This document shows, one piece after another, positions 1 to 64,000 of a stretch of 64,000 bases of DNA. The notes under the pieces were generated by a model, which searched no databases, was not told the DNA's origin, and saw only the letters and a list, made by a program, of their open reading frames with translations. The DNA is taken from assembly GCA_016199745.1 (NCBI GenBank), contig JACQFZ010000001.1, positions 1-64,000 of the forward strand. The letters are read 5' to 3'. The DNA is from Gammaproteobacteria bacterium (GTDB lineage Bacteria > Pseudomonadota > Gammaproteobacteria > Acidiferrobacterales > Sulfurifustaceae). The position numbers and the translations under genes were made by a program. Each line of letters begins with the position of its first letter. Position 1 is the stretch's first letter.

Positions 1-2
1 AC

Positions 3-86
3 AAGTACATCGAATTCGACGAAGACGGCCGCACGGTTGCGCCCAAGGCGTTCGGTTTCGATCCGACCACGAACCAAAAGCGATAA
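3..86 (+). CDS. C-terminal tail of an unidentified protein (cut by window edge)
   Basis: An open frame enters from the left edge and ends at TAA 84-86, giving 27 residues that finish FDPTTNQKR. The composition is ordinary coding sequence rich in charged residues. There is too little to assign a family. It lies 23 bases before the next gene on the same strand, so the two could be co-transcribed. Confidence 0.5.
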   Translation, partial: KYIEFDEDGRTVAPKAFGFDPTTNQKR

Positions 87-109
87 CGATAAATCCGTGG
101 AGGATTACC

Positions 110-532
110 GTGACGATTATCCAGTTTACGGGTTCCACCGTCGCGCTGATTGTGCGCGGCAAAAACAGTGCCGCGCATGAGCCGAGTGTGATGGCGCAGC
201 ATGCGGACTGCATCCTGTCCAACGGCTTGCCGGTTGGTTTCTATGGTGAGGATGGTGCTGGGACAGGCGAATCATTCGGATCAACATCCGGATCTTCGAC
301 GGTTCGATCTAACAAAATTGGCATCAACATGAAGGGCGTGGTTTATGACAATGCTGGCATGCGGAATAACAAGCGCGCTTTTTATGTTGATGCGGCAATA
401 GCTCGACAGTTCGGGGTGATTTCAACTGTATTAATCGTCCAATGCCTTCAGAAAATCCCCGCCGACCTCAGCGGCACCGCGCTTGATGCATGGCTCGCTG
501 CGTGGAAGTGCGGCGGCGATTCTCCAAAATAA
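110..532 (+). CDS. hypothetical protein, 140 aa, possibly truncated
   Basis: A GTG start at 110 follows a good ribosome site (TGGAGG, 98-103). The N-terminal part looks like a real folded domain: a hydrophobic strand (VALIVRG), then CILSNGLPVGFYGE, then a Gly/Ser-rich loop and a segment GVVYDNAG. The last 50 residues (after IARQFGVIS) turn into low-quality sequence, and the frame ends in a Trp/Ala-rich stretch, which suggests the original C-terminus was lost by a frameshift or rearrangement. I do not recognise the family. No signal peptide or membrane segment is seen. Bases 533-673 downstream hold no gene that I can support. Confidence 0.4.
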   Translation: MTIIQFTGSTVALIVRGKNSAAHEPSVMAQHADCILSNGLPVGFYGEDGAGTGESFGSTSGSSTVRSNKIGINMKGVVYDNAGMRNNKRAFYVDAAIARQFGVISTVLIVQCLQKIPADLSGTALDAWLAAWKCGGDSPK

Positions 533-673
533 ATTTGCTGCTCCCGCCAACAATAATCAGCAAACTAAAGATGCGTGCCGCCGGCCCATACAACAACGGG
601 AAACTGTAAATAATGAAGTAACAAAAGGTTACTTCGACGGTAGCGGCACGATCCCTAACGATTGATTAGCTCG

Positions 674-931
674 TCAACACATCTTCTGCACCGCCGATTC
701 ACCCGAGTCGCCCGGGTTGATGCCAAGCTCCATGGCTTTCTTGGATACAGCGACCACGGATGCCTTGTACATATCGTCGTAGTTGCTGACGCCGGTGACG
801 ATGGCGCAGGCCTCGTCGGTCTTGTTGCAGGTTTCTGGATTGATGTAACCACAAGCGAGGAATCCGTTCTTCGCCTTGACGATCAACAACGGCTTCTTCA
901 AATCAAATCTTAGTTTTTCAACGTTTTCCAT
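674..931 (-). CDS. DUF1805 (YunC-like) family protein
   Basis: Small 85-residue soluble protein. It shows the features I associate with the DUF1805/YunC family: a strand GFLACGYINPET, then ACAIVTGVSNYDDMYKA with the IVTGV signature, then a helix ending in a Gly-rich AMELGINPGDSG segment. The length matches the family, which is short and of unknown biochemical function. The ATG at 931 (minus strand) has a GGAGG ribosome site about seven bases upstream. It is the last complete gene of a minus-strand group; a possible phasin-like tail lies immediately upstream (952 onward). Family assignment is by memory of the motif, so moderately sure. Confidence 0.7.
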   Translation of the reverse strand: MENVEKLRFDLKKPLLIVKAKNGFLACGYINPETCNKTDEACAIVTGVSNYDDMYKASVVAVSKKAMELGINPGDSGESAVQKMC

Positions 932-951
932 CTATAGCCTCCATCGGTTGT

Positions 952-1060
952 TCACTTGCGCGATTCCTTCGCGGCCGCGACCGTCTTGGTCGTGCGTTTT
1001 AGATTTTCCATCAACTCGCTGATTTTTTCTTGGGCGGCAAATGGAGCGGCCGCTGACCGG
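952..1060 (-). pseudogene. possible phasin-like C-terminal remnant
   Basis: On the minus strand a frame ending at TGA (952-954) encodes an Ala-rich amphipathic tail containing FAAQEKISELMENLKR and finishing AAAKESRK. This resembles the end of a granule-associated or phasin-like helical protein. No ATG, GTG or TTG with a ribosome site opens the frame upstream; further up it becomes Pro/Ser-rich and runs into the GC-rich repeat at 1160. I read it as the surviving tail of a broken gene. It could also be chance coding-like sequence. Confidence 0.3.
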
Positions 1061-1159
1061 CGTTGGCCGGTTCCTGTGCCCCGCCGAAGCGGCCCTGTTT
1101 GTGGGGAAGAAGAGGGAGGACTAAGAAGGGGCGCGTGAAAGAGCGCCGTCGCCGGAATA

Positions 1160-1203
1160 CCCCCTCCCTAACCCTCCCCCGAAAAACACGGGGGAGAGGG
1201 GAT
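1160..1203. repeat. GC-rich palindromic repeat, copy 1
   Basis: A C-rich half (CCCCCTCCCTAACCCTCCCCCG) is followed by a short A-rich loop and a G-rich half ending GGGAGAGGGGAT, so the element can fold into a hairpin. The same half-site recurs at 26.1-26.3, 30.37, 35.2, 39.0, 46.1 and 56.1 kb. The rest of the 932-1401 interval holds only the phasin-like remnant and no further gene that I can support. Confidence 0.6.
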
Positions 1204-1401
1204 CTGGTTTGCAGATAGGCAGTACGCGCTGTGGGTTATGCGCGCTATCGCTTAAGTTAAGTAGCGTTAGTCACATACCCCTTTGCATCGGTTCGTCGTA
1301 TCGCCGCCACCTTACGTCGGTCTTTAGTTGAAGGTCGGCCGGCCGTGGCCAATGTTTCATAGGGATTACTAAGAAAAATACTATCCCGTTGGGAGGCAGT
1401 T

Positions 1402-1563
1402 ATGGTGAAGATCGGTTTGTGGGTTGGTGCGCCCCCGTTAGTGACCTTTCTGTTTTCGTCCCCCGCTGTCCGCGCTGATTACAGTTTGGTGATTTTGACG
1501 CTGGCCTTAATCTCGCTCTTTATGGGCTTTGGCCCGCCGTTGGACGGTAGAGACGACCGCTAA
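1402..1563 (+). CDS. small hydrophobic membrane protein, 53 aa
   Basis: ATG at 1402 is preceded by GGGAGG (1391-1396), a strong ribosome site at good spacing, and the frame runs to TAA 1561-1563. The product has an N-terminal hydrophobic stretch (LWVGAPPLVTFLFSS), a short Ala-Asp-Tyr turn, and a second hydrophobic helix (LVILTLALISLFMGFG) ending in a charged GRDDR tail. This predicts two membrane passes, or a cleaved signal (AVRAD) plus one helix. I know no family for it. The ribosome site and clean hydrophobic pattern are the only support. Confidence 0.45.
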   Translation: MVKIGLWVGAPPLVTFLFSSPAVRADYSLVILTLALISLFMGFGPPLDGRDDR

Positions 1564-1775
1564 AACCTGGCGTCATTGGCCGGCACCTCAACTGCAATAT
1601 CCTCAGTGACGGTTCATCGACGCGGCAAATGTTGCTGCGTCGTGATCGGTATTTGTCGCTGGGGGCCCTCGTCACAACAGGTCGCTTGTCGCATTACTTT
1701 TCACCCATTTTGGTCGAGCAGTGCGAAGCGCTGTTCGCCAGCGCATCCAGTTGCAGACCGGCCGCAAAACATAAA

Positions 1776-1795
1776 ACCGGCGCGTTCGCGCCGGT
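1776..1795. terminator. GC hairpin, possible terminator
   Basis: Nine-base arms ACCGGCGCG and CGCGCCGGT flank a TT loop, followed by AACTCTTTAG. There is no run of T long enough for a textbook intrinsic terminator. It sits between the small membrane ORF and the haem/HAMP wreck. The interval 1564-1804 holds nothing else that I can support. Confidence 0.35.
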
Positions 1796-1804
1796 AACTC
1801 TTTA

Positions 1805-2247
1805 GTTAGAAGGGAACCCAATGCTGAAGAATACCTCGCCGAATCGTGTATCAAGTGCCATGGCAGTCCCACTACCGCACCGCGCGATGTTACGGTAGCG
1901 AACGAGGTTACAGATTTAAGGTGGGCGATGTTGCCGGTGTCATCAGCGTAACGCTGCCGGCAGAATCGTTGTTAACGGCGTCGTTCCAGGTATTTGGGCC
2001 GATCGAAATTGCATTGATCGTGTTGGCGTTCGTCATTTTGTACTTGTTCATGCACTTCGGTGTGGTCAAGCCGATCAAGCAGCTGACTAACGATGCTGAG
2101 AAAATATCTCTCGGTAAGCCGGTGGAATTGAATACCAGCAACATTCCGCAAAAGACCCCGCAATGAGCTAGGCCAGCTGACGCTGGCGCTCGCCCGTTTG
2201 CGCGCCAGTATGGAGCTGGCCATTAAGCGTATGAAGCAGAAAGAATA
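1805..2247 (+). pseudogene. broken c-type-haem (DUF3365/Tll0287-like) HAMP sensor
   Basis: Three consecutive frames together spell the C-terminal half of a membrane sensor. The first (about 1805-1890) contains EEYLAESCIKCHGSP with a CxxCH haem-binding site. After a shift near 1890 the second reads GSERGYRFKVGDVAGVISVTLP, then a transmembrane helix (IALIVLAFVILYLFMHFGVV) and the start of a HAMP domain (KPIKQLTNDAEKISLGK). After another shift near 2160 a third frame reads NELGQLTLALARLR to a stop at 2245-2247. Proteins of this kind have an N-terminal periplasmic haem domain, one transmembrane helix and HAMP. The N-terminal part is missing. Two frameshifts plus the truncation make it a pseudogene. 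Confidence 0.75.
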
Positions 2248-2383
2248 ATTTTTGCCCGCCCGTGTAGGCAGCGTGGCCATCCTGCACGGTCTCCCGTTTC
2301 CCGCAACGGGAAAGGGCGCCGGTTCGCTGGCGCGGTCATTCGATCGACGGTAAATTAACGCCCCTTTACCGGCCTCTCGACCC

Positions 2384-3742
2384 GTGTCGCGCAAGCTTTA
2401 TATCAAGACGTTCGGCTGTCAGATGAACGAGTACGACTCCGCCCGGGTGGCGGATCTGCTCGCGGCTTCGCATGGCTACGAATCCACCGACGATCCGACG
2501 CAGGCCGATCTGTTAGTCCTCAATACCTGCTCGATTCGCGAGAAAGCACAGGACAAGGTATTCAGCGAGCTTGGTCGCTGGCGGTCGTTCAAAGAATCCC
2601 GCCCGGGTGTGATGATCGCCGTCGGTGGTTGTGTCGCCAGCCAAGAAGGGAAAGCGATCGTGACGCGCGCGCCCTTCGTCGACATTGTCTTCGGGCCGCA
2701 AACGTTGCAGCGCGTACCAGCGATGCTTGATCAGGTGGTCGCGTCGCGCCGATCCGCAGTCGATGTGTCGTTCCCCGAGATCGAAAAGTTCGACCGACTG
2801 CCGGAGCCATCGGTATCAGGCCCGCGTGCGTGCGTGTCGATCATGGAAGGTTGTAGTAAGTACTGCACCTTTTGCGTCGTGCCATATACCCGTGGCGAAG
2901 AATTCTCGCGTGCGTTCGACGATGTGCTGGCGGAGGTCGTCGGTTTAGTCGAGCGCGGTGTACGCGAGGTGACATTGCTGGGTCAGAACGTTAACGCCTA
3001 TCGCGGTGCGATGCATGGCGGTGGCAGCGCTGATCTGGCGCTGTTGATTCGCTATTTGGCGGAGATCGAGGAACTCGGTCGCATCCGTTTTACCACGTCG
3101 CACCCAGTCGAATTCAACGATCGCTTAATTGCGGCTTTTGCCGAAGTGCCGAAGCTTGCCAGCCATTTACATTTGCCGGTGCAGAGCGGCTCTGATCGCG
3201 TGTTAGCGTTGATGAAGCGGGGCCACACGGTGCTTGAATACAAACAAAAAATCCGGCGGTTGCGTGTCGCCCGGCCCGATATCGCTATTACCAGCGACTT
3301 CATCGTCGGTTTTCCGGGTGAGACCGACGCCGAATTCGAAGCGACCCTGCAGTTGGTCGAGGAGATCGAATTCGACGGTGCCTTCAGTTTTATCTATAGC
3401 GCCCGTCCCGGCACACCGGCAGCACAGTTGCCTGATGACACATCCGATTCGGTTAAACATGAGCGCCTAACGAAATTACAGCACCGCCTGATGGCGCTGA
3501 CCGCGCGTGGGAGCCGGCAGATGGTGGGGACTTATCAGCGGGTTTTGGTCGAAGGTGCGGCCCGTAAAGAAGATCAACTTTGCGGCCGGACCGAGAACAA
3601 TCGCGTCGTAAATTTTGAGGTTCCTCCAGGTACCGAGCCTAAGTCATTGATTGGCCAGTTTCTTGACATCGAAATTACCGAAGCACTGACCAATTCCCTG
3701 CGTGGACGGCGGGTTTTAAAGACCCCGTTAGTAGCGGCTTGA
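2384..3742 (+). CDS. miaB: tRNA-2-methylthio-N6-isopentenyladenosine37 synthase MiaB
   Basis: Radical-SAM methylthiotransferase that adds the 2-methylthio group to i6A37 in tRNAs reading UNN codons. The N-terminal UPF0004 domain carries its cluster cysteines ([12 protein letters not shown] with Cys12, LNTCSIRE with Cys49, GGCVASQ near 83). The radical-SAM site is [16 protein letters not shown] near residues 156-171, and a TRAM RNA-binding domain fills the last 70 residues. The length of 452 residues is normal. The start is GTG at 2384, which puts the conserved [13 protein letters not shown] at the usual distance from the N-terminus; no strong ribosome site is visible. It heads the conserved miaB-ybeZ-ybeY-ybeX-lnt order. 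Confidence 0.97.
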
Positions 3743-3809
3743 TTCGATTTTGCCGTTCCGGTCTACTCTATACTTACTTTATGGCATCGCCTCGTTTTAC
3801 TAATCCGAG

Positions 3810-4799
3810 TTGAGCGCCAAGCTTAAGCGCATCGAATTCAGCCTTAGCCCCGCCGATAATCGCCGGTTGGCCAGTCTTTGTGGTCAACATGATGAGCACC
3901 TGCGTCAAATCGAGGAGTATTTAGGCGTTGAAATCGCGAACCGTGGCAACGGTTTCCGCGTGATTGGCCCTGCCGATAAAAGTCGCAATGCCGAGCGCGT
4001 GCTTAAGGCGTTGTACGATGCCACCGATGATCAGGAGCCATTGACGCTCGCCGGCGTGCATTCGGCGTTGCAACATTCGACCATGCCGACACCCGTAGAA
4101 ACGAGCGAGCCCGATACCGATCTGCGCACTCCCAAGCGCATTGTTCGTCCCCGTGGCCTGTGTCAGCATCAATACATCCGCTGCATCCTGACGCACGATA
4201 TTAATTTCGGCGTGGGTCCGGCCGGAACCGGCAAAACTTATTTGGCAGTGGCGGCAGCCATCGAATCGCTCGAGGCGAGTCGTGTGCAGCGCATTATTCT
4301 AGTGCGTCCGGTGGTCGAGGCCGGTGAGCGTTTGGGCTTCTTGCCCGGCGATCTTGAAGACAAGGTCGATCCGTATTTACGGCCGCTGTACGACGCGTTG
4401 CACGAGATGTTCGGTTTCGAAAAAGTGCAGCGCTTACTCGAACGCAACATCATCGAAATCGCGCCGCTCGCCTACATGCGCGGCCGTACGCTGAACGAAT
4501 CGTTCATCATTCTCGACGAGGCACAGAACACGACCGCCGAGCAGATGAAAATGTTTTTGACGCGCATCGGTTTCGGCACCACCGCCGTCATCACCGGTGA
4601 CATCACCCAGATCGATTTACATCGCACACAGCTGTCCGGTTTGAAACAGGCCATCGAAATCCTGAGTGGCGTCGAAGGCATTTCCTTTACCCACTTCACG
4701 CCGCAAGACGTCGTGCGCCACGCGCTGGTGCAGAAGATCGTCGAGGCTTACGAAGCGCACGGGCGCGCCGCCGAACAGGGACGCAGCGAGCGGCGATGA
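3810..4799 (+). CDS. ybeZ: PhoH-like ATPase YbeZ
   Basis: PhoH-family P-loop NTPase thought to work with the endonuclease YbeY in ribosomal RNA maturation and quality control. The N-terminal 100 residues form a KH-like region ([21 protein letters not shown]). Walker A is [13 protein letters not shown] and Walker B is [11 protein letters not shown]. The start is TTG at 3810: an in-frame TAA at 3801-3803 excludes anything earlier, and the reading begins SAKLKRIEF as expected. The C-terminus has a charged tail ([10 protein letters not shown]) and overlaps the ybeY start by four bases (ATGA), indicating translational coupling. At 329 residues the length is typical. Confidence 0.95.
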
Positions 4800-5245
4800 A
4801 GCTGACGTTGGGATTGCATCAGGCCTCGCGCCGACCGGCGCCGGGGCGAGCGGCGATATTACGTTGGACGCGGGCGGCGCTGGCCGGGTTACGAACGCCG
4901 CGTATCGCTATCGGCATCAGCATCGTCAACGAAGCGGAGAGCGCGGACTTGAACGGGCGTTATCGTGGTAAATCGAAGTCGACCAATGTGCTCGCGTTTC
5001 CGTTTGAGGCGCCACGAGGTGTGCCGACCGATACTCTCGGCGATCTTGTTATTTGCGCCCCGGTCGTAAACCGTGAAGCCAAGGCCCAGAGTAAAGCGGC
5101 CGAAGCCCATTGGGCGCACATGGTGGTGCACGGTATACTGCACCTCCGAGGGTACGATCATCAGACGCGGCGGGAAGCCGCGATCATGGAGCGCAGGGAA
5201 GCGGCAATCCTGCGTGATTTAGGTTACGCCGATCCGTACGCCTGA
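4796..5245 (+). CDS. ybeY: rRNA maturation endoribonuclease YbeY
   Basis: Zinc-dependent endoribonuclease needed for 16S rRNA 3'-end processing and 70S ribosome quality control. The metal site [11 protein letters not shown] near residues 114-124 supplies the three histidines of the HxxxHxxxxxH motif. The upstream segment [12 protein letters not shown] is also characteristic. The protein is 149 residues, normal for the family. It overlaps ybeZ by four bases and lies three bases before ybeX, in the usual operon order. Confidence 0.96.
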
Positions 5246-5248
5246 CGA

Positions 5249-6148
5249 GTGCCCACCATCCTTATGCGAACCGACGAATCCCGAAGTCCTATTGAAGAAG
5301 CCGCGAGTCCCCCGCGGTCGTTGCTCGATCGTTTGAGTCACGCGCTGCTCGGTCAGCCGAGCTCGCGCGAAGAATTGATCCAGGTTCTGCGCGATGCTGG
5401 CCGCCGCGACCTGCTCGATCCGGACTCGCTCGACATGATCGAGGGCGTGTTCCAGGTATCGGAGATGAAAGTGCGCGACATCATGGTGCCGCGCGCGCAG
5501 ATGGACGTGGTCGATAAGAACAGCACGCCCGAGAGTTATCTGCCGGCCATCATCGAATCCGGTCACTCGCGCTTTCCGATGGTCGACGGCGACAAGGACA
5601 AGGTCCTCGGCATCTTGCTGGCCAAAGATCTGTTGCGTTACTTCCGCTTGGACAAGAAAGCGCGCGTGCAATTTCGCATCATCGATATGATCCGGCCGGC
5701 GGTGTTCGTGCCGGAAAGTAAGCGGCTCAACGTGTTGTTGCGCGAGTTCAAGGCCAACCGCAATCACATGGCGATCGTGGTCGACGAGTACGGCGGCGTT
5801 GCTGGTCTCGTCACTATCGAAGACGTGCTCGAGCAAATCGTCGGCGAAATTGCCGATGAATACGATATCGACGAAGACACCATGATCATGCCGCGTGTTA
5901 ACGGCGAGTACGTGGTCAAGGCGTTGACGCCGATCGCCGATTTCAACGGCCACTTCCAGACCGATTTCAGCGATCAAGAAAGCGACACGGTCGGTGGCTT
6001 GGTGATCAGCGCTTTCGGCCGGTTACCGCGGCGCGGCGAACGTATCAACATTGACCATTTGCAGTTCGAAGTGCTGCGCGCGGATAGCCGGCGTGTGCAC
6101 TTGCTCAAAGTCAGCCGCCTTTCCGAAACCGCGCAACCAGCGGAGTAG
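5249..6148 (+). CDS. ybeX: CBS-domain transporter-associated protein YbeX/CorC
   Basis: Soluble CorC/HlyC-type protein, linked by neighbours and family to ribosome maturation and magnesium/cobalt homeostasis. Two CBS domains follow the signature VSEMKVRDIMVPRAQMDVV (about residues 71-89) and end with the EYGGVAGLVTIEDVLEQIVG segment around 187-205. The CorC_HlyC C-terminal domain contains VNGEYVVKALTPI and DTVGGLVISAFGRLPRRG. Length is 299. The GTG start at 5249 lies three bases after the ybeY stop; the in-frame ATG five codons later (MRTDES) is an alternative start. Confidence 0.93.
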   Translation: MPTILMRTDESRSPIEEAASPPRSLLDRLSHALLGQPSSREELIQVLRDAGRRDLLDPDSLDMIEGVFQVSEMKVRDIMVPRAQMDVVDKNSTPESYLPAIIESGHSRFPMVDGDKDKVLGILLAKDLLRYFRLDKKARVQFRIIDMIRPAVFVPESKRLNVLLREFKANRNHMAIVVDEYGGVAGLVTIEDVLEQIVGEIADEYDIDEDTMIMPRVNGEYVVKALTPIADFNGHFQTDFSDQESDTVGGLVISAFGRLPRRGERINIDHLQFEVLRADSRRVHLLKVSRLSETAQPAE

Positions 6149-6166
6149 TGGAGTAGTTCAGGTATT

Positions 6167-7696
6167 ATGCGGTGCGTGAAACGCACCGCATCGCCACAAC
6201 GTCGTTCTATCGGTAGCCGCCAAGCAGACGCGCTCGCGCTGTTGGCGGGCTTGTTAACACCGCTTGCGTTCGCCCCTTTCGGTTTATTCCCGCTCGCCGC
6301 CATTGCGCCGGCGATCTTGTTCGCCACCTGGCAAGTGGCCGGTACTGGCCGCGCCGCTTGGCGCGGCTTTCTGTATGGCTGCGGTTGCTTCGGTGTCGGC
6401 GTGTCGTGGGTCTATGTGAGCTTGCACACGTACGGTCACATGTCGCCGCCGCTCGCGGGTGTCGCGGTATTGCTGTTCGTCGCCGGGATGTCGCTCTATC
6501 CAGCGATCGTTGGCCTATTGCAAGCGCGCTTCGCGGCGCTGCCGAGTGCGTTGCGTTTGACGGTCATCATGCCGGCGTCATTCGTGCTCGTCGAATGGTT
6601 GCGCGGTTGGCTGCTCACCGGTTTTCCCTGGCTCAATCTCGGTTACAGTCAAACCGATACGCCGCTTGCCGGATACGCGCCGTGGGTTGGCGTGTATGGC
6701 ATGAGCTTGATCGTGGCGCTGACGGCTGGCTTGCTGGCGGCCGCCTGGAACGATCGGCGGCGGGCGTTGCGGTGGTATTTGCCGATGGTGCTCCTGCTTT
6801 GGCTCGGTGGTTGGATTGCCGGGCAACGCGAATGGGTGACGCCGACGGGCGCGCCGCTACGGGTCGCGTTGGTGCAGGCGAATATTCCGTTGACGGAAAA
6901 ATGGCGGCACGACCAGCGGCAATCGATCATCGATCGCCACATAGCGTTGAGCGAGCAGGTAACCGCCGACCTTATCGTTTGGCCGGAGGCCGCAGTGCCG
7001 AGTTATTTCGACGCTATTGCGCCGGCATTGCTGCCTCGGCTCGATCGCATCGGCCGCGAGCGCGGTACCGATTTCCTCATCGGTGCCGTCGAACGCGAAC
7101 GCGTCGGCCGCGGTTATTACAACAGCGTGTTCGTTGTCGGTCGTAGTAACGGAATCTATCGCAAACAACATCTCGTACCATTCGGCGAATTCATGCCGCT
7201 GCCAACGTTGTTCATGCGCTTGCTGGCAACGCTCGATATTCCCATGTCCGACTTCAGCGCCGGTACGCGCGGTCAAGCGGCGATCGTCGCCGCCGGTCGC
7301 ACTATCGGCGTATCGGTGTGTTACGAAGATGCGTTCGGCGAAGAGATCATCAACGCGTTGCCGGCAGCGACGCTGTTGGTCAACGTCAGCGAAGATTCGT
7401 GGTTCGGCAATTCATTGGCGCCGCATCAACGTGTGCAAATGGCGCGCATGCGTGCGCTTGAATCGCGTCGACCGATGTTGCGTGCGGCGAACACCGGACC
7501 ATCGGTGGTCATCGACCATCGCGGCGAGGTGCAGGCGCGTTCGTCGCAATTCACACCGCAAGTTGTCACCGCAACGGTTCAGCCGATGATTGGTATGACG
7601 GCTTATGCACACTACGGGAACGCGCCGGTCGTCGTTTTCTTGCTCCTCGTGCTATCGCTCGGCGCATTATTTGCGCGTCGTTATCCCCCTCATTGA
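6167..7696 (+). CDS. lnt: apolipoprotein N-acyltransferase Lnt
   Basis: Inner-membrane enzyme that adds the third acyl chain to the N-terminal cysteine of outer-membrane lipoproteins. The N-terminal half carries about six hydrophobic segments (residues 20-220), and the periplasmic nitrilase-like domain holds the catalytic triad: Glu in VWPEAAVPSYF, Lys in GIYRKQHLVPFGEF and Cys in VSVCYEDAFGEE. A last transmembrane helix (VVVFLLLVLSLGALFA) lies at the C-terminus. At 509 residues the length is normal. It closes the ybeX-lnt pair, 18 bases downstream of ybeX. In many gammaproteobacteria leuS lies nearby; here it is displaced by about 22 kb. Confidence 0.97.
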   Translation: MRCVKRTASPQRRSIGSRQADALALLAGLLTPLAFAPFGLFPLAAIAPAILFATWQVAGTGRAAWRGFLYGCGCFGVGVSWVYVSLHTYGHMSPPLAGVAVLLFVAGMSLYPAIVGLLQARFAALPSALRLTVIMPASFVLVEWLRGWLLTGFPWLNLGYSQTDTPLAGYAPWVGVYGMSLIVALTAGLLAAAWNDRRRALRWYLPMVLLLWLGGWIAGQREWVTPTGAPLRVALVQANIPLTEKWRHDQRQSIIDRHIALSEQVTADLIVWPEAAVPSYFDAIAPALLPRLDRIGRERGTDFLIGAVERERVGRGYYNSVFVVGRSNGIYRKQHLVPFGEFMPLPTLFMRLLATLDIPMSDFSAGTRGQAAIVAAGRTIGVSVCYEDAFGEEIINALPAATLLVNVSEDSWFGNSLAPHQRVQMARMRALESRRPMLRAANTGPSVVIDHRGEVQARSSQFTPQVVTATVQPMIGMTAYAHYGNAPVVVFLLLVLSLGALFARRYPPH

Positions 7697-7876
7697 AGTG
7701 CATGAATAAGCATTGTGCTGGCGCCTATCTTTACGTTTTGAGTAATATGGTGGCATCGCGCTAGCGGAATCGGGCGGCCGTGCTCTTGTGTTGATTATTA
7801 ATGAGTGGATCATCGATGAGCCGGCTGATCCGCTTCCACCCGAATCGCTAGCGCCTCCAACCCGAAGGACAGTCGC

Positions 7877-10800
7877 TTGACGAAGCGTCCGTTACGCCAC
7901 GAGCAGCGCGCGGGAACCGGCTCCGCACCGAGCGGTAAATTGCGTTCGTTCGATTGGGCGCGATCACCGCTGGGTACGATCGAGCAGTGGCCGCCGGCGT
8001 TACGCGCAGCGGTCGATCTGTGCCTGAACACGCCGACGCCGGCGTTTGTTTATTGTCGGCAAGATCTGGTGATTCCAAACGACGCTTGTATCGGCGCTAT
8101 CGGCGGCAGCCGTACGACTGAGCCCGGCAGATCCGGCCGTGAGCTTTGGTCGAATCATTGGGACGCGGTCGAGCCGTTGGTTCTCGCCGTATTCGACACC
8201 GGCGAGGCGAAGTGCGCCGACAATGTGCAGCTGATCGTCGAGCGCGGCGGTTCGCTGGAAGATTGTTATTTCGCGTTATCGTCCACCCCTGTCATCGATG
8301 ATAGTGACGGCATCGTCGGCGTATTCGTGTTGCTGACCGAAAACGCCGATATCAAGACGGAACCGGCAGCCGCCGCCGGCGTTAGTACGCCGCATGTGCT
8401 CGATCGTGTGCTCGCCGGCATCGACGAAGCGTTCACGGTTTTCGATCGCGACTGGCGCCATACCTATATCAACGACAAGGCCGTGGCGATGGCCGGTATT
8501 CCGCGCGAACAATTGCTCGGCCGCAGCTTGTGGGACTCGTTTCCGCAAATCGTCGGCAGCGAATTTCATCAGCGCCTATTGGCGCTCATGGAGCAGCAAC
8601 AAAACGCGCGTTTCGATTACTACTCCGAGCTGCAGCAACGCTGGTTCGATGTGCGCGCTTATCCGTGGCCCGAAGGCGTAGCTTTGCTGGTGGTCGATAT
8701 CAGCGAGCGCAAGCAGGCCGAAGAGACGCAACGCGCCAACGAAGCGCAATTGCGCATTGTCAGCGACGCCATGCCGGCATTGATTTCTTACGTCGATAGC
8801 AATGGCCGCTATCGCTTTGCCAACCATTGTTACCACGATTGGTTCGGGCATACGCCCGAGCAAATCGTCGGTCGCCACTTGTCCGAGGTGCTGGGCGACG
8901 CCGTGTTCGCCGAAATTCGTCCGCACATGGAGCGGGTGCTTGCCGGCGAACGCGTGACCTACGACGCGTGCTTGCCGTATCGCCAAGGCGGAATGCGTGC
9001 GGTCCAGGCGAGCTACGTGCCCGATCGCGATGAGCGCGGGCGTGTGCGCGGCTTCTTTGCGTTGGTGCACGACATTAGCGAGCGTACGCGCGCCGAAGAG
9101 GCACTGCGCGAGAGTGAAGAGCGTTTCCGCCGGTTGGCCGATACCGCGCCGGTCATGATCTGGATGACCGACGAGCGTAAACGCTCGGTGTATTTCAACA
9201 AGCGTTGGCTCGAATTCATCGGCGAGTCGCACGAGCAAGCAATCGCCGGCGACTGGACCGCGCAAGTCCATCCCGCCGATCGACCGGTGCTCGCGCAATG
9301 CGTGCAGGCGTTCGATGCGCGTGCACCGTTCTCCATGGACTTTCGCATGCGCCGGCACGACGGTGCCTACCGCTGGTTCAACGATTACGCCGTTCCGCGC
9401 TACGATGCCGACGGTACCTTCCGCGGTTTCATCGGCACCATGGTCGACGTCACCGACCGCAAACAGATCGAAGACGAGCGCAGCCATGCGCTTGCCGCCG
9501 AGCGCGAAGCGCGTGCCGAAGCCGAGCTGCTGCGCGATCTTGGTAAGGTGCTGAACAGCGAGCTCGACATGCGCACGTTGCTGCAGCGTGTTACCGATAC
9601 CGCGACCGCCGCCATCGGCGCCGATCTCGGCGCGTTCTTTTATAACGCCGTCGACCAACAAGGCGAGGGTTATCGGCTATACGCAGTTGCCGGCATGCCG
9701 GCGGAGTCATTCGCGCAGTTGTCGTTACCGCGCGAGACGGCGCTGTTCGAGCCGACGCTCCATGACGAATCGATCGTACGCTGCGACGATGTAACTCAGG
9801 ATCCGCGGTTTGGTAAGAGCGCACCGCACTTCGGCACGCCGTCCGGGCATCCGCCGGTAAAAAGTTATCTGGCGGTACCGGTTAAATCACGCTCGGGCGA
9901 AGTACTGGGCGCATTGTTCTTCGGCCATCAGCAGCCGGCACGTTTTCAGGCGCGGCACGAGCGCACTGTCGCCGGCATTGCCGCGCAAGCGGCGATCGCG
10001 ATCGACAATGCCCGGCTGTTCGACGTCGTGCGCGAGCAGGCGGCACGCTGGCAAGCGACGCACGATCATGCGGCCGTCGGTATTTGCGAGTCGACGCTCG
10101 ACGGTCGCTTGATCGGTGTCAACGATATGTATTGCGCGATCCTCGGTTATAGCCGCGACGAGCTTTTGGACGGCATGCGTTTCCGTGAGCTCACGCATCC
10201 GGACGACGTCGCTATCGACGAAGGGCTGTTCGAGGATCTCAAGGCCGGCAAGATCAGCTCGTACAGTCTCGAAAAGCGCTATCGCCGTAAAGATGGCAGC
10301 TGGATTTGGATCAAGTTAACGGCGTCGTTAGTGCGCGATGCGCAGCAGCGACCGTTGTACGGCATCGGTGCAATCGAAGACGTCACCGAGCGTCGGCGTG
10401 CCGAAACTGTCATTACCGGCCAGAAGAAAGCGCTCGAGCAGATTGCCCGCGGCGAACCGTTGACGGCGGTACTGGAAACATTAGTCGATACCTTCGAGCA
10501 GCAATCGACGCTCGGTGCTATGGGCGCGATCCTGTTGCTCGACAATGCGCGCCGCATCTTGCGGCCGGTAGCGACCGGGCGCTTGCCGAAAGATTGGCTC
10601 AGCGTGCTTAGCGACATGCAGCTCGATGCCAACATCGGCGCGCTCGAGTACATCGATGGTGCGGAATCGGTCTTCGTCGCCGATATCGCCAGCGATCCGC
10701 ATTGGCAGCCGGCGCGTGTGGTCGCCGAGCAACTCGGTTTCCGCAATGTTTGGTCGATTCCGATTCATTCCTCGGGCCTCGATGTGTTCGGTGCGCTCAC

Positions 10801-13800
10801 GATTTACTATCGTGTGCCCAATCATCCGACCGCCGATGAGATGCGCTTTATCGACATCATTACCGATACTGCCGCCATCGCCATCGAGCGCTACGAAGAT
10901 GAGAAGTCGTTGCGATTGCAGGCGCAAGTACTGAGCCGCATCCACGATGCCGTCATCACCACCGATCGCGTCGGCCGTATTACCCGTTGGAACGAAGGCG
11001 CCGAACGCTTGTTCGGTTACGCCGCCGAAGAAGCCATCGGTCAGCACGCGTCGTTGTGTTATGCGTCCGACGATCGCAATACGTTTGCACAGCAAGTCGT
11101 TACGCCGTTGGCGCATGCCGGTCGGCACGAGCTGGTAGCGCGCTTACAGCGTCGCTCCGGCGACGTACTGTATGGGCACGTGTCGTTGTCGCTCATTCAT
11201 GACGAACGTGGCCGGCCGAGCGCGGCGGTCGCCTACATTCTCGATATGACGGCGCGTGTTACCGCCGAGCAGGAATTGAGCGCGCGCGTACGCCAGCAAG
11301 AAGCGGTGGCGCACTTGGGCGAAAACGCATTGGCCGGGTTTGCGCTGCAGGCGCTGATGGACGAAGCGGTGCAGCTGGTCACCGATACGCTATCGGTCGA
11401 CATGTGTAAGTTATTGGAGTTGTTGCCCGATCAGAAAACGTTGTTCCTGCGCGCCGGCGTTGGCTGGCAAGAAGGTCGTGTTGGCAAAACCGTCATCAGC
11501 GCCGGTCGCGAGTCGCACGCCGGCTACACGTTGTTGGCGGCCACCCCAGTTATTACCGCCGATTTGCCGAGCGAGACGCGCTTCAGCGACGCCGCGTTTT
11601 TGCTCGAGCACAACGTCGTTAGCGGTGCCAGCGTCATCGTGCAAGGCGACAACGAGCGGCCGTACGGCGTGTTCGGCGTTTTCAGCAAGCGTCCGCGCCA
11701 ATTCTCGACGCACGACATTAACTTTCTGCAATCGATTGCCAACGTCGTGGCGAACGCGATCCAGCGCAAACAGTTTGAAGAAAAGTTGAGTCAGGCGCGC
11801 GACGACCTCGAGCAGCGCGTTACCGAGCGTACCGCCGAACTGGCGCGCGCCAACCAGCAATTGCGCGACGAAATCGTCGATCGCATGGGCGTTGAAACCG
11901 CCTTGCGCGATTCGGAAGCGCAATACCGCATGCTGTTTGAACGTAATCCATTGTCGGCGTGGGTGTTTGACATCAACACGCGACAAATCTTAGCGGCCAA
12001 CGAGACTGCCGTTTGGCAATACGGTTACACACGCGAAGAATTTCTGCGCATGAGCATCGACGATCTGCATCCGTCGGAAGAGATGTCGCGCATGCTCGAT
12101 TACGCCGAACAGTTCGCGCCGGAGACGGCCTACATCGGCGTCTGGAAGCATCGCAAGCAAGACGAGACGATCATCGATGTCGAGATGTTCGTCTATGAAG
12201 TGTTGTTCCAGGGCCGTTGGGCGCGCTTGGTCTTGGCCAATGACATCACCGAGCGCCGTCGTGCCGAGCAAGAGTTCCGTTTGATCGAGCAGATCACGCG
12301 CGCTATCGGCGAGGCGCGCGACTACGAAGCGGCGCTGTACGCGGTGCTGCGGCAATTATGCGAGACCACCGGTTGGGTGTGGGGTGAAGTCTGGTTGCCC
12401 GGGTCCGATCGCGAGCACATGGTGTCGAGCCCGGTATGGTATTGCGCCGCCGATGGTCTCGACGAATTCCGGCATCCAACGCGCGAGCAAGAATCGGTCA
12501 GCGGCCAAGGCATCATCGGCCGTGCCTGGGTCGCTAAACATCCGATCTGGTTGTCCGATGTGACGATCGACGACGACTTCAGTCGCGCGCCGCAAGCACG
12601 TGCCGTCGGCGTGCGCGCCGGTATCGCTTTCCCGGTGTTAGTCGAGCGCGAGATTGTGGCATTGCTAGCGTTCTTCCTGCGCGAACCGCGGCGTGAGGAC
12701 GAGCGCTTGGTCAAGCTGGTATCGACGGTCGCCGCGCAGCTCGGTCTTGCCATCGAGCGCAAACGCGCTGAGGAGTTGCTGCAGAAAAGCGAAATGCAAT
12801 TGTCCGAGGCGCAACATCTAGCGCACCTCGGTAGCTGGGAATGGGATGTCGCCAGCGGTGCGCTCAAATGGTCCGACGAGTTGTACCGCATCTATGGTAT
12901 CGATCCCGGCACGCCGCTGCAGTTCAACGATTATGTGGCACGCCTGCATCCGCACGACCATCGGCGCGTGCAGGATATTATTGCCAGCGCTGTGCGCGAG
13001 CGGACACCGTTCACACTGGAAGAGCGCATCGTTCGCCAAAATGGCGGCGAGATACGCCATTTGTTGACCCAGGGCGCATTGGTCACCGATAGCCGCGGTG
13101 AAGTGGCGCGCATGGTCGGCGTCTGTCTCGATATCACCGAACGCAAGCGCGTCGAGGAACGACTGCGCGACTACACGCATCGTTTGCAAAATTTATCGCA
13201 GCGATTGCTCGAGGCGCAGGAAACTGAGCGCCGGCGCATTGCCCGCGAGTTGCATGACCAGATCGGTCAGGATCTTTCCGTTATCAAAATTAATTTGCAA
13301 TCGTTGAAGCGCTTACCGCCGCGGACCATGGTGGCGCAGGTCGATGAAACGATTCGTGTGGTCGAAGGTGTGCTCGCGACCGCGCGCAACTTGTCGCTTG
13401 AGCTGCGCCCGTCGATGCTTGATGATCTTGGGTTGGCGGCGGCGCTGCGTTGGTATCTCGACCGGCAGGCACAGCGCGGCGGCTTCAAGTTGCAATTCGT
13501 CGCGGATAATGTCGACGGCCGCATGGTGCCGACGATCGAGACGGCGTGTTTCCGCTTGGCACAAGAAGCGTTGACCAACATTCTGCGGCACGCAAAGGCA
13601 CAGCATGTACAAGTGAATCTGCGATTGTCTGGTGAAGAGTTGGAAATGCGTATCATCGACGACGGCAGCGGCTTCGATGTAGAAGCGGCGCGTGCCCGTG
13701 CCGCTAGCGGTGACAGCTTCGGATTGCTCGGTATGGAAGAACGCGCCTTGCTTGCTGGCGGCAGTCTAGAAATAATATCGACACCCGGGCACAGTACTAC

Positions 13801-13843
13801 CGTTATCGCTCGGTTCCCTTTAACAACTACGCTAACGCTATGA
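7877..13843 (+). CDS. giant multi-PAS/GAF sensor histidine kinase (NarL/DegS-type), 1988 aa
   Basis: Soluble-looking kinase with a very long sensory array and no obvious membrane helix. I read these modules in order, with approximate residues: an N-terminal PAS-like part with FDWARSPLGTIEQWP (15-160), PAS (175-280), PAS (290-400), PAS (410-530), GAF (554-710), PAS (724-845), GAF (852-1010), PAS (1018-1130), GAF (1144-1300), a coiled coil (1300-1340), PAS (1349-1460), GAF (1465-1625) and PAS (1640-1755). A HisKA_3 dimerisation helix follows with the phosphoacceptor in RRRIARELHDQIGQDL (His1793), then a HATPase domain ending GSFLG-type (SFGLLGMEERALL). The TTG start at 7877 follows GAAGGA at 7864-7869. 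It overlaps its response regulator by four bases. The ligands are not predictable. Confidence 0.9.
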   Translation: MTKRPLRHEQRAGTGSAPSGKLRSFDWARSPLGTIEQWPPALRAAVDLCLNTPTPAFVYCRQDLVIPNDACIGAIGGSRTTEPGRSGRELWSNHWDAVEPLVLAVFDTGEAKCADNVQLIVERGGSLEDCYFALSSTPVIDDSDGIVGVFVLLTENADIKTEPAAAAGVSTPHVLDRVLAGIDEAFTVFDRDWRHTYINDKAVAMAGIPREQLLGRSLWDSFPQIVGSEFHQRLLALMEQQQNARFDYYSELQQRWFDVRAYPWPEGVALLVVDISERKQAEETQRANEAQLRIVSDAMPALISYVDSNGRYRFANHCYHDWFGHTPEQIVGRHLSEVLGDAVFAEIRPHMERVLAGERVTYDACLPYRQGGMRAVQASYVPDRDERGRVRGFFALVHDISERTRAEEALRESEERFRRLADTAPVMIWMTDERKRSVYFNKRWLEFIGESHEQAIAGDWTAQVHPADRPVLAQCVQAFDARAPFSMDFRMRRHDGAYRWFNDYAVPRYDADGTFRGFIGTMVDVTDRKQIEDERSHALAAEREARAEAELLRDLGKVLNSELDMRTLLQRVTDTATAAIGADLGAFFYNAVDQQGEGYRLYAVAGMPAESFAQLSLPRETALFEPTLHDESIVRCDDVTQDPRFGKSAPHFGTPSGHPPVKSYLAVPVKSRSGEVLGALFFGHQQPARFQARHERTVAGIAAQAAIAIDNARLFDVVREQAARWQATHDHAAVGICESTLDGRLIGVNDMYCAILGYSRDELLDGMRFRELTHPDDVAIDEGLFEDLKAGKISSYSLEKRYRRKDGSWIWIKLTASLVRDAQQRPLYGIGAIEDVTERRRAETVITGQKKALEQIARGEPLTAVLETLVDTFEQQSTLGAMGAILLLDNARRILRPVATGRLPKDWLSVLSDMQLDANIGALEYIDGAESVFVADIASDPHWQPARVVAEQLGFRNVWSIPIHSSGLDVFGALTIYYRVPNHPTADEMRFIDIITDTAAIAIERYEDEKSLRLQAQVLSRIHDAVITTDRVGRITRWNEGAERLFGYAAEEAIGQHASLCYASDDRNTFAQQVVTPLAHAGRHELVARLQRRSGDVLYGHVSLSLIHDERGRPSAAVAYILDMTARVTAEQELSARVRQQEAVAHLGENALAGFALQALMDEAVQLVTDTLSVDMCKLLELLPDQKTLFLRAGVGWQEGRVGKTVISAGRESHAGYTLLAATPVITADLPSETRFSDAAFLLEHNVVSGASVIVQGDNERPYGVFGVFSKRPRQFSTHDINFLQSIANVVANAIQRKQFEEKLSQARDDLEQRVTERTAELARANQQLRDEIVDRMGVETALRDSEAQYRMLFERNPLSAWVFDINTRQILAANETAVWQYGYTREEFLRMSIDDLHPSEEMSRMLDYAEQFAPETAYIGVWKHRKQDETIIDVEMFVYEVLFQGRWARLVLANDITERRRAEQEFRLIEQITRAIGEARDYEAALYAVLRQLCETTGWVWGEVWLPGSDREHMVSSPVWYCAADGLDEFRHPTREQESVSGQGIIGRAWVAKHPIWLSDVTIDDDFSRAPQARAVGVRAGIAFPVLVEREIVALLAFFLREPRREDERLVKLVSTVAAQLGLAIERKRAEELLQKSEMQLSEAQHLAHLGSWEWDVASGALKWSDELYRIYGIDPGTPLQFNDYVARLHPHDHRRVQDIIASAVRERTPFTLEERIVRQNGGEIRHLLTQGALVTDSRGEVARMVGVCLDITERKRVEERLRDYTHRLQNLSQRLLEAQETERRRIARELHDQIGQDLSVIKINLQSLKRLPPRTMVAQVDETIRVVEGVLATARNLSLELRPSMLDDLGLAAALRWYLDRQAQRGGFKLQFVADNVDGRMVPTIETACFRLAQEALTNILRHAKAQHVQVNLRLSGEELEMRIIDDGSGFDVEAARARAASGDSFGLLGMEERALLAGGSLEIISTPGHSTTVIARFPLTTTLTL

Positions 13844-14493
13844 ACGCCATTCGTGTACTACTCGCCGATGATCACAGTCTCTTTCGCGCCGGCATCCAAG
13901 CGCTGCTCATGCAGATCGATGGCGTGCAAGTTGTCGGCGAAGCCGACACCGGCCGCAAAGCCTTGGAAATGGCGCGGGCCCATACACCCGATGTGGTGTT
14001 AATGGACATCGCAATGCCCGAGATGAATGGGCTCGATACCGCGGCCCGTCTTACCAAGGAATTTCCTGGGGTTCGCGTCATTATGTTGTCGATGCATGCC
14101 GGTGAAGAATACGTCATGCAGGCACTGCGTGCCGGTGCCTCGGGCTATCTGTTGAAGGATGCCGCGACCTCCGAGCTCGAATTAGCGGTGCGCGCGGTCG
14201 CGCGCGGTGAGACGTATTTGACGCCGACGATCTCCAAGCGCGTGATTGATGATTATTTGATGCGCACGACCGGCACGAGCAATTCGACTGATCAGCTGAC
14301 CAAACGGCAACGTGAAATCTTGCAGTTGATCGCTAAGGGCTATACCTCGAAAGAAATGGCGCAGATGCTGAATTTGAGCCCGAAGACGATCGAAACGCAT
14401 CGTACGCAGTTGATGAAGCAGCTTGATATTCACGATGTAGCGGGGTTAGTGCGATACGCTATTCGTGTGGGCCTCGTTACCCTGGACGCGTAG
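13840..14493 (+). CDS. NarL/LuxR-family response regulator
   Basis: Two-domain transcription regulator of 217 residues. The receiver has acidic residues D10-D11, the phosphoacceptor D56 in VVLMDIAMPEMNG and the conserved lysine in SGYLLKDA near 107. The C-terminal HTH_LuxR domain (about 150-210) includes LTKRQREILQLIAKGYTSKEMA and LSPKTIETHRTQLMKQL. The ATG at 13840 overlaps the TGA of the giant kinase by four bases, so the two form a cognate pair. A short hairpin (arms 14509-14514 and 14518-14523) lies just downstream but lacks a T run. Target genes are unknown. Confidence 0.95.
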   Translation: MNAIRVLLADDHSLFRAGIQALLMQIDGVQVVGEADTGRKALEMARAHTPDVVLMDIAMPEMNGLDTAARLTKEFPGVRVIMLSMHAGEEYVMQALRAGASGYLLKDAATSELELAVRAVARGETYLTPTISKRVIDDYLMRTTGTSNSTDQLTKRQREILQLIAKGYTSKEMAQMLNLSPKTIETHRTQLMKQLDIHDVAGLVRYAIRVGLVTLDA

Positions 14494-14702
14494 TTTTTGG
14501 CTGAATCGCCCCTTTTCAAGGGGTGATGGCCCAGTATCCTGCGTTCCCCTTATTCTTTCCTCCGCAATACATCGACCCCTCTCGGGGTTTTCCCTAGGTC
14601 ATTTCCGGTTTCTCCCGGTACGTAATGGGGTCTTGGCTTGCTACTGTAAGTACTGATCGCCGCACAACACCGAATGGAAGCAGCGATTGCTAAGGGAATG
14701 CC

Positions 14703-15080
14703 ATGCGTGTTTTGTTGGCAGATGACAGTCCGAGTTTTACCTCGGCGGCGATTCGGTTTCTATCGTTGATACCCGAGTGTGAAGTGGTGGGTCGGGCCCG
14801 GACGGGGCGCGAGGCGATTGAGCAAGTTAACCGCCTGCATCCGGATCTGGTGCTGATGGACGTTCGGATGCCGGAGATGGACGGACTGGAGGCGACGCAG
14901 CGGATCAAGCGTGGAATCGAGCCGCCGCAAGTCATCGTCATGACGCTGCATAACCATGTAGCCTATCGGCGTCGGGCGGAACAAGCAGGTGCCGATGGGT
15001 TTGTGGGCAAGGAAGAGTTCGGTACGGCATCGCTTGAATTGCTTACCGATTTTGACAACAGGGGAGGAAAGCCAAGTTGA
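14703..15080 (+). CDS. stand-alone receiver (CheY-like) protein
   Basis: Single receiver domain of 125 residues with acidic pocket D7-D8, phosphoacceptor D53 in LVLMDVRMPEMDG, switch threonine in VIVMTLHNH and a lysine in DGFVGKEEF. The closest relatives in sequence feel are NarL-type receivers, but no output domain follows: the protein ends in DNRGGKPS. ATG at 14703 is a good start. It lies 60 bases before the TonB-dependent receptor gene on the same strand and may be the first gene of that operon, or a phosphate sink for the kinases on either side. Confidence 0.88.
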   Translation: MRVLLADDSPSFTSAAIRFLSLIPECEVVGRARTGREAIEQVNRLHPDLVLMDVRMPEMDGLEATQRIKRGIEPPQVIVMTLHNHVAYRRRAEQAGADGFVGKEEFGTASLELLTDFDNRGGKPS

Positions 15081-15140
15081 TCTTCATCGTCGAGCGCGGT
15101 CGGAGTGCACTCGCAAGTGCGTGAAGCGCTGGCCTCGTCA

Positions 15141-17027
15141 ATGACGTTACTCACTTATTGCCGCTCGGCATTGCTCGGGATGCTGGGGTTGGGCCTAGTG
15201 CTGACAGCGACGCCGTCGGCGGCGGAAGGGCTCGATATCAAGCGTCTGACGCTTGAGCAGCTCATGGAGATCAGCGTCGTCACGCCGTCGCGCCGGGCGG
15301 AGTCGTATCAGTCATCGCCATCGGCGTTGTACGTGTTGACCGGTGATGACATACAACGCGCGCACGTGACGTCGTTGCCCGAAGCATTGCGGCTGATTCC
15401 CGGTGTGCAGGTAGCACGCCTCGACGCCAGCAAATGGTCTGTCAGTATTCGCGGTTTCGGTTCGCGTACCGCCAACAAGTTGTTGGTGCTATTCGACGGT
15501 CGCTCGGTGTACGACCCACTTTTTTCCGGTGTGTTCTGGGAATCGCGCGACGTGATGCTCGAAGACGTCGAACGCATTGAGGTTATTCGTGGCCCGGGCG
15601 GCGCATTGTGGCAAACGAACGCCGTCAATGGTGTGATCAACATCATTACCAAGCGGGCCAGCGATACCCAGGGAACGTTGTGGACCGCCGGCGCGGGTAC
15701 GGAGGAGCGCGCGTTCGGCGCCGTGCGTTATGGCTGGCAACCGCAATCGGATCAATACGCACGCGTGTATGCAAAGACCACCGAGCGCGACACCGGTGCG
15801 GCGGCGAGTGGGGCGCACGATGATATGCGGCTTGTGCGCACCGGTTATCGTTGGGATTGGGTCGCCGATGCGCGTGACGACATGCAAGTGTCGGGCGATT
15901 TTTACAATGGCGACTTCGGCGAAGCGGATGCCGCCACGGGTCAGGTGCAGGATGTCAATCATCAGGGCGCCAACTTGCTCGCTCGTTGGCAACGAAAATT
16001 ATCGGCGACCGAAAATTTTCGCCTGCAATTTTTTTACGATTACTTCGAGTTCGACAATCTGCAGCTTGGCGAGACGCGCAATACCTACGACTTCGAATTT
16101 CAGCACGGCCTGACGCCGTTGCCGGACCATCAACTGGTCTGGGGCTTCGGTCATCGGCGTACGCGCGACGATATTCGCAATGGTCCAGTGATCAGCATCG
16201 ATCCGAGTGCGCGTGCCGATGTAACGACCAATCTATTCGTGCAGGACACGATCGCGCTGGTGCCGGACCGTTGGCAGCTCACGCTCGGCACTAAAGTCGA
16301 ACGAAATAATTATTCCGGCAGCGAGTGGCAACCGAATGTGCGGCTAGCGTGGACCGTCAATGCCAATCAAACGGCATGGGCGGCAGCGTCGCGCGCCGTG
16401 CGGGTGCCGTCGCGTTTGGAGCGCGATTTGGTATTCGCTGGCAGTCGATTGGGCGACGACTTCGATCCGGAACGGGTCTACGCTTACGAGCTTGGTTTCC
16501 GGCATTTGTTGTCGCCGCGGATTTGGTATGACGTCGCCGCTTTTTATAACGACTATCGTGCATTGCTGACGCTCGAGCAGGATTTCATGTTCGAGAACCG
16601 CATGAACGGCCATACCTACGGTGTCGAGCTGGCGACCCGCTGGCAGTTGACGCCGGCGTGGCGTCTGGATGCTGGCTACACCTATCTCAGAATGAATCTC
16701 GAGGTCGACGCCGACAGCATCGACGTCACGCGGCCGGAGATCATGGAAGGTTCCGACCCGCAGCAGCAGATTACGCTGCGCTCAGCCTACGACTACTCGC
16801 GCACTTGGCAATTCGACGCGACCTTGTATCACTGCGATGAATTACCAACGTTCGATGTACCGGCTTATACGAAACTCGATGTCGGCGTTACCTGGTTAAT
16901 GCGCCCACGCTGGCAAGTGTCGTTGGTTGGGCAAGATCTGCTCGACTCGCACCATCCGGAAAGCGCCGGTACATCGACCACGGAAGTGCAAAGGGGGTTT
17001 TATGGAAAACTGCGTGTGGAATTTTGA
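15141..17027 (+). CDS. TonB-dependent outer-membrane receptor
   Basis: Outer-membrane beta-barrel receptor with a plug domain. The ATG chosen gives a classic signal peptide (SALLGMLGLGLVLTATPSAA), although a GTG 36 bases upstream is possible. A TonB-box-like segment ISVVTPSRR follows at about residues 45-53. The plug contains LPEALRLIPGVQV, SIRGFGSRTANKLLVLFDGR and the RIEVIRGPGGALW...NGVINIITK signature. The barrel ends with GKLRVEF, with the terminal Phe expected for BAM recognition. At 628 residues it is slightly small for a receptor. Its position directly before a YfiR-like gene and a CHASE8-type kinase suggests a sensory rather than purely uptake role. The substrate is unknown. Confidence 0.9.
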   Translation: MTLLTYCRSALLGMLGLGLVLTATPSAAEGLDIKRLTLEQLMEISVVTPSRRAESYQSSPSALYVLTGDDIQRAHVTSLPEALRLIPGVQVARLDASKWSVSIRGFGSRTANKLLVLFDGRSVYDPLFSGVFWESRDVMLEDVERIEVIRGPGGALWQTNAVNGVINIITKRASDTQGTLWTAGAGTEERAFGAVRYGWQPQSDQYARVYAKTTERDTGAAASGAHDDMRLVRTGYRWDWVADARDDMQVSGDFYNGDFGEADAATGQVQDVNHQGANLLARWQRKLSATENFRLQFFYDYFEFDNLQLGETRNTYDFEFQHGLTPLPDHQLVWGFGHRRTRDDIRNGPVISIDPSARADVTTNLFVQDTIALVPDRWQLTLGTKVERNNYSGSEWQPNVRLAWTVNANQTAWAAASRAVRVPSRLERDLVFAGSRLGDDFDPERVYAYELGFRHLLSPRIWYDVAAFYNDYRALLTLEQDFMFENRMNGHTYGVELATRWQLTPAWRLDAGYTYLRMNLEVDADSIDVTRPEIMEGSDPQQQITLRSAYDYSRTWQFDATLYHCDELPTFDVPAYTKLDVGVTWLMRPRWQVSLVGQDLLDSHHPESAGTSTTEVQRGFYGKLRVEF

Positions 17028-17030
17028 GAA

Positions 17031-17606
17031 ATGGCGCGATGTAGGTGGCGCGGATTAGGCGACGCTCTGAGTATGGAACTACGGCGCTGCAAACGAGTCT
17101 TCCGTTGGTCGATGGCCCTATTGCTGTACTTGGGTGCGGCATCGGCCGCCGACGCGCCGTTGGAGTATCAGGTCAAGGCGTCTTATCTCTATAACTTTAT
17201 GCGATTCATCGATTGGCCCGATGACGCCTTCGCTGCCGATGGCGCGTTTAATTTGTGCGTATCGGATCTGTCGCGCTTCGGTGCTGCATTGGATGCGCTT
17301 GCCGGCGAGCAGATCGACGGACATACGATCCATGTGCGCAGCGTCGATAGCCCGGCGGCGGTGCGCGCGACTCATTGCCATTTATTGTTTGTTAGCGCGG
17401 CCAAGGAAATCGTTTGGATGCCGTTGGCGCCGGAACGCGGCTTGCTCACCGTCGGCGAAAGTCGCGAGTTCACGCAACACGGCGGCATTATTAATTTGCT
17501 GGAAGTGCAAGGGCGTATTCGTTTTCAAATTAATCATCCCGTTGCCGAGCGCGCCGGATTGGTCATCAGCTCGCGCTTGCTGAATCTAGCGATGACACAG
17601 CCATGA
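17031..17606 (+). CDS. YfiR-like (DUF4154) periplasmic protein
   Basis: Secreted periplasmic protein of 191 residues. A signal peptide is evident (SMALLLYLGAASAADA), reached from ATG 17031 or from a second ATG at 17073. The mature part has the family hallmarks YQVKASYLYNFMRFIDWP near the start, paired cysteines in FNLCVSDL and THCHLLFV, and the C-terminal LEVQGRIRFQINHPVAERAGLVISSRLLNLA. In the known YfiBNR system YfiR binds the CHASE8 sensor of the cyclase YfiN and silences it. Here the partner directly downstream (four-base overlap) is a CHASE8-like histidine kinase, so an analogous gating role is inferred, not shown. Confidence 0.87.
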   Translation: MARCRWRGLGDALSMELRRCKRVFRWSMALLLYLGAASAADAPLEYQVKASYLYNFMRFIDWPDDAFAADGAFNLCVSDLSRFGAALDALAGEQIDGHTIHVRSVDSPAAVRATHCHLLFVSAAKEIVWMPLAPERGLLTVGESREFTQHGGIINLLEVQGRIRFQINHPVAERAGLVISSRLLNLAMTQP

Positions 17607-20266
17607 AATTATTAGACCGCGCACTGCGTAATGTGTCGATCCGCTGGAAGGTGGTCGCCATTATGCTTAATGTGGCTGCTATCAGCCTGCTGCTCGCCGG
17701 CGCCGGTTTGTTGTGGCACACGCGTCTTGCCTTCGAGCGGCAAACCCAGGAAGAGATGCAACTGTTGGCCGATGTCATCGGCGTTAACAGCACGGCGGCA
17801 CTGACATTCAACGATCACCAAGCGGCGTCGGAGACGTTGGTCGCGTTGCGCAGCGACCCGCGCGTACTCGCCGGTGGGCTGTATGACGAGCACGGGCAAT
17901 TGTTTGCGTACTACGTGCGCCCGGGTGCCGACGTGCGTTTGCCGAACGCTAGTCCGGCCGAGGGCGAGCTAACGCTAGGTCACGAGCAAGCGTCGCTGGC
18001 GCGCGCGGTTTATTTGAAAGACCGACCGATTGGTCGTGTTTACCTGGCCATCGACATGGGACAGTGGACCGGCACGTTATGGGGTTTCATCGGCATCTTG
18101 GCGACGTTGTTCGCCGCCGTGCTCAGTGTCGGTTTTTTGGTCGCTGTCTGGTTGCAGCGTGTCGTTACCGAACCGATCGCCGAGCTTGCACAGCTCATGC
18201 GCCGCGTCGGCCGCGAGCGTGATCTGCAGGTGCGTGCAGTCAAGCGCGGCAACGACGAGCTCGGTGTGTTGGCCGATGGCTTCAACGACATGCTCGATGA
18301 AATCGGCAAACGTCGCGACGAGCTTGAGCAGGCACGCGACGAGCTGAAGCAGCGAGTCGCGGCGCTCGACAGCGAGATGATCGAGCGCCGCCGTATCGAA
18401 GTCGAGCTGCGTTATAGCCGCGAGCAGATCGCCAACTTCATCGAGAACGCCAACATTGGACTTCATTGGGTCGGCCCGGACGGCATCATTCAATGGGCTA
18501 ATCGTTACGAATTGCAGATGCTAGGCTACAGCGCCGAAGAATATATCGGTCGACCCATCGCCGATTTTCATGGCAATCGTTCGGTAATCGACGACATGCT
18601 CGCGCGGCTCGCACGCCACGAGGTCATCGAAGAGTGCGAGGCCCAGCTGCGCCGTAAAGACGGATCGATCTGCGACGTGCTCATCAGCTCCAGCGTCTAT
18701 TGGGAAGACGACAACTTCGTGCACACCCGCGGGTTTACGCGTGACATTACCGGGCGTAAGCGGGCCGAGGCGGCCGTGCGTCAGAGCGAAGAGCGTTATC
18801 GCATGCTGGTAGCGGCGACAACGTCAGTAGTATTTAGTCTCGATGCGCGGGGGCGGGTACTTGACCGGTCGCCGTCGTGGGAAGCCTATACCGGGCAGAA
18901 GTGGGAAGACTACGCCGACGTCGGCGGCTTCAGCGCGGCGCACCCCGACGATCGCGAAACGGCGAAGCTGCGTTGGCGCCATGCGCTTCATGCGTGCGAT
19001 GTCTTCGAGATGGAGACGCGCTTTTGGCATGCACGCACGCAGAGTTATCGCTTTTGTACGCTGCGTATGGTGCCGCTGCATCAGACCGATGGCACGTTGC
19101 GCGAGTGGGTCGGTACGGTTACCGACGTCGACGACCGCAAGCGTGCCGAGGAACAGTTCCGCATGGCGGTCGAAGCGGCGCCGAACAGCATGATCATGGT
19201 CGATGAAAACGGTCACATCGTTCTGACCAATCGTCAGACCGAGACGCTGTTCGGTTATGCCCGCGAAGAACTGATCGGCCAGCCACTCGATCTGCTCGTG
19301 CCCGATCTCGTGCGCGGTTTGCCGCCGGACCAACGCGATGCGTTCTTCGTCGACCCGCCGTTACAGGCCGCCGGCCCCGGCCGTGAGCTGCACGGCCGTC
19401 GCAAAGACGGCCGGCAAATTCCGATCGAAATCGGCCTTAATCCGTTCACTAGCAGCGACGGCCAATTTTGCTTGGCGGCAATCACCGATATTACCGAGCG
19501 CAAACGCGCCGAGCAGGAACTGCGACGTTACACTGACGAGTTGCAACGCAGTAACCGTGAGCTCGCGCAATTCGCGTACGTCGCTTCGCACGATCTGCAA
19601 GAACCGCTGCGCGCCATTTCCGGATGCGTGCAGTTGTTGCAGCAGCGCTATCAGCAAAAGCTCGACGGTCGCGCCGATGAGCTGATCGAGCACGCCGTCA
19701 GCGGTGCAGTGCGCATGCAAGCCTTGATCAACGATCTCTTGAGCTACTCGCGCGTCGGCACCCGTGGCAAGCCGTTCGAGCCGTGCGACGTGAGCCAGCC
19801 GCTCGATGAAGCGCTGGCGAACTTGGCGTTTACCATCAAAGAATCCGGCGCCCGAGTGACGTATGACGAGATGCCGGTGGTTAGCGCCGATCCGACACAG
19901 CTGACGCAGTTGTTTCAGAACCTTATCGGTAACGCCCTCAAGTTCCGCGGCAAAGAGTCGCCGTATATTCATGTCGGTACCGAGCGCAAGAGCGGCGGTC
20001 ACATTATTTATGTTCGTGATAACGGCATTGGCATCGAGCCGCAATACTTCGAGCGCATCTTCGGCGTGTTTCAACGATTGCATGGACGCAATCAGTTTCC
20101 CGGCAACGGCATCGGTTTAGCGATCTGTCGCAAGATCGTCGAACGTCACTACGGCCGCATTTGGGTCGAGTCGGTCGCCGGCCGGGGCGCCACTTTTTAC
20201 TTCACACTTCCTGGAGGGGGCGTGCAGAATGAACAGTCATCCGAGCGTTACAGCCATCAGCATTAA
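17603..20266 (+). CDS. CHASE8-like sensor histidine kinase (HAMP-PAS-PAS-PAS-HisKA-HATPase)
   Basis: Membrane kinase of 887 residues. A first transmembrane helix lies at about 15-37 ([20 protein letters not shown]) and a second at about 153-178. Between them is a periplasmic domain with [19 protein letters not shown], the signature I associate with CHASE8 sensors. HAMP and a coiled coil follow (180-260), then three PAS/PAC modules (about 275-395, 400-520, 525-650). The HisKA helix has the phosphoacceptor His663 in [17 protein letters not shown], a phytochrome-kinase type, and HATPase ends with [16 protein letters not shown]. It overlaps yfiR-like by four bases and the next receiver gene by 38. 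Output is expected through the two receiver proteins downstream. Confidence 0.9.
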
Positions 20267-20714
20267 TACGGGTATGTCGAACGCATTCAAAGCACAAATA
20301 TTGTTGGTCGAAGATAGCCCCACCGATGCCATGATGGTGCGGGAAGTCTTGAGCCTCGCCAAAGTACCGAGCGAGTTGTATGTCGTCGAAGATGGAATGG
20401 AGGCGTTGCAGTTTTTGCGGCGGCAAGGGCCCTACGGCACCGCACCGCGGCCGGATTTGATCCTGCTCGATCTACAATTGCCGCGAAAGACCGGCCAAGA
20501 AGTTTTAATGGATATTAAAACCGACGACGAGCTGCGAACGATTCCGGTCGTCGTATTGACCAGCTCGCACGAGGAGCGCGACGTGCTCGGCGCCTATCGG
20601 GCATACGCTAATTCCTATGTGACTAAGCCGGTGGATTACGCGCAGTTTGCCGATACCATACGGCTGATTGAGCGCTTTTGGTTGGAAGTGGCGACACGTG
20701 TCGACAAGGGATAA
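20229..20714 (+). CDS. Rcp1-like single-domain response regulator
   Basis: Receiver of 161 residues of the Rcp1 type that usually pairs with phytochrome-like kinases. It has [17 protein letters not shown], the phosphoacceptor in [18 protein letters not shown] (Asp81) and the distinctive [26 protein letters not shown]. The start at 20229 has a strong GGAGGGGG site at 20213-20220 lying inside the kinase gene; an in-frame ATG at 20274 would give a 15-residue shorter product. The preceding kinase has exactly the HisKA type such receivers serve. The stop overlaps the next ATG (TAATG). Confidence 0.92.
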
Positions 20715-21601
20715 TGCGCGACAAACCGATCGACATCTTGCTCGTCGAGGACAGCCCCACTGACGCCTTGCTGTTGCGCGAATCGTTGTCCGACGAACCC
20801 AACGTAACGTTCCGCACGGCGCATGTGGAATCGTTGGCGGAAGCATTGCGTTGCTTGCAGGATCAACGTTTCGATCTTATTTTGCTCGATCTCGGTTTGC
20901 CGGATAGCCAAGGCCTCGAAACTTTCGTGCGCGTACACGAGCACGTGCCGCAGATTCCGATCGTCGTGCTCACCGGTCTCGATGACGACGTGCTGGCGCT
21001 GAAGGCGGTGCAAGAGGGTGCGCAGGATTTTCTCACCAAAGGCCGGTTCGATCGTTACTGGTTGGTGCGCAATATCCGCCACGCGCTCGAGCGCCACCAG
21101 ATGTATCTCGAAGTTCACGCGTTGTCGCTGACCGACGGTTTGACCGGTCTTTATAACCGTCGCGGTTTCATCACGCTCGCCGAGCAACAATTAAAAGTCG
21201 CGCGCCACACCGAGCGCGGATTGATTCTGCTGTACGCCGATCTCGATCACTTGAAGTACATCAACGACACCTACGGACATCAGGAAGGCGATCGCGCTTT
21301 GGTGCAAGCCGCCGATATCCTCGAACGTACGTTCCGTGCGTCGGATATCCTCGGCCGCATCGGCGGCGACGAATTTGCCGCGCTCGCCGTGCGTGGCAAT
21401 GACGAGACCGTGCAGGCGATCCCGCAGCGGTTGCAAAAGATGATTCAAGAACGCAACGCTACCGGCAAATGGCCGTACGAGTTATCTATAAGTATCGGGG
21501 CGATGCACTTCGACCCGAATATCGCGCCCTCGGTCGAAGAAATGATGACCAAAGCCGACCGCGCCATGTACGAACAGAAGCGCCGTAAGCGCCGGCATTA
21601 G
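20714..21601 (+). CDS. receiver-GGDEF diguanylate cyclase
   Basis: Response regulator of 295 residues whose output domain makes cyclic di-GMP. The receiver (1-120) has [12 protein letters not shown], phosphoacceptor Asp59 in LILLDLGLPDSQG and LTGLDDDVLALKA. The GGDEF domain starts at LTDGLTGLYNRRGF, carries the metal/substrate helix YADLDHLKYINDTYGH and the intact catalytic RIGGDEFAAL. An RxxD product-inhibition site (RASD) lies five residues before GGDEF. ATG 20714 overlaps the previous TAA (TAATG), which is better than the upstream alternatives. It is the last gene of the receptor-kinase operon and the probable output. Confidence 0.94.
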   Translation: MRDKPIDILLVEDSPTDALLLRESLSDEPNVTFRTAHVESLAEALRCLQDQRFDLILLDLGLPDSQGLETFVRVHEHVPQIPIVVLTGLDDDVLALKAVQEGAQDFLTKGRFDRYWLVRNIRHALERHQMYLEVHALSLTDGLTGLYNRRGFITLAEQQLKVARHTERGLILLYADLDHLKYINDTYGHQEGDRALVQAADILERTFRASDILGRIGGDEFAALAVRGNDETVQAIPQRLQKMIQERNATGKWPYELSISIGAMHFDPNIAPSVEEMMTKADRAMYEQKRRKRRH

Positions 21602-21735
21602 ATAAGGGAGTTGCTCCTTCGTTCCCGCCGTAGTCGATTTCCCATTTTCTTTAAGTCACCATTCTTGCGCCCACGGGCGAATCACGTTAAAAGTGCCCGA
21701 CTTCTATCAATCTTAATCACTAACGAGGAGTAATA

Positions 21736-22257
21736 ATGAAACGAATTTTAGGAACGGTACTGTTGTTGAGCGCATGGATCATCGGTGCGGGAGCAGTCCA
21801 TGCCGATGAAGTGCGTATCGGCTATGTCGACATGACCAAGGTGTCGAACGAGAGCAAGGCCGGTAAGCGTGCGAAAGACGATATCCAAAAGCTCTTCAAA
21901 GAACGCCAAGAAACGTTGGGCAAGGAAGAGCAGCAACTCAAGAGCCAACAACAGTCCTTAGAAAAGGACAAGTTGGTAATGACCGAGCAGCAGCGCAAGG
22001 ACAAACAGAAGGACTTCGAAGCGAAAGTTAAAGTGTTCCGTGAGAAGGTGTCGACGGCCGAACACGAGCTGCAACAAAAGCAGATGGAGGCCGAGAAGAA
22101 AATCGGACCCGTGATCCAGGGCATCATTCAGGACTTGGCTAAGGAAGAAAAGCTGCTGTTAGTATTCGAAAAGCGCCAGTTGCCGCTTTACGCCGCCGGC
22201 GAAGCAGACCTGACGGACAAGGTCATCCAGCGGTTCGACGCCAAGTCGGGCGGATAA
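21736..22257 (+). CDS. Skp/OmpH-family periplasmic chaperone-like protein
   Basis: Exported coiled-coil protein of 173 residues. A signal peptide (VLLLSAWIIGAGAVHA) precedes VRIGYVDMTKVSNESKAG, the typical OmpH start. A long Lys/Gln/Glu-rich helical hairpin follows (about 45-130), then a closing segment with VIQGIIQDLAKEEKLLLVFEKRQLPLYA. In Skp this forms jellyfish-like tentacles that hold unfolded outer-membrane proteins. ATG 21736 follows ACGAGGAGTAATA, a good ribosome site. The gene is not in the usual bamA-skp-lpxD context, so it is probably an additional paralogue, perhaps serving the receptor or other signalling genes. Confidence 0.85.
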   Translation: MKRILGTVLLLSAWIIGAGAVHADEVRIGYVDMTKVSNESKAGKRAKDDIQKLFKERQETLGKEEQQLKSQQQSLEKDKLVMTEQQRKDKQKDFEAKVKVFREKVSTAEHELQQKQMEAEKKIGPVIQGIIQDLAKEEKLLLVFEKRQLPLYAAGEADLTDKVIQRFDAKSGG

Positions 22258-22340
22258 AGCCGGCTTGCCTTGCGGGAATGCCATCGTGGGTTATAGTCAG
22301 AGAACGGGGGTCGGGGGGCACTCGGTTCGGCTAATCCACG

Positions 22341-24815
22341 ATGGCGGGGGTCGACTTGCCAAGCACAGGGAAGTCAACGGGCATTGCGTGGCGGTTGTCG
22401 CTGCTGTTCGTGTTGGCACTGATTCCCGTGTTGTTGTTTGTCGCCTACGTTTATTGGATTCCTTCTTCGTCACAGACACCGCCGCTTAATATCCTCTGGA
22501 TCGCCGTCGTTGGGTTGCTGTTGCTGGCTCGCAGCGCCGATCGCCGGTTGTTGCAACCGATGCGAGCGCTGCAGCGGACACGTGCCGCCCTTAGCGAAAG
22601 TGATGCGCGTTATCAGCGGCTGGTCGATAGCTCGCGCGATGTGATCTATCGCTATCAGTTTCTGCCCGAACGCGGTTTTACCTTCATTAGTCCCACGGTT
22701 GCATCGATGATCGGCTATACGCCGGAAGAAATTTGCGCCGATCCAAATCTGGCCGCCACACTGCTCTATCCCGATGATCGCGCACAGCTCGATGAAATTG
22801 CCGCCGGCCGCGCGCCGCCGGTCGTCGAGCTGCGTTGGCTGCACAAGAACGGCGCGGTCGTGTGGACCGAGCAACGTTATGCGCATGTGCTCGATCAGCG
22901 CGGGCAGCGCGTCGCGATCGAAGGCGTGATGCGCGACATCACGCCACAGAAACAGCTCGCCGATGAGCTGCAGTTGTTGCATACGATTTCGGTTGCGGTC
23001 AACGACGCTAAGGATCTGGGATCAGCATTGGCAATGGCGCTGCGCGCGATTTGTCAAACGACCGGTTGGGCCATCGGCCAGGCGTGGCTGCCGAATGCCG
23101 ACGGCAGTCGTCTTGAATGCAGCCCGGCGTGGTACAGCGGCGCGCCCGGCTTGGAGACGTTTCATAGCACCTGCGAATCCTGGAATGTCGAGCTGAACGG
23201 TGCCGGTCTGTTGGCGCGGGCAGCGCGCGAGCATTTGCCATTGTGGTGTCGCGATCTCAGCGGGCAACGTGACTTTCGCCGTGCGACCTATGCGGCCGCT
23301 GACGGCTTGCAGGCGGCGATCGTCGTGCCGGTCTACAGCGGCAATGCGCTCGAGGCAGTAATCGAATTTTTCATGCGCCAGGTGCGGCCGGAAGACGAGT
23401 ATCTGGTGCGCACGGTGTCGAGTATGGCGCCGCAGCTCGCGGCGGTCGTTCGGCGCAAGCGCTCGGAAGAACGCCTGGCGTATTTGGCGCAACACGATTC
23501 GTTGACCGGCTTGCCGAACCGAGCGCTGTTTGCCGACCGCCTGCGCCAAGCGATTTTTCAAGCGAGCCGACACAGTCGCCAAGTTGCGGTCGCTTTCCTC
23601 GACATCGATCGTTTCAAAACGATCAACGAGAGTCTCGGTCATGAAGCCGGCGACCTGCTGTTGCGGGCGATGGCCGAGCGACTGCGCCATTGTTTGCGCG
23701 ACGGCGATACGGTCGGCCGTACCAGCGGCGATGAGTTCACCTTAATTCTGGCGGACATGGCGCAGGTCGACGACGCCGCACGCCTAGCGCACAAGATTCT
23801 GACGAGTCTGCGGCGACCGTTCGAGTTGTTGGGGCAAGAGATTTACGTTAGCGCGAGCTTGGGTCTAACGCTTTATCCGCACGATTCGCAAGACGTCGAA
23901 GAGTTGTTGCGCAATGCCGACGTAGCGATGTATCGCGCTAAGGAAATCGGCCGCAACACCTATCAGTTCTATGCCGCCGAAATGACGGCGCACGCGCAAG
24001 ATCGCTTGAGTCTCGAAAACGCGTTGCGCCGAGCGCTCGATCGCGGCGAGTTCACACTGCACTATCAGCCGATCGTCGAGCTCAACGGCGGTAACGTTAT
24101 CGGCGCCGAAGCGCTGCTGCGTTGGCGCCATCCGGAACGCGGTATGGTGCCGCCGCTGCAGTTCATTCCGCTGGCTGAAGAGACTGGGTTGATCGTTCCG
24201 ATCGGCGAGTGGGTGCTACGCACCGCCTGCGCGCAATGTAAGGAGTGGGATAGCAACGGTTTGGGAGCGCTGACGTTGGCGGTTAACATTTCGCCGCGCC
24301 AATTCCAGCGTCCGGATTTTGCCAGCACGGTCGCCAAGGTGTTGCGCGAGACCGGGTTGCCACCGGAGCGGTTGGAGCTTGAGCTGACCGAAAGCGTGTT
24401 GATGCACAATCCCGAGACCACGATCGCCAACATGAAACGACTGAGCGATATCGGCGTGCAGTTGTCGATCGACGACTTCGGTACCGGCTATTCGAGCTTG
24501 AGTTATTTGAAGCGTTTCCCGATCGATCGTTTGAAGATCGATCGTTCGTTCGTCAAGGGTATCCCCGCCGACGGCGACGACGCCGCAATCGCCACCGCCA
24601 TCATCGCCATGGCACACAAGCTGCAGCTCAATGTCATCGCTGAGGGCGTGGAAACTGCCGATCAGCTGGCTTACCTGCGTTCGCACGAGTGCGATGTCAT
24701 GCAGGGATATTACTTCAGCCCGCCGATACCGAACGACGAGTATGTAAAGCTGTTGAGCGCGCGCCCGCGCCTGACGATGCCGCCGCTCGTCACCGAGACC
24801 AACGGCCCGCACTGA
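22341..24815 (+). CDS. membrane PAS-GAF-GGDEF-EAL cyclic-di-GMP protein
   Basis: Protein of 824 residues. Two N-terminal transmembrane helices (WRLSLLFVLALIPVLLFVAY and NILWIAVVGLLLLA) have almost no periplasmic loop. A PAS/PAC module follows (about 90-205, with LVDSSRDVIYRYQF), then GAF (about 210-370), GGDEF (about 380-545) and EAL (about 560-810). The cyclase site reads GRTSGDEFTL, an SGDEF variant, with an RDGD inhibition site five residues earlier. The EAL domain keeps GAEALLRW, LELELTESVL and IDDFGTGYSSLSYLKRFP, so phosphodiesterase activity is likely. Cyclase activity is uncertain. It probably balances the cyclase at 20714. Confidence 0.93.
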   Translation: MAGVDLPSTGKSTGIAWRLSLLFVLALIPVLLFVAYVYWIPSSSQTPPLNILWIAVVGLLLLARSADRRLLQPMRALQRTRAALSESDARYQRLVDSSRDVIYRYQFLPERGFTFISPTVASMIGYTPEEICADPNLAATLLYPDDRAQLDEIAAGRAPPVVELRWLHKNGAVVWTEQRYAHVLDQRGQRVAIEGVMRDITPQKQLADELQLLHTISVAVNDAKDLGSALAMALRAICQTTGWAIGQAWLPNADGSRLECSPAWYSGAPGLETFHSTCESWNVELNGAGLLARAAREHLPLWCRDLSGQRDFRRATYAAADGLQAAIVVPVYSGNALEAVIEFFMRQVRPEDEYLVRTVSSMAPQLAAVVRRKRSEERLAYLAQHDSLTGLPNRALFADRLRQAIFQASRHSRQVAVAFLDIDRFKTINESLGHEAGDLLLRAMAERLRHCLRDGDTVGRTSGDEFTLILADMAQVDDAARLAHKILTSLRRPFELLGQEIYVSASLGLTLYPHDSQDVEELLRNADVAMYRAKEIGRNTYQFYAAEMTAHAQDRLSLENALRRALDRGEFTLHYQPIVELNGGNVIGAEALLRWRHPERGMVPPLQFIPLAEETGLIVPIGEWVLRTACAQCKEWDSNGLGALTLAVNISPRQFQRPDFASTVAKVLRETGLPPERLELELTESVLMHNPETTIANMKRLSDIGVQLSIDDFGTGYSSLSYLKRFPIDRLKIDRSFVKGIPADGDDAAIATAIIAMAHKLQLNVIAEGVETADQLAYLRSHECDVMQGYYFSPPIPNDEYVKLLSARPRLTMPPLVTETNGPH

Positions 24816-24900
24816 CCGCGTTAGCGCCATCGGCAGTACCGTAGGCCGGCACACCCGGATTGCGTTATGCTGAATATCTCGTCGTCCGTAGCTGCATAAA

Positions 24901-25911
24901 ATGAAGAGTGGTTATCCCACATCGTTCGCTCTGGGTATCGACCCTTCGGCCGGTTCGGCTGAAACCGAGAACGACGCGTTGAATTTATTGGCACGGCGTT
25001 TCGGCGCCGACCGCGTAGAACGGCGCCTGCAACTCGAAGCCGATTACGCGCAGCACGTGCGTCAGTTCGGCTATCGCCTGTTTCATTTCGATTCCTGGTA
25101 TTCCGCCCATTCCTTGATTCGCAACAGCCTGCGCCTTGTCGGCTTGCACGAACGCGCGCGCCGCAATGCCCGTGCTGTGCGGCTGTGCGAGAACGAGGTA
25201 TTTTTGCCGACATTACCGCCGGCGTTCGACGGCTACACGCTGTTGCAGATCAGCGATCCGCATTTGGATACGAGCGCCGACATTCCCGAGGTGCTCATCG
25301 ATTGTATTCGTCGTGTCGACTATGACCTGTGCGTGCTCACCGGTGATTTTCGTACGCGCACCTTCGGCCCGCATCAGCCGACGCTGGCGGCGTTGGCACG
25401 CGTGCGTCCGCATTTGCAAGGCGCGGTCTATGCCGTGCTCGGCAATCACGACACGTTGCGGCTGGTGCCGGGCATGGAGGCACTTGGCATACGGGTGTTG
25501 CTGAACGAGGCCGTTACGATCGACCGCGCCGGTGCGGCGCTTTATCTTGCCGGTATTGACGATGCGCATTACTACAGGCTGCATGACGTCGATAAAGTCG
25601 CCCGCGCTAAGCCCACCGATACGACCGCCATTTTGTTATCGCATACGCCCGAGGCGTATCGCGAAGCCGCTGCCGCCGGTTTCGATTTCATGTTGAGCGG
25701 TCATACGCATGGCGGTCAGATTTGTTTGCCCGGTGGATTTCCGTTGATCACCGATACGACGAATTGTCCGCGTCGCTTTACGAAGGGCGCGTGGCGTTAT
25801 GAGAATTTGCGCGGTTATACGTCGGCGGGTTCCGGGGCGTCGATCGTTGATGTGCGGTTGAATTGTCCGCCGGAGGTGACGCTGCATCGGTTGCGGCGGG
25901 GAGTGGGTTGA
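24901..25911 (+). CDS. calcineurin-like metallophosphoesterase
   Basis: Metallophosphoesterase of 336 residues. The five metal-binding blocks are present: LLQISDPHLD (about 113), VLTGDF (about 145), LGNHDT (about 180), LLSHTPE (about 242) and LSGHTHGGQICLPG (about 265). The last block, GHTHGGQ, is typical of the YaeI/YkuE subgroup, which acts on lipid or UDP-linked phosphates at the membrane. No transmembrane anchor is visible; the N-terminal 80 residues are a charged helical region. ATG at 24901 follows GCATAAA, a weak ribosome site. The substrate cannot be predicted. Confidence 0.88.
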   Translation: MKSGYPTSFALGIDPSAGSAETENDALNLLARRFGADRVERRLQLEADYAQHVRQFGYRLFHFDSWYSAHSLIRNSLRLVGLHERARRNARAVRLCENEVFLPTLPPAFDGYTLLQISDPHLDTSADIPEVLIDCIRRVDYDLCVLTGDFRTRTFGPHQPTLAALARVRPHLQGAVYAVLGNHDTLRLVPGMEALGIRVLLNEAVTIDRAGAALYLAGIDDAHYYRLHDVDKVARAKPTDTTAILLSHTPEAYREAAAAGFDFMLSGHTHGGQICLPGGFPLITDTTNCPRRFTKGAWRYENLRGYTSAGSGASIVDVRLNCPPEVTLHRLRRGVG

Positions 25912-26124
25912 ATCGCCTCGTTGGGGCAATGCTGGTCGAAGTAATAAATGTAATCAGCGGGATGCTCCGTCCCGCAACTAAAAGAAAGCACCCCCCGGGT
26001 GGCGCAAACGTGCCTGTGCTTCTCGGGCATGCATCACAGGGGGAATAGCAACCGCAACAACAACCGCCCCCACCCTAACCATTCCCGCCCAGTGCGCGCG
26101 AACTTCAGCGCGCCCGTTCGCCGG

Positions 26125-26149
26125 CGTGAGTGTCCACTGGACACTCACG
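26125..26149. repeat. near-perfect 25-base palindrome
   Basis: Arms CGTGAGTGTCCA (26125-26136) and TGGACACTCACG (26138-26149) are exact reverse complements around a single C. It could be a hairpin in RNA or a dimeric protein-binding site. It lies inside the repeat-rich interval and is different in sequence from the G/C-rich family. Confidence 0.6.
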
Positions 26150-26338
26150 AAAACCCCGCCTCACCCCCCGCTACGCAGGGGAGGGGATATAAAAAAGAAA
26201 ACCTAACAATGTAGGGAGTGGGCAGCCTTGCTGCCGACGCGTTATTTGAATCCGCGTGGGCAAAACTACGTTGCCCACCCTACAACGGCCACATCCCCTC
26301 CCCCGCAACAGCGGGGGAGGGCTAGGGTGGGGGGTGAG
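26150..26338. repeat. nested inverted-repeat element
   Basis: The outer arms run CTCACCCCCCGCTACGCAGG... (26160-26190) and the complementary CCCTCCCCCGCAACAGCGGGG...GGGGGGTGAG (26290-26338). Nested inside are inner arms TGTAGGGAGTGGGCA (26210-26224) and TGCCCACCCTACA (26272-26284). The outer arms belong to the window-wide GC-rich repeat family; the inner ones are a second repeat type, so one element seems to have inserted within another. No transposase is present. Confidence 0.6.
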
Positions 26339-26702
26339 TTAAATGGGCTTTTATTTTCCATCCCCACCCTTCCAACAACGCACCTCCACACCCAAAATAA
26401 TTTCCTCAACCCGAATTGTATAGAACGCAAGTCGCTTGACCGACCGCTTTTCGTCTGGTCGAATCTCCCCGCTAATAAGAAGCAGAATCAAGAAAGGGAA
26501 TGTTCTTGTGAAGCCGTACCCAACTCGATCCCCATCTTTTTTATCCATCGTATCGGCACACGACCGACCCACTCGGCGTTTTTTGTCGTCGTTTCCCTTT
26601 TCTGGATTCAAGCAGCGCTCGCATCGATACGACTGAGACGAGCGATCGGTAGCATGAAGGGCACTATCAATTTTTCTTAACTTTCGACAAGGGAGGAGCG
26701 TT

Positions 26703-27353
26703 ATGTCGTCACCAATGGATTTCATACTTGATAAAGCAAAAGATCTGGCAAAGGATGGGTTAATCGATGCCGGAATGGACTACGGGCAAGAATTAATAGA
26801 CGAACACCAGGCGTTGGGGCCGCAAGCGCTTCAGCATGTGGAAAAGGAACTCAACGAGATTGATAAAGAGACGAGTAAGTACATTACAGCTTATATGGTG
26901 GCCCAGGTAGAGGTTCGGCGCGGTGTGGTGAATGAGATCAATTACCATTCGACATGTGTCAGGATTTTTTCCCGGTCAGAGATGGAAAGGATCGATGAGA
27001 TCGTCAAGATTCTCGGCAACCTGACTCAGCGATCAACCGAGCTTGAGAAGGGCGTCGAGCAGCGTATCAAGGCCAATATTGAACAAATCGAACGCGGATT
27101 TAAGGCGAGGCAAGGTAAAGGTGCGTTAGGGCAGGACGAAGTTATTCGCATACACCACGAGATTACCAGGCTAAAGGAATCGAGCTATCAGACAGGTAGC
27201 GACAGCGAAAGATTGCAAGCACGTTGCGCCGAAATAATCGGAAAGTTGAATGTAATCCGTTTCCGAATGGTCTTTGATCCACTCACGTTGCACTTTAGTA
27301 TGAAATGTCATCGGTGGCTTTCCACTGCACAGAAGGCCGAAGGAGTGCGTTAA
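26703..27353 (+). CDS. hypothetical alpha-helical protein, 216 aa
   Basis: Unknown cytoplasmic protein, almost wholly helical, rich in Glu, Lys, Ile and Gln with likely coiled coils at about 40-75 and 95-180. There is no signal peptide and no membrane helix. The ATG at 26703 has a strong GGGAGGAGC site. The C-terminus carries WLSTAQKAEGVR. The stop is three bases before the first of two tandem lipoprotein genes, so the three are probably one operon. I recognise no family; base use is slightly more AT-rich than in the housekeeping genes nearby. Confidence 0.7.
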   Translation: MSSPMDFILDKAKDLAKDGLIDAGMDYGQELIDEHQALGPQALQHVEKELNEIDKETSKYITAYMVAQVEVRRGVVNEINYHSTCVRIFSRSEMERIDEIVKILGNLTQRSTELEKGVEQRIKANIEQIERGFKARQGKGALGQDEVIRIHHEITRLKESSYQTGSDSERLQARCAEIIGKLNVIRFRMVFDPLTLHFSMKCHRWLSTAQKAEGVR

Positions 27354-27356
27354 ACC

Positions 27357-28127
27357 ATGCGTCTCCCTTTGAAATCGATCAATACGTTAAAGCGTGTTGC
27401 AATTACCGGCCTAACGATAACTATCACCGCCTGCCTTTCCGATACTCATGCTGATGCCCAGTATCGTGAGCAAGTGAAGGTGTGCAGATCGTTGCCACAG
27501 ATCGCAAAAGGTCCACCCTATAGGCAAAAAGCGCTGGATCTGAGTAAGTCGTGCGAGGCACTGATAAATCAAGGCCACAATGACGTGGACCTCTATTTCT
27601 ATTACGGTCGCCTACTCGAGCTCGGGAATGACGAGAAAAGAGCAGTCGAGCAGTTACGGATAGCAAGCGACAAGGGCAGCGCCAAGGGAATGACGTTGCT
27701 AGGCCAATTGGTTGAGTTCAATTTGGTATCGGTCGAAGTTGCCGGTCGTGATCACTGGTCCCTCTACGAACAAGCTGCTGCTCTCGGCGATCCTGTCGCT
27801 CAGGTTTATCTGGCTAGAGCTATTGATCTGGCAACCCAACCATCTACCGACGCGAGCCGTCGTCGTAGGTACACGCTATTGATGTCAGCGTCGGCGCAAG
27901 GCTATCCCTTGGCGGACTATTATCTCGGGATGTTCCATCATTTGTATTCGCGAGATGGAGCGCCCGCCGATGCAAAACTTGCGGTGCCGTACTTAGAACG
28001 GGCAGCCCGAGGTGGCATTCGTGATGCCGCGGAGATGTTGCGGTCGATGGGGCACGATATCTCGATCTACGGAAAGCTGGAGGACATGGACACCACAGCT
28101 CGGGCAGATGAGTTATATCGACCTTAA
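27357..28127 (+). CDS. Sel1-repeat-type lipoprotein, paralogue A
   Basis: Lipoprotein of 256 residues. A short N-terminus with a hydrophobic run (VAITGLTITITACLS) contains a lipobox whose Cys near residue 28 would be acylated. The mature part has helix-loop repeats of the Sel1/TPR class, for example DVDLYFYYGRLLELGNDEKRAVEQLR, KGSAKGMTLLGQL, ALGDPVAQVYLARAI and AQGYPLADYYLGMFH. It ends with HDISIYGKLEDMDTTARADELYRP. It is closely similar along its whole length to the next gene, which is also 256 residues. Sel1 proteins scaffold protein-protein contacts; the partner is unknown. Confidence 0.82.
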   Translation: MRLPLKSINTLKRVAITGLTITITACLSDTHADAQYREQVKVCRSLPQIAKGPPYRQKALDLSKSCEALINQGHNDVDLYFYYGRLLELGNDEKRAVEQLRIASDKGSAKGMTLLGQLVEFNLVSVEVAGRDHWSLYEQAAALGDPVAQVYLARAIDLATQPSTDASRRRRYTLLMSASAQGYPLADYYLGMFHHLYSRDGAPADAKLAVPYLERAARGGIRDAAEMLRSMGHDISIYGKLEDMDTTARADELYRP

Positions 28128-28181
28128 CGCAAGCCGATTTTTGTGTTGAGTTGTATCGCGTCGTTAAAGGCAAGCGTACCT

Positions 28182-28952
28182 ATGAGTCACCCTCTAAAAT
28201 TTATCGTTGCTTTTAATTGCATAGCCACCATCGGATTGACGATTGCCATCACCGCGTGCCTGTCCGATCCCAACGCCGATGCGCAATATCGCGAGCAGTT
28301 GGCGGTTTGTCGATCGGTACCACCAGACCGCAAAGATCCACAGCACGCACAAAAAGCATTGGGCCTGAGCAAATCGTGTGAGGCATTGATTAAACGCGGC
28401 CGAAATGATCCAGATCTGTATTTCTATTACGGTCGCCTACTCGAACTGGGCAATGATGAGACGAGAGCGGTCGAGCAGTTGCGAATAGCGGTTGCCAAGG
28501 GTAGCGCCAAGGCGATGACGCTGTTGGGCCGGTTGGTAGAGACCAATATGGTATCGATCGAAGCCGCCGGCCATGATCACTGGTCACTTTATGAGCAAGC
28601 CGCTGCTCTCGGCGATCCTGTTGCTCAGGTGTATTTGGCTATTGCTATTGAACTGTCAGCTAAACCACCCACTGACAAGAGCCGTCAGCGTATGTACACG
28701 CTATTAACGTCAGCCTCGGTGCAAGGTTATGCCATCGCTGACTATCACCTGGGGATGTTCCATTATGTGTATTCCATGTATGGCAAGCCTGCCGATGAGA
28801 AACTTGCGGTGCAGTACTTGGAGCGCGCCGCCCGAGGTGGCGTTCGCGATGCTGTGGAGGCGTTAGGAGGGATGGGTCACGATATCTCTATCTACGGCAA
28901 GCTGGAGGACATGGAAACCACGGCGCGGGCAGACGATTTGTATCGACCTTAA
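28182..28952 (+). CDS. Sel1-repeat-type lipoprotein, paralogue B
   Basis: Tandem copy of the preceding gene, again 256 residues from the ATG at 28182. A longer reading from 28143 is possible but would bury the signal sequence. The lipobox is IAITACLS. The repeats are DPDLYFYYGRLLELGNDETRAVEQLR, KGSAKAMTLLGRL, ALGDPVAQVYLAIAI and VQGYAIADYHLGMFH, and it ends HDISIYGKLEDMETTARADDLYRP. Identity to copy A is high in both protein and DNA, so this is a fairly recent duplication. Both would be anchored facing the periplasm. No function is assigned. Confidence 0.82.
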   Translation: MSHPLKFIVAFNCIATIGLTIAITACLSDPNADAQYREQLAVCRSVPPDRKDPQHAQKALGLSKSCEALIKRGRNDPDLYFYYGRLLELGNDETRAVEQLRIAVAKGSAKAMTLLGRLVETNMVSIEAAGHDHWSLYEQAAALGDPVAQVYLAIAIELSAKPPTDKSRQRMYTLLTSASVQGYAIADYHLGMFHYVYSMYGKPADEKLAVQYLERAARGGVRDAVEALGGMGHDISIYGKLEDMETTARADDLYRP

Positions 28953-28982
28953 CGGTCGTAGCGCTTTTATGTAACGCGGCAC

Positions 28983-29474
28983 CTAATACGGTTGATCGCG
29001 CCACCGCAATTTAAAAAGAACTCGCGATATCGCCAGCTCCAGTACCAGAAATACCGTCACTAACACCCCAACGTCAAGCGCCGCTAAACCGAACGTGGTT
29101 TGCACCGCGAGCAGCGGAAACAGGCTTTCGGGAATCTGATCCACGCCAACGGCCTGGCTGCTCGACGATAACCCCAGGCGACGCTTCGTAAAGCTCGACG
29201 TCAGATCGCCGAGCATGGCGAAGCCGGCGATGACGATGCCGGTGTGGAAATCGAGTTCAAGCAACAACGCCGCCAACGGGGTCGTTAGTAGGGCGAGGGC
29301 CACGCCGCGAATCGTCTTCGACGGTCCCAGCAGCGGCCGGCCGTCGAAAAAGCGGGCACCGCCATCGAGCGGCCAGGCGAAGCGTTCGCGGAAGGCTTTG
29401 TGGCCGAACAGCGGTGCGCCATTGGCGACGCCAAGGAGCAGCAGCAGTTTGGTTTGGAGCAGCAGATCAGTCAT
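28983..29474 (-). CDS. CDP-archaeol-synthase-like (CarS/DUF46) membrane protein
   Basis: Integral membrane protein of 163 residues with four to five hydrophobic helices. Motifs match the CarS/DUF46 family: FAWPLDGGARFFDGRPLLG, then GPSKTIRG, then FAMLGDLTSSFTKRRLGL and the late VDQIPESLFPLL. CarS activates unsaturated archaeol phosphate with CTP; bacterial members probably activate some other lipid phosphate. The ATG at 29474 is preferred; a TTG nine bases upstream is possible. It is alone on the minus strand and converges with the lipoprotein genes, pointing away from leuS. Interestingly placed beside envelope genes. Confidence 0.75.
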   Translation of the reverse strand: MTDLLLQTKLLLLLGVANGAPLFGHKAFRERFAWPLDGGARFFDGRPLLGPSKTIRGVALALLTTPLAALLLELDFHTGIVIAGFAMLGDLTSSFTKRRLGLSSSSQAVGVDQIPESLFPLLAVQTTFGLAALDVGVLVTVFLVLELAISRVLFKLRWRDQPY

Positions 29475-29631
29475 TGCGGACAATACGGATCGTTCATAGG
29501 CCAGAAGGGGTAAATCATTATATAGGTAGCTTAGCCGCTGTTAGTGCCGGCAGGGTGGGCCGGCGCGCCCCTGACCGGTGCTAGGGAAATACGGTATCCT
29601 TCCGGCCTCATCGACCTTTCGTTTCATCGCA

Positions 29632-32313
29632 ATGGATCACCGCTACAGTCCCAAAATCGTCGAACAAGACGCGCATACGTATTGGCAGGAGAAACGCTCC
29701 TTTCGTGCCGAGGATGGCTCGGCCAAGCCGAAGTATTACTGCCTGTCCATGTTTCCCTATCCGTCGGGGAAGCTGCATATGGGGCATGTGCGCAATTACA
29801 CCATTGGCGACGTGATCACGCGCTACAAGCGCATGCATGGGTTCAATGTGTTGCAGCCGATGGGTTGGGACGCTTTTGGGCTGCCGGCCGAGAACGCCGC
29901 TATGGCCAACAAGGTGCCGCCGGCGAAGTGGACTTACGACAACATCGCTTACATGAAAAAGCAGATGCAGTCGCTCGGCTTCGCCATCGACTGGGAGCGC
30001 GAGCTGGCGACCTGTAAGCCCGATTATTACCAGTGGAATCAGTGGTTGTTCCTGCGCATGTTGGAGCACGGCATCGCCTACAAGACTACCGGCACGGTGA
30101 ACTGGGATCCGATCGATCAAACCGTGCTCGCCAACGAGCAGGTCATCGACGGCCGCGGCTGGCGCACCGGCGCGGTGATCGAGAAGCGCGAGATCCCGAT
30201 GTATTACCTGGCGATCACCAAGTATGCCGAAGAATTGCTCGGCGATCTGGACAAGTTGCCTGAGTGGCCCGAGCGCGTGCGCACGATGCAGGCGAACTGG
30301 ATCGGCAAGAGCGTCGGCGTGCGCTTCGCGTTTCGAGTAAATGGGGTCGCGCGCAGCGCCCTCGGCTTGCCTCCCTCTCCCTCAGGGGGAGGGAAAGAGG
30401 GTGGGGGTGGTTTGGATGAAGCGCTGATGTGGGTGTTCACCACGCGCGCCGACACCATCATGGGCGTCACGTTCTGCGCGGTGGCGGCCGAGCATCCGTT
30501 GGCCACGTACGCGGCGAAGAATAATCCGAAGCTGGCGGCGTTCGTTGACGAGTGCAAGCAAGGTTCAGTGATGGAGGCGGATATTGCCACCATCGAAAAG
30601 AAAGGCATGCCGACCGGTTTGAGCGTGACCCATCCGCTGACTGGCGAATCGATCCCGGTGTGGGTCGGTAACTACGTGCTCATGGGTTACGGCGAAGGCG
30701 CGGTCATGGCGGTGCCGGCACACGACGAGCGCGATTTTCATTTCGCCAAGCTGTACAAACTCCCGATCAAGCCGGTAATCGACGTTGCCGGCCAGTCCTT
30801 CAGCACCGAGACGTGGGCCGAGTGGTACGCCGACAAAGAGCACGGTCGCTGCGTCAATTCCGGCAAGTACAACGGTCTCTCTTATAAAGAAGCGGTCGAC
30901 GCCATCGCCGCCGATCTCAAGGCGAAGGACGCGGGCGACAAGCAGGTGATGTTCCGCCTGCGCGACTGGGGTATCTCGCGCCAGCGCTATTGGGGCTGCC
31001 CGATCCCGATCGTCCACTGCAAGCAATGCGGCGATGTGCCGGTACCCGACGATCAATTGCCGGTGAAGCTGCCGGAAGATTGCGTGCCCGACGGCACCGG
31101 CAATCCACTTAACAAGCGCACCGATTTCGTAAACACACCGTGTCCAAAATGCGGCAAGCCGGCGAAGCGCGAAACCGACACGATGGACACGTTTGTCGAT
31201 TCGTCGTGGTACTACGCGCGCTATGCTTGTCCGAGCAATGACAAGGCGATGACCGATCAGCACGCGCAATACTGGATGCCGGTCGATCAATACATCGGCG
31301 GCATCGAGCATGCGATCTTGCATTTGCTGTATTCGCGCTTCTGGTCGAAGGTCATGCGCGATATGAAGCTCGTTAGCTATGACGAGCCGTTCACGCGCTT
31401 GCTTACGCAAGGTATGGTGTTAAACGATATTTACTCGCGTAAACCGGCAGCTGGCCGCATGGAGTACTTCAGCCCAGCCGATGTCGAAGTGCACTACGAC
31501 GAAAAACGCAATCGTATCGGCCAGGTTCTAAAGAGAGATGGCAAGCCGGTGGAGTGGCAGTTGGGCACGATGTCGAAATCAAAGCTCAACGGTGTCGACC
31601 CGCAAGCATTGATCGAAGAATACGGCGCCGACACCGCGCGCTTCTTCATGATGTTCGCCGCGCCGCCGGAGCAGACGCTCGAGTGGTCGGATTCCGGCGT
31701 CGACGGGGCGCATCGCTTCCTCAAGCGCTTGTGGAATTTCGGTGTCGACAGCCGCACGTTCATCGATCCGGCGCTCGCGCCGGCGAAGGTCGATTGGTCG
31801 AAGGCATCGAACGAGGTTCAAAGCTTACGGCGGGAAATCCATGCGGTGTTGAAGCAGGCCAACAACGACTTCGTCAAATTCCAATTCAATACGGTCGCGT
31901 CGGCGGCGATGAAAATCTTGAACGCGCTCGAACGCGCGCCACGTGCCGAGGCCGACCTGGCCATGCGCACCGCCGTGACTGAAGGCATCAGCATTCTGCT
32001 GCGGCTGTTGTCGCCGATCACCCCGCACATCTGTCATTACTTGTGGGGCGAGCTCAAGTACGGTCAGGACATTCTCGAAGCGTCGTGGCCGCAGCCGGAA
32101 GCAGCGGCGTTGGTGACGAACGAAGTCGAGTTGGTCGTGCAAGTGAACGGCAAATTGCGCGGACGCGTGACCGTGCCGGCGGATGTGTCGGAAGAACGCG
32201 TGCGCGAAATCGCCCTCGCCGATGAAGGCGTACGGCGGCATATCGGCGATAAACCGGTGAAAAAGCTGATCGTCGTTGCCGGCCGCTTGATTAATATCGT
32301 CGTCGCCGGTTAA
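29632..32313 (+). CDS. leuS: leucyl-tRNA synthetase, with a small in-frame insert
   Basis: Class I aminoacyl-tRNA synthetase charging tRNA-Leu. HIGH-type motif is [13 protein letters not shown] (about residues 42-54) and the KMSKS loop is [12 protein letters not shown]. The editing CP1 domain includes [10 protein letters not shown]. The start is ATG 29632 ([13 protein letters not shown]), not an upstream in-frame codon. Length is 893, roughly 30 longer than the E. coli enzyme. Part of the excess is a Gly/Pro/Ser-rich stretch at about 240-262 ([16 protein letters not shown]), just before the editing threonine-rich block, encoded by a copy of the GC-rich repeat. The rest is normal and should be functional. 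Confidence 0.97.
30361..30411. repeat. GC-rich repeat copy inside leuS
   Basis: The bases CCTCCCTCTCCCTCAGGGGG and the following GAGGGAAAGAGGGTGGGGG form the same C-rich/G-rich hairpin seen between genes elsewhere. Its length keeps the leuS frame open, adding a low-complexity loop to the editing domain. Confidence 0.6.
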
Positions 32314-32341
32314 TCCCAAACATAAAGAAAACGGTATCCCT

Positions 32342-32866
32342 GTGAGACGTTCAACGACAATGCGGCGCGCTCGTTTCAGCGTGATAGTGCTGGTCGCAGC
32401 GGCCTTGGCCGGTTGCGGTTTTCACTTGCGCGGCAGTAGCGGCGGCGTGACGCTGCCGGCGAGTTTGGCGAAAGTGCGCATCGTCATGACCACGGCGGCT
32501 GCCAACGATCCACTGGCGGTCGCCGTGCGCAATGCGTTCGCCCAAGCCGGTGCCAGTGTGGTCGACGCGGTCGACGTGCCGACGGTATCGTTGTCGCGCG
32601 AGGACGTCGAAAGTCGAGTGATCGGCGTCAGCACGACCACCGCCAAGGCGAACCAGTATCGATTGCGGTATGTGGTCGGCTTCCAGCTGTCCGGTCCGCA
32701 GCCGCTGCCGCCACAAAATGTGCAGTTGCAGCGCGATTTCAATTACGACCCGGCGTTGACATTGGCCAAGGAACAAGAGGAACGCGAGCTGGTGCGCGAC
32801 ATGCGCAACGAAGCCGCGCAAATCATCGTCCGCCGGTTAGCACGTGCGCTGACACCGGCGCCGTAA
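32342..32866 (+). CDS. lptE: LPS-assembly lipoprotein LptE
   Basis: Outer-membrane lipoprotein that plugs the LptD barrel and helps insert lipopolysaccharide. Signal and lipobox are VLVAAALAGCGFHLRG, with the GCGFHLRG start of the mature protein diagnostic for the family. The rest includes QFNYDP-like FNYDPALTLAKEQEERELVRDMRNEAAQIIVRRL at the C-terminal helix. The length of 174 is normal. GTG 32342 is the earliest start; an ATG six codons later is equally plausible. It sits 28 bases after leuS and two bases before holA, in the standard order. Confidence 0.93.
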   Translation: MRRSTTMRRARFSVIVLVAAALAGCGFHLRGSSGGVTLPASLAKVRIVMTTAAANDPLAVAVRNAFAQAGASVVDAVDVPTVSLSREDVESRVIGVSTTTAKANQYRLRYVVGFQLSGPQPLPPQNVQLQRDFNYDPALTLAKEQEERELVRDMRNEAAQIIVRRLARALTPAP

Positions 32867-32868
32867 CC

Positions 32869-33906
32869 ATGCCGCTCAATGCCGATCAGCTGGCCGGTCA
32901 GCTCAAGCGCGGGCTCGCCAGCGTTTATCTCATCAGCGGCGACGATCCGTTGACGACACAGGAATGCGCCGACGCCATCCGTACCGCGGCGCAGGCCGCC
33001 GGTTTCGGCAACCGCGAGCTGTACACCGTCGAAAGCGGTTTCGATTGGTCGGCGCTCTACGCCGACACCCGCTCCGGTTCGTTGTTCGCCGCGCGTCGGT
33101 TGATCGAGCTGCGCTTGCCGACTGCTAAGCCGGGCGAAGAAGGCGCCAAGACCTTGGTCGAACTCGCGGCCGATCCGTCGCCCGATCTCATCTTGCTCGT
33201 TATCGCCGGCAAGCTCGACAAGCAGGCGAAGTCGGCCAAGTGGGTCACGGCGCTCGACAATGCCGGTGTCATGATCACGATTTATCCAGTGGAGCCGCGG
33301 CAATTGCCGGCCTGGATCGAGCGGCGCATGCGCGCGCGCGGACTGACGCCGGGGCCCGGCGTCACCGAAATGTTGGCGCATTACACCGAGGGAAATATGC
33401 TCGCTTGCGCCCAGGAGATCGACAAATTGGCCATGCTCGACAGCCGTCAGGTGAGCGCGGATGATATTGCCGGTAACCTCAGCGACAATGCTCGGTTCAG
33501 CGTGTATGCCCTGACCGACGCCTGTTTGGCGGGTGACGTCGGCGTGGTGCTGCGGATTCTGCGCAGTCTGAAGACCGATGGTGAAGCGCCGGCGTTGGTG
33601 TTGTGGGCGTTAGTGCGCGAAATCCGCGAGCTGGCGCGCATCGCCGCGGCAATCGTCGCCGGTCGCAACGAAGCGCAGGTGCTCGACGAGTATCGCGTTT
33701 GGCAACGGCGTAAGCCGCTGGTGCAGAAAGTATTGCGGCGTACGCCGGCTGACGCTTGGCCGCAAATGATTCGGGCGGCGGCGCGTGCCGATCGCGTCGT
33801 CAAAGGCCGCCGCGCCGGCGATGTTTGGTTAGAGCTCGAACTATTGGCGCTGGCCCTCGGCGGTTTGCGCAGCGGCGCATTTACGATTAACGGAGCGATG
33901 TCATGA
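32869..33906 (+). CDS. holA: DNA polymerase III delta subunit HolA
   Basis: Clamp-loader subunit that opens the beta sliding clamp. Three-domain AAA+-like protein without a working P-loop, 345 residues. The N-terminus has [25 protein letters not shown] and a later block has [42 protein letters not shown], both typical. It lies directly after lptE and overlaps the next gene, proA, by four bases (ATGA), so proA has been drawn into this operon. Confidence 0.93.
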
Positions 33907-35186
33907 AGCAGGTGTCTCTTTCGACTCCTACCGATATTCAGTCCTATATGCAGGCGCTCGGCCGGCAAGCGCGCGCGGCCGCGCGCGAATTGGCGCGCGC
34001 CGAGACGGCGGCGAAGGATGCGGCGTTGCTGGCGATGGCAGCGGAGCTGGAGCGCAACCGCGACGCGTTGATCGCTGCTAACCGCAAGGATCTCGATGCC
34101 GGCAAAGCTAACGGTCTCGATGCCGCCATGCTCGATCGATTGGAGCTGAACGCGGCGCGTATCAAATCGATGGCCGACGGCTTGCGGCAAATTGCCACGC
34201 TGCCGGATCCGGTCGGCGTGATCACCGACATGAGCTTTCGTCCGTCCGGCATTCAAGTCGGTCGCATGCGCGTGCCGCTCGGTGTCATCGGCATTATTTA
34301 TGAATCGCGGCCGAACGTGACCGCCGACGCCGCCGGCCTGTGCCTCAAAGCCGGCAATGCCGCCATCCTGCGCGGCGGCAGTGAAGCGATTCATTCGAAC
34401 GGCGCCATCGCCGCCTGCATTCAGGCGGGCTTGCGCGCCGCCGGTTTGCCGGCCGAGGCGGTGCAAGTGGTCGCGACCACCGATCGTGCCGCCGTCGGCG
34501 AGCTGATTACGATGAAGGATTACGTCGACGTGATCGTGCCGCGCGGCGGTAAAGGTTTGATCGAGCGCATCATGCGCGAAGCGACCATTCCGATGATCAA
34601 GCACCTCGATGGCGTGTGCCACGTCTACATCGACGACAAGGCCGACATCGATAAAGCGATCAAGATCGCATTCAACGCCAAGTGTCAGCGTTACGGCACC
34701 TGCAACACGATGGAAACGCTGCTGGTCGCGCGTGCCGTCGCCGACAAGATTTTGCCGGTGCTCGGCAAGCGGTATCAGGAGCAGGGCGTCGAGTTGCGCG
34801 GTTGCGATGAGACGCGGCGGATCCTGCCGCAGGCGAAGCCGGCGACCGAAGACGATTGGTACGCCGAATATTTGGCGCCGATCCTAGCGGTGCGCGTGCT
34901 CGCCGACGTCGACGAAGCGATCGCGCACATTGGCAAGTACGGCTCACAACATACCGACAGCATCGTTACCGAAGACATCACTCGTGCGCGGCGTTTTCTG
35001 CGCGAAGTCGATTCGAGCTCGGTGATGGTGAATGCGTCGACGCGTTTCGCCGACGGCTTTGAATATGGCCTCGGTGCCGAGATCGGCATCTCCACCGACA
35101 AGCTGCACGCGCGCGGACCGGTCGGGTTGGAAGGGCTGACGTCGCAGAAGTTTGTCGTGATCGGCGACGGGCATGTGCGGTCTTGA
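33903..35186 (+). CDS. proA: gamma-glutamyl phosphate reductase ProA
   Basis: Second enzyme of proline synthesis: reduces gamma-glutamyl phosphate to glutamate semialdehyde with NADPH. It is an aldehyde-dehydrogenase fold with [32 protein letters not shown], the active-site cysteine in [14 protein letters not shown] and the C-terminal [22 protein letters not shown]. The length of 427 is normal. In E. coli proA follows proB; here it is inserted between holA and nadD, with start overlapping holA by four bases. No proB is seen in the window. Confidence 0.96.
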
Positions 35187-35213
35187 TGGTAGTCGCGCGG
35201 ATAATTAGTGCGT

Positions 35214-35324
35214 TCCCCTCCCCCCTTGCGGGGGAGGGGAACGGGGAGAGGGGGTTTAGTATCGGTGTGGTGCCGGTAATACGCCCCCTCTCCCCCGTCC
35301 CCTCCCCCGCAAGGGGGGAGGGGA
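35214..35324. repeat. long GC-rich inverted repeat between proA and nadD
   Basis: Two arms of about 40 bases, at 35214-35254 and 35283-35323, are nearly perfect reverse complements; each arm itself contains a smaller hairpin (CCCCTCCCCCCTTGCGGGGG...). The loop is about 28 bases. It is the best copy of the GC-rich family and could act as a transcription attenuator or RNA-stability element between proA and nadD. Confidence 0.75.
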
Positions 35325-35355
35325 GCCCTAGCGTTATGCGGGGTACGCGCTTTCC

Positions 35356-35997
35356 ATGATCGGTCTCCTCGGCGGTACGTTCGACCCCATTCACTACGGC
35401 CACTTGCGGCCGGCCCACGAAGTCAAAGAGCGGCTCGCACTTTCCGCGGTGCATTTGATCCCCGCCGCCGTGCCGCCGCATCGGGCGCCGCCGATAGCGA
35501 CGGCCGCGCAGCGGTTGCGTATGGTGGAATTGGCGGTAGCGGAATTCCCGGGGCTGATCGCCGATGACTGCGAGCTCCGTCGTGGCAACGTGTCGTATAC
35601 CGTGACGACGTTGGCAGCATTGCGGGCCGAGCTCGGTTCGACGCCGCTTTGTCTATTGCTCGGTACCGACGCCTTTGCCGGCCTCGCTACTTGGCACCGC
35701 TGGCAGGAATTGTTCGAGCTGGCACATCTCGTGGTCATGCAGCGGCCGGGGCAGGCGTTGCCGGTGCCGGCGGCGTTACCCGTATGGGCGCGCCAGCGTC
35801 TGCAGACGGACGCTAAAAATCTCGCCGAGCTACCGGCCGGCGGCATTTTATTCGTCGATGTGACGCCACATTCTGTATCGGCCACCGAGTTGCGCGCCAC
35901 CATCGCCCGCGGTGAAGAACCGTTGCCGACAATATTACCGCCCGCTGTTTGGGACTATATCCGCCATAACCGGCTTTATCGGAGTCTTGTTGCCTGA
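35356..35997 (+). CDS. nadD: nicotinate-nucleotide adenylyltransferase NadD
   Basis: NAD biosynthesis enzyme joining nicotinate mononucleotide to ATP. Nucleotidyltransferase motif GLLGGTFDPIHYGHLRPA begins at residue 3, and the second motif SVSATELRATIARGEE lies near 172. The length of 213 is typical. ATG 35356 is clear. It comes shortly after the inverted repeat and overlaps the next gene by one base (TGATG), in the conserved nadD-rsfS-rlmH order. Confidence 0.96.
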   Translation: MIGLLGGTFDPIHYGHLRPAHEVKERLALSAVHLIPAAVPPHRAPPIATAAQRLRMVELAVAEFPGLIADDCELRRGNVSYTVTTLAALRAELGSTPLCLLLGTDAFAGLATWHRWQELFELAHLVVMQRPGQALPVPAALPVWARQRLQTDAKNLAELPAGGILFVDVTPHSVSATELRATIARGEEPLPTILPPAVWDYIRHNRLYRSLVA

Positions 35998-36329
35998 TGC
36001 GTACTGCTCAATTACGAAAATATATTAACGATGCCTTGGAGGACGCCAAGGCGCACGATGTCATCAACCTCGATGTACGCAAGGTGGCGGAGTTCACCGA
36101 TTACATGATCATCGTTACCGGCACCTCAAACCGGCACGTTGCGTCAGTCGCCGATAAAGTGCTCGATAAACTCACGAGCCGTGGCCGTAAACCGATCGGC
36201 GTCGAGGGCATGGAAACCGGCGACTGGGTGCTGATCGATTTCGGTGATGTGGTCGTGCACGTGATGCGCGCGCCGATTCGCGAGTTCTATCAGCTCGAGA
36301 AATTGTGGGGCGAAGGTAAGGAACTCTAG
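35997..36329 (+). CDS. rsfS: ribosome silencing factor RsfS
   Basis: Binds ribosomal protein uL14 on the 50S subunit and blocks subunit joining in starvation. 110 residues with the family motifs DVRKVAEFTDYMIIVTGTSNRHVASVADKV and GDWVLIDFGDVVVHVM...FYQLEKLW. The ATG shares its A with the nadD stop, so it is translationally coupled. It is followed 15 bases later by rlmH, the usual pairing. Confidence 0.96.
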   Translation: MRTAQLRKYINDALEDAKAHDVINLDVRKVAEFTDYMIIVTGTSNRHVASVADKVLDKLTSRGRKPIGVEGMETGDWVLIDFGDVVVHVMRAPIREFYQLEKLWGEGKEL

Positions 36330-36344
36330 CGCTCCGTTAATCTC

Positions 36345-36812
36345 ATGCAGCTGCATCTCCTTGCCGTCGGCGAACGCGTGCCCGCCTGGGTTGAGACCGG
36401 CTTCGCCGAATACGCCGGCCGTATGCCGCGCGAATGCAAGCTGACATTGCGCGAAATTCCCGCCGGTCGCCGTACCAAAGGTGCCGACATCGCGCGTCTG
36501 CTACGCGAAGAAGGCGAGCGGCTGCTGGCAGCGGTGCCGAAGGGCGCGCGCATTGTTGCGCTCGATCGTCAAGGTCGTGAGCTCAGCACGGAGGATTTGG
36601 CCACTGAGGTCAAAGCGCAGATGGCGCGCGGTGGCGATCTGGCGTTGTTGATCGGTGGGCCGGAAGGATTGTCGACCGAATGTTTAGCGCAAGCGCAGGC
36701 GCGCTGGTCGTTGTCGCGGTTGACGCTGGCGCATCCGTTGGTGCGTGTGGTCGTTGCTGAGCAGGTTTATCGAGCGTGGAGCATACTTAATAATCTGCCG
36801 TATCATCGGTGA
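36345..36812 (+). CDS. rlmH: 23S rRNA pseudouridine-1915 N3-methyltransferase RlmH
   Basis: SPOUT-class methyltransferase for 23S rRNA m3-pseudouridine 1915. 155 residues; the knot region includes LALLIGGPEGLSTECLAQA and the C-terminal LSRLTLAHPLVRVVVAEQVYRAWSI...NLPYHR, nearly invariant in the family. The start MQLHLLAVGERVPAW is as expected. Confidence 0.97.
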   Translation: MQLHLLAVGERVPAWVETGFAEYAGRMPRECKLTLREIPAGRRTKGADIARLLREEGERLLAAVPKGARIVALDRQGRELSTEDLATEVKAQMARGGDLALLIGGPEGLSTECLAQAQARWSLSRLTLAHPLVRVVVAEQVYRAWSILNNLPYHR

Positions 36813-36828
36813 GTCTCTAATACGTCCG

Positions 36829-37407
36829 ATGAAAATCTACCTCGCCTCCGCCAGCCCGCGCCGCCAAGAACTCCTGCGTCAAATCGACGTCGCCTTCGAC
36901 GTCTTACCCGCGGACATCGTCGAACAGCCCCATATCGGTGAACCCGCTCGCGACTACGTCGCCCGCTTAGCGCGCGCCAAGGCGCGCCACGTTGTCCAAC
37001 TCGTCACCGAGCGTAACCTACCACCCGCCCCCGTGCTCGGCGCCGACACGGAAGTGGTAATCGACAACGACATCCTCGGTAAACCGCGAGACCCCGCCCA
37101 TGGTCTGGCCATGTTGCGCCGCCTGTCCGGCCGGACGCATGCGGTGTTGACCGCCGTGACTTTGGTCGATCAGGATGCGGAGTACGGGGTGTTATCGGAA
37201 AGCGCAGTGACGTTCGCGCCGCTGTCCGAGGACGACATCGAGCGTTATTGGGCCACCGGCGAGCCAGCCGATAAGGCCGGTGGCTATGCGATCCAAGGCC
37301 GCGCAGCGGCGTTTATTACCCGCATCGAAGGCAGTTATTCCGGCATCGTCGGCTTGCCGCTGGCGGAGCTGGTGCAGCTGTTGAAACATGTCGGCCGACA
37401 ACCTTAA
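36829..37407 (+). CDS. maf: Maf-family nucleotide pyrophosphatase (YhdE type)
   Basis: House-cleaning dTTP/UTP pyrophosphatase that hydrolyses nucleoside triphosphates and modified forms. Residues 1-12 read MKIYLASASPRR, the diagnostic start, and VLGADTEVVIDN and DKAGGYAIQGRAAAFI complete the active site. Length from this ATG is 192. An earlier in-frame start within rlmH exists but would add a foreign N-terminus. It is 16 bases after rlmH and 13 bases before rng. Whether it acts on dTTP/UTP or a modified nucleotide is inferred from position next to rng. Confidence 0.93.
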   Translation: MKIYLASASPRRQELLRQIDVAFDVLPADIVEQPHIGEPARDYVARLARAKARHVVQLVTERNLPPAPVLGADTEVVIDNDILGKPRDPAHGLAMLRRLSGRTHAVLTAVTLVDQDAEYGVLSESAVTFAPLSEDDIERYWATGEPADKAGGYAIQGRAAAFITRIEGSYSGIVGLPLAELVQLLKHVGRQP

Positions 37408-37420
37408 CGGCGGGAACTGC

Positions 37421-38941
37421 ATGAGCGAAGAAATACTAATTAATGTCACGCCGCAGGAGACCCGCGTCGCGGTCGTCGAGAACGGTGTATTGCAAGAAGT
37501 CTTCATCGAGCGTGCCCGCAGCCGCGGCATCGTCGGCAATATCTATAAAGGTAAAGTCGCGCGCATCTTGCCGGGCATGCAGGCCGCGTTCATCGACATC
37601 GGCCTCGATCGTGCCGCCTTCTTGCATGCCTCCGACGTACGTGCTCCGGCCGAGGGCGTCGTGCGGGCGCCGCCGCTGGAGACGATCGGTGCTACCGTCG
37701 TTGCGCGTAACGGTAATGGCACCGGTCCGGCGGTGCCGAAAATCCAAGAGTTGCTGCATGATGGTCAGGAACTCATCGTTCAAGTCGTCAAAGATCAGCT
37801 CGGCAGCAAAGGCGCGCGGCTGACGACGCAGGTCACGTTGCCGGCGCGTTACCTGGTGTACATGCCTTACAGCTCGCACATCGGCGTATCGCAAAAGATC
37901 GGCGACGACATCGTCCGCGAACGATTGCGTACGCTGATCCGCGCCGCTATCGATGAAGGCGATCAAGGCGGCTACATCGTGCGCACGCTGGCGGAAGCGG
38001 CGACCGAAGACGAGCTGCGTACCGACATCCGTTACTTGCGCCGCATCTGGCGCGCCTGCGAAGAACGCATCCAAACCGCGCGCGCCGGCGAGCTGATTCA
38101 CGAGGAGTTGACGCTCGCTATTCGCACGATGCGCGATCTCGTGCGCGACTCGGTCGAAGAGATCCGCATCGATTCGCGCGAGACTTTCGAGAAGGCGCGC
38201 GAGTTTGCGCTCGAGTTTATTCCGGAAGTGGCCGACCGCATCGAGCATTATCCCGGCGAGCGGCCGATCTTCGATCTGTACGGCGTCGAAGACGAAATCA
38301 AAAAGGCGCTGGTGCGCAAGGTGTTGCTGAAGAGCGGCGGTTATCTCGTCATCGATCAGACCGAGGCGATGACGACGATCGACGTCAATACCGGCGCCTA
38401 TGTCGGCCGCCACAATCTGGAAGAGACGCTGTTCAAGACCAATCTCGAAGCGGCGCAGGCGATCGCGCGACAATTGCGGCTGCGCAACTTGGGCGGAATG
38501 ATCATCGTCGATTTCATCGACATGGAAGATCCTGATCACCGACGTGCGGTGTTACGTGCCTTGGAAAAAGTGCTGGCGCGGGATCGTACCAAGGTTTATA
38601 TGACCGAGATGTCGGCGCTCGGCTTGGTCGAGCTGACGCGTAAACGCACGCGCGAGAGTTTGGAACATGTGCTCTGCCAGCCGTGCCCGGCGTGTCAGGG
38701 TCGCGGCACGCTCAAGACGCCGCATACCGTAAGTTATGAGATTTTCCGCGAGATTCTGCGCGAGGCGCGCCAATTCGGCGCCGATGAATATATGGTGGTA
38801 GCGTCGCAGGCGGTTATCGATTTGCTGTTGGACGAAGAAGCGGTCAGCTTGTTGAAGCTGCAGGAATTTATCGGTAAGCCGATCCAATTGAAGGTCGAGC
38901 CGCTGTATCACCAGGAGCAATACGACGTCGTTTTGCTGTGA
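37421..38941 (+). CDS. rng: ribonuclease G
   Basis: Endoribonuclease that trims the 5' end of 16S rRNA and degrades some mRNAs. From ATG 37421 the protein begins MSEEILINVTPQETRVAVVE and has 506 residues. It contains an S1 domain (GNIYKGKVARILPGMQAAFIDIGLDRAAFLH), the RNase E/G catalytic region with DVNTGAYVGR and GGMIIVDFIDME, and the zinc-link cysteines CQPCPACQGRG near the C-terminus. It lacks the RNase E C-terminal scaffold. A GGGA ribosome site precedes the start. The order maf-rng-yhdP is conserved in gammaproteobacteria. Confidence 0.96.
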   Translation: MSEEILINVTPQETRVAVVENGVLQEVFIERARSRGIVGNIYKGKVARILPGMQAAFIDIGLDRAAFLHASDVRAPAEGVVRAPPLETIGATVVARNGNGTGPAVPKIQELLHDGQELIVQVVKDQLGSKGARLTTQVTLPARYLVYMPYSSHIGVSQKIGDDIVRERLRTLIRAAIDEGDQGGYIVRTLAEAATEDELRTDIRYLRRIWRACEERIQTARAGELIHEELTLAIRTMRDLVRDSVEEIRIDSRETFEKAREFALEFIPEVADRIEHYPGERPIFDLYGVEDEIKKALVRKVLLKSGGYLVIDQTEAMTTIDVNTGAYVGRHNLEETLFKTNLEAAQAIARQLRLRNLGGMIIVDFIDMEDPDHRRAVLRALEKVLARDRTKVYMTEMSALGLVELTRKRTRESLEHVLCQPCPACQGRGTLKTPHTVSYEIFREILREARQFGADEYMVVASQAVIDLLLDEEAVSLLKLQEFIGKPIQLKVEPLYHQEQYDVVLL

Positions 38942-38999
38942 TGCCGCAGTTTTGTTATGGCAGGAGTCTATAATTTTTGCATGCCGTGAATTCGGTGCC

Positions 39000-39080
39000 C
39001 TCTGTGTTCAGGCAGAGGTTGGGTGAGGGGACGACGTCCGTCGCCCTCGCTGTCTCGACCGCCCAGCGGGAGAGGGGCGG
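39000..39080. repeat. GC-rich repeat copy before yhdP
   Basis: GGTTGGGTGAGGGGACG and a later CAGCGGGAGAGGGGCGGG form a diverged copy of the GC-rich family. Its final GGGAGAGGGG overlaps where the ribosome site of yhdP should lie, so the repeat may supply or modify the translation start. Confidence 0.45.
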
Positions 39081-39085
39081 GTAGC

Positions 39086-42000
39086 ATGAAACTAAAACTA
39101 CGATTCAATCTGTCTCGTTTACTACGGCCGCTGCGTCGCCTCGGTCGCTATGGCGCGTACGCCGGTCTCAGCTTGTTCTTATTGTTCGCCGTCGCTTACG
39201 GCATTGGTCGCTACTATTGGCCCGAGATTTTGGCGCGCCAGGGCGATATCGCCGCGCGCATCAGCGAAAAGGCCAAGCATATCGTGCGCGCCGAGCGCAT
39301 CGAGCCGTACTGGGACAAGTTGCACCCGGGTGTCCGCTTCGCCGGCGTGACGGTACTCGGCGACGACGGCCGGCCGAGCGTGCAAATCGACGAAATACGC
39401 GTCAGTTTTTCGTTGTTGCCGTTGTTGTGGAAACAAATGGAGTTGCACAGCCTGGTGCTGCAGCGTCCGCGCGTGACGTTTATGCGGTTAGCGGACGGTC
39501 AGGTGCGGTTGGCCGGATTCACACCGGTGGCGAATGCGGCGCCGAGTAAGGACAAGTTCAGCGATTGGCTGCTGAGTCAGCGCCAGCTGGAGGTAGAGAA
39601 TGGCGAGTTGCGTTGGGTCGACGCGCGCGATCCGGCCGGCTCGCTCAGCTTGTCGCAGGTCGATCTGCAACTGCGCAATAGTTTCGGTCGCCATAAGTTT
39701 TATGCGACCGCGCAATTTCCGGCGGCGTTATGTCGCCGCGGCGCGGTGAGGGCGCAGATCGCCGGTGATCCCTTCATCGGTTCTTGGGATGGTGCGTTAA
39801 AGGTCGAGGCCAGCGGCCTCAATATCGGTCGCTTGCCGATGTTACTGCGCGAGCGATTGCCGACCGATCTCCGCGGACGCGTTGATGCGGAGCTGCGGAG
39901 TGATTGGCGCGCCGGTCGGTTACAAGCGGTGAGCGGCGAAGCGACGGTTGCCGAGCTCACGTTGCCGTGGCCGAATTTACCGCAACCGTTAAACGTGCGG
40001 CAGGCATCGGCCAAGATCGATTGGGAGCTGGAGAAAAACGGTTGGTCGCTCGATCTGGCGCGGCTCAACCTGGCGTTGAACGGCAACGCCTGGTCGGCCG
40101 GCCGGTTGCAGCTCAATGAGACGCCGGACGAGCACCGGTTGCGGGTTAAGCACCTGAACCTGGGTGACATCAGTGAGTTCATTGCCGGCCTTAAGCTCGA
40201 ACAACCGCTAGCGCAGCGTTGGCTAGCGTTGCGGCCGGAAGGTTCGCTCGACAACGTGCGCCTGCAGCTGAACGGCCCGCTGACCGCGCCGACCGCACTC
40301 GATGTGGGCGCGCAGTTTGCGCGCGTGCGCATCGCGCCTTACAAAGAGTTCCCTGGTTTTCGTAACGTCAGCGGCCGACTTTCGGCCGGTCTCACCGCCG
40401 GTGAATTCGCGCTCGACGCCAGTAACGTCGTCATCGATTACCCCAATCTGTTCCGCGCGCCGTTGGCGACGCGCTACACCAGCGGCATGTTGCATTGGCA
40501 ACGTACCGACGATGCTTGGCATATGTCCGGCGACAATTTGCGCGTGCAAAGCGCCGATGCTAACGGTTCCGGTGCAGTGGAAGTGGAGTTGCCGCACGAT
40601 CGCACGCAGTCGCCAGCGTTGCGCCTGCAGGTCGAATTCAAAAACGGCAACGGCAAAAATGCCGCGCGTTACTATCCGACGCGGCATCTGCAACCGTCGC
40701 TGCGCACATGGCTGGAATCGTCGATTCAAGATGGACATATCGTCAGCGGCCGGTTGCTTTACGACGGTCGCGTGCACGACTGGCCGTTCGCGCAGGGTCA
40801 GGGACGCTTCGAAGTACAGGCGCATATCGAAGACGGTGTTTATCGTTATCACCCGGGGTGGGCACCGGCGACGAATGTCGATGCCGACGTCACCGTCACC
40901 GGTTCGCATGTCGTGGTAACGGGTCGAGCGCAAATCGGTGTATTGCAGACGAATAATTTACACGTCGAATTGCAGCGGCCGACGGTTGCTAGCCCGTACG
41001 AAGCGAGCCTACATGGACGGCTCGAAGGTCCGGTCGCAGAAGCCGTGCGCTTGTTACAGACGGCGTCGCCGACGAATGCCAATTGGCAACCGTACGTGCG
41101 CGAGATCGCGCAGGCGTCGGGCGATGGTGCGCTCGATCTCGATTTGCGCATTCCGCTGGGTCAGCATCAACCCGCGTGGCACGGTGAGTATCGTTTTACC
41201 GATACCGCGCTGAAAGTTGCGAGTGGTGCCGGCCTGGCGCAGGCGAACGGTGCTGTGCGTTTTACCGAGACGGGTATCGAAGGTGGCCACTTGCAAGGGC
41301 AATTCTTGGGTGGCCCGATCACGCTGTCGGCGGCGCGCGGCGACGGCGAGTTGCGCGCGCATGCCGAGGGCCAGCTGCAATTACCGGAATTACTCCGCTC
41401 GCGCCGGGCGCTGGCAGAGCGCGTCGGCGGCGGCATCGATTGGTCGCTGGATTGGCGCGACATCGCCCAGGGTCCGCAATTTCGTTTTAGCTCGAATCTA
41501 ACGCAAGTACGTACGCGCCTGCCGCCGCCACTGAATCGCCCGGACGGTGGGTTCCCGGCGCAGTTGATCGTCGCCACCGAACGCAGCGACGCAAACCAAT
41601 TCGTGTTAGCGATGCAGGCGGGCACCGAGGCGAGCGGCAAGTTGGTATACACGCGCGCCGAAGATCGTTGGCAGTTCGTGAATGGACGCATCGAGTTCGG
41701 TCGCAGCAGCGCCACGTTGCCCGATCAGCCCGGATTACAGATTGGGCTGAAGGCGGACGTGCTAGATATCGACGAGTGGTTGCCGTTCCTCAGCGGTGGC
41801 GGCGGTAAGGGCGGTGGTGAAGCGGAGGCGGGATTGCCAAGGGTGATCGCTTGGGTAACAGCGGACGTACGTCAGCTCGGATTTTTCGATCGCCGCTGGG
41901 GCCGCATGTTGGCGCAGTTCATGCGCAGCGGCGCGGATGAGTGGCACGCGGTGCTCGACGGCGAGAACGCTGCCGGCGATGGTAGCTTTGTTCTGGCGCG

Positions 42001-42976
42001 GGCCGGCGGTTTTAGTCGTGTGCAATTGGATTTGGCACATTTGCGCGTACCTGAAAAACAGCACACGGTAGGGGCAGGCGGAGAAGGTGCAAGTACGGTC
42101 GACCCGCATCGTCTGCCGGCACTGAACGTGCGTTCACGCGCATTCGAGTTCGACGAGCATCAGCTGGGTGAGCTCGATTTCAATGCGTTGCCGTCGGCGC
42201 AAGGATGGCGCATCGAACGATTCAATTTGAAGCGGCCGGAAATGCAGCTCGCCATCAACGGTGACTGGCGCCGTATCGGCGATCGCCAAAGCAGCGAATT
42301 CAGCGGCGTGCTTGAAAGCGATGACATGGGACGGACGTTAACGGCGTTAGGTGCGTCGACGCAAATGGCCGACGGCAAGGTTAAGTTAACGGCCAAGGCC
42401 GCATGGCCCGGTTCGCCGAGCAGCCCGACGTTGGCTGCACTGAACGGTAGCCTGCAAATAAAAGCGGAGAAGGGCCGGTTTTTGAACCTCAACCCCGGCG
42501 CCGCACGATGGTTCGGTGTGCTCGATCTGCGTTCGATCGGTCGCTATCTCACACTCGATTTCAGTCCGGCCTTCGGTAAGGGTTATACCTTCGACGAGAT
42601 CAATGGAACGGTCGCTGTCGCATCCGGTAACGCCAATACCAACGATCTATGGATGAAAGGCCCAGCACTTAGCCTTGCCGTTAAGGGGCGGGTCGGATTG
42701 GTGACGGAAGATTATGATCTGGTGGTTGAAGCGACGCCGAAAGTGGGTAATGCCGTCGTATTACCGGGTTGGTATTTGTTGGGGCCGCAGGCGGCAGCCG
42801 CTATATTCGCGATCCAGAAGTTGTTCAAGCGGCAGATTCAGGAGGGATCGCGCGTGTTCTACGTGATACAAGGGCCGTGGGCCAGTCCGACGGTTACTAA
42901 GCTTGGCAAACCCGAGGCGCAACCGACCGCCAAGCCCGAACCAACGATGCCCGGTGGTAATCTCAAAGGACGCTGA
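39086..42976 (+). CDS. yhdP: AsmA-like phospholipid-transport protein YhdP
   Basis: Very large envelope protein (1296 residues from ATG 39086) of the AsmA/TamB-like bridge family; YhdP helps carry phospholipids to the outer membrane. One N-terminal transmembrane helix (YAGLSLFLLFAVAYGIGRYYW, about residues 28-50) is followed by a long periplasmic beta-taco region and the conserved C-terminal DUF3971/AsmA-like block with FSPAFGKGYTFDEINGTVAV and VVLPGWYLLGPQAAAAIFAIQKLF. Two Gly-rich loops (around 904 and 990) look like added sequence. It follows rng and is followed by a nitrilase-family gene two bases later. Confidence 0.92.
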   Translation: MKLKLRFNLSRLLRPLRRLGRYGAYAGLSLFLLFAVAYGIGRYYWPEILARQGDIAARISEKAKHIVRAERIEPYWDKLHPGVRFAGVTVLGDDGRPSVQIDEIRVSFSLLPLLWKQMELHSLVLQRPRVTFMRLADGQVRLAGFTPVANAAPSKDKFSDWLLSQRQLEVENGELRWVDARDPAGSLSLSQVDLQLRNSFGRHKFYATAQFPAALCRRGAVRAQIAGDPFIGSWDGALKVEASGLNIGRLPMLLRERLPTDLRGRVDAELRSDWRAGRLQAVSGEATVAELTLPWPNLPQPLNVRQASAKIDWELEKNGWSLDLARLNLALNGNAWSAGRLQLNETPDEHRLRVKHLNLGDISEFIAGLKLEQPLAQRWLALRPEGSLDNVRLQLNGPLTAPTALDVGAQFARVRIAPYKEFPGFRNVSGRLSAGLTAGEFALDASNVVIDYPNLFRAPLATRYTSGMLHWQRTDDAWHMSGDNLRVQSADANGSGAVEVELPHDRTQSPALRLQVEFKNGNGKNAARYYPTRHLQPSLRTWLESSIQDGHIVSGRLLYDGRVHDWPFAQGQGRFEVQAHIEDGVYRYHPGWAPATNVDADVTVTGSHVVVTGRAQIGVLQTNNLHVELQRPTVASPYEASLHGRLEGPVAEAVRLLQTASPTNANWQPYVREIAQASGDGALDLDLRIPLGQHQPAWHGEYRFTDTALKVASGAGLAQANGAVRFTETGIEGGHLQGQFLGGPITLSAARGDGELRAHAEGQLQLPELLRSRRALAERVGGGIDWSLDWRDIAQGPQFRFSSNLTQVRTRLPPPLNRPDGGFPAQLIVATERSDANQFVLAMQAGTEASGKLVYTRAEDRWQFVNGRIEFGRSSATLPDQPGLQIGLKADVLDIDEWLPFLSGGGGKGGGEAEAGLPRVIAWVTADVRQLGFFDRRWGRMLAQFMRSGADEWHAVLDGENAAGDGSFVLARAGGFSRVQLDLAHLRVPEKQHTVGAGGEGASTVDPHRLPALNVRSRAFEFDEHQLGELDFNALPSAQGWRIERFNLKRPEMQLAINGDWRRIGDRQSSEFSGVLESDDMGRTLTALGASTQMADGKVKLTAKAAWPGSPSSPTLAALNGSLQIKAEKGRFLNLNPGAARWFGVLDLRSIGRYLTLDFSPAFGKGYTFDEINGTVAVASGNANTNDLWMKGPALSLAVKGRVGLVTEDYDLVVEATPKVGNAVVLPGWYLLGPQAAAAIFAIQKLFKRQIQEGSRVFYVIQGPWASPTVTKLGKPEAQPTAKPEPTMPGGNLKGR

Positions 42977-42978
42977 CT

Positions 42979-43788
42979 ATGACTCATATCGCCGCAATCC
43001 AGATGGTGTCTGGCACGCAAGTCGACGCCAACCTAACCGACGCCGCACGTTTAATCGCCGAGGCCGCTAAGGCGGGGGCGCGACTGATCGCGCTGCCGGA
43101 AAATTTTGCGTTGATGGCCGGCAGCGATGCCGAGCGTTTAGCCGCGGCCGAGCCCGACGGCGATGGACCGATCCAAGCGTTCTTGGCGCGCACGGCGCGC
43201 GCCAACGGTGTGTGGCTGATCGGCGGCACGATTCTATTGCGCGCCAGCAGCGACAAGAAGATGCGCGCCGCCAGTTTGCTTTACAACGACCGCGGCGAGC
43301 GTGTCGCGCGCTACGACAAAATTCATTTGTTCGACGTGCAACTGACCAATGGCGAGCAGCACCGCGAATCGAGCGCGATCGAGCCGGGCGATGCGATCGT
43401 CACCGCCGACACGCCGGCTGGGCGGGTCGGCTTGTCGGTCTGTTACGACGTGCGTTTCCCCGAGCTGTTCCGGCGCTTGCTCGATGCCGGCAGTCAGATC
43501 CTGGTAGTGCCGGCGGCGTTTACCGCCCAAACTGGCCGTGCGCATTGGGAAACGTTGCTGCGGGCACGGGCGATCGAAAATTTGGCGTACGTACTTGCTC
43601 CTGGCCAAGGCGGTCATCATGCCAACGGCCGCGACACCTACGGCCACAGCATGATCATCGACCCGTGGGGCGAGGTGCTGAGCCGTTGCGAGCAAGGGCC
43701 AGGCATGGCGATCGCCGATTGCGATCTTGAGCGTCAGCGCCGCATGCGCGCACAGTTGCCGAGCATCGAGCATCGACGTGTCAAATGA
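42979..43788 (+). CDS. carbon-nitrogen hydrolase (NIT1/YbeM-like amidase)
   Basis: Nitrilase-superfamily amidase of 269 residues. The Glu-Lys-Cys triad is visible in LIALPENFALM, YDKIHLFDV and GLSVCYDVRFPELFR. Members of this subgroup hydrolyse deaminated glutathione. The start ATG 42979 follows yhdP after two bases, suggesting one transcript; the order yhdP-nitrilase-tldD is common in gammaproteobacteria, and here an orphan GspE-like gene separates the nitrilase from tldD. The exact substrate is inferred. Confidence 0.9.
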   Translation: MTHIAAIQMVSGTQVDANLTDAARLIAEAAKAGARLIALPENFALMAGSDAERLAAAEPDGDGPIQAFLARTARANGVWLIGGTILLRASSDKKMRAASLLYNDRGERVARYDKIHLFDVQLTNGEQHRESSAIEPGDAIVTADTPAGRVGLSVCYDVRFPELFRRLLDAGSQILVVPAAFTAQTGRAHWETLLRARAIENLAYVLAPGQGGHHANGRDTYGHSMIIDPWGEVLSRCEQGPGMAIADCDLERQRRMRAQLPSIEHRRVK

Positions 43789-43852
43789 CGTGTTGACGGG
43801 GATCTATACTTAGTAAAGCGATTGACTAACGAGGCGCTGAGCAATTTCCACT

Positions 43853-46129
43853 ATGGACTCCATTCAGCTGCCGTTTCCACCTCTGAGTGATATCCCACCG
43901 CAGCAGGCTTACCGACCCGGCGAGCCAGTGGACGTCACCTTGCTCGACGAACAAGTGTTCGCCGCTGGATTGCTGGCGTTCAAGGTCAACGAAGCGTTGG
44001 TGACGTTACGTTCTAGCTCGATACGCGGAATAGAAGTGAAGGACATCGTGCTGCGCGACCTGAAGCAGTTGTTCGTGCCGCAACCGCGCAAGCTGATTCG
44101 TCTGCCGCCGTCGTTGGCGGCGCACGATGGCGTGGTGATGCCGCCGCCACAACAAGAGTTCGAGCTGACGTTACGTAACGGTCCGACGTTGCGCGCGTAC
44201 ACTTTCAGTTTTCGTGTCGACAAGAACGGGTTACATCTTTTTCCAACCGAAGCCAATAACGAATATCGCCACCTGTTCGTACCGTTCCATGCCATCGACA
44301 GTCATCGCATCGGTCCGCTGCTGGGTAACGCCTTGCTGCAGGAGCGCGCCGCCAGCGAAACCGCGGTTGCCGCCGGATTAGAAGAGCAACGGCGTCGCCG
44401 CGAGCAACCGATCGGCGAATATTTACAGAGCGTGCAGGCAGTTTCGGCCAAGCAGATGGAGCAGGCGCTCGATCGGCAGAAGCAGACGCCGCGTTTTCGT
44501 GTTGGCGAAGTGCTGGTGCAAGACGGCGCAATCACGCAAGAGCAGCTAACGGCGGCGCTGCACGAGCAACAGCAGAGTCGGCGTCAGCCCTTGGGCGATA
44601 TTCTGGTGGCGCTGGGATTGGCCGACGACGGGGCAGTGCGGCAGACGTTGGCGAAAAAACTCGGCGTTCCATTTGTCGACTTGCAGCAATTCGACGTCGA
44701 CCAACAGCTGCTGAAGTTAGTGCCGGAAGAGCTAGCGCGTAAGCATCACGCGGTGCCGTTGCAAATGGCCGAAGGGCGGTTAGTTGTGGCGCTCGCGGAC
44801 CCGATGCAATGGGAGCCGCTCGAAGCGATGCAAGGTTGCAGCAAATTGCCGGTGGAAGCGGTGATGGCGACGGTGCCGGCTATTTCGTCGGCGCTCGATA
44901 AGCACTACGGTGGCCGGCGCGCCGACCCATGGTTCACGCCGCCGGTTGTCGAGCGCGCAACGCCGACGCTCGCTGATGGACACGAATCGATCGTTCGCTT
45001 CGTCAATAATCTCTTGCTCGGCGCGCTGCGCGCGCAAGCGAACGGGCTGCACATACGCCCCAACGCCAACGCCGTCGATGTGCTGTTCCGCATCAACGGC
45101 ACGTTGCAGCTGCAGCAGTCGCTCGAAAAAAAGATGCTGGCGCCGGTTGTGGACGGTATCAAGCTGTTAGCGCATATGAACATCGCCGAGCACGAGCGCT
45201 CGCAGGACGGGCGCTTGCGGTTCGACGCCGGTGATAGCAAGGTCGACTTTCGCGTGTCGGTGATTCCGACGGTGAACGGCGAGAGCGTCGTCATCCGTGT
45301 GCTCGATGCGCAGGATGCGGCCAGATCGCTCGACGACCTCGGTTTGCGTCCGCACGATTTGTCGCGCTTGAAAGAATTATTGCGCCGGAGCGCCGGCATC
45401 GTCTTGATCACCGGCGGCGCCGGTTCCGGTAAATCGTCGACGTTGTATGCCGCATTAAAAAAGCTGGTGGAACGCCATCTGCACATTATTAGCGTCGAAG
45501 AGCCGATCGAGGTCGACGTAACCGGTGTCGAACAGATTCAAGTGAACAACGCCGCCGGCTACACGTTCGATCGCGCGCTGCGCAATATTTTGCGGCACGA
45601 TCCGGATGTCATCGCCGTCGGCGAGATTCTCGACCGTGACACTGCCAAGGTGGCACTCGAAAGCGCCATGACTGGGCAGCTGGTATTGAGCACGCTACCG
45701 ACGCACGCTGCCGCCGGCGCTATCGGTCGGTTACTGGAAATGGAGATCGAGCCGTATCTACTGGGACGAGCGCTGCTTGGCGTGCTGGCGCAACGCTTGG
45801 TGCGGCGCAATTGCCCGCACTGCCTTGAACCGGAAGCGATTGCCGAAGATACCGCAGCGCGCTTGGGCATAGCGTCGAGCGTCATGTTTTATCGCAGCCG
45901 TGGCTGTCAGGCGTGCGCCGGCAGCGGCACCGTCGGCCGAGTATTGCTGTACGAATTTTTGCCGATGACAGCGGCGGTGCGGCAGTTAATCAACGAAAAA
46001 CGCCCGGCCGCACAGATTTGCGCCCAGGCCGTGCGCGACGGTATGGTCGAAATTGAGCACCATGCCGTGGAATTGGCAAAAGCAGGCGTAATTTCGCTGG
46101 ATCAAGCGTGCCTGGTTAAGTTGGCCTGA
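43853..46129 (+). CDS. orphan GspE/PilB-family ATPase with altered motifs
   Basis: 758 residues. The N-terminal 170 residues are a beta-rich region starting RPGEPVDVTLLDEQ, PilZ-like in feel. Two MshEN-type helical/RD-box segments follow (about 185-265, with PIGEYLQSVQAVSAKQMEQAL and RVGEVLVQDGAITQEQL; about 245-340). The ATPase (about 370-740) has Walker A ITGGAGSGKSSTLYAAL and Walker B LRHDPDVIAVGEI. The usual Arg after GEI is Leu here (GEILDRD), and the STLHTNDA histidine block reads STLPTHAA. The zinc cysteines RRNCPHC...RGCQAC are retained. No pilin, GspF or PilC gene is adjacent. Confidence 0.85.
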   Translation: MDSIQLPFPPLSDIPPQQAYRPGEPVDVTLLDEQVFAAGLLAFKVNEALVTLRSSSIRGIEVKDIVLRDLKQLFVPQPRKLIRLPPSLAAHDGVVMPPPQQEFELTLRNGPTLRAYTFSFRVDKNGLHLFPTEANNEYRHLFVPFHAIDSHRIGPLLGNALLQERAASETAVAAGLEEQRRRREQPIGEYLQSVQAVSAKQMEQALDRQKQTPRFRVGEVLVQDGAITQEQLTAALHEQQQSRRQPLGDILVALGLADDGAVRQTLAKKLGVPFVDLQQFDVDQQLLKLVPEELARKHHAVPLQMAEGRLVVALADPMQWEPLEAMQGCSKLPVEAVMATVPAISSALDKHYGGRRADPWFTPPVVERATPTLADGHESIVRFVNNLLLGALRAQANGLHIRPNANAVDVLFRINGTLQLQQSLEKKMLAPVVDGIKLLAHMNIAEHERSQDGRLRFDAGDSKVDFRVSVIPTVNGESVVIRVLDAQDAARSLDDLGLRPHDLSRLKELLRRSAGIVLITGGAGSGKSSTLYAALKKLVERHLHIISVEEPIEVDVTGVEQIQVNNAAGYTFDRALRNILRHDPDVIAVGEILDRDTAKVALESAMTGQLVLSTLPTHAAAGAIGRLLEMEIEPYLLGRALLGVLAQRLVRRNCPHCLEPEAIAEDTAARLGIASSVMFYRSRGCQACAGSGTVGRVLLYEFLPMTAAVRQLINEKRPAAQICAQAVRDGMVEIEHHAVELAKAGVISLDQACLVKLA

Positions 46130-46133
46130 CAAA

Positions 46134-46186
46134 CACCCCCCACTTATGAAAGACCTCCGCTCCTGCAAGGGGAGAGGGGATATAAG
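46134..46186. repeat. GC-rich repeat copy before tldD
   Basis: A short C-rich/G-rich copy: CCCCCCACTTATG then CTCCGCTCCTGCAAGGGGAGAGGGGATATAAGG. It is degenerate, but keeps the GGGAGAGGGGAT consensus seen elsewhere. Confidence 0.5.
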
Positions 46187-46263
46187 GGTTTTATTCGCAG
46201 GTAGTTAACAAACGTCGCCCGCCCCGCTTTGTTATCATGGCGCAACTGTTTAGAGGAATTCCC

Positions 46264-47718
46264 GTGGATACATCGATGAGCTTTTTGGAGCAGGCGCGCA
46301 AATCGCTGCTCGAACCCGCCGGTATCGGCGAGACCGAGTTGGCGCGGCTGATGGGGCAATTGCTGGCAGCGCGCGTGGATTACGGCGATCTGTATTTTCA
46401 GTACAGCCGGCACGAATCGTGGTCGCTGGAAGAGGGCCGGGTCAATTCAGGGGCACATAACATCGAGGCCGGCGTGGGCGTGCGTGCGGTCGCTGGCGAG
46501 AAATCCGGTTTTGCCTATTCCGATGACTTCGTGCTGCCGGCATTGCTCGAAGCGGCCGGTGCGGCGCGCGCCATTGCCGCGCAAGGCAATTCGATGACCG
46601 CGCCGATTACTTGGCGCGGCGGCCAGGTGGCGCGGTTCTATCAGCCGACCGATCCGCTGGCGAGCTTGCCCGATCAGGATAAAGTCGCGTTGCTCGAACG
46701 CATAGAGCGCGAGGCGCGGGCGCAGGATCCGCGTGTGAAGCAAGTGATGGCGAACCTGTCGGGTGTGCACGAGACGGTGTTAGTCGCGCGCAGCGACGGC
46801 TTGATGGCGGCCGATGTGCGGCCGCTGGTGCGCGTGGGTGTGACCGTCATTGTCGAAGGCAGCGGCCGGCGCGAGTCGGGCCATGCCGGTGGCGGTGGGC
46901 GTTATACGTATGCTGAATTTTTAAAGGGTGATCTCGCGCTCGAATATGCGCGTGAAGCGGTGCGGCAAGCGTTGGTGAATCTCGACGCGGTCGACGCGCC
47001 AGCCGGGCCGATGACGGTAGTCCTGGGGCCCGGTTGGCCGGGCATCCTGTTGCACGAAGCAATCGGTCACGGTCTTGAAGGCGATTTCAATCGCAAAGGC
47101 ACGTCGGCTTTCGCCGGCCGTGTCGGCCAGAAGGTGGCGGCAGCGGGCGTCACGGTCGTCGATGACGGCACCTTGCTCGATCGCCGCGGCTCGCTCAACG
47201 TCGACGACGAAGGCACGCCGACGCAATGTACGGTGTTGATCGAAAACGGTGTATTGAAGGGTTATATGCAAGATACGATGAATGCACGATTGATGGGTGT
47301 TGCCCCTACCGGCAACGGCCGGCGCGAATCGTACGCGCACTTGCCGATGCCGCGTATGACGAATACTTACATGCTCGCCGGCAACAGCGATCCGGGCGAG
47401 ATCATCGCTTCGGTCAACAAAGGCCTGTACGCCGTTAATTTCGGCGGCGGTCAGGTCGATATTACGTCCGGCAAGTTCGTGTTTTCGGCGTCGGAGGCTT
47501 ATCTAATCGAGAACGGTCGCATTACCCGGCCGGTAAAAGGTGCCACCTTGATCGGCAACGGACCGGATGTGTTGACGCGCGTATCCATGGTCGGTAACGA
47601 CTTACAGCTCGACAGCGGTGTCGGCACTTGCGGTAAAGACGGGCAGAGCGTGCCAGTGGGGGTCGGACAACCGACACTCAAAATCGAAGGGCTTACCGTC
47701 GGAGGGACACAGACGTGA
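46264..47718 (+). CDS. tldD: metalloprotease TldD
   Basis: Zinc metalloprotease that with TldE/PmbA forms a heterodimer degrading unfolded peptides and maturing some microcins and CcdA. The zinc site [16 protein letters not shown] supplies the metal-binding histidines and acid. Other family blocks are [19 protein letters not shown] and [30 protein letters not shown]. The GTG at 46264 follows TTTAGAGGAATTCCC, a good ribosome site, and gives 484 residues; an ATG 27 bases earlier (46237) or 12 later (46276) is possible. pmbA follows with a four-base overlap. Confidence 0.95.
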
Positions 47719-49082
47719 GCGTGACCGCACCGATCCGTACCGAAGCCCCGATCTTCGACGCCGCCGCGCGCACGCGCCTCAGCGACGTTGCCACTGCCGC
47801 TTTGGCCGAAGCGCGCAAGCTTGGCGCCAGCGCGGCTGAAACCGCCGCCAACGTTTCGCAAGGTCTTTCCATCAACGTGCGCTTGGGCGAGGTCGAAACC
47901 CTCGAGCAGACGCGCGATAAAGGTCTTTCGATCACCGTCTACTTCGGTCAGCGTACCGGTTCTGCCAGCACCACCGATCTATCGCCCACCGCGGTGCGCG
48001 ATACTGTGCGTGCCGCTTGCACCATCGCCCGTTACACCGCCGAAGACGATTGCGCCGGCCTGGCCGACGCCGATCGCTTGGCGCGTACGATCCCGGATCT
48101 CGATTTGCTGCATCCGTGGCACCCCGGTGCCGATCGCGCAATCGAGCTAGCGCGCGAATGCGAAGACGCCGCCCGCGCCGCCGATGCGCGCATTACCAAC
48201 TCCGAAGGTGCGTCGATCTCGACCAGCGAAGGTCTCGAGGTCTACGCCAACAGCACCGGCTTTATCGGCAGCCTCGCCGGCACGCGCCACAGCCTGTCGT
48301 GCGCCGTCATCGCCCAAGACGCCAGCGGTATGCAGCGCGATTATTGGTACACCGTCTCGCGTCGTTCCAGCGATCTCGAAGAACCGGTCTCGGTCGGCCA
48401 GCGTGCCGCCAGCCGCGCCGTCAAACGTCTGGCGGCGCGCAAGCTCGCCACCTGCCGGGCGCCGGTGTTGTACGACGCGCCGGTGGCAGCGAGTCTGCTG
48501 TCGCATTTCATCGGTGCAATCCGCGGCGAAAGCCTTTATCGCGGGGCGTCGTTCTTGGTCGATCACCTTGGCAAGCCGGTGTTCGCGTCGCACGTGCACT
48601 TGCATGAGCAGCCGCATTTGCGCGGCGCACTCGGCAGCACGCCGTTCGACAACGAAGGTGTGGCCACCGCGCCGCGCGATATCGTTCGCGACGGGATCGT
48701 GCAAGGTTACGTGCTCGATTCCTATTCCGGTCGCAAGTTAAAGATGCCAACCACTGGTAACGCCGGCGGCGTGCACAATCTGACGATCGATTCCGGCAAG
48801 CTCGGCTTCCAAGAGCTGCTGAAACAAATGGGTACCGGCTTGTTTGTCACCGAGCTGATCGGCTTCGGCGTCAACCTTCTCACCGGCGACTACTCCCGTG
48901 GCGCCGCCGGATTCTGGGTCGAAAACGGCGAAATAGCGTATCCGGTCGAAGAAATTACCATCGCCGGCAACTTGCGCGACATGTATCGCAATCTCGTCGC
49001 CGTTGGCACTGACGTCGATGTGCGCGGCAATGTGCGCACCGGTTCGATTTTGCTCGACGCCGTTACCATCGCTGGTAGTTAA
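47715..49082 (+). CDS. pmbA: metalloprotease subunit PmbA/TldE
   Basis: Partner of TldD, without the zinc site. 455 residues, starting at GTG 47715 which overlaps the tldD stop by four bases, giving tight coupling. Family blocks are [27 protein letters not shown] near the N-terminus and [28 protein letters not shown]...[28 protein letters not shown] near the C-terminus. In most gammaproteobacteria pmbA and tldD lie apart; here they are an adjacent pair, as in several other proteobacterial groups. Confidence 0.95.
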
Positions 49083-49090
49083 TCCGCTCT

Positions 49091-49140
49091 TCTTCGTCCG
49101 TTTTCTGCGTCGCATATACGACGCAGAAAACGGACGAAGA
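49091..49140. terminator. perfect 22-base-arm hairpin after pmbA
   Basis: Arms 49091-49112 and 49119-49140 are exact reverse complements (TCTTCGTCCGTTTTCTGCG... and ...CGCAGAAAACGGACGAAGA) around CATATA. It starts just after the pmbA stop. There is no T run, so it may be a 3'-end stabiliser or a regulator of mgtE rather than a simple terminator. Confidence 0.6.
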
Positions 49141-49174
49141 CCGTCTCACTTGTATCTTCCATCGTTTCTATAAT

Positions 49175-49208
49175 GTAAGCGTGATAACGCATCCGTTATC
49201 ACGCTTAC
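49175..49208. promoter_or_regulatory. perfect 15-base-arm hairpin upstream of mgtE
   Basis: Arms GTAAGCGTGATAACG (49175-49189) and CGTTATCACGCTTAC (49194-49208) are exact reverse complements around CATC. It lies about 90 bases before mgtE. It could be a protein-binding site or an RNA stem in the leader. It does not resemble the Mg2+ M-box riboswitch. Confidence 0.5.
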
Positions 49209-49300
49209 GCATTGCCGATCTTCATCGCTGATGACGCATCGTTTTTCCTGAGTGAACATAGGTACGTGCCGGATGTGCTTTCTGTATTTTTGTTCTAGGA

Positions 49301-50698
49301 TTGGCCACCTTTCATCCGGCCGTACAACGCACGTTCGTCAGCATGGTCCAAACAGAACAACTAGAAAAACCGGATACCTTGACGGAGATCATGGCGGCGC
49401 TGGAAGAGGGTGCCGCTGAGCGCATCGGTCTTCTCTTAAGCGACCTGCATCCGGCCGAAATCGCCACGCTGATCGAAAGTATTCCGGCGGCGCAGCGTCC
49501 GGCCATTTGGGCGCAAGTCGATCCGGCGGTAAAAGGCGAGGCGTTGCTCGAGCTGTCCGAGCCGGTGCGTGCCGATCTGGCGGCGCTCATGGATCCGGCG
49601 TCGGTGGTGGTGGCGGCGCGCAATCTCGATATCGACGACATCGCCGACCTGCTGCCGGAGCTGTCGGACGAAGCCATCGCTGAGGTGTTGTTCGCGCTCG
49701 ACAAACAGAACCGCCAGCGGCTGGACGCGGTGATGTCGTATGCCGACGACACCGCCGGCGGTCTGATGAACGTCGATGCGGTGACGGTGCGCGAGAACAT
49801 CACGATCGAAGTGGTGCTGCGTTATCTGCGCCGGCTCGGCGAGATGCCGGACAGCACCGACAAATTATTCGTCGTCGATCGGCACGATCGCCTATCGGGC
49901 GAGCTCGCTATCGCCAAGCTCCTGACTAGCGACCCGGCGATGCGGGTGGCACAGGTGATGGAACGCGACGTCGTGCAATTCCCGGTGTTGGCGCCGCAGA
50001 AAGAAGTCGCCGATGCGTTCGAGGACTACGACTTGATCTCGGCGCCGGTGGTCGACGACGGCAACCGGTTGCTCGGGCGCATCACCGTCGACGACGTGGT
50101 CGACGTGTTGCGCGAAGAGGCTGAGCATTCGCTGCTGGCGCCGGCCGGCCTCACCGAAGAGGAGGACGTGTTCGCGCCGGTGATACGCAGCGGCCGCCAT
50201 CGAGCGGTGTGGCTCGGTGTGAACTTGTTGACCGCGCTGCTGGCGTCTTGGGTCATCAGTTTGTTTGCCGGTACGATTCAGAAGGTCGTGACGCTCGCGG
50301 TATTGATGCCCATCGTCGCCAGCATGGGTGGCAACGCCGGTCTGCAGACCGTCACCATCGTTATTCGCGGCCTCGCGCTCGGAACTATTACCGAGGCCAA
50401 TGCCCGGCGGGTGCTGGTGAAAGAGCTGTTGGTAGGTGCGCTCAATGGGGTGTTATGGGCGTCGGCGATGGCCTTGGTGGTGCTGATCTGGCAGCAGCAG
50501 TTGCTGTTGGCGCTGGTCATCGCCATGGCAATGGTCATCAATTTGGGATTCGCCGCCTTGTGCGGCGTACTTATTCCGATCTTGATTCGCAAGCTCGGCA
50601 TCGATCCGCCGCTAGCCAGCGGCGTTATCCTGACGACGGTGACCGACGTCGTCGGCTTTTTTGCCTTCCTGGGGCTAGCGACTCTTGTACTGGTGTAG
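49301..50698 (+). CDS. mgtE: magnesium transporter MgtE
   Basis: Mg2+-gated channel of the inner membrane. The first 130 residues are the helical N domain (ELHPAE-like SDLHPAEIATLIESIP). Two CBS domains follow (about 140-260, with DSTDKLFVVDRHDRLSGEL and YDLISAPVVDDGNRLLGRITVDDVVDVL), then a plug helix and five transmembrane helices from about residue 290, with the conserved MPIVASMGGNAGLQT in TM2. Length is 465, typical. The start is TTG at 49301, with an AGGA directly before it; an ATG at 49343 would be another choice. The upstream leader holds two hairpins. MgtE lies close to ptsI, an arrangement seen in several beta- and gammaproteobacteria. Confidence 0.94.
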   Translation: MATFHPAVQRTFVSMVQTEQLEKPDTLTEIMAALEEGAAERIGLLLSDLHPAEIATLIESIPAAQRPAIWAQVDPAVKGEALLELSEPVRADLAALMDPASVVVAARNLDIDDIADLLPELSDEAIAEVLFALDKQNRQRLDAVMSYADDTAGGLMNVDAVTVRENITIEVVLRYLRRLGEMPDSTDKLFVVDRHDRLSGELAIAKLLTSDPAMRVAQVMERDVVQFPVLAPQKEVADAFEDYDLISAPVVDDGNRLLGRITVDDVVDVLREEAEHSLLAPAGLTEEEDVFAPVIRSGRHRAVWLGVNLLTALLASWVISLFAGTIQKVVTLAVLMPIVASMGGNAGLQTVTIVIRGLALGTITEANARRVLVKELLVGALNGVLWASAMALVVLIWQQQLLLALVIAMAMVINLGFAALCGVLIPILIRKLGIDPPLASGVILTTVTDVVGFFAFLGLATLVLV

Positions 50699-50798
50699 CC
50701 CCGATGGGTTGCCGCGGATCCCCCCAATCGCTACCCTTCGTCTGCCGAAAATTGCGCCACTTTAGGTGTGTGCAATATTGAGTAGTGGAGGGGGTCCT

Positions 50799-51203
50799 AT
50801 GTCACCAAATATCCTGCAAGTCCTGACTCAGGCGATCAAGGATCGGCGCTGTGTGGCGCTGCGCTACCACGATCAGCGCGAGATCCGTGTGGTGGAACCG
50901 CACGCGATATATACCGATGATCGTTCAGCGCTCGTGCTCGATGCCTATCAAGTTCGCGGTTTTTCATCGTCCGGCCGCCCGGTCCCGTTTTGGCGCCCGT
51001 TCCGCCTCAAGGAAATATCGGCGGTCCAGGTAGTGGGCGAAACATTCATGCCGCGCACCACAGAGGGTTTTAGTGCCGCGCGGCTCAAATATAAAAACGG
51101 TTTAGTCGCCATCGTCCAAACGTCGAGTGCACCGCGGTTCGCTTATCCGCCGGCAACGGCGGCGGAGATGGGCCCGCCGCGGCCGCAGCATTTGCGGCGT
51201 TAG
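50799..51203 (+). CDS. WYL-domain-like protein
   Basis: Small protein of 134 residues. The core ALRYHDQREIRVVEPHAIY...LVLDAYQVRGFS...FRPFRLKEISAV-type arrangement (here FWRPFRLKEISAVQVV) matches a WYL domain, which in larger regulators binds nucleotides or nucleic acid. No helix-turn-helix is attached. ATG 50799 has a good GGAGGGGG ribosome site about seven bases before. It is a stand-alone WYL domain; function unknown. It is followed by a strong terminator. Confidence 0.75.
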   Translation: MSPNILQVLTQAIKDRRCVALRYHDQREIRVVEPHAIYTDDRSALVLDAYQVRGFSSSGRPVPFWRPFRLKEISAVQVVGETFMPRTTEGFSAARLKYKNGLVAIVQTSSAPRFAYPPATAAEMGPPRPQHLRR

Positions 51204-51226
51204 TCATAGCGGTAAATCATGTCCAT

Positions 51227-51261
51227 AAAAACAAACGGCGCCTTAGGCGCCGTTTGTTTTT
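51227..51261. terminator. bidirectional intrinsic terminator
   Basis: Sixteen-base arms (51227-51242 and 51246-51261) around TTA have a GC core (CGGCGCC/GGCGCCG) flanked by A- and T-runs, so the hairpin ends in U-rich tails on both strands. It separates the plus-strand WYL gene from the minus-strand ptsI run, serving both. Confidence 0.9.
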
Positions 51262-51278
51262 GCCGTGCTCGTTTTTTG

Positions 51279-53015
51279 TTAACCAATATCGTCTTTGGTC
51301 AACGAATTGACCATGTCATGAATCACGTGCGTATCCCGACTACGTAATACCTTGCGCGCGAACTGCGCCAGTTTACCGGCATGGCTCAAACGCACGTTGC
51401 GTTTGATCATGAGCAGCGTCGCCGGGTGCATGCTGAACTCGCGCAGGCCGAGGCCGAGCAGCAGCGCGGTGTAGCGCGGGTCGCCGGCCATTTCGCCGCA
51501 CATGGCAACCGGGATGCGCGCCTTGCGGGCGGCATCGAGCGTGATCGAGATCAAACGCAGAACCGCCGGGTGCAGCGGATCGTAGAGATAATTGACCGAG
51601 TCGTCGACACGATCGATAGCGAGCGTGTATTGAATAAGATCGTTGGTGCCGATCGAGAAGAAGTCGAGGTGCGGCGCGAAGATGTCGGCGGAAATGGCGG
51701 CGGCTGGCACTTCGATCATGCCGCCGATCGGCAGGCGTGGGTTGAACTTCTCGCCGGCGCGCTTGAGGTGCCACTTCGTTTCTTCAATGAGATCGAGCAC
51801 GCGAAACAACTCGTCCTGACTCGACAGCATGGGAATCATCAAGCGCACTTTGCCGTGCGCCGAGGCACGCAGGATCGCCCGCAATTGCGGGCGGAAAATC
51901 GACGGGTCGTGTAAGCACAGGCGCACGGCGCGTAAGCCCAGCGCCGGATTGAGGCCGCCGGCGGTGATGTGGCCCATGCCGTCGACTTGCTTGTCGGCAC
52001 CGATGTCGATCGTACGAATCGTCACCGGCTTACCCTCGAGCGCGCGCGCCACCCGCACATAGGCGCGAAACTGCTCTTCTTCGGTCGGTGGTTGCGCGCG
52101 GTTCATGAACAGGAATTCGGTGCGGTACAGACCAATGCCGGCGGCATTGGCATCGAGCGCGGCCTTCATGTCGGCCGGTAGCTCGATGTTGGCCTGTAAC
52201 GTCACCGATTTCCCGTCGAGGGTGACCGAGCGGCTCTTACGCAACCGCGCCAGCTCCAGCCGCCGGCGCTGAATGTCGCGCTGGCGGCGGCGATATTCGG
52301 CGATGGTCGATTTGTCAGGCGCGACGATCAGAATGCCGCGCTTGCCGTCGACGATGATCTCTTCGCCGCTGCGGACATAACGCGTGGCATTGTGCACGCC
52401 GACGATCGCTGGGATGCCGAGGCTGCGCGCCAAGATCGCCGTATGCGAAATCGGGCCGCCCATGGTCGTGACGAACGCGTGAATGCGCTTGTGCTTCAGC
52501 ACGACCGTATCGGCTGGCGTCAAATCGTTAGCGACGACGATCTCTCCCGGATCGAGCTTATCGTCTTCGTCGACCTGCTGGTTTAGCAGGTGCCGCAACA
52601 CGCGCTCGACCACGTGACGCACGTCGGTCTTTTTATTGCGCAAGTACGGATCTTCCATTTGCTCGAAGATTTCCGACAACCGATCGCTCTGTACCTTGAG
52701 CGCCCATTCGGCGTTGCGGCGTTGATGGCGAATGATCTCGATCGGCGCCTGCGAGATCATTTTGTCGTCGAGGATGAGTAGATGGGTGTCGAGGAAACTC
52801 GCCGCTTCGACCGGTGCGTCGGTCGGAATTTGCTCGCGGATGTGAATCAGTTGCGCCCGGGCGGCGTCGACCGCCCGGACGAAGCGTTCGATCTCGGCGT
52901 CGAGTTGCTCCGGCGCCAACGTCAACGCGGCAATGTCCGGCAGTTCGCGCTCGAGCACGAATGCCTTGCCGATGCTGATACCGTCGCTGACGCCGGCGCC
53001 GTGCAGTGCCAACAT
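51279..53015 (-). CDS. ptsI: PTS enzyme I
   Basis: Phosphoenolpyruvate-protein phosphotransferase that phosphorylates HPr. 578 residues. The phosphorylated His191 lies in TTMGGPISHTAILARSLG. The PEP-binding half includes GIGLYRTEFLFMNR, NPALGLRAVRLCL and the late MCGEMAGDPRY...LGLGLREFSM. The start overlaps the HPr stop (TAATG on the minus strand). It ends the 13-gene minus-strand run that began at kdsD. It has no GAF domain, so it is EI rather than EI-Ntr/PtsP. Confidence 0.96.
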   Translation of the reverse strand: MLALHGAGVSDGISIGKAFVLERELPDIAALTLAPEQLDAEIERFVRAVDAARAQLIHIREQIPTDAPVEAASFLDTHLLILDDKMISQAPIEIIRHQRRNAEWALKVQSDRLSEIFEQMEDPYLRNKKTDVRHVVERVLRHLLNQQVDEDDKLDPGEIVVANDLTPADTVVLKHKRIHAFVTTMGGPISHTAILARSLGIPAIVGVHNATRYVRSGEEIIVDGKRGILIVAPDKSTIAEYRRRQRDIQRRRLELARLRKSRSVTLDGKSVTLQANIELPADMKAALDANAAGIGLYRTEFLFMNRAQPPTEEEQFRAYVRVARALEGKPVTIRTIDIGADKQVDGMGHITAGGLNPALGLRAVRLCLHDPSIFRPQLRAILRASAHGKVRLMIPMLSSQDELFRVLDLIEETKWHLKRAGEKFNPRLPIGGMIEVPAAAISADIFAPHLDFFSIGTNDLIQYTLAIDRVDDSVNYLYDPLHPAVLRLISITLDAARKARIPVAMCGEMAGDPRYTALLLGLGLREFSMHPATLLMIKRNVRLSHAGKLAQFARKVLRSRDTHVIHDMVNSLTKDDIG

Positions 53016-53284
53016 TATTCGTCCTCGCCGAAACGGTTGCCGACAAGCTCGGCAACCGCCGCCAATGCCTTGGCCTCGTCGTTACCGTCGGTGCAGATCT
53101 TGAGTTTCGTGCCTTGTGCCGCTGCCAGCATCATGACGCCCATGATGCTTTTGGCATTGACTTGTTGGCCGTTGCGTTCGAGTGTGACCTCGCTCTTGAA
53201 CTCGGACGCCAGGCTCACGAGCTTGGCCGAGGCACGCGCGTGCAGTCCGAGCTTGTTGATGATGGTGACGTCGATACACTTCAT
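53015..53284 (-). CDS. ptsH: HPr phosphocarrier protein
   Basis: Small phosphocarrier of 89 residues. His15 in NKLGLHARASAK is the phosphoacceptor from EI, and Ser46 in NAKSIMGVMML is the site acted on by HPr kinase, which is encoded in the same run. The ATG overlaps the EIIA-Man-like stop by four bases. The linkage to rpoN, ptsN, hprK and rapZ means this HPr probably serves regulation rather than sugar uptake; no PTS permease is seen in the window. Confidence 0.95.
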   Translation of the reverse strand: MKCIDVTIINKLGLHARASAKLVSLASEFKSEVTLERNGQQVNAKSIMGVMMLAAAQGTKLKICTDGNDEAKALAAVAELVGNRFGEDE

Positions 53285-53694
53285 GAACGGCGTTCCTTCT
53301 TATTGTTCGGGTTGGTAGCTTGGACGATGCCACCGGTGCCGCCGGTAACGGCGCGGTCGATAAGCTCGTCCATCTTTAATCGGCGATACGTCAATGCACG
53401 CAGCAACATCGGTAGGTTGGCGCCGCTGATGAGCTCGATGCGGCCGCGTTCCAGTAGCCGCGACGCTAAATTCGTATGAGTTGTGCCGTAGATGTCGGCC
53501 AAGATCAGCACGCCGTCGCCTTCGTCGACGCGCACGATTTTTTTGCGGATGAATTCGGTGATGGCTTCCGGCTTTTGGCTGTAGTCGACGCCGGCGGTTT
53601 CGAGCGCCGGTGGGCGCGAGCTGAAAGTATGTTCGACCGCCTTGATCAGGCCGTTGCCGAACTCCTTCTGCCCCAAAATCAATAATCCAATCAT
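53281..53694 (-). CDS. mannose-family PTS EIIA-like protein lacking the usual active His
   Basis: 137 residues with the EIIA-Man fold: LIKAVEHTFSSRPPALE, DEGDGVLILADIYGTTHTNLASRLLE and ISGANLPMLLRALTYRRLKMDEL. In family members the N-terminus carries the phosphoacceptor in a THG motif (positions 8-10, as in LITHG). Here it reads MIGLLILGQKEFGNGLI, with no histidine at that place. Fold blocks are otherwise preserved, so it may bind partners without being phosphorylated. It overlaps HPr and rapZ by four bases each. Confidence 0.86.
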   Translation of the reverse strand: MIGLLILGQKEFGNGLIKAVEHTFSSRPPALETAGVDYSQKPEAITEFIRKKIVRVDEGDGVLILADIYGTTHTNLASRLLERGRIELISGANLPMLLRALTYRRLKMDELIDRAVTGGTGGIVQATNPNNKKERRS

Positions 53695-54539
53695 TTTAAT
53701 TCTCGATGGCGAACCTGTGTTTTGAAGCCTTGTTTGCCGAAATGGTTGGCCAATCGGTTGACCAGATACACCGAGCGATGCATGCCACCGGTGCAGCCGA
53801 CCGCCACGGTCATGTAGGTGCGGTCCTCGCGTTCGAAACGCGGCAGCCAGTTTTCGAGGAAGCGCTTGAGCTCTTCGTACATCTCATGCACTTCGTCGTG
53901 CCGCTCCATGTACTCTACCACGGGCTGTTCGAGCCCCGTGTGCGGGCGCAGTGTCGGTTCCCAGTGCGGATTCGGCAGGCAGCGCACGTCGAACACGAAG
54001 TCGGCATCGAGCGGTGTGCCGTGCTTGTAACCGAACGACTCGAACAGCAACGTCATGCCGGCGGTTTCTTCGCCGTGCACGAAGTTGCGCACGTAGTTGC
54101 GCAGGTCGTGCGGCGTCAGGCGCGTGGTGTCGATGTGCAGGCTGGCGGCGAACGCCAGCGGTTCGAGCAGTTTCTTTTCTAGACGAATCGCTTCCGGCAG
54201 CGAGGTGTCGCCGCTGGTCATCGGGTGCGGGCGCCGGGTTTCTTTATAGCGCTTTACCAGTACCGCTTCCTCGGCCTCGAGAAAAATAATTCGATAGCGA
54301 ACGCCCTGGGTCTTCAGTTGTTCCAGCGCTGCCGGCACGTCGGCCAAAAACGCACGGTTGCGCGCATCGAGGCCGATGGCGGCGTTGCCGCTGCCGAGGG
54401 TGCGCAGCAAATGCTCGGAAAACTGCGGCAATAAGGCAGCCGGCAGGTTGTCGATGCAGTAAAAGCCGGCGTCTTCCAGCGCCTGTAGCGCAATAGTTTT
54501 CCCCGACCCGGATAGGCCGGTGACGATGAAGACGTTCAT
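53691..54539 (-). CDS. rapZ: RNase adapter protein RapZ
   Basis: P-loop protein that in E. coli directs GlmZ sRNA to RNase E and senses glucosamine-6-phosphate. 282 residues from the ATG at 54539 (MNVFIVTGLSGSGKT); a longer in-frame reading is not supported. Walker A is GLSGSGKT. Other family blocks are IDNLPAALLPQF, FDVRCLPNPHWEPTLR and VAVGCTGGMHRSVYLV. The position between hprK and the EIIA gene is standard. Whether the GlmY/GlmZ system exists here cannot be told from this window. Confidence 0.95.
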   Translation of the reverse strand: MNVFIVTGLSGSGKTIALQALEDAGFYCIDNLPAALLPQFSEHLLRTLGSGNAAIGLDARNRAFLADVPAALEQLKTQGVRYRIIFLEAEEAVLVKRYKETRRPHPMTSGDTSLPEAIRLEKKLLEPLAFAASLHIDTTRLTPHDLRNYVRNFVHGEETAGMTLLFESFGYKHGTPLDADFVFDVRCLPNPHWEPTLRPHTGLEQPVVEYMERHDEVHEMYEELKRFLENWLPRFEREDRTYMTVAVGCTGGMHRSVYLVNRLANHFGKQGFKTQVRHRELK

Positions 54540-55489
54540 GGTTCGGGTCGGTTGATTAGCGTTTGGTGACGCTGCATGAAATCTTTGAGCGTGTCGATAC
54601 CCCACATGCGCAAAATATACGAGCGCACGGCGGCTTCGACCAAGACCGCCAGGTTGCGGCCGGGGCCGACGAATAGCGTAACTTCGAGGACTTCGACGTC
54701 GAGTAGGGTACGTGTGAGTTGTTTTGCTTGCAGCCGGTCGACCTTGTGCAGGCGTTTCTTATTTAGAAATTCCATGCGCACGATCAGATGGAGTTTCTTC
54801 TTATGGCGCACGGCGGTCTCGCCAAACATGGTGCGGATATCGAGAATGCCCAAGCCGCGGACCTCGAGGTAATCCGACAGGGTGCCGCTCGGGTGCTGAC
54901 CGACCAGCACGTCCGGGCCGACTCGCACCAGCTCGACGACGTCGTCGGCGATCAGCCGATGGTTGCGTGACAACAGCTCCAGCGCCAGCTCGCTCTTGCC
55001 GACGCCGGATTCGCCGGTCAGCAGCACGCCCATGCCCATGACTTCCATATAAACGCCGTGCACCGTAGTGCGCGGCGCCAGGGCGCGCGTTAAGTAATAT
55101 TGCAGATGGTCGATCAAGACCGGGCTCGGCATCGGCGAGGTAAACAGCGCGAGCTTGGTGGTATCGGCTGCTGCCATCAGGTCGCGCGGCACACGGTTGT
55201 CATTGGCAACGACGACGGCGGCAGTGGCCGGATAACCGAACAACGCCTTCACTTGCGCCTTACGGTCGTCGCCTTTCAGGCGCTTGAGGTAACTGACCTC
55301 GTTGTCGCCGATAACTTGTACCCGATTCGGATGCACGAAATTGAGATGGCCGACCAGCGCCATGCCGGGGTATTTCGCAGTCGCCGCTTCCAGCAGGCGG
55401 TCACCGCCGCGTTGACCACTGATCCAATTGAGCTTGAGCGGGCCCGACTGGGCTTCAAACAGATCTTGTGCGGTGAGCTTGGGTGTCAT
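54536..55489 (-). CDS. hprK: HPr kinase/phosphorylase
   Basis: Bifunctional enzyme that phosphorylates and dephosphorylates HPr at Ser46. From ATG 55489 (MTPKLTAQDLFEAQ) it has 317 residues. Walker A GVLLTGESGVGKSELALELL and the family signature LEVRGLGILDIRTMFGE are intact. The start lies 35 bases inside the end of ptsN; the longer in-frame reading upstream is antisense-like frame within ptsN and is rejected. In non-enteric proteobacteria HprK tunes PTS phosphorylation instead of carbon catabolite repression. Confidence 0.95.
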   Translation of the reverse strand: MTPKLTAQDLFEAQSGPLKLNWISGQRGGDRLLEAATAKYPGMALVGHLNFVHPNRVQVIGDNEVSYLKRLKGDDRKAQVKALFGYPATAAVVVANDNRVPRDLMAAADTTKLALFTSPMPSPVLIDHLQYYLTRALAPRTTVHGVYMEVMGMGVLLTGESGVGKSELALELLSRNHRLIADDVVELVRVGPDVLVGQHPSGTLSDYLEVRGLGILDIRTMFGETAVRHKKKLHLIVRMEFLNKKRLHKVDRLQAKQLTRTLLDVEVLEVTLFVGPGRNLAVLVEAAVRSYILRMWGIDTLKDFMQRHQTLINRPEP

Positions 55490-55955
55490 GTACCGGCGCG
55501 ACTGAGCGATGTTGAATGAGATGCTGATAAAGTTCTTCGGCATTTTTAGCCGTGAGCAGCTGTTCGCGCCAGGCCTTGTCGCTGAATAAGCCGGCAAGCT
55601 CGGCGAGAATTTTAAGGTGCTCGTTATTAGCATGCTCAGGCACGAGCAGTGCGAAGGCCACGGTGACCGGCCGGTGATCGATGGCGGCAAAGTCGAGTGG
55701 TTGCGCGAGCGTGCAAAAAGCACCAATCGGGCGGGCCAATCCTTTCACGCGACCGTGCGGTAGCGCAAAGCCGGAACCGAGGCCGGTACTGCCGAGACGT
55801 TCGCGTTCGGCGAGTGCGGTCGACGCCAAGGCGGCGTTGAGCACGTCGGCGTCGGTGGTCAGCAATACGCCCAGCTGGCGCAATAGGTCATCCTTGCTGG
55901 TCGCCGGCACACCGAGCGCGATGCGTTGCCGTGAAAGCAGATCTTGGATGGGCAT
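55455..55955 (-). CDS. ptsN: nitrogen-regulatory EIIA (PtsN)
   Basis: EIIA-Ntr of the nitrogen PTS, 166 residues. Phosphoacceptor His67 lies in GFALPHGRVKGL. The C-terminal part carries VAFALLVPEHANNEHLKILAELAGLFSD. It overlaps hprK by 35 bases. In other organisms it controls potassium transporters, K+ homeostasis and stress responses depending on its phosphorylation. The C-terminal tail (HDTQAHRTRSV) is longer than usual because of the overlap. Confidence 0.95.
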   Translation of the reverse strand: MPIQDLLSRQRIALGVPATSKDDLLRQLGVLLTTDADVLNAALASTALAERERLGSTGLGSGFALPHGRVKGLARPIGAFCTLAQPLDFAAIDHRPVTVAFALLVPEHANNEHLKILAELAGLFSDKAWREQLLTAKNAEELYQHLIQHRSVAPVHDTQAHRTRSV

Positions 55956-55989
55956 AGCTAAGGTTTATCGACGTCCAATGGCATGGAAT

Positions 55990-56135
55990 CGCGAATGTGT
56001 CCCTTCCCCCTTCGGCAGCAGGAAAGAATGAAGGGATAGTGGCTCGTAGATGCGAATTTCTGCGGTTCGATGGCGCCGTCGTTTGCTTTGACTATCCCGT
56101 TATCCCAACCCTCTCCCGGCGGGAGAGGGGATTTT
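55990..56135. repeat. GC-rich repeat remnants between hpf and ptsN
   Basis: TCCCTTCCCCCTTCGGCAGC with a later GAATGAAGGGATAG, and further CCCTCTCCCGGCGGGAGAGGGGATTTT (about 56109-56135), are two diverged copies of the family. The second has clean arms CCCTCTCCCG/CGGGAGAGGG. The 235-base gap carries no gene. Confidence 0.6.
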
Positions 56136-56190
56136 GCATCGGCATTCATTACTCTCGTTTTTTGCTCGGCGCTGCGGCGGTACGCAAAGC

Positions 56191-56508
56191 TTATACCACC
56201 TGCTTCTGCGCCGAGCTGCGGTGATGATCCGTCATCTTCTCTTTGTGCTTCAGCACCTGACGATCCAGCTTGTCAGCGAGGGCGTCGATCGCCGCATACA
56301 TATCGTTACCGAGGGCATCGGCGTGCAGCGTTGCACCTTTGGCGAAGATCGTCGCCTCCGCCTTGTGGCGGTTTTTCTCTACATGTAGCACGACATTACT
56401 CGTGGTCATGTTATCGAAATGGCGTTGCAGCCGGCCGATTTTTTCCGAGGCGTAGTTGCGCAGCGCCTCTGTCATGTCGATTTGATGACCACTTACCGTG
56501 ATTTGCAT
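56191..56508 (-). CDS. hpf: ribosome hibernation-promoting factor
   Basis: Short HPF of 105 residues that binds the 30S decoding centre and promotes 100S dimers in stationary phase. The family block is MQITVSGHQIDMTEALRNYASEKIGRL with FDNMTTSNVVLHVEKNRHKAEATIFAKG following. The position directly downstream of rpoN is standard in gammaproteobacteria. An 18-base gap separates it from rpoN. Confidence 0.95.
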   Translation of the reverse strand: MQITVSGHQIDMTEALRNYASEKIGRLQRHFDNMTTSNVVLHVEKNRHKAEATIFAKGATLHADALGNDMYAAIDALADKLDRQVLKHKEKMTDHHRSSAQKQVV

Positions 56509-56526
56509 AGGCTTTACCTCCGACTG

Positions 56527-58026
56527 TTACAAAATCGATTTACGTTGGTTCGACGGCGGAATACTGATCGATTCGCGATACTTCGCGACCGTCCGTCGCG
56601 CCACATGTATTCCTTGTTCGGCCAAAATATCGGCAATCTTGCTGTCGCTGATCGGTTTGCTCGACGGTTCGCCTTCGACCAGCTTTTTGATCATCGAGCG
56701 GATCGCGGTTGCCGAGCAGGCGCCGCCGTCGGCGGTGCCGACGTGGCTCGAGAAGAAATATTTCAGCTCGAAGATGCCGCGCGGCGTCAGCATGTATTTG
56801 TTGGTGGTGACGCGCGAGATGGTCGATTCGTGCATACCGACGGTTTCGGCGACGTCGTGCAACACCAGCGGTTTCATCGCTTCCGGGCCATGATCGAAGA
56901 ACGCCCGCTGCCGGTCGACGATCGTGCGCGCCACCTTGAGCAGGGTGTCGTTGCGGCTATTGAGGCTCTTAATGAACCAGCGTGCTTGCTGTAGTTGATC
57001 CTGCAAGTAACGGTTCTGCGTGCTCGAATCGCCGCGATGGATCATGCCTTCGTACAGGCGATTAATGCGCAACCGCGGCGATACGTCTTGATTCAGCTCG
57101 GCGCGCCATACGCCTTTGTACTTCGAAACGATAATGTCGGGTACGACGTAATTGGCGGCGGTCGATTGCACCATGCCACCCGGTTTTGGGTTCAACCGTT
57201 GGATGATTTGTACCGCTTCGTGCAGCGTCTCCGGGCTGACCTTGAGCATGCGCCGCAGCTGGTTGTAGTCGCGGTTGGCGAGGGCAGCGAGATGTTCGGG
57301 CGTCGCCAGTTGCAACGCGTCGCTCACGAACGGCGTGTCGGTGCCGAGCGCTTTGAGCTGAAGTGTCAGGCATTCGGCCAAGTCGCGTGCACCGACGCCG
57401 ATCGGATCGAAATTTTGAATTTGGTGCAGCACCGCCTCGACTTCGTCGGCCTCGACATCGAGACCAGAAATACCGACGGCGCCACGGGCGAGAATTTGTT
57501 GAATCTCTTCGATACGCGAGGTGAGGTAGCCGTCTTCATTGATCGCATCGATCAAGCTTTCGGCGATACGCCGGTCGGTTTCCGACAGCGGTGTCATTTG
57601 CATCTGCCATAGCAGATGATCGCGCAGGGTCTGTGGCCGACTGTTGCGGGCATCGATATCGGGCCGCTCGCCGTCGCTGCGACTGCTGGAGGAGCTGCTG
57701 CCGTCGTAGTTACCTTCGTCCCAATCGCTGTCGCTGCCGACATCGCTGAGCGACGACTGCTCCATATCGAGATCGGCCGGCTCGGCATTGTCGGCGTCGG
57801 CGGTCGACGATTCGGCCTCGGCTTCCGCTTCGACCGTAGCGGTTTCTTCGCCTTCGCTGCGGTTCTCGGATTCTTCGTTCTCTTCGAGCAGTGGATTGCT
57901 CTCGAGCGCGTCTTGGATTTCTTGTTGAAGCTCAACGGTGGAGAGCTGCAGCAGCCGGATGGCCTGCTGAAGCTGGGGGGTGATCGTGAGATGTTGACCT
58001 AATTTAAGGTCAAGTGACTGCTTCAT
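56527..58026 (-). CDS. rpoN: RNA polymerase sigma-54 factor RpoN
   Basis: Alternative sigma factor for enhancer-dependent promoters. 499 residues. Region I begins SLDLKLGQHLTITPQLQQAIRLLQ; region II is a strongly acidic/Ser-rich linker at about residues 50-125 (with EGEETATVEAEAEAESS); region III ends with the helix-turn-helix and the RpoN box ARRTVAKYRESI near 476-487. The linker is long for the family. It lies between lptB and hpf, the classical order. Upstream of it 170 bases separate it from lptB, room for its own promoter. Confidence 0.97.
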   Translation of the reverse strand: MKQSLDLKLGQHLTITPQLQQAIRLLQLSTVELQQEIQDALESNPLLEENEESENRSEGEETATVEAEAEAESSTADADNAEPADLDMEQSSLSDVGSDSDWDEGNYDGSSSSSSRSDGERPDIDARNSRPQTLRDHLLWQMQMTPLSETDRRIAESLIDAINEDGYLTSRIEEIQQILARGAVGISGLDVEADEVEAVLHQIQNFDPIGVGARDLAECLTLQLKALGTDTPFVSDALQLATPEHLAALANRDYNQLRRMLKVSPETLHEAVQIIQRLNPKPGGMVQSTAANYVVPDIIVSKYKGVWRAELNQDVSPRLRINRLYEGMIHRGDSSTQNRYLQDQLQQARWFIKSLNSRNDTLLKVARTIVDRQRAFFDHGPEAMKPLVLHDVAETVGMHESTISRVTTNKYMLTPRGIFELKYFFSSHVGTADGGACSATAIRSMIKKLVEGEPSSKPISDSKIADILAEQGIHVARRTVAKYRESISIPPSNQRKSIL

Positions 58027-58196
58027 ATGCCCAACAATACCGTTTGTTTGCGAATGATTTAGTCAGAACTCCCTAACTCTCCTAATACCCACAAGTCTAG
58101 CAGACGGGTAAGGAAGCCAGCCCCGGCACCAAGCGCCGCCAGTCGGACTATTTATTATTTCTCTGCCCGGTCCGTGCATAGGGGTAGGTCGAGAGC

Positions 58197-58922
58197 TTAA
58201 AGCCGGAAATCCTTACCCAGATAAACTCTGCGAACGTCTTCATTATACAGAATCCCATCGGGCTCACCCGCGGTAAGTACACGGCCTTCGCTCAGAATGT
58301 AAGCACGATCGCAGATTTTTAGGGTTTCGCGGACGTTGTGGTCGGTGATGAGGATGCCGATGCCTCGGCTCTGTAAATGCTTGATGAGTTGTTGAATCTC
58401 TACCACCGAGATCGGATCGACACCGGCGAACGGTTCATCCAGCAGCATGAAGCGTGGTTGGCTCGCGAGTGCCCGGGCGATTTCAACGCGTCGGCGCTCA
58501 CCGCCAGAAAGGCTAATGCCGAGCGTGTCACGACGTTCGCTAATTTGCAGATCGTGCAGCAGTTCTTCGAGCAGCTCGTTGCGGCGGGCGGCGGTCAGGT
58601 CGCGGCGCGTTTCCAAAATCGCCATGATGTTTTCGGCGGTCGTCAGCTGCCGAAAGACCGACGGTTCTTGTGGCAGGTAACCGACGCCGAGCCGGGCGCG
58701 TTTGTGCATCGCCAAGTCGGTGATGTTCCGGCCATCGAGCGCAATACTGCCGGCATCGGCGGTGACCAGACCTACCATCATGTAAAAGCAGGTCGTTTTG
58801 CCGGCGCCATTTGGCCCGAGCAGGCCGACGATTTCGCCACCTTTGACTTCGAGCGATACCCCGTCGACGACGCGTCGGGCGCCGTAGTGCTTGGTTAAAC
58901 CGTTGGCCGCCAAGGTGCTCAT
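58197..58922 (-). CDS. lptB: LPS export ABC ATPase LptB
   Basis: Cytoplasmic ATPase driving lipopolysaccharide extraction from the inner membrane with LptF and LptG. 241 residues. Walker A is [15 protein letters not shown], signature [16 protein letters not shown] and Walker [17 protein letters not shown]. The start overlaps lptA by four bases. Order kdsD-kdsC-lptC-lptA-lptB-rpoN is the conserved one. Confidence 0.97.
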
Positions 58923-59419
58923 GGTTGTTTTGCCGGTGCCGGCTGAATGACGGCGGTCACTTGTTTACCGTCGCCGCCTTCAGCGCTGAAGGTTTGTGCG
59001 TCCATCGCGTAATGCACGACCGCCCCGGTGACGGTGTCTTGATTGCGTTGGATAATAGCGCGCTCATAAAGATCGAGGCGGCGTTCGTTGGCGTAGTACT
59101 CGGCGCGCGCTGCCTGCGCGTTTAATTCTTGGCCGGCGTCGGATTGGCTCTTCATGCGCACCGGATTACCCCAGGCGCGAATCACATCCGCCCGACCTTC
59201 GCGTTGCCGGACTTCCAGGCGATCGGCCTCGAGTCGCATGCTGCCTTGCGTTAGCACCACATTGCCGCGATACAACGACACGCCGGTCTTCTGGTTCGCA
59301 TCGACATTTTTGGCGTGAATGTTGATCGGCTGCTCGGCGTCGCTGGTCAACGCCTGCGCACTCATGCTCACCAGCCACGAGGTCATGCCGATAATTATTA
59401 ACAGCGACGTTCGTTTCAT
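58919..59419 (-). CDS. lptA: LPS transport periplasmic protein LptA
   Basis: Periplasmic bridge protein of the Lpt system. 166 residues with a signal peptide ([19 protein letters not shown]). The mature part has [42 protein letters not shown], typical OstA-fold repeats. The gene is three bases after lptC and overlaps lptB by four. The C-terminus ends in a Pro/Ala tail (IQPAPAKQP). Confidence 0.95.
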
Positions 59420-59422
59420 AAC

Positions 59423-59860
59423 TTAGTTGTCCAGCTCTATACGCATACGGTCGGACGTCATTTCGCCACCGGCGGGAGCGCGACTATCGCCAGCGTGGGT
59501 GACATACACGTTACCTTGCATGACGATCTCGCTGCCATCGCCCGGCATGACGCCGGTCTCAGCTTTGGTAACGATCAGGGGACCGGTCGGTGGGAACTGC
59601 GTGAGTATCGGTTTGGTGAGATACGACATGTTGTCATCGGGATAATGCATGAGGCGCTGCGCAACGAGCACATATTTGCGGGTGCCGAGCTCGTTCATCG
59701 TCGTCGCCGTGAAATTTTCGACGATGTAGTCAGGATCGTGCCGCATGTTCGCCGCGGTCGGCGCTAGCGGCGGCTCGACCCGACCGCTTAGCCACCACGA
59801 GCTCAGCGCCAGCAGGCCGAGGGCGCCGCCGATGACGATCTTATAAGTATCCGTTCTCAT
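59423..59860 (-). CDS. lptC: LPS export protein LptC (short form)
   Basis: Inner-membrane-anchored periplasmic Lpt component. One N-terminal transmembrane helix (KIVIGGALGLLALSSWWLSG) is followed by a beta-jellyroll with DYIVENFTATTMNELGTRKYVLVAQRLMHYPDDN. At 145 residues it is shorter than the E. coli protein (191), but it covers the essential domain core. It overlaps kdsC by four bases and precedes lptA by three. Confidence 0.9.
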   Translation of the reverse strand: MRTDTYKIVIGGALGLLALSSWWLSGRVEPPLAPTAANMRHDPDYIVENFTATTMNELGTRKYVLVAQRLMHYPDDNMSYLTKPILTQFPPTGPLIVTKAETGVMPGDGSEIVMQGNVYVTHAGDSRAPAGGEMTSDRMRIELDN

Positions 59861-60414
59861 GCGAGATAGCGTCGCATCTCGCTATCGTACACGCCGTGCG
59901 CGTGCAATATTGCCTCGCAGAGCTCGCGCACGCCGCCGCGTCCGCCGGCCGACGGCGTAACCCAGTGTACATGCCGACGTACCAACGGATGGGCGTCGGC
60001 CACGGTTACTGCTAGGCCGGCGTTCAACAAAATCGGCAAGTCGACGACGTCGTCGCCGGCGTAGGCGGTTTGTTCCGGTGTCAGTCCGAGTGTCGTCAAC
60101 AGTTGGCGATACACCGGCAATTTGTCGCGGCAGCCTTGATGGAGATGGGCGATGCTGAGCTCGGCGGCACGCCGTTCGACGACGCGCGATGTGCGGCCGG
60201 TGATGATGCCGACGGCGATATTGTGCCGTTGCAGCATGACGATACCGTGCCCGTCTTTGATGTCGAACGCCTTGTATTCATCGTCGCCGCTCAACATCAC
60301 GCGGCCGTCGGTCAAAATGCCGTCGACGTCGAGCAACAGCAGTCGCACGCGCCGCGCGCGTTCGAAGATCGGTGTGGGAATGGCAAAGTCAGGGGCGAGC
60401 AGACCGGTGCTCAT
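59857..60414 (-). CDS. kdsC: 3-deoxy-D-manno-octulosonate 8-phosphate phosphatase KdsC
   Basis: HAD-superfamily phosphatase producing Kdo from Kdo-8-P. 185 residues. The HAD nucleophile motif is LLLLDVDGILTDGRV, followed by FDIKDGHGIVMLQRHNIAVGIITGRTS and the later AYAGDDVVDLPILLNAGLAVTVADA. C1-type HAD without a cap, as expected. It overlaps lptC by four bases; 22 bases separate it from kdsD. Confidence 0.96.
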   Translation of the reverse strand: MSTGLLAPDFAIPTPIFERARRVRLLLLDVDGILTDGRVMLSGDDEYKAFDIKDGHGIVMLQRHNIAVGIITGRTSRVVERRAAELSIAHLHQGCRDKLPVYRQLLTTLGLTPEQTAYAGDDVVDLPILLNAGLAVTVADAHPLVRRHVHWVTPSAGGRGGVRELCEAILHAHGVYDSEMRRYLA

Positions 60415-60436
60415 GCGGCATCCTTAAATAAATGAT

Positions 60437-61432
60437 TTAAACGATCCGTCGCCGCAACAAATCGTGCATGTTGAGCGCGCCGATGACGCGCCGATCGTTA
60501 TCGACGACCAGTAAGCCGTTGATTTTGTCCGAGCGCATGCGCTCGATGACTTCGGCGGCCAAGCGATCGGCAGTGGTTGTTTTCGGTTGGTGCGTCATCA
60601 CGTCAGCCACCTTTGCCGTGTACACATCGACGTTGCGTTGTAACAACCGGCGCAAATCACCGTCGGTGAGCAGCCCGGCTAGGCGCTGATCGTCATCGAC
60701 GATCGCCGTCATGCCGAGACCCTTGCTGGTCATCTCCAGCAGCGCTTCGCGCAAGCTCGCGGTCACCGGCACCGCCGGAACTTCGCTGCCCTTGTGCATG
60801 ACGTCGGCGACATACAGCAATAGACGCCGGCCAAGGCTGCCGGCCGGATGCGCCAGCGCAAATCCTTCCGCCGTCAGGCCGCGGTGCTTGAGCAGCGCGA
60901 CCGCGACCGCATCGCCCATGGCGAGGGCGGCGGTGGTGCTGGCGGTCGGCGCCAGGTTGAGTGGGCACGCTTCCTTCTCGACGCCGCAATACAGCACGGC
61001 GTCGGCTTGTTTGGCCAAGGTCGAATTCAGGTTGCCGGTAAGAGCGACGAGCTTCACGCCCATGCGTTTGATGATCGGCAGGATCAACAGCAGCTCGTCG
61101 GTTTCACCGGAGTTGGAAATGGCGAACACGAGGTCGACCGGCGTAATCATGCCGAGGTCGCCGTGCGACGCTTCGCCCGGATGAACGAAGAATGCCGGCG
61201 TGCCGGTGGAGGCGAGCGTGGCGGCAATTTTGCCACCGACGTGGCCAGACTTGCCCATGCCGATGACGATCACGCGCCCTTGCCCCGCCGCTTGCACGGC
61301 GATAATCAGCTCGCAGCTTTTGCCGAAGTTGTCATCAATGCGTTCGGCCAATGCGTTCAGCGCGTCGGCCTCGATTTCGAGGGTCTCGCGCCCGAGTTGT
61401 TCGAACGATACGGAAGGTACGGTTTTGCGCAT
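60437..61432 (-). CDS. kdsD: arabinose-5-phosphate isomerase KdsD
   Basis: Converts ribulose-5-phosphate to arabinose-5-phosphate, the Kdo precursor. 331 residues with a SIS domain (VIVIGMGKSGHVGGKIAATLASTGTPAFFVHP; GMITPVDLVFAISNSGETDELL) and two C-terminal CBS domains (VADVMHKGSEVPAVP; VADVMTHQPKTT). The ATG at 61432 is clean. Divergent from the kef wreck, whose ancestor usually neighbours kdsD in gammaproteobacteria. Confidence 0.96.
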   Translation of the reverse strand: MRKTVPSVSFEQLGRETLEIEADALNALAERIDDNFGKSCELIIAVQAAGQGRVIVIGMGKSGHVGGKIAATLASTGTPAFFVHPGEASHGDLGMITPVDLVFAISNSGETDELLLILPIIKRMGVKLVALTGNLNSTLAKQADAVLYCGVEKEACPLNLAPTASTTAALAMGDAVAVALLKHRGLTAEGFALAHPAGSLGRRLLLYVADVMHKGSEVPAVPVTASLREALLEMTSKGLGMTAIVDDDQRLAGLLTDGDLRRLLQRNVDVYTAKVADVMTHQPKTTTADRLAAEVIERMRSDKINGLLVVDNDRRVIGALNMHDLLRRRIV

Positions 61433-61502
61433 GCGTCGCTAGGGCGGGCCGTCTGGCATAATTCCCGGTCGAGTATATTGATTCCGCTGGTTCAATAACA
61501 GA

Positions 61503-62054
61503 CGCGATCTTTGTTGTTCCAGGATTTGGCGGTAGTGCCGCTGTTGATTTTGTTACCGGCGCTCGCCGGTCAACAGCAGGCGATCGGACTGACGCTGGCG
61601 TTGGCGCTCGGCAAAAGCGCGTTAGTGATGGTGCTCATGTTTTTCATCGGTCGTTGGTCGTTGCGGCCGTTGTTCCATCGCGTGGCGGCGACGCGCGTGC
61701 GCGAGTACTTCATGTTGACAGTGTTGCTGCTAACGCTGGCTGCTGCTCAAAATCCTCGAACTCACGCGCGCGCTGCGTCGCAACTTGCCGGTGATCGTGC
61801 GCACGATGGACGATGTCGATCTCGACAAATTGATGCACGCCGGCGCTACCGAGGTCGTGCCGGAAAGCTTGGAGGGCAGTTTGATGATGGGCTCGCATAT
61901 GTTGCTGTTGCTCGGTGTACCGGCGGCGCGTATCGATCGTTATGTGAACACCGTGCGCGGCGCACGCTATCGCATGCTGCGCGAATTTTTCCATGGTCAA
62001 TTCAGCGAGTCGCTGGACCAGGCCGAGCGCGTATTACTCACAGGTGTACCATGA
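61503..62054 (+). pseudogene. wreck of a Kef-type K+/H+ antiporter
   Basis: Two surviving pieces of a KefB/KefC-type (CPA2) transporter in different frames. Piece one (about 61505-61740) encodes transmembrane sequence LLFQDLAVVPLLILLPALAG and ALGKSALVMVLMFFIGRW. Piece two (about 61744-62054, shifted frame) encodes the TrkA-N end: LKILELTRALRRNLPVIVRT, LDKLMHAGATEVVPESLEGS and YRMLREFFHGQFSESL. The N-terminal helices and roughly 300 residues between the pieces are gone, and the junction is a frameshift. The gene order next to kdsD matches the intact form elsewhere. Confidence 0.8.
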
Positions 62055-62791
62055 GTTTCCACGATCACTTTTCCGGCCATGCTGGCGCCTACGCCAAATA
62101 CCGGCCGGATTATCCGCCGGCGCTGTTCGATTACTTGGCAACGGTCGCACCGGCACGCGCGCTCGCTTGGGATGTCGGCACCGGCAGCGGTCAGGCGGCG
62201 CTTGGGCTGGTGCCTTTTTTTCAACATATCGTCGCTAGCGATCCGAGTGCCGAGCAGATCGAACAAGCACAACCGCATCCGCAGGTGACGTACGTAGTTG
62301 CGGCCGCCGAGCAGTCGAGTCTGCCTGCCCACAGCGTCGATCTCATTACTGTCGCCCAAGCGATCCATTGGTTCGACTTCGCGCGGTTCTACGCGGAAGT
62401 GCGTCGCGTTCTCAAGCCCGACGGTAGGCTCGCCGTGTTCGGTTATGGGCTCAATGAAATTACGCCGGCGATCGATGCGATCATGCTGCGTTATTACCGC
62501 GATATCGTCGGGCCGTACTGGCCGCCGGAGCGGCGTTACTTGGACGAGCAGTATGCGACCCTTCCTTTTCCGTTTACCGAGCTCCGCACGCCGTCGTTTC
62601 GTTTGCAGCAATCGTGGGACCTCGCGGCATTCCGCGGTTATTTGGCGACTTGGTCGGCGACGCAAGGCTACCTGCGTGAACGCGGCAGCGATCCGTTGGC
62701 GCTGATCGATGCCGCGTTAATAAATGCCTGGGGAACTCCAACTATTGCCCGGCGTGTGACCTGGCCGCTCTATCTGCGCGTCGGTCGTTAA
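62051..62791 (+). CDS. class I SAM-dependent methyltransferase
   Basis: 246 residues from ATG 62051 (MSFHDHFSGHAGAYAKYRPD), overlapping the kef wreck stop by four bases. Methyltransferase motif I is LAWDVGTGSGQAALGL, motif post-I IVASDPSAEQIEQA, then VTYVVAAAEQSSLPAHSVDLITVAQAIHWFDF and the late RVLKPDGRLAVFGYG. This resembles the YcgJ/UbiE-like or trans-aconitate type. The longer open frame beginning at 61511 is an artefact that joins the kef remnant to it. Substrate unknown. Confidence 0.9.
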   Translation: MSFHDHFSGHAGAYAKYRPDYPPALFDYLATVAPARALAWDVGTGSGQAALGLVPFFQHIVASDPSAEQIEQAQPHPQVTYVVAAAEQSSLPAHSVDLITVAQAIHWFDFARFYAEVRRVLKPDGRLAVFGYGLNEITPAIDAIMLRYYRDIVGPYWPPERRYLDEQYATLPFPFTELRTPSFRLQQSWDLAAFRGYLATWSATQGYLRERGSDPLALIDAALINAWGTPTIARRVTWPLYLRVGR

Positions 62792-62880
62792 CCGCCTCAT
62801 TCTGAAAAATTCTGTTACCGCAATCGTGACCGAACCACGTCGGCGTCGGTACAATCCGTCGCTTCTCAGGGCTTATAAAA

Positions 62881-63456
62881 ATGGCGAAGAAAATTTTGGT
62901 GATTTTGGGCCAGCCGCAACGCAAGAGTTACGGCGGCGCATTGGCGCAGGCCTATATAGAAGGCGCGCAAACGGCAGGTGCTGAAGTGCAGACGCTGTTT
63001 TTAGGCGAGCTCGCTTTCCACCCGGCGCCGTCGACCAACGGCCCGGCGGAGCTCGAGCCGGATTTGCAACGCGCGCAAGCAGCGATTCGCTGGGCCGAAC
63101 ACTTGGTGTTCGTCTACCCCATTTGGTGGGGCACGATTCCGGCGCTGCTGAAGGGCTTTATCGAACGCACCTTCGCGCCCGGTTTCGCCGTTAACTTTCA
63201 TCAGGATTCGCCGCGCTGGGACAAGCTGTTGTGCGGTCGCAGCGCGCGTTTGATCGTGACGATGAACACGCCGCCGTGGATTTATCGTTGGCTCTTCGGT
63301 CGCCCGGGGCACGTGACGATGAAGCGCACGATCCTCAAGTTCTGCGGCATTCAGCCGGTGAAGATTACCGACGTCGGTCCGGTACAGAAGGCAACGGCCA
63401 CGGAGCGCGAGCGTTGGTTGGCGCAGGTGCGCTTGCTCGGACAGAATTTGTTGTAG
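62881..63456 (+). CDS. NAD(P)H quinone oxidoreductase, flavodoxin-like fold
   Basis: 191 residues. FMN-binding fold of the NQO1/KefF/MdaB type: KKILVILGQPQRKSYGGALA near the N-terminus, then LVFVYPIWWGTIPALLKGFIERTFAPGFAV, and a late MNTPPWIYRW segment. KefF is the ancillary subunit that activates KefC in E. coli; here the enzyme lies just downstream of a destroyed kef gene, so it may be its orphaned partner. It could equally be a general quinone reductase. Confidence 0.88.
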   Translation: MAKKILVILGQPQRKSYGGALAQAYIEGAQTAGAEVQTLFLGELAFHPAPSTNGPAELEPDLQRAQAAIRWAEHLVFVYPIWWGTIPALLKGFIERTFAPGFAVNFHQDSPRWDKLLCGRSARLIVTMNTPPWIYRWLFGRPGHVTMKRTILKFCGIQPVKITDVGPVQKATATERERWLAQVRLLGQNLL

Positions 63457-63484
63457 TTCCCTGTCGAAGCGTCGTCGGTTCGGC

Positions 63485-63805
63485 CTAAATGAGATTCACG
63501 CAAAAGGTGTCGACCTCTATTTGCACCAGCAGGGCATTGATACCACCACGCCGGCCGGCAAGGCACTATTCCACATGTGCGGCGTCTTCGCTGAGTTTGA
63601 GCGTGCGGTGATTCAAGAGCGCGTCAAAGCAGGACTTGCCCGTGCGAAAGCACAAGGTAAGACGCTAGGCCGCCCCTTCAAGCACGGTCCCATCGACGAG
63701 GGAGCCATTCGCAAGGCGCTCAAGAAGGGCACCGGCAAATTGAAGATCGCGCGCGAGTTCAAGATAGGGGTGAGCGTCGTGCAGCGGATCGCGGCGACCG
63801 CGTAA
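63485..63805 (+). pseudogene. 5'-truncated serine recombinase (resolvase/invertase family)
   Basis: The frame begins abruptly at LNEIHAKGVDLYLHQQG and continues DTTTPAGKALFHMCGVFAEFERAVIQERVKAGLARAKAQG, the middle of a Tn3-type resolvase. It ends with a helix-turn-helix (RKALKKGTGKLKIAREFKIGVSVVQRIAATA). The catalytic N-terminal part with its serine is missing; upstream is the end of the quinone reductase gene. An in-frame TTG at 63521 could initiate a short protein, but it would be inactive. It marks a past mobile-element event. Confidence 0.8.
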
Positions 63806-64000
63806 CGCGCCAGAAAAAGGAATGCGTGCCTCTCGTCGTGGTCGGCAAGGGGCACCGGGGGGAATTCTACATGGCCGGTATACGGGGCAGGGCTTCAGAA
63901 TTTTGCAATAAACTGAAGCTGAGACATTTCACACAAAGATCGAATCGACTGCATAAGCCGACTTGACGTCATGCACGATTTACTCGACGTGCGCGGCGAT
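63806..64000. other. right-end interval without a gene
   Basis: No gene that I can support. There is a seven-base-arm hairpin (GCTTCAG 63892-63898, CTGAAGC 63913-63919) with an AT-rich loop. No clear transposon end repeat is recognisable before the window ends. Confidence 0.4.

Follow-up and report, generated by a model that had tools for sequence, protein, structure and literature searches.

The closest described relative of the operon analyzed here is YfiBNR (TpbB/DgcN) of Pseudomonas aeruginosa and Escherichia coli. According to the available portions of the papers on the P. aeruginosa system, YfiR is captured by YfiB through a conserved YfiR-binding surface (PMC4655355), and the YfiR pocket for YfiB Phe57 also binds vitamin B6 and Trp (PMC4887326). 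The part of Malone 2012 covered here (PMC3375315) reports Yfi homologues whose output is a kinase, HPT, MCP, or GGDEF-EAL, usually without yfiB; thus, a kinase in place of the cyclase on a YfiR-CHASE8 module is already known. An outer membrane protein, TOL_0244 of Thalassolituus oleivorans, is described in the accessible text of PMC6304351 as sevenfold up on n-C28 alkane versus Tween 80 and is compared there to the alkane sensor OmpS of Alcanivorax dieselolei.

The window, a stretch of 64,000 nucleotides from a gammaproteobacterium of the family Sulfurifustaceae, carries six + strand genes between positions 14703 and 21601. Pfam assigns them to a receiver, a TonB-dependent receptor (TBDR), a YfiR-like protein (DUF4154), a CHASE8 kinase, a second receiver, and a receiver-GGDEF protein. 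The host is a soil bacterium. The features are as follows, with Pfam E values in parentheses.

14703..15080, + strand, lone receiver, 125 aa (Response_reg, 5e-25)
15105..17027, + strand, TBDR (Plug, 7.6e-21; barrel, 1.8e-31)
15231..15296, + strand, N-terminal segment of the TBDR, LDIKRLTLEQLMEISVVTPSRR, between signal peptide and plug
17031..17606, + strand, YfiR-like periplasmic protein (DUF4154, 8.4e-40, residues 46-187)
17603..20266, + strand, sensor kinase CHASE8-HAMP-PASx3-HisKA-HATPase, 887 aa (CHASE8, 3.2e-18)
17795..17809, + strand, AALTF, counterpart of YfiN AAVVF by sequence comparison (AAVVF from Malone 2012)
20229..20714, + strand, stand-alone receiver, 161 aa from ATG 20229 (Response_reg, 3.6e-18)
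20714..21601, + strand, receiver-GGDEF diguanylate cyclase, ATG at 20714 (GGDEF, 3.5e-39; Response_reg, 1.7e-20)

Coordinates, strand, domains, and junctions all agree with the sequence-only reading that five genes are packed as one unit after the lone receiver, which is probably an extra response regulator. The TBDR and YfiR genes are 3 bases apart, the YfiR and kinase genes overlap by 4 bases and the kinase and receiver genes by 38, and the receiver and cyclase genes meet in TAATG. Two of these junctions hinge on start codon choice: in the YfiR gene, another in-frame ATG lies at 17073, upstream of a signal-peptide-like stretch, and a start of the stand-alone receiver at ATG 20274 would leave a 7-base gap after the kinase instead of the 38-base overlap. 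The TBDR gene begins at a GTG or at ATG 15141.

The same gene order is found at a locus (L015, genome G004) in another genus of the host's family: kinase/NarL pair, lone receiver, TBDR, YfiR, CHASE8-PAS-kinase, receiver, receiver-GGDEF, OmpH, and GGDEF-EAL. Among nine gene pairs compared with the window (receiver-GGDEF not included), eight are 49 to 68% identical and NarL is 89% identical; the lone receiver, kept beside the L015 operon, shares 56% identity with that of the window. Among the loci inspected, L015 and L289 have the five-gene plan, as noted by eye rather than in a systematic count, and at L012 the operon's parts are arranged in a different order.

The protein encoded at 17031..17606 has the YfiR fold in its AlphaFold2 model (pLDDT, 95.0), for which the best Foldseek match is P. 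aeruginosa YfiR (4yn9; E, 4.7e-7). Searching solved structures with the single YfiR sequence gave no match, while a 62-sequence YfiR profile did find one, and no relative of the protein was found in viral contigs. It scores 119.7 bits against NF053591 (TOL_0243 YfiR-like; cutoff, 125) by hmmscan. A natural fusion of YfiR, coiled coil, kinase, and receiver at L228 indicates that YfiR serves as a kinase input.

The periplasmic domain of the kinase (17735-18049) had been read as CHASE8, and the Pfam match bears this out; the domain also has the proposed YfiR-contact phenylalanine. Malone 2012 (PMC3375315, available part) proposes that the Phe of AAVVF in YfiN binds YfiR, and E. coli K-12 YfiN has EAAVVF at the corresponding place. 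In the structure model of the window kinase, this residue, Phe69, comes right after the first long helix. It is kept in 160 of 162 nonredundant YfiR-CHASE8 pairs (167 loci before five near-identical ones were merged). All 62 YfiR-linked CHASE8 domains have it versus 7 of 23 unlinked CHASE8-like domains, a set in which 10 belong to one family (f15) and some may not be true CHASE8 (L046 falls below the Pfam cutoff). Two of the unlinked Phe-bearing loci, L062 and L077, do contain a YfiR gene in a different order; no YfiR was found in the locus at L020, L046, L065, L072, or L073, and genomes G299 and G360, with such a locus, encode YfiR elsewhere. In sequence searches with CHASE8 profiles, the only structures hit were those of NarQ and HAMP, via the HAMP part; fold search matches include WalK, CitA, and the LapD-type periplasmic domain. 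The kinase has the active-site motif SHDLQEP at residue 662 and scores 193.3 bits (hmmscan) or 197.5 bits (genome search) against NF053592 (YfiR-associated kinase; cutoff, 194).

Co-occurrence of receptor, YfiR, and CHASE8 protein extends to other genomes; its absence, which would have counted against the sequence-only reading, is ruled out for these three core genes. In two samples, 62 of 65 and 75 of 81 YfiR genes adjoin CHASE8, and 47 and 49 of them, respectively, have both CHASE8 and a TBDR alongside. In a TBDR-selected sample, 30 of the 39 strong TBDRs of this type share their locus with YfiR, a count that omits L281, a weak additional receptor (99 bits) without YfiR, and for which Fisher tests ignore phylogeny. 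Related sets include a receptor-YfiR-kinase set in Spirosoma utsteinense (L109), a kinase-to-c-di-GMP branch in Marinobacter, and a direct GGDEF-EAL form in Methylophilus (L153). Recurrence in three differently selected samples rules out chance packing or a local oddity. The TBDR-YfiR-CHASE8 sets are patchy in distribution: DUF4154 is present in 6 of 60 genomes, including that of the window, and TBDRs of this type are present in 45 of 299 genomes at an E value of 1e-45 or better and in 34 of 369 at 1e-90 or better.

Starting from the domain content and order of the genes, the conserved core, the recurrent exchange of outputs, and the conserved contact residue on the kinase, we propose that the operon is probably, though by no means securely, a trans-envelope signaling unit on a YfiR-CHASE8 core, leading from receptor through YfiR and kinase to c-di-GMP. 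YfiR would bind the kinase's CHASE8 domain, as is thought for YfiN, and lock the kinase in one signaling state. The outer membrane receptor would change YfiR availability and would therefore fill YfiB's part in YfiBNR; the more likely route is that it imports a small ligand that fills the YfiR pocket, and the less likely one is that it binds YfiR directly. Once freed, the kinase would phosphorylate the stand-alone receiver, likely the first phospho-acceptor judging from its sequence, or the receiver domain of the GGDEF protein, or both, so that c-di-GMP synthesis is altered and a phosphorelay stands in for direct coupling to GGDEF. The receiver aspartates are present, and the cyclase has the RASD inhibitory-site motif and the GGDEF active-site motif. 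The stand-alone receiver, which matches Response_reg, presumably resembles Rcp1 of the Cph1/Rcp1 pair. The chain from outer membrane to c-di-GMP in the earlier reading is plausible in its wiring: the recurrent core, the receiver-GGDEF/EAL genes beside kinases, and a fusion at one locus support it, and its remaining steps are a proposal.

An alternative that we consider unlikely on balance, but not negligible, is that the N-terminal segment or plug of the liganded receptor captures YfiR as YfiB does, with no imported ligand reaching YfiR. YfiB provides the precedent, and the segment LDIKRLTLEQLMEISVVTPSRR is a candidate for a YfiR contact or an extended TonB box. A strict first pattern for this motif matched only 15 of 99 YfiR-linked TBDRs, and a looser one matched 69 of 95 versus 4 of 22 controls. 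When half of the YfiR-linked TBDRs were used to train a mini-HMM, it recognized, at 5 bits, 48 of 48 receptors in the held-out half and none of the 22 controls, so the segment does mark YfiR-linked receptors; it also passed 9 of 14 other TBDRs from the same neighborhoods. However, the motif is present in TBDRs of two genomes in which no DUF4154 was found (G122 and G212), with a weaker match in a third such genome (G279; 10.9 bits), and therefore it was rejected as proof of docking. TBDRs at L209, L210, L212, and L216 carry it with no adjoining YfiR but with one elsewhere in the genome. Moreover, a different beta-barrel takes the TBDR's position at L055, L056, and L066, matching PF13557 above the cutoff in the latter two and just below it in L055. 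As a YfiR docking site, the motif is only a lead.

Returning to the proposed receptor-to-kinase route, it might also be asked whether the TBDR is a mere neighbor, coexpressed as cargo, while YfiR alone senses envelope or redox state. We regard this as improbable. Residues C76 and C116 of the window YfiR sit, on our reading, where P. aeruginosa YfiR has its Cys71-Cys110 pair, which is described in the covered part of that literature as opening and closing according to redox state, and 14 of 62 YfiR-linked CHASE8 loci (sample A) have no TBDR within 6 kb. Nor is an adjacent same-strand TBDR found at the window genome's second YfiR-CHASE8 kinase (L011) or at ten Marinobacter loci, indicating that the receptor is not obligatory. 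Nevertheless, a same-strand TBDR lies within 6 kb of 48 of the 62 CHASE8 loci with YfiR but of only 1 of the 23 without; these 85 loci are the 88 sources minus L013, L080, and L082, which gave no CHASE8 match, and the 80 CHASE8 regions comprised the best 78 outside the window's genome plus two lower-scoring ones (G381 and G262). It was from these loci that the domain models were built. Across 70 kinase operons, distance correlations are 0.77 for CHASE8-YfiR, 0.45 for TBDR-YfiR, and 0.39 for kinase domain-YfiR. The second exceeds the third just slightly. With the kinase domain held constant, the TBDR-YfiR value is 0.37, reached in 0 of 500 permutations, which also argues against a mere neighbor. 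Neighborhood conservation by itself does not prove signal flow.

A further explanation, that the kinase bypasses the neighboring cyclase and acts mainly on the lone receivers or an upstream NarL-type protein, likewise seems to have a poor chance. The region does encode two stand-alone receivers and, upstream, a NarL-type regulator, and many YfiR-linked kinases (37 of 48 in sample A and 32 of 47 in sample B) have no same-strand c-di-GMP gene within 5.5 kb, indicating that c-di-GMP is one of several outputs. At L029 and L036, a receiver-guanylate/adenylate-type cyclase takes the place of the c-di-GMP output. On the other side, the kinase gene directly precedes the receiver and receiver-GGDEF genes, and this association is repeated elsewhere. 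Among the 162 nonredundant pairs, the CHASE8 output is a kinase in 113 and a GGDEF protein in 37, and 29 of the 113 kinase sets have a receiver-GGDEF/EAL gene nearby. In the TBDR-selected sample, 10 of 19 kinase-type loci have such an output, including L277, where sensor, kinase, relay, and GGDEF-EAL are fused at one locus. The tree shows that output types switched repeatedly and does not give the order of kinase and GGDEF forms; hence, the idea that the cyclase was replaced by a phosphorelay stands as to HisKA-HATPase occupying the place of GGDEF but not as to direction.

More broadly, we tentatively suggest, with somewhat less than even confidence, that TBDRs widely signal via a YfiR-like protein to exchangeable CHASE8 proteins (kinases or GGDEF-EAL enzymes) without STN domains or anti-sigma factors and that in many lineages the kinase branch returns to c-di-GMP enzymes via receivers. 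The recurrent TBDR-YfiR-CHASE8 set, with outputs that were exchanged several times, makes two questions testable with defined genes: what acts upstream of YfiR, and how outer membrane receptors that lack a signaling domain inform the cell. The prediction is that c-di-GMP is set via the kinase by a compound that is imported or bound at the surface.

Compared with known systems, the window receptor differs from a FecA-type transducer in having no STN signaling domain, since Pfam gives Plug and barrel families only. It belongs to the NF053590 family (661.9 bits; cutoff, 645), which is named after TOL_0244. The NCBIfam entries NF053590, NF053591, and NF053592 (TOL_0244 TBDR, TOL_0243 YfiR-like, and YfiR-associated kinase) cover the same three components as the window and name no mechanism. 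YfiR is unmentioned in the main text of the TOL_0244 paper (PMC6304351), and membership of Alcanivorax OmpS in the TBDR-YfiR-CHASE8 set is a lead only. A TBDR link to YfiR-CHASE8 is not mentioned in the examined portions of the open-access Yfi literature, and the word TonB is absent from the main text of PMC3375315, PMC4655355, and PMC4887326. Like the window, the homologues in the covered part of Malone 2012 combine YfiR with a sensor kinase that bears the periplasmic domain of YfiN, whereas a return to c-di-GMP via receivers is not described in that part (PMC3375315). With YfiBNR itself, the window shares the DUF4154 protein, the CHASE8 sensor with AAxxF, and tight gene packing. It differs in that the CHASE8 protein ends in HisKA-HATPase with no GGDEF in the same protein, that yfiR is preceded by a TBDR, and that no OmpA-type domain, as in the lipoprotein YfiB, was found among ten genes scanned at the locus. 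Overall, it is well supported that the window locus is a variant of the known YfiR-CHASE8 module.

The operon lies on the forward strand of the window, with the following content in gene order.

14703-21601, + strand: receiver; TonB-dependent receptor (TBDR); DUF4154/YfiR protein; CHASE8-HAMP-PASx3-HisKA-HATPase kinase; stand-alone receiver; receiver-GGDEF protein

The sequence-only reading had placed this gene set and its junctions correctly, although its 3-base gap and 38-base overlap vary with the start codon chosen. The kinase, receiver, and GGDEF active-site motifs are all found in the operon sequence. The TBDR matched Plug and barrel families only; no STN domain was reported for it. Immediately 5' of the operon (7877-14493) are a 1988-aa PAS/GAF kinase and a NarL-type regulator.

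The combination on which that reading was built, a YfiR gene beside a CHASE8 gene plus a TonB receptor, recurs widely. Among 81 YfiR genes at 80 loci picked from named genomes by YfiR similarity (sample B), 75 adjoin CHASE8, 54 are near a TBDR, and 49 have both; by record title, these loci come from Gammaproteobacteria, Alphaproteobacteria, several delta lineages, Verrucomicrobia, Planctomycetota, Bacteroidetes, an acidobacterial MAG, Bdellovibrionales, and Armatimonadetes. Sample A comprised 80 regions from listed CHASE8-HAMP matches, the window, and seven regions from its own genome and family (88 in total, 85 of which yielded a CHASE8 protein). YfiR is present at 62 of these 85 loci and absent from 23, which served as an internal control: 48 of the 62 loci with YfiR, but only 1 of the 23 without it, have a same-strand TBDR no farther than 6 kb away. 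When 38 regions in the window's class were picked by TBDR similarity (sample C), YfiR was in the locus of 30 of 39 strong receptors, within 1 kb in 28, and seven of the nine lacking it belong to one family, f130. Samples A and B overlap in a few loci, which were merged in a pooled set of 162 nonredundant YfiR-CHASE8 pairs from samples A to C plus a few further loci; a same-strand TBDR lies no more than 4 kb from 121 of these pairs, and the selection of sample C inflates this count. Single frames with two YfiR domains adjoin a CHASE8 gene at three loci (L162, L164, and L176). One contig carrying TBDR-YfiR-CHASE8-GGDEF-EAL (L151) is labeled Halobacteria archaeon; it is probably mis-binned, since to our knowledge archaea have no outer membrane of the TBDR-bearing type.

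Co-occurrence, the internal control, and distance correlation (TBDR-YfiR, 0.45, partial 0.37; kinase-YfiR, 0.39) are evidence that the TBDR belongs to the set. Three loci without a TBDR (L055, L056, and L066) encode at its place upstream of YfiR a PF13557-type beta-barrel of 290 to 351 aa, probably an outer-membrane barrel, and a 356-aa protein with no Pfam match occupies this place in L047. The receptor may act by supplying ligand to YfiR: substrate-binding proteins appear at ranks 16 to 22 of the Foldseek matches to the YfiR model, a published study describes small-molecule binding by P. aeruginosa YfiR (PMC4887326), and a natural YfiR-kinase fusion exists. This 864-aa fusion (L228:5042-7636, - strand) consists of DUF4154, a long coiled-coil-like stretch, what we read as a hydrophobic segment, HisKA-HATPase, and a receiver, so arranged that its YfiR part appears to be the periplasmic portion of the kinase; a receiver-HD gene adjoins it. 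Alternatively, the receptor may contact YfiR through the N-terminal segment of YfiR-linked TBDRs, but the same segment also occurs in TBDRs of genomes where no YfiR was found.

Malone et al. 2012 (PMC3375315) assigned the YfiR-binding site of YfiN to AAVVF, which has an exposed Phe, and the YfiN-binding site of YfiR to C-terminal hydrophobic residues. The window kinase has AALTF, compared to AAVVF of YfiN, and the motif Phe is present in 62 of 62 YfiR-linked versus 7 of 23 unlinked CHASE8-like domains, as well as in 160 of the 162 pairs. In our reading of the alignment, window Phe165 and Leu186 would correspond to P. aeruginosa YfiR Phe162 and Leu183; across the 162 YfiR proteins, the former place holds F in 115 and L in 24, the latter L in 107 and V in 33. 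AlphaFold2 gave confident models of the window YfiR (pLDDT 95.0), which matches YfiR crystal structures in Foldseek, and of CHASE8-HAMP (pLDDT 94.4), in which Phe69 immediately follows long helix 13-68; the sensor model matches PAS-like sensor domains.

The outputs of the 162 pairs are 113 kinases, 37 GGDEF proteins, and 12 not classed. On the YfiR+CHASE8 tree, which has FastTree support only and several long branches of unsure place, 14 changes are required to explain the GGDEF state, and starred branches force at least 7 of them. Of the 113 kinase systems, 29 have a receiver-GGDEF/EAL gene on the same strand at a distance of up to 6 kb. Directly 3' of TBDR and YfiR, a 1664-aa protein (L277:8293-13287, +) fuses CHASE8, HisKA, HATPase, receivers, Hpt, GGDEF, and EAL (Pfam). 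The window's nearest row outside its own family, L289, reads TBDR-YfiR-CHASE8-PAS-kinase-receiver-(receiver-GAF-PAS-GGDEF-EAL), and ten Marinobacter loci of sample B read YfiR-kinase-receiver-(receiver-GGDEF-EAL) with no TBDR adjacent on the same strand. In one of these ten, from Marinobacter salarius R9SW1 (L123:9537-11500), YfiR is intact and the CHASE8 kinase and receiver are split into several short frames, reflecting either decay or sequence error. Receiver-containing genes of 499 to 536 aa lie close to kinase-type sets at L029, L030, L036, and L037; the two scanned, L029 and L036, encode a receiver-class III cyclase with Guanylate_cyc, so cAMP/cGMP may be another output. The outputs of L152 are HisKA_3 and LuxR-type regulators. 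With a limit of 5.5 kb, no c-di-GMP gene turned up for 37 of 48 (sample A) and 32 of 47 (sample B) kinase systems; therefore, the window's wiring is one branch among several. CHASE8-like PAS kinases without YfiR occur at L078, L081, L084, L090, and L091, each with a receiver-GGDEF gene of ~320 aa nearby and, right after, a ~190-aa gene of no assigned identity.

Among relatives in the family, 6 of the 60 genomes screened have DUF4154; one of the 6 is the window's own genome, with two copies. At its second copy (L011), the order is YfiR-CHASE8 kinase-receiver and a receiver-GGDEF-EAL gene comes next; no TBDR turned up in the 19 kb retrieved for this locus. Gene order across the region is the same in L015 as in the window; their NarL proteins are 89% identical, eight other compared pairs 49 to 68%. 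In a genome of the same genus (G001), L012, the same locus as L098, has TBDR-YfiR-CHASE8 kinase-receiver with the receiver-GGDEF-EAL gene upstream. TBDR-YfiR-CHASE8-GGDEF-EAL is found at L014, L016, and L017, and a YfiR gene without CHASE8 at L013.

NCBI holds models for all three core genes (TBDR, YfiR, and kinase), and the set is therefore not unknown to annotators. In a nonexhaustive literature search, no description of the TBDR association with YfiR-CHASE8 was found. The window set is a YfiR-CHASE8 core that probably takes its input from the receptor and probably sends its output by phosphorelay to a c-di-GMP enzyme. Kinase outputs on YfiR-YfiN cores were already reported by Malone et al. 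2012 (PMC3375315); a kinase on a YfiR core is common to both, whereas the window set adds a receptor with a probable input role and a probable phosphorelay to a c-di-GMP enzyme.
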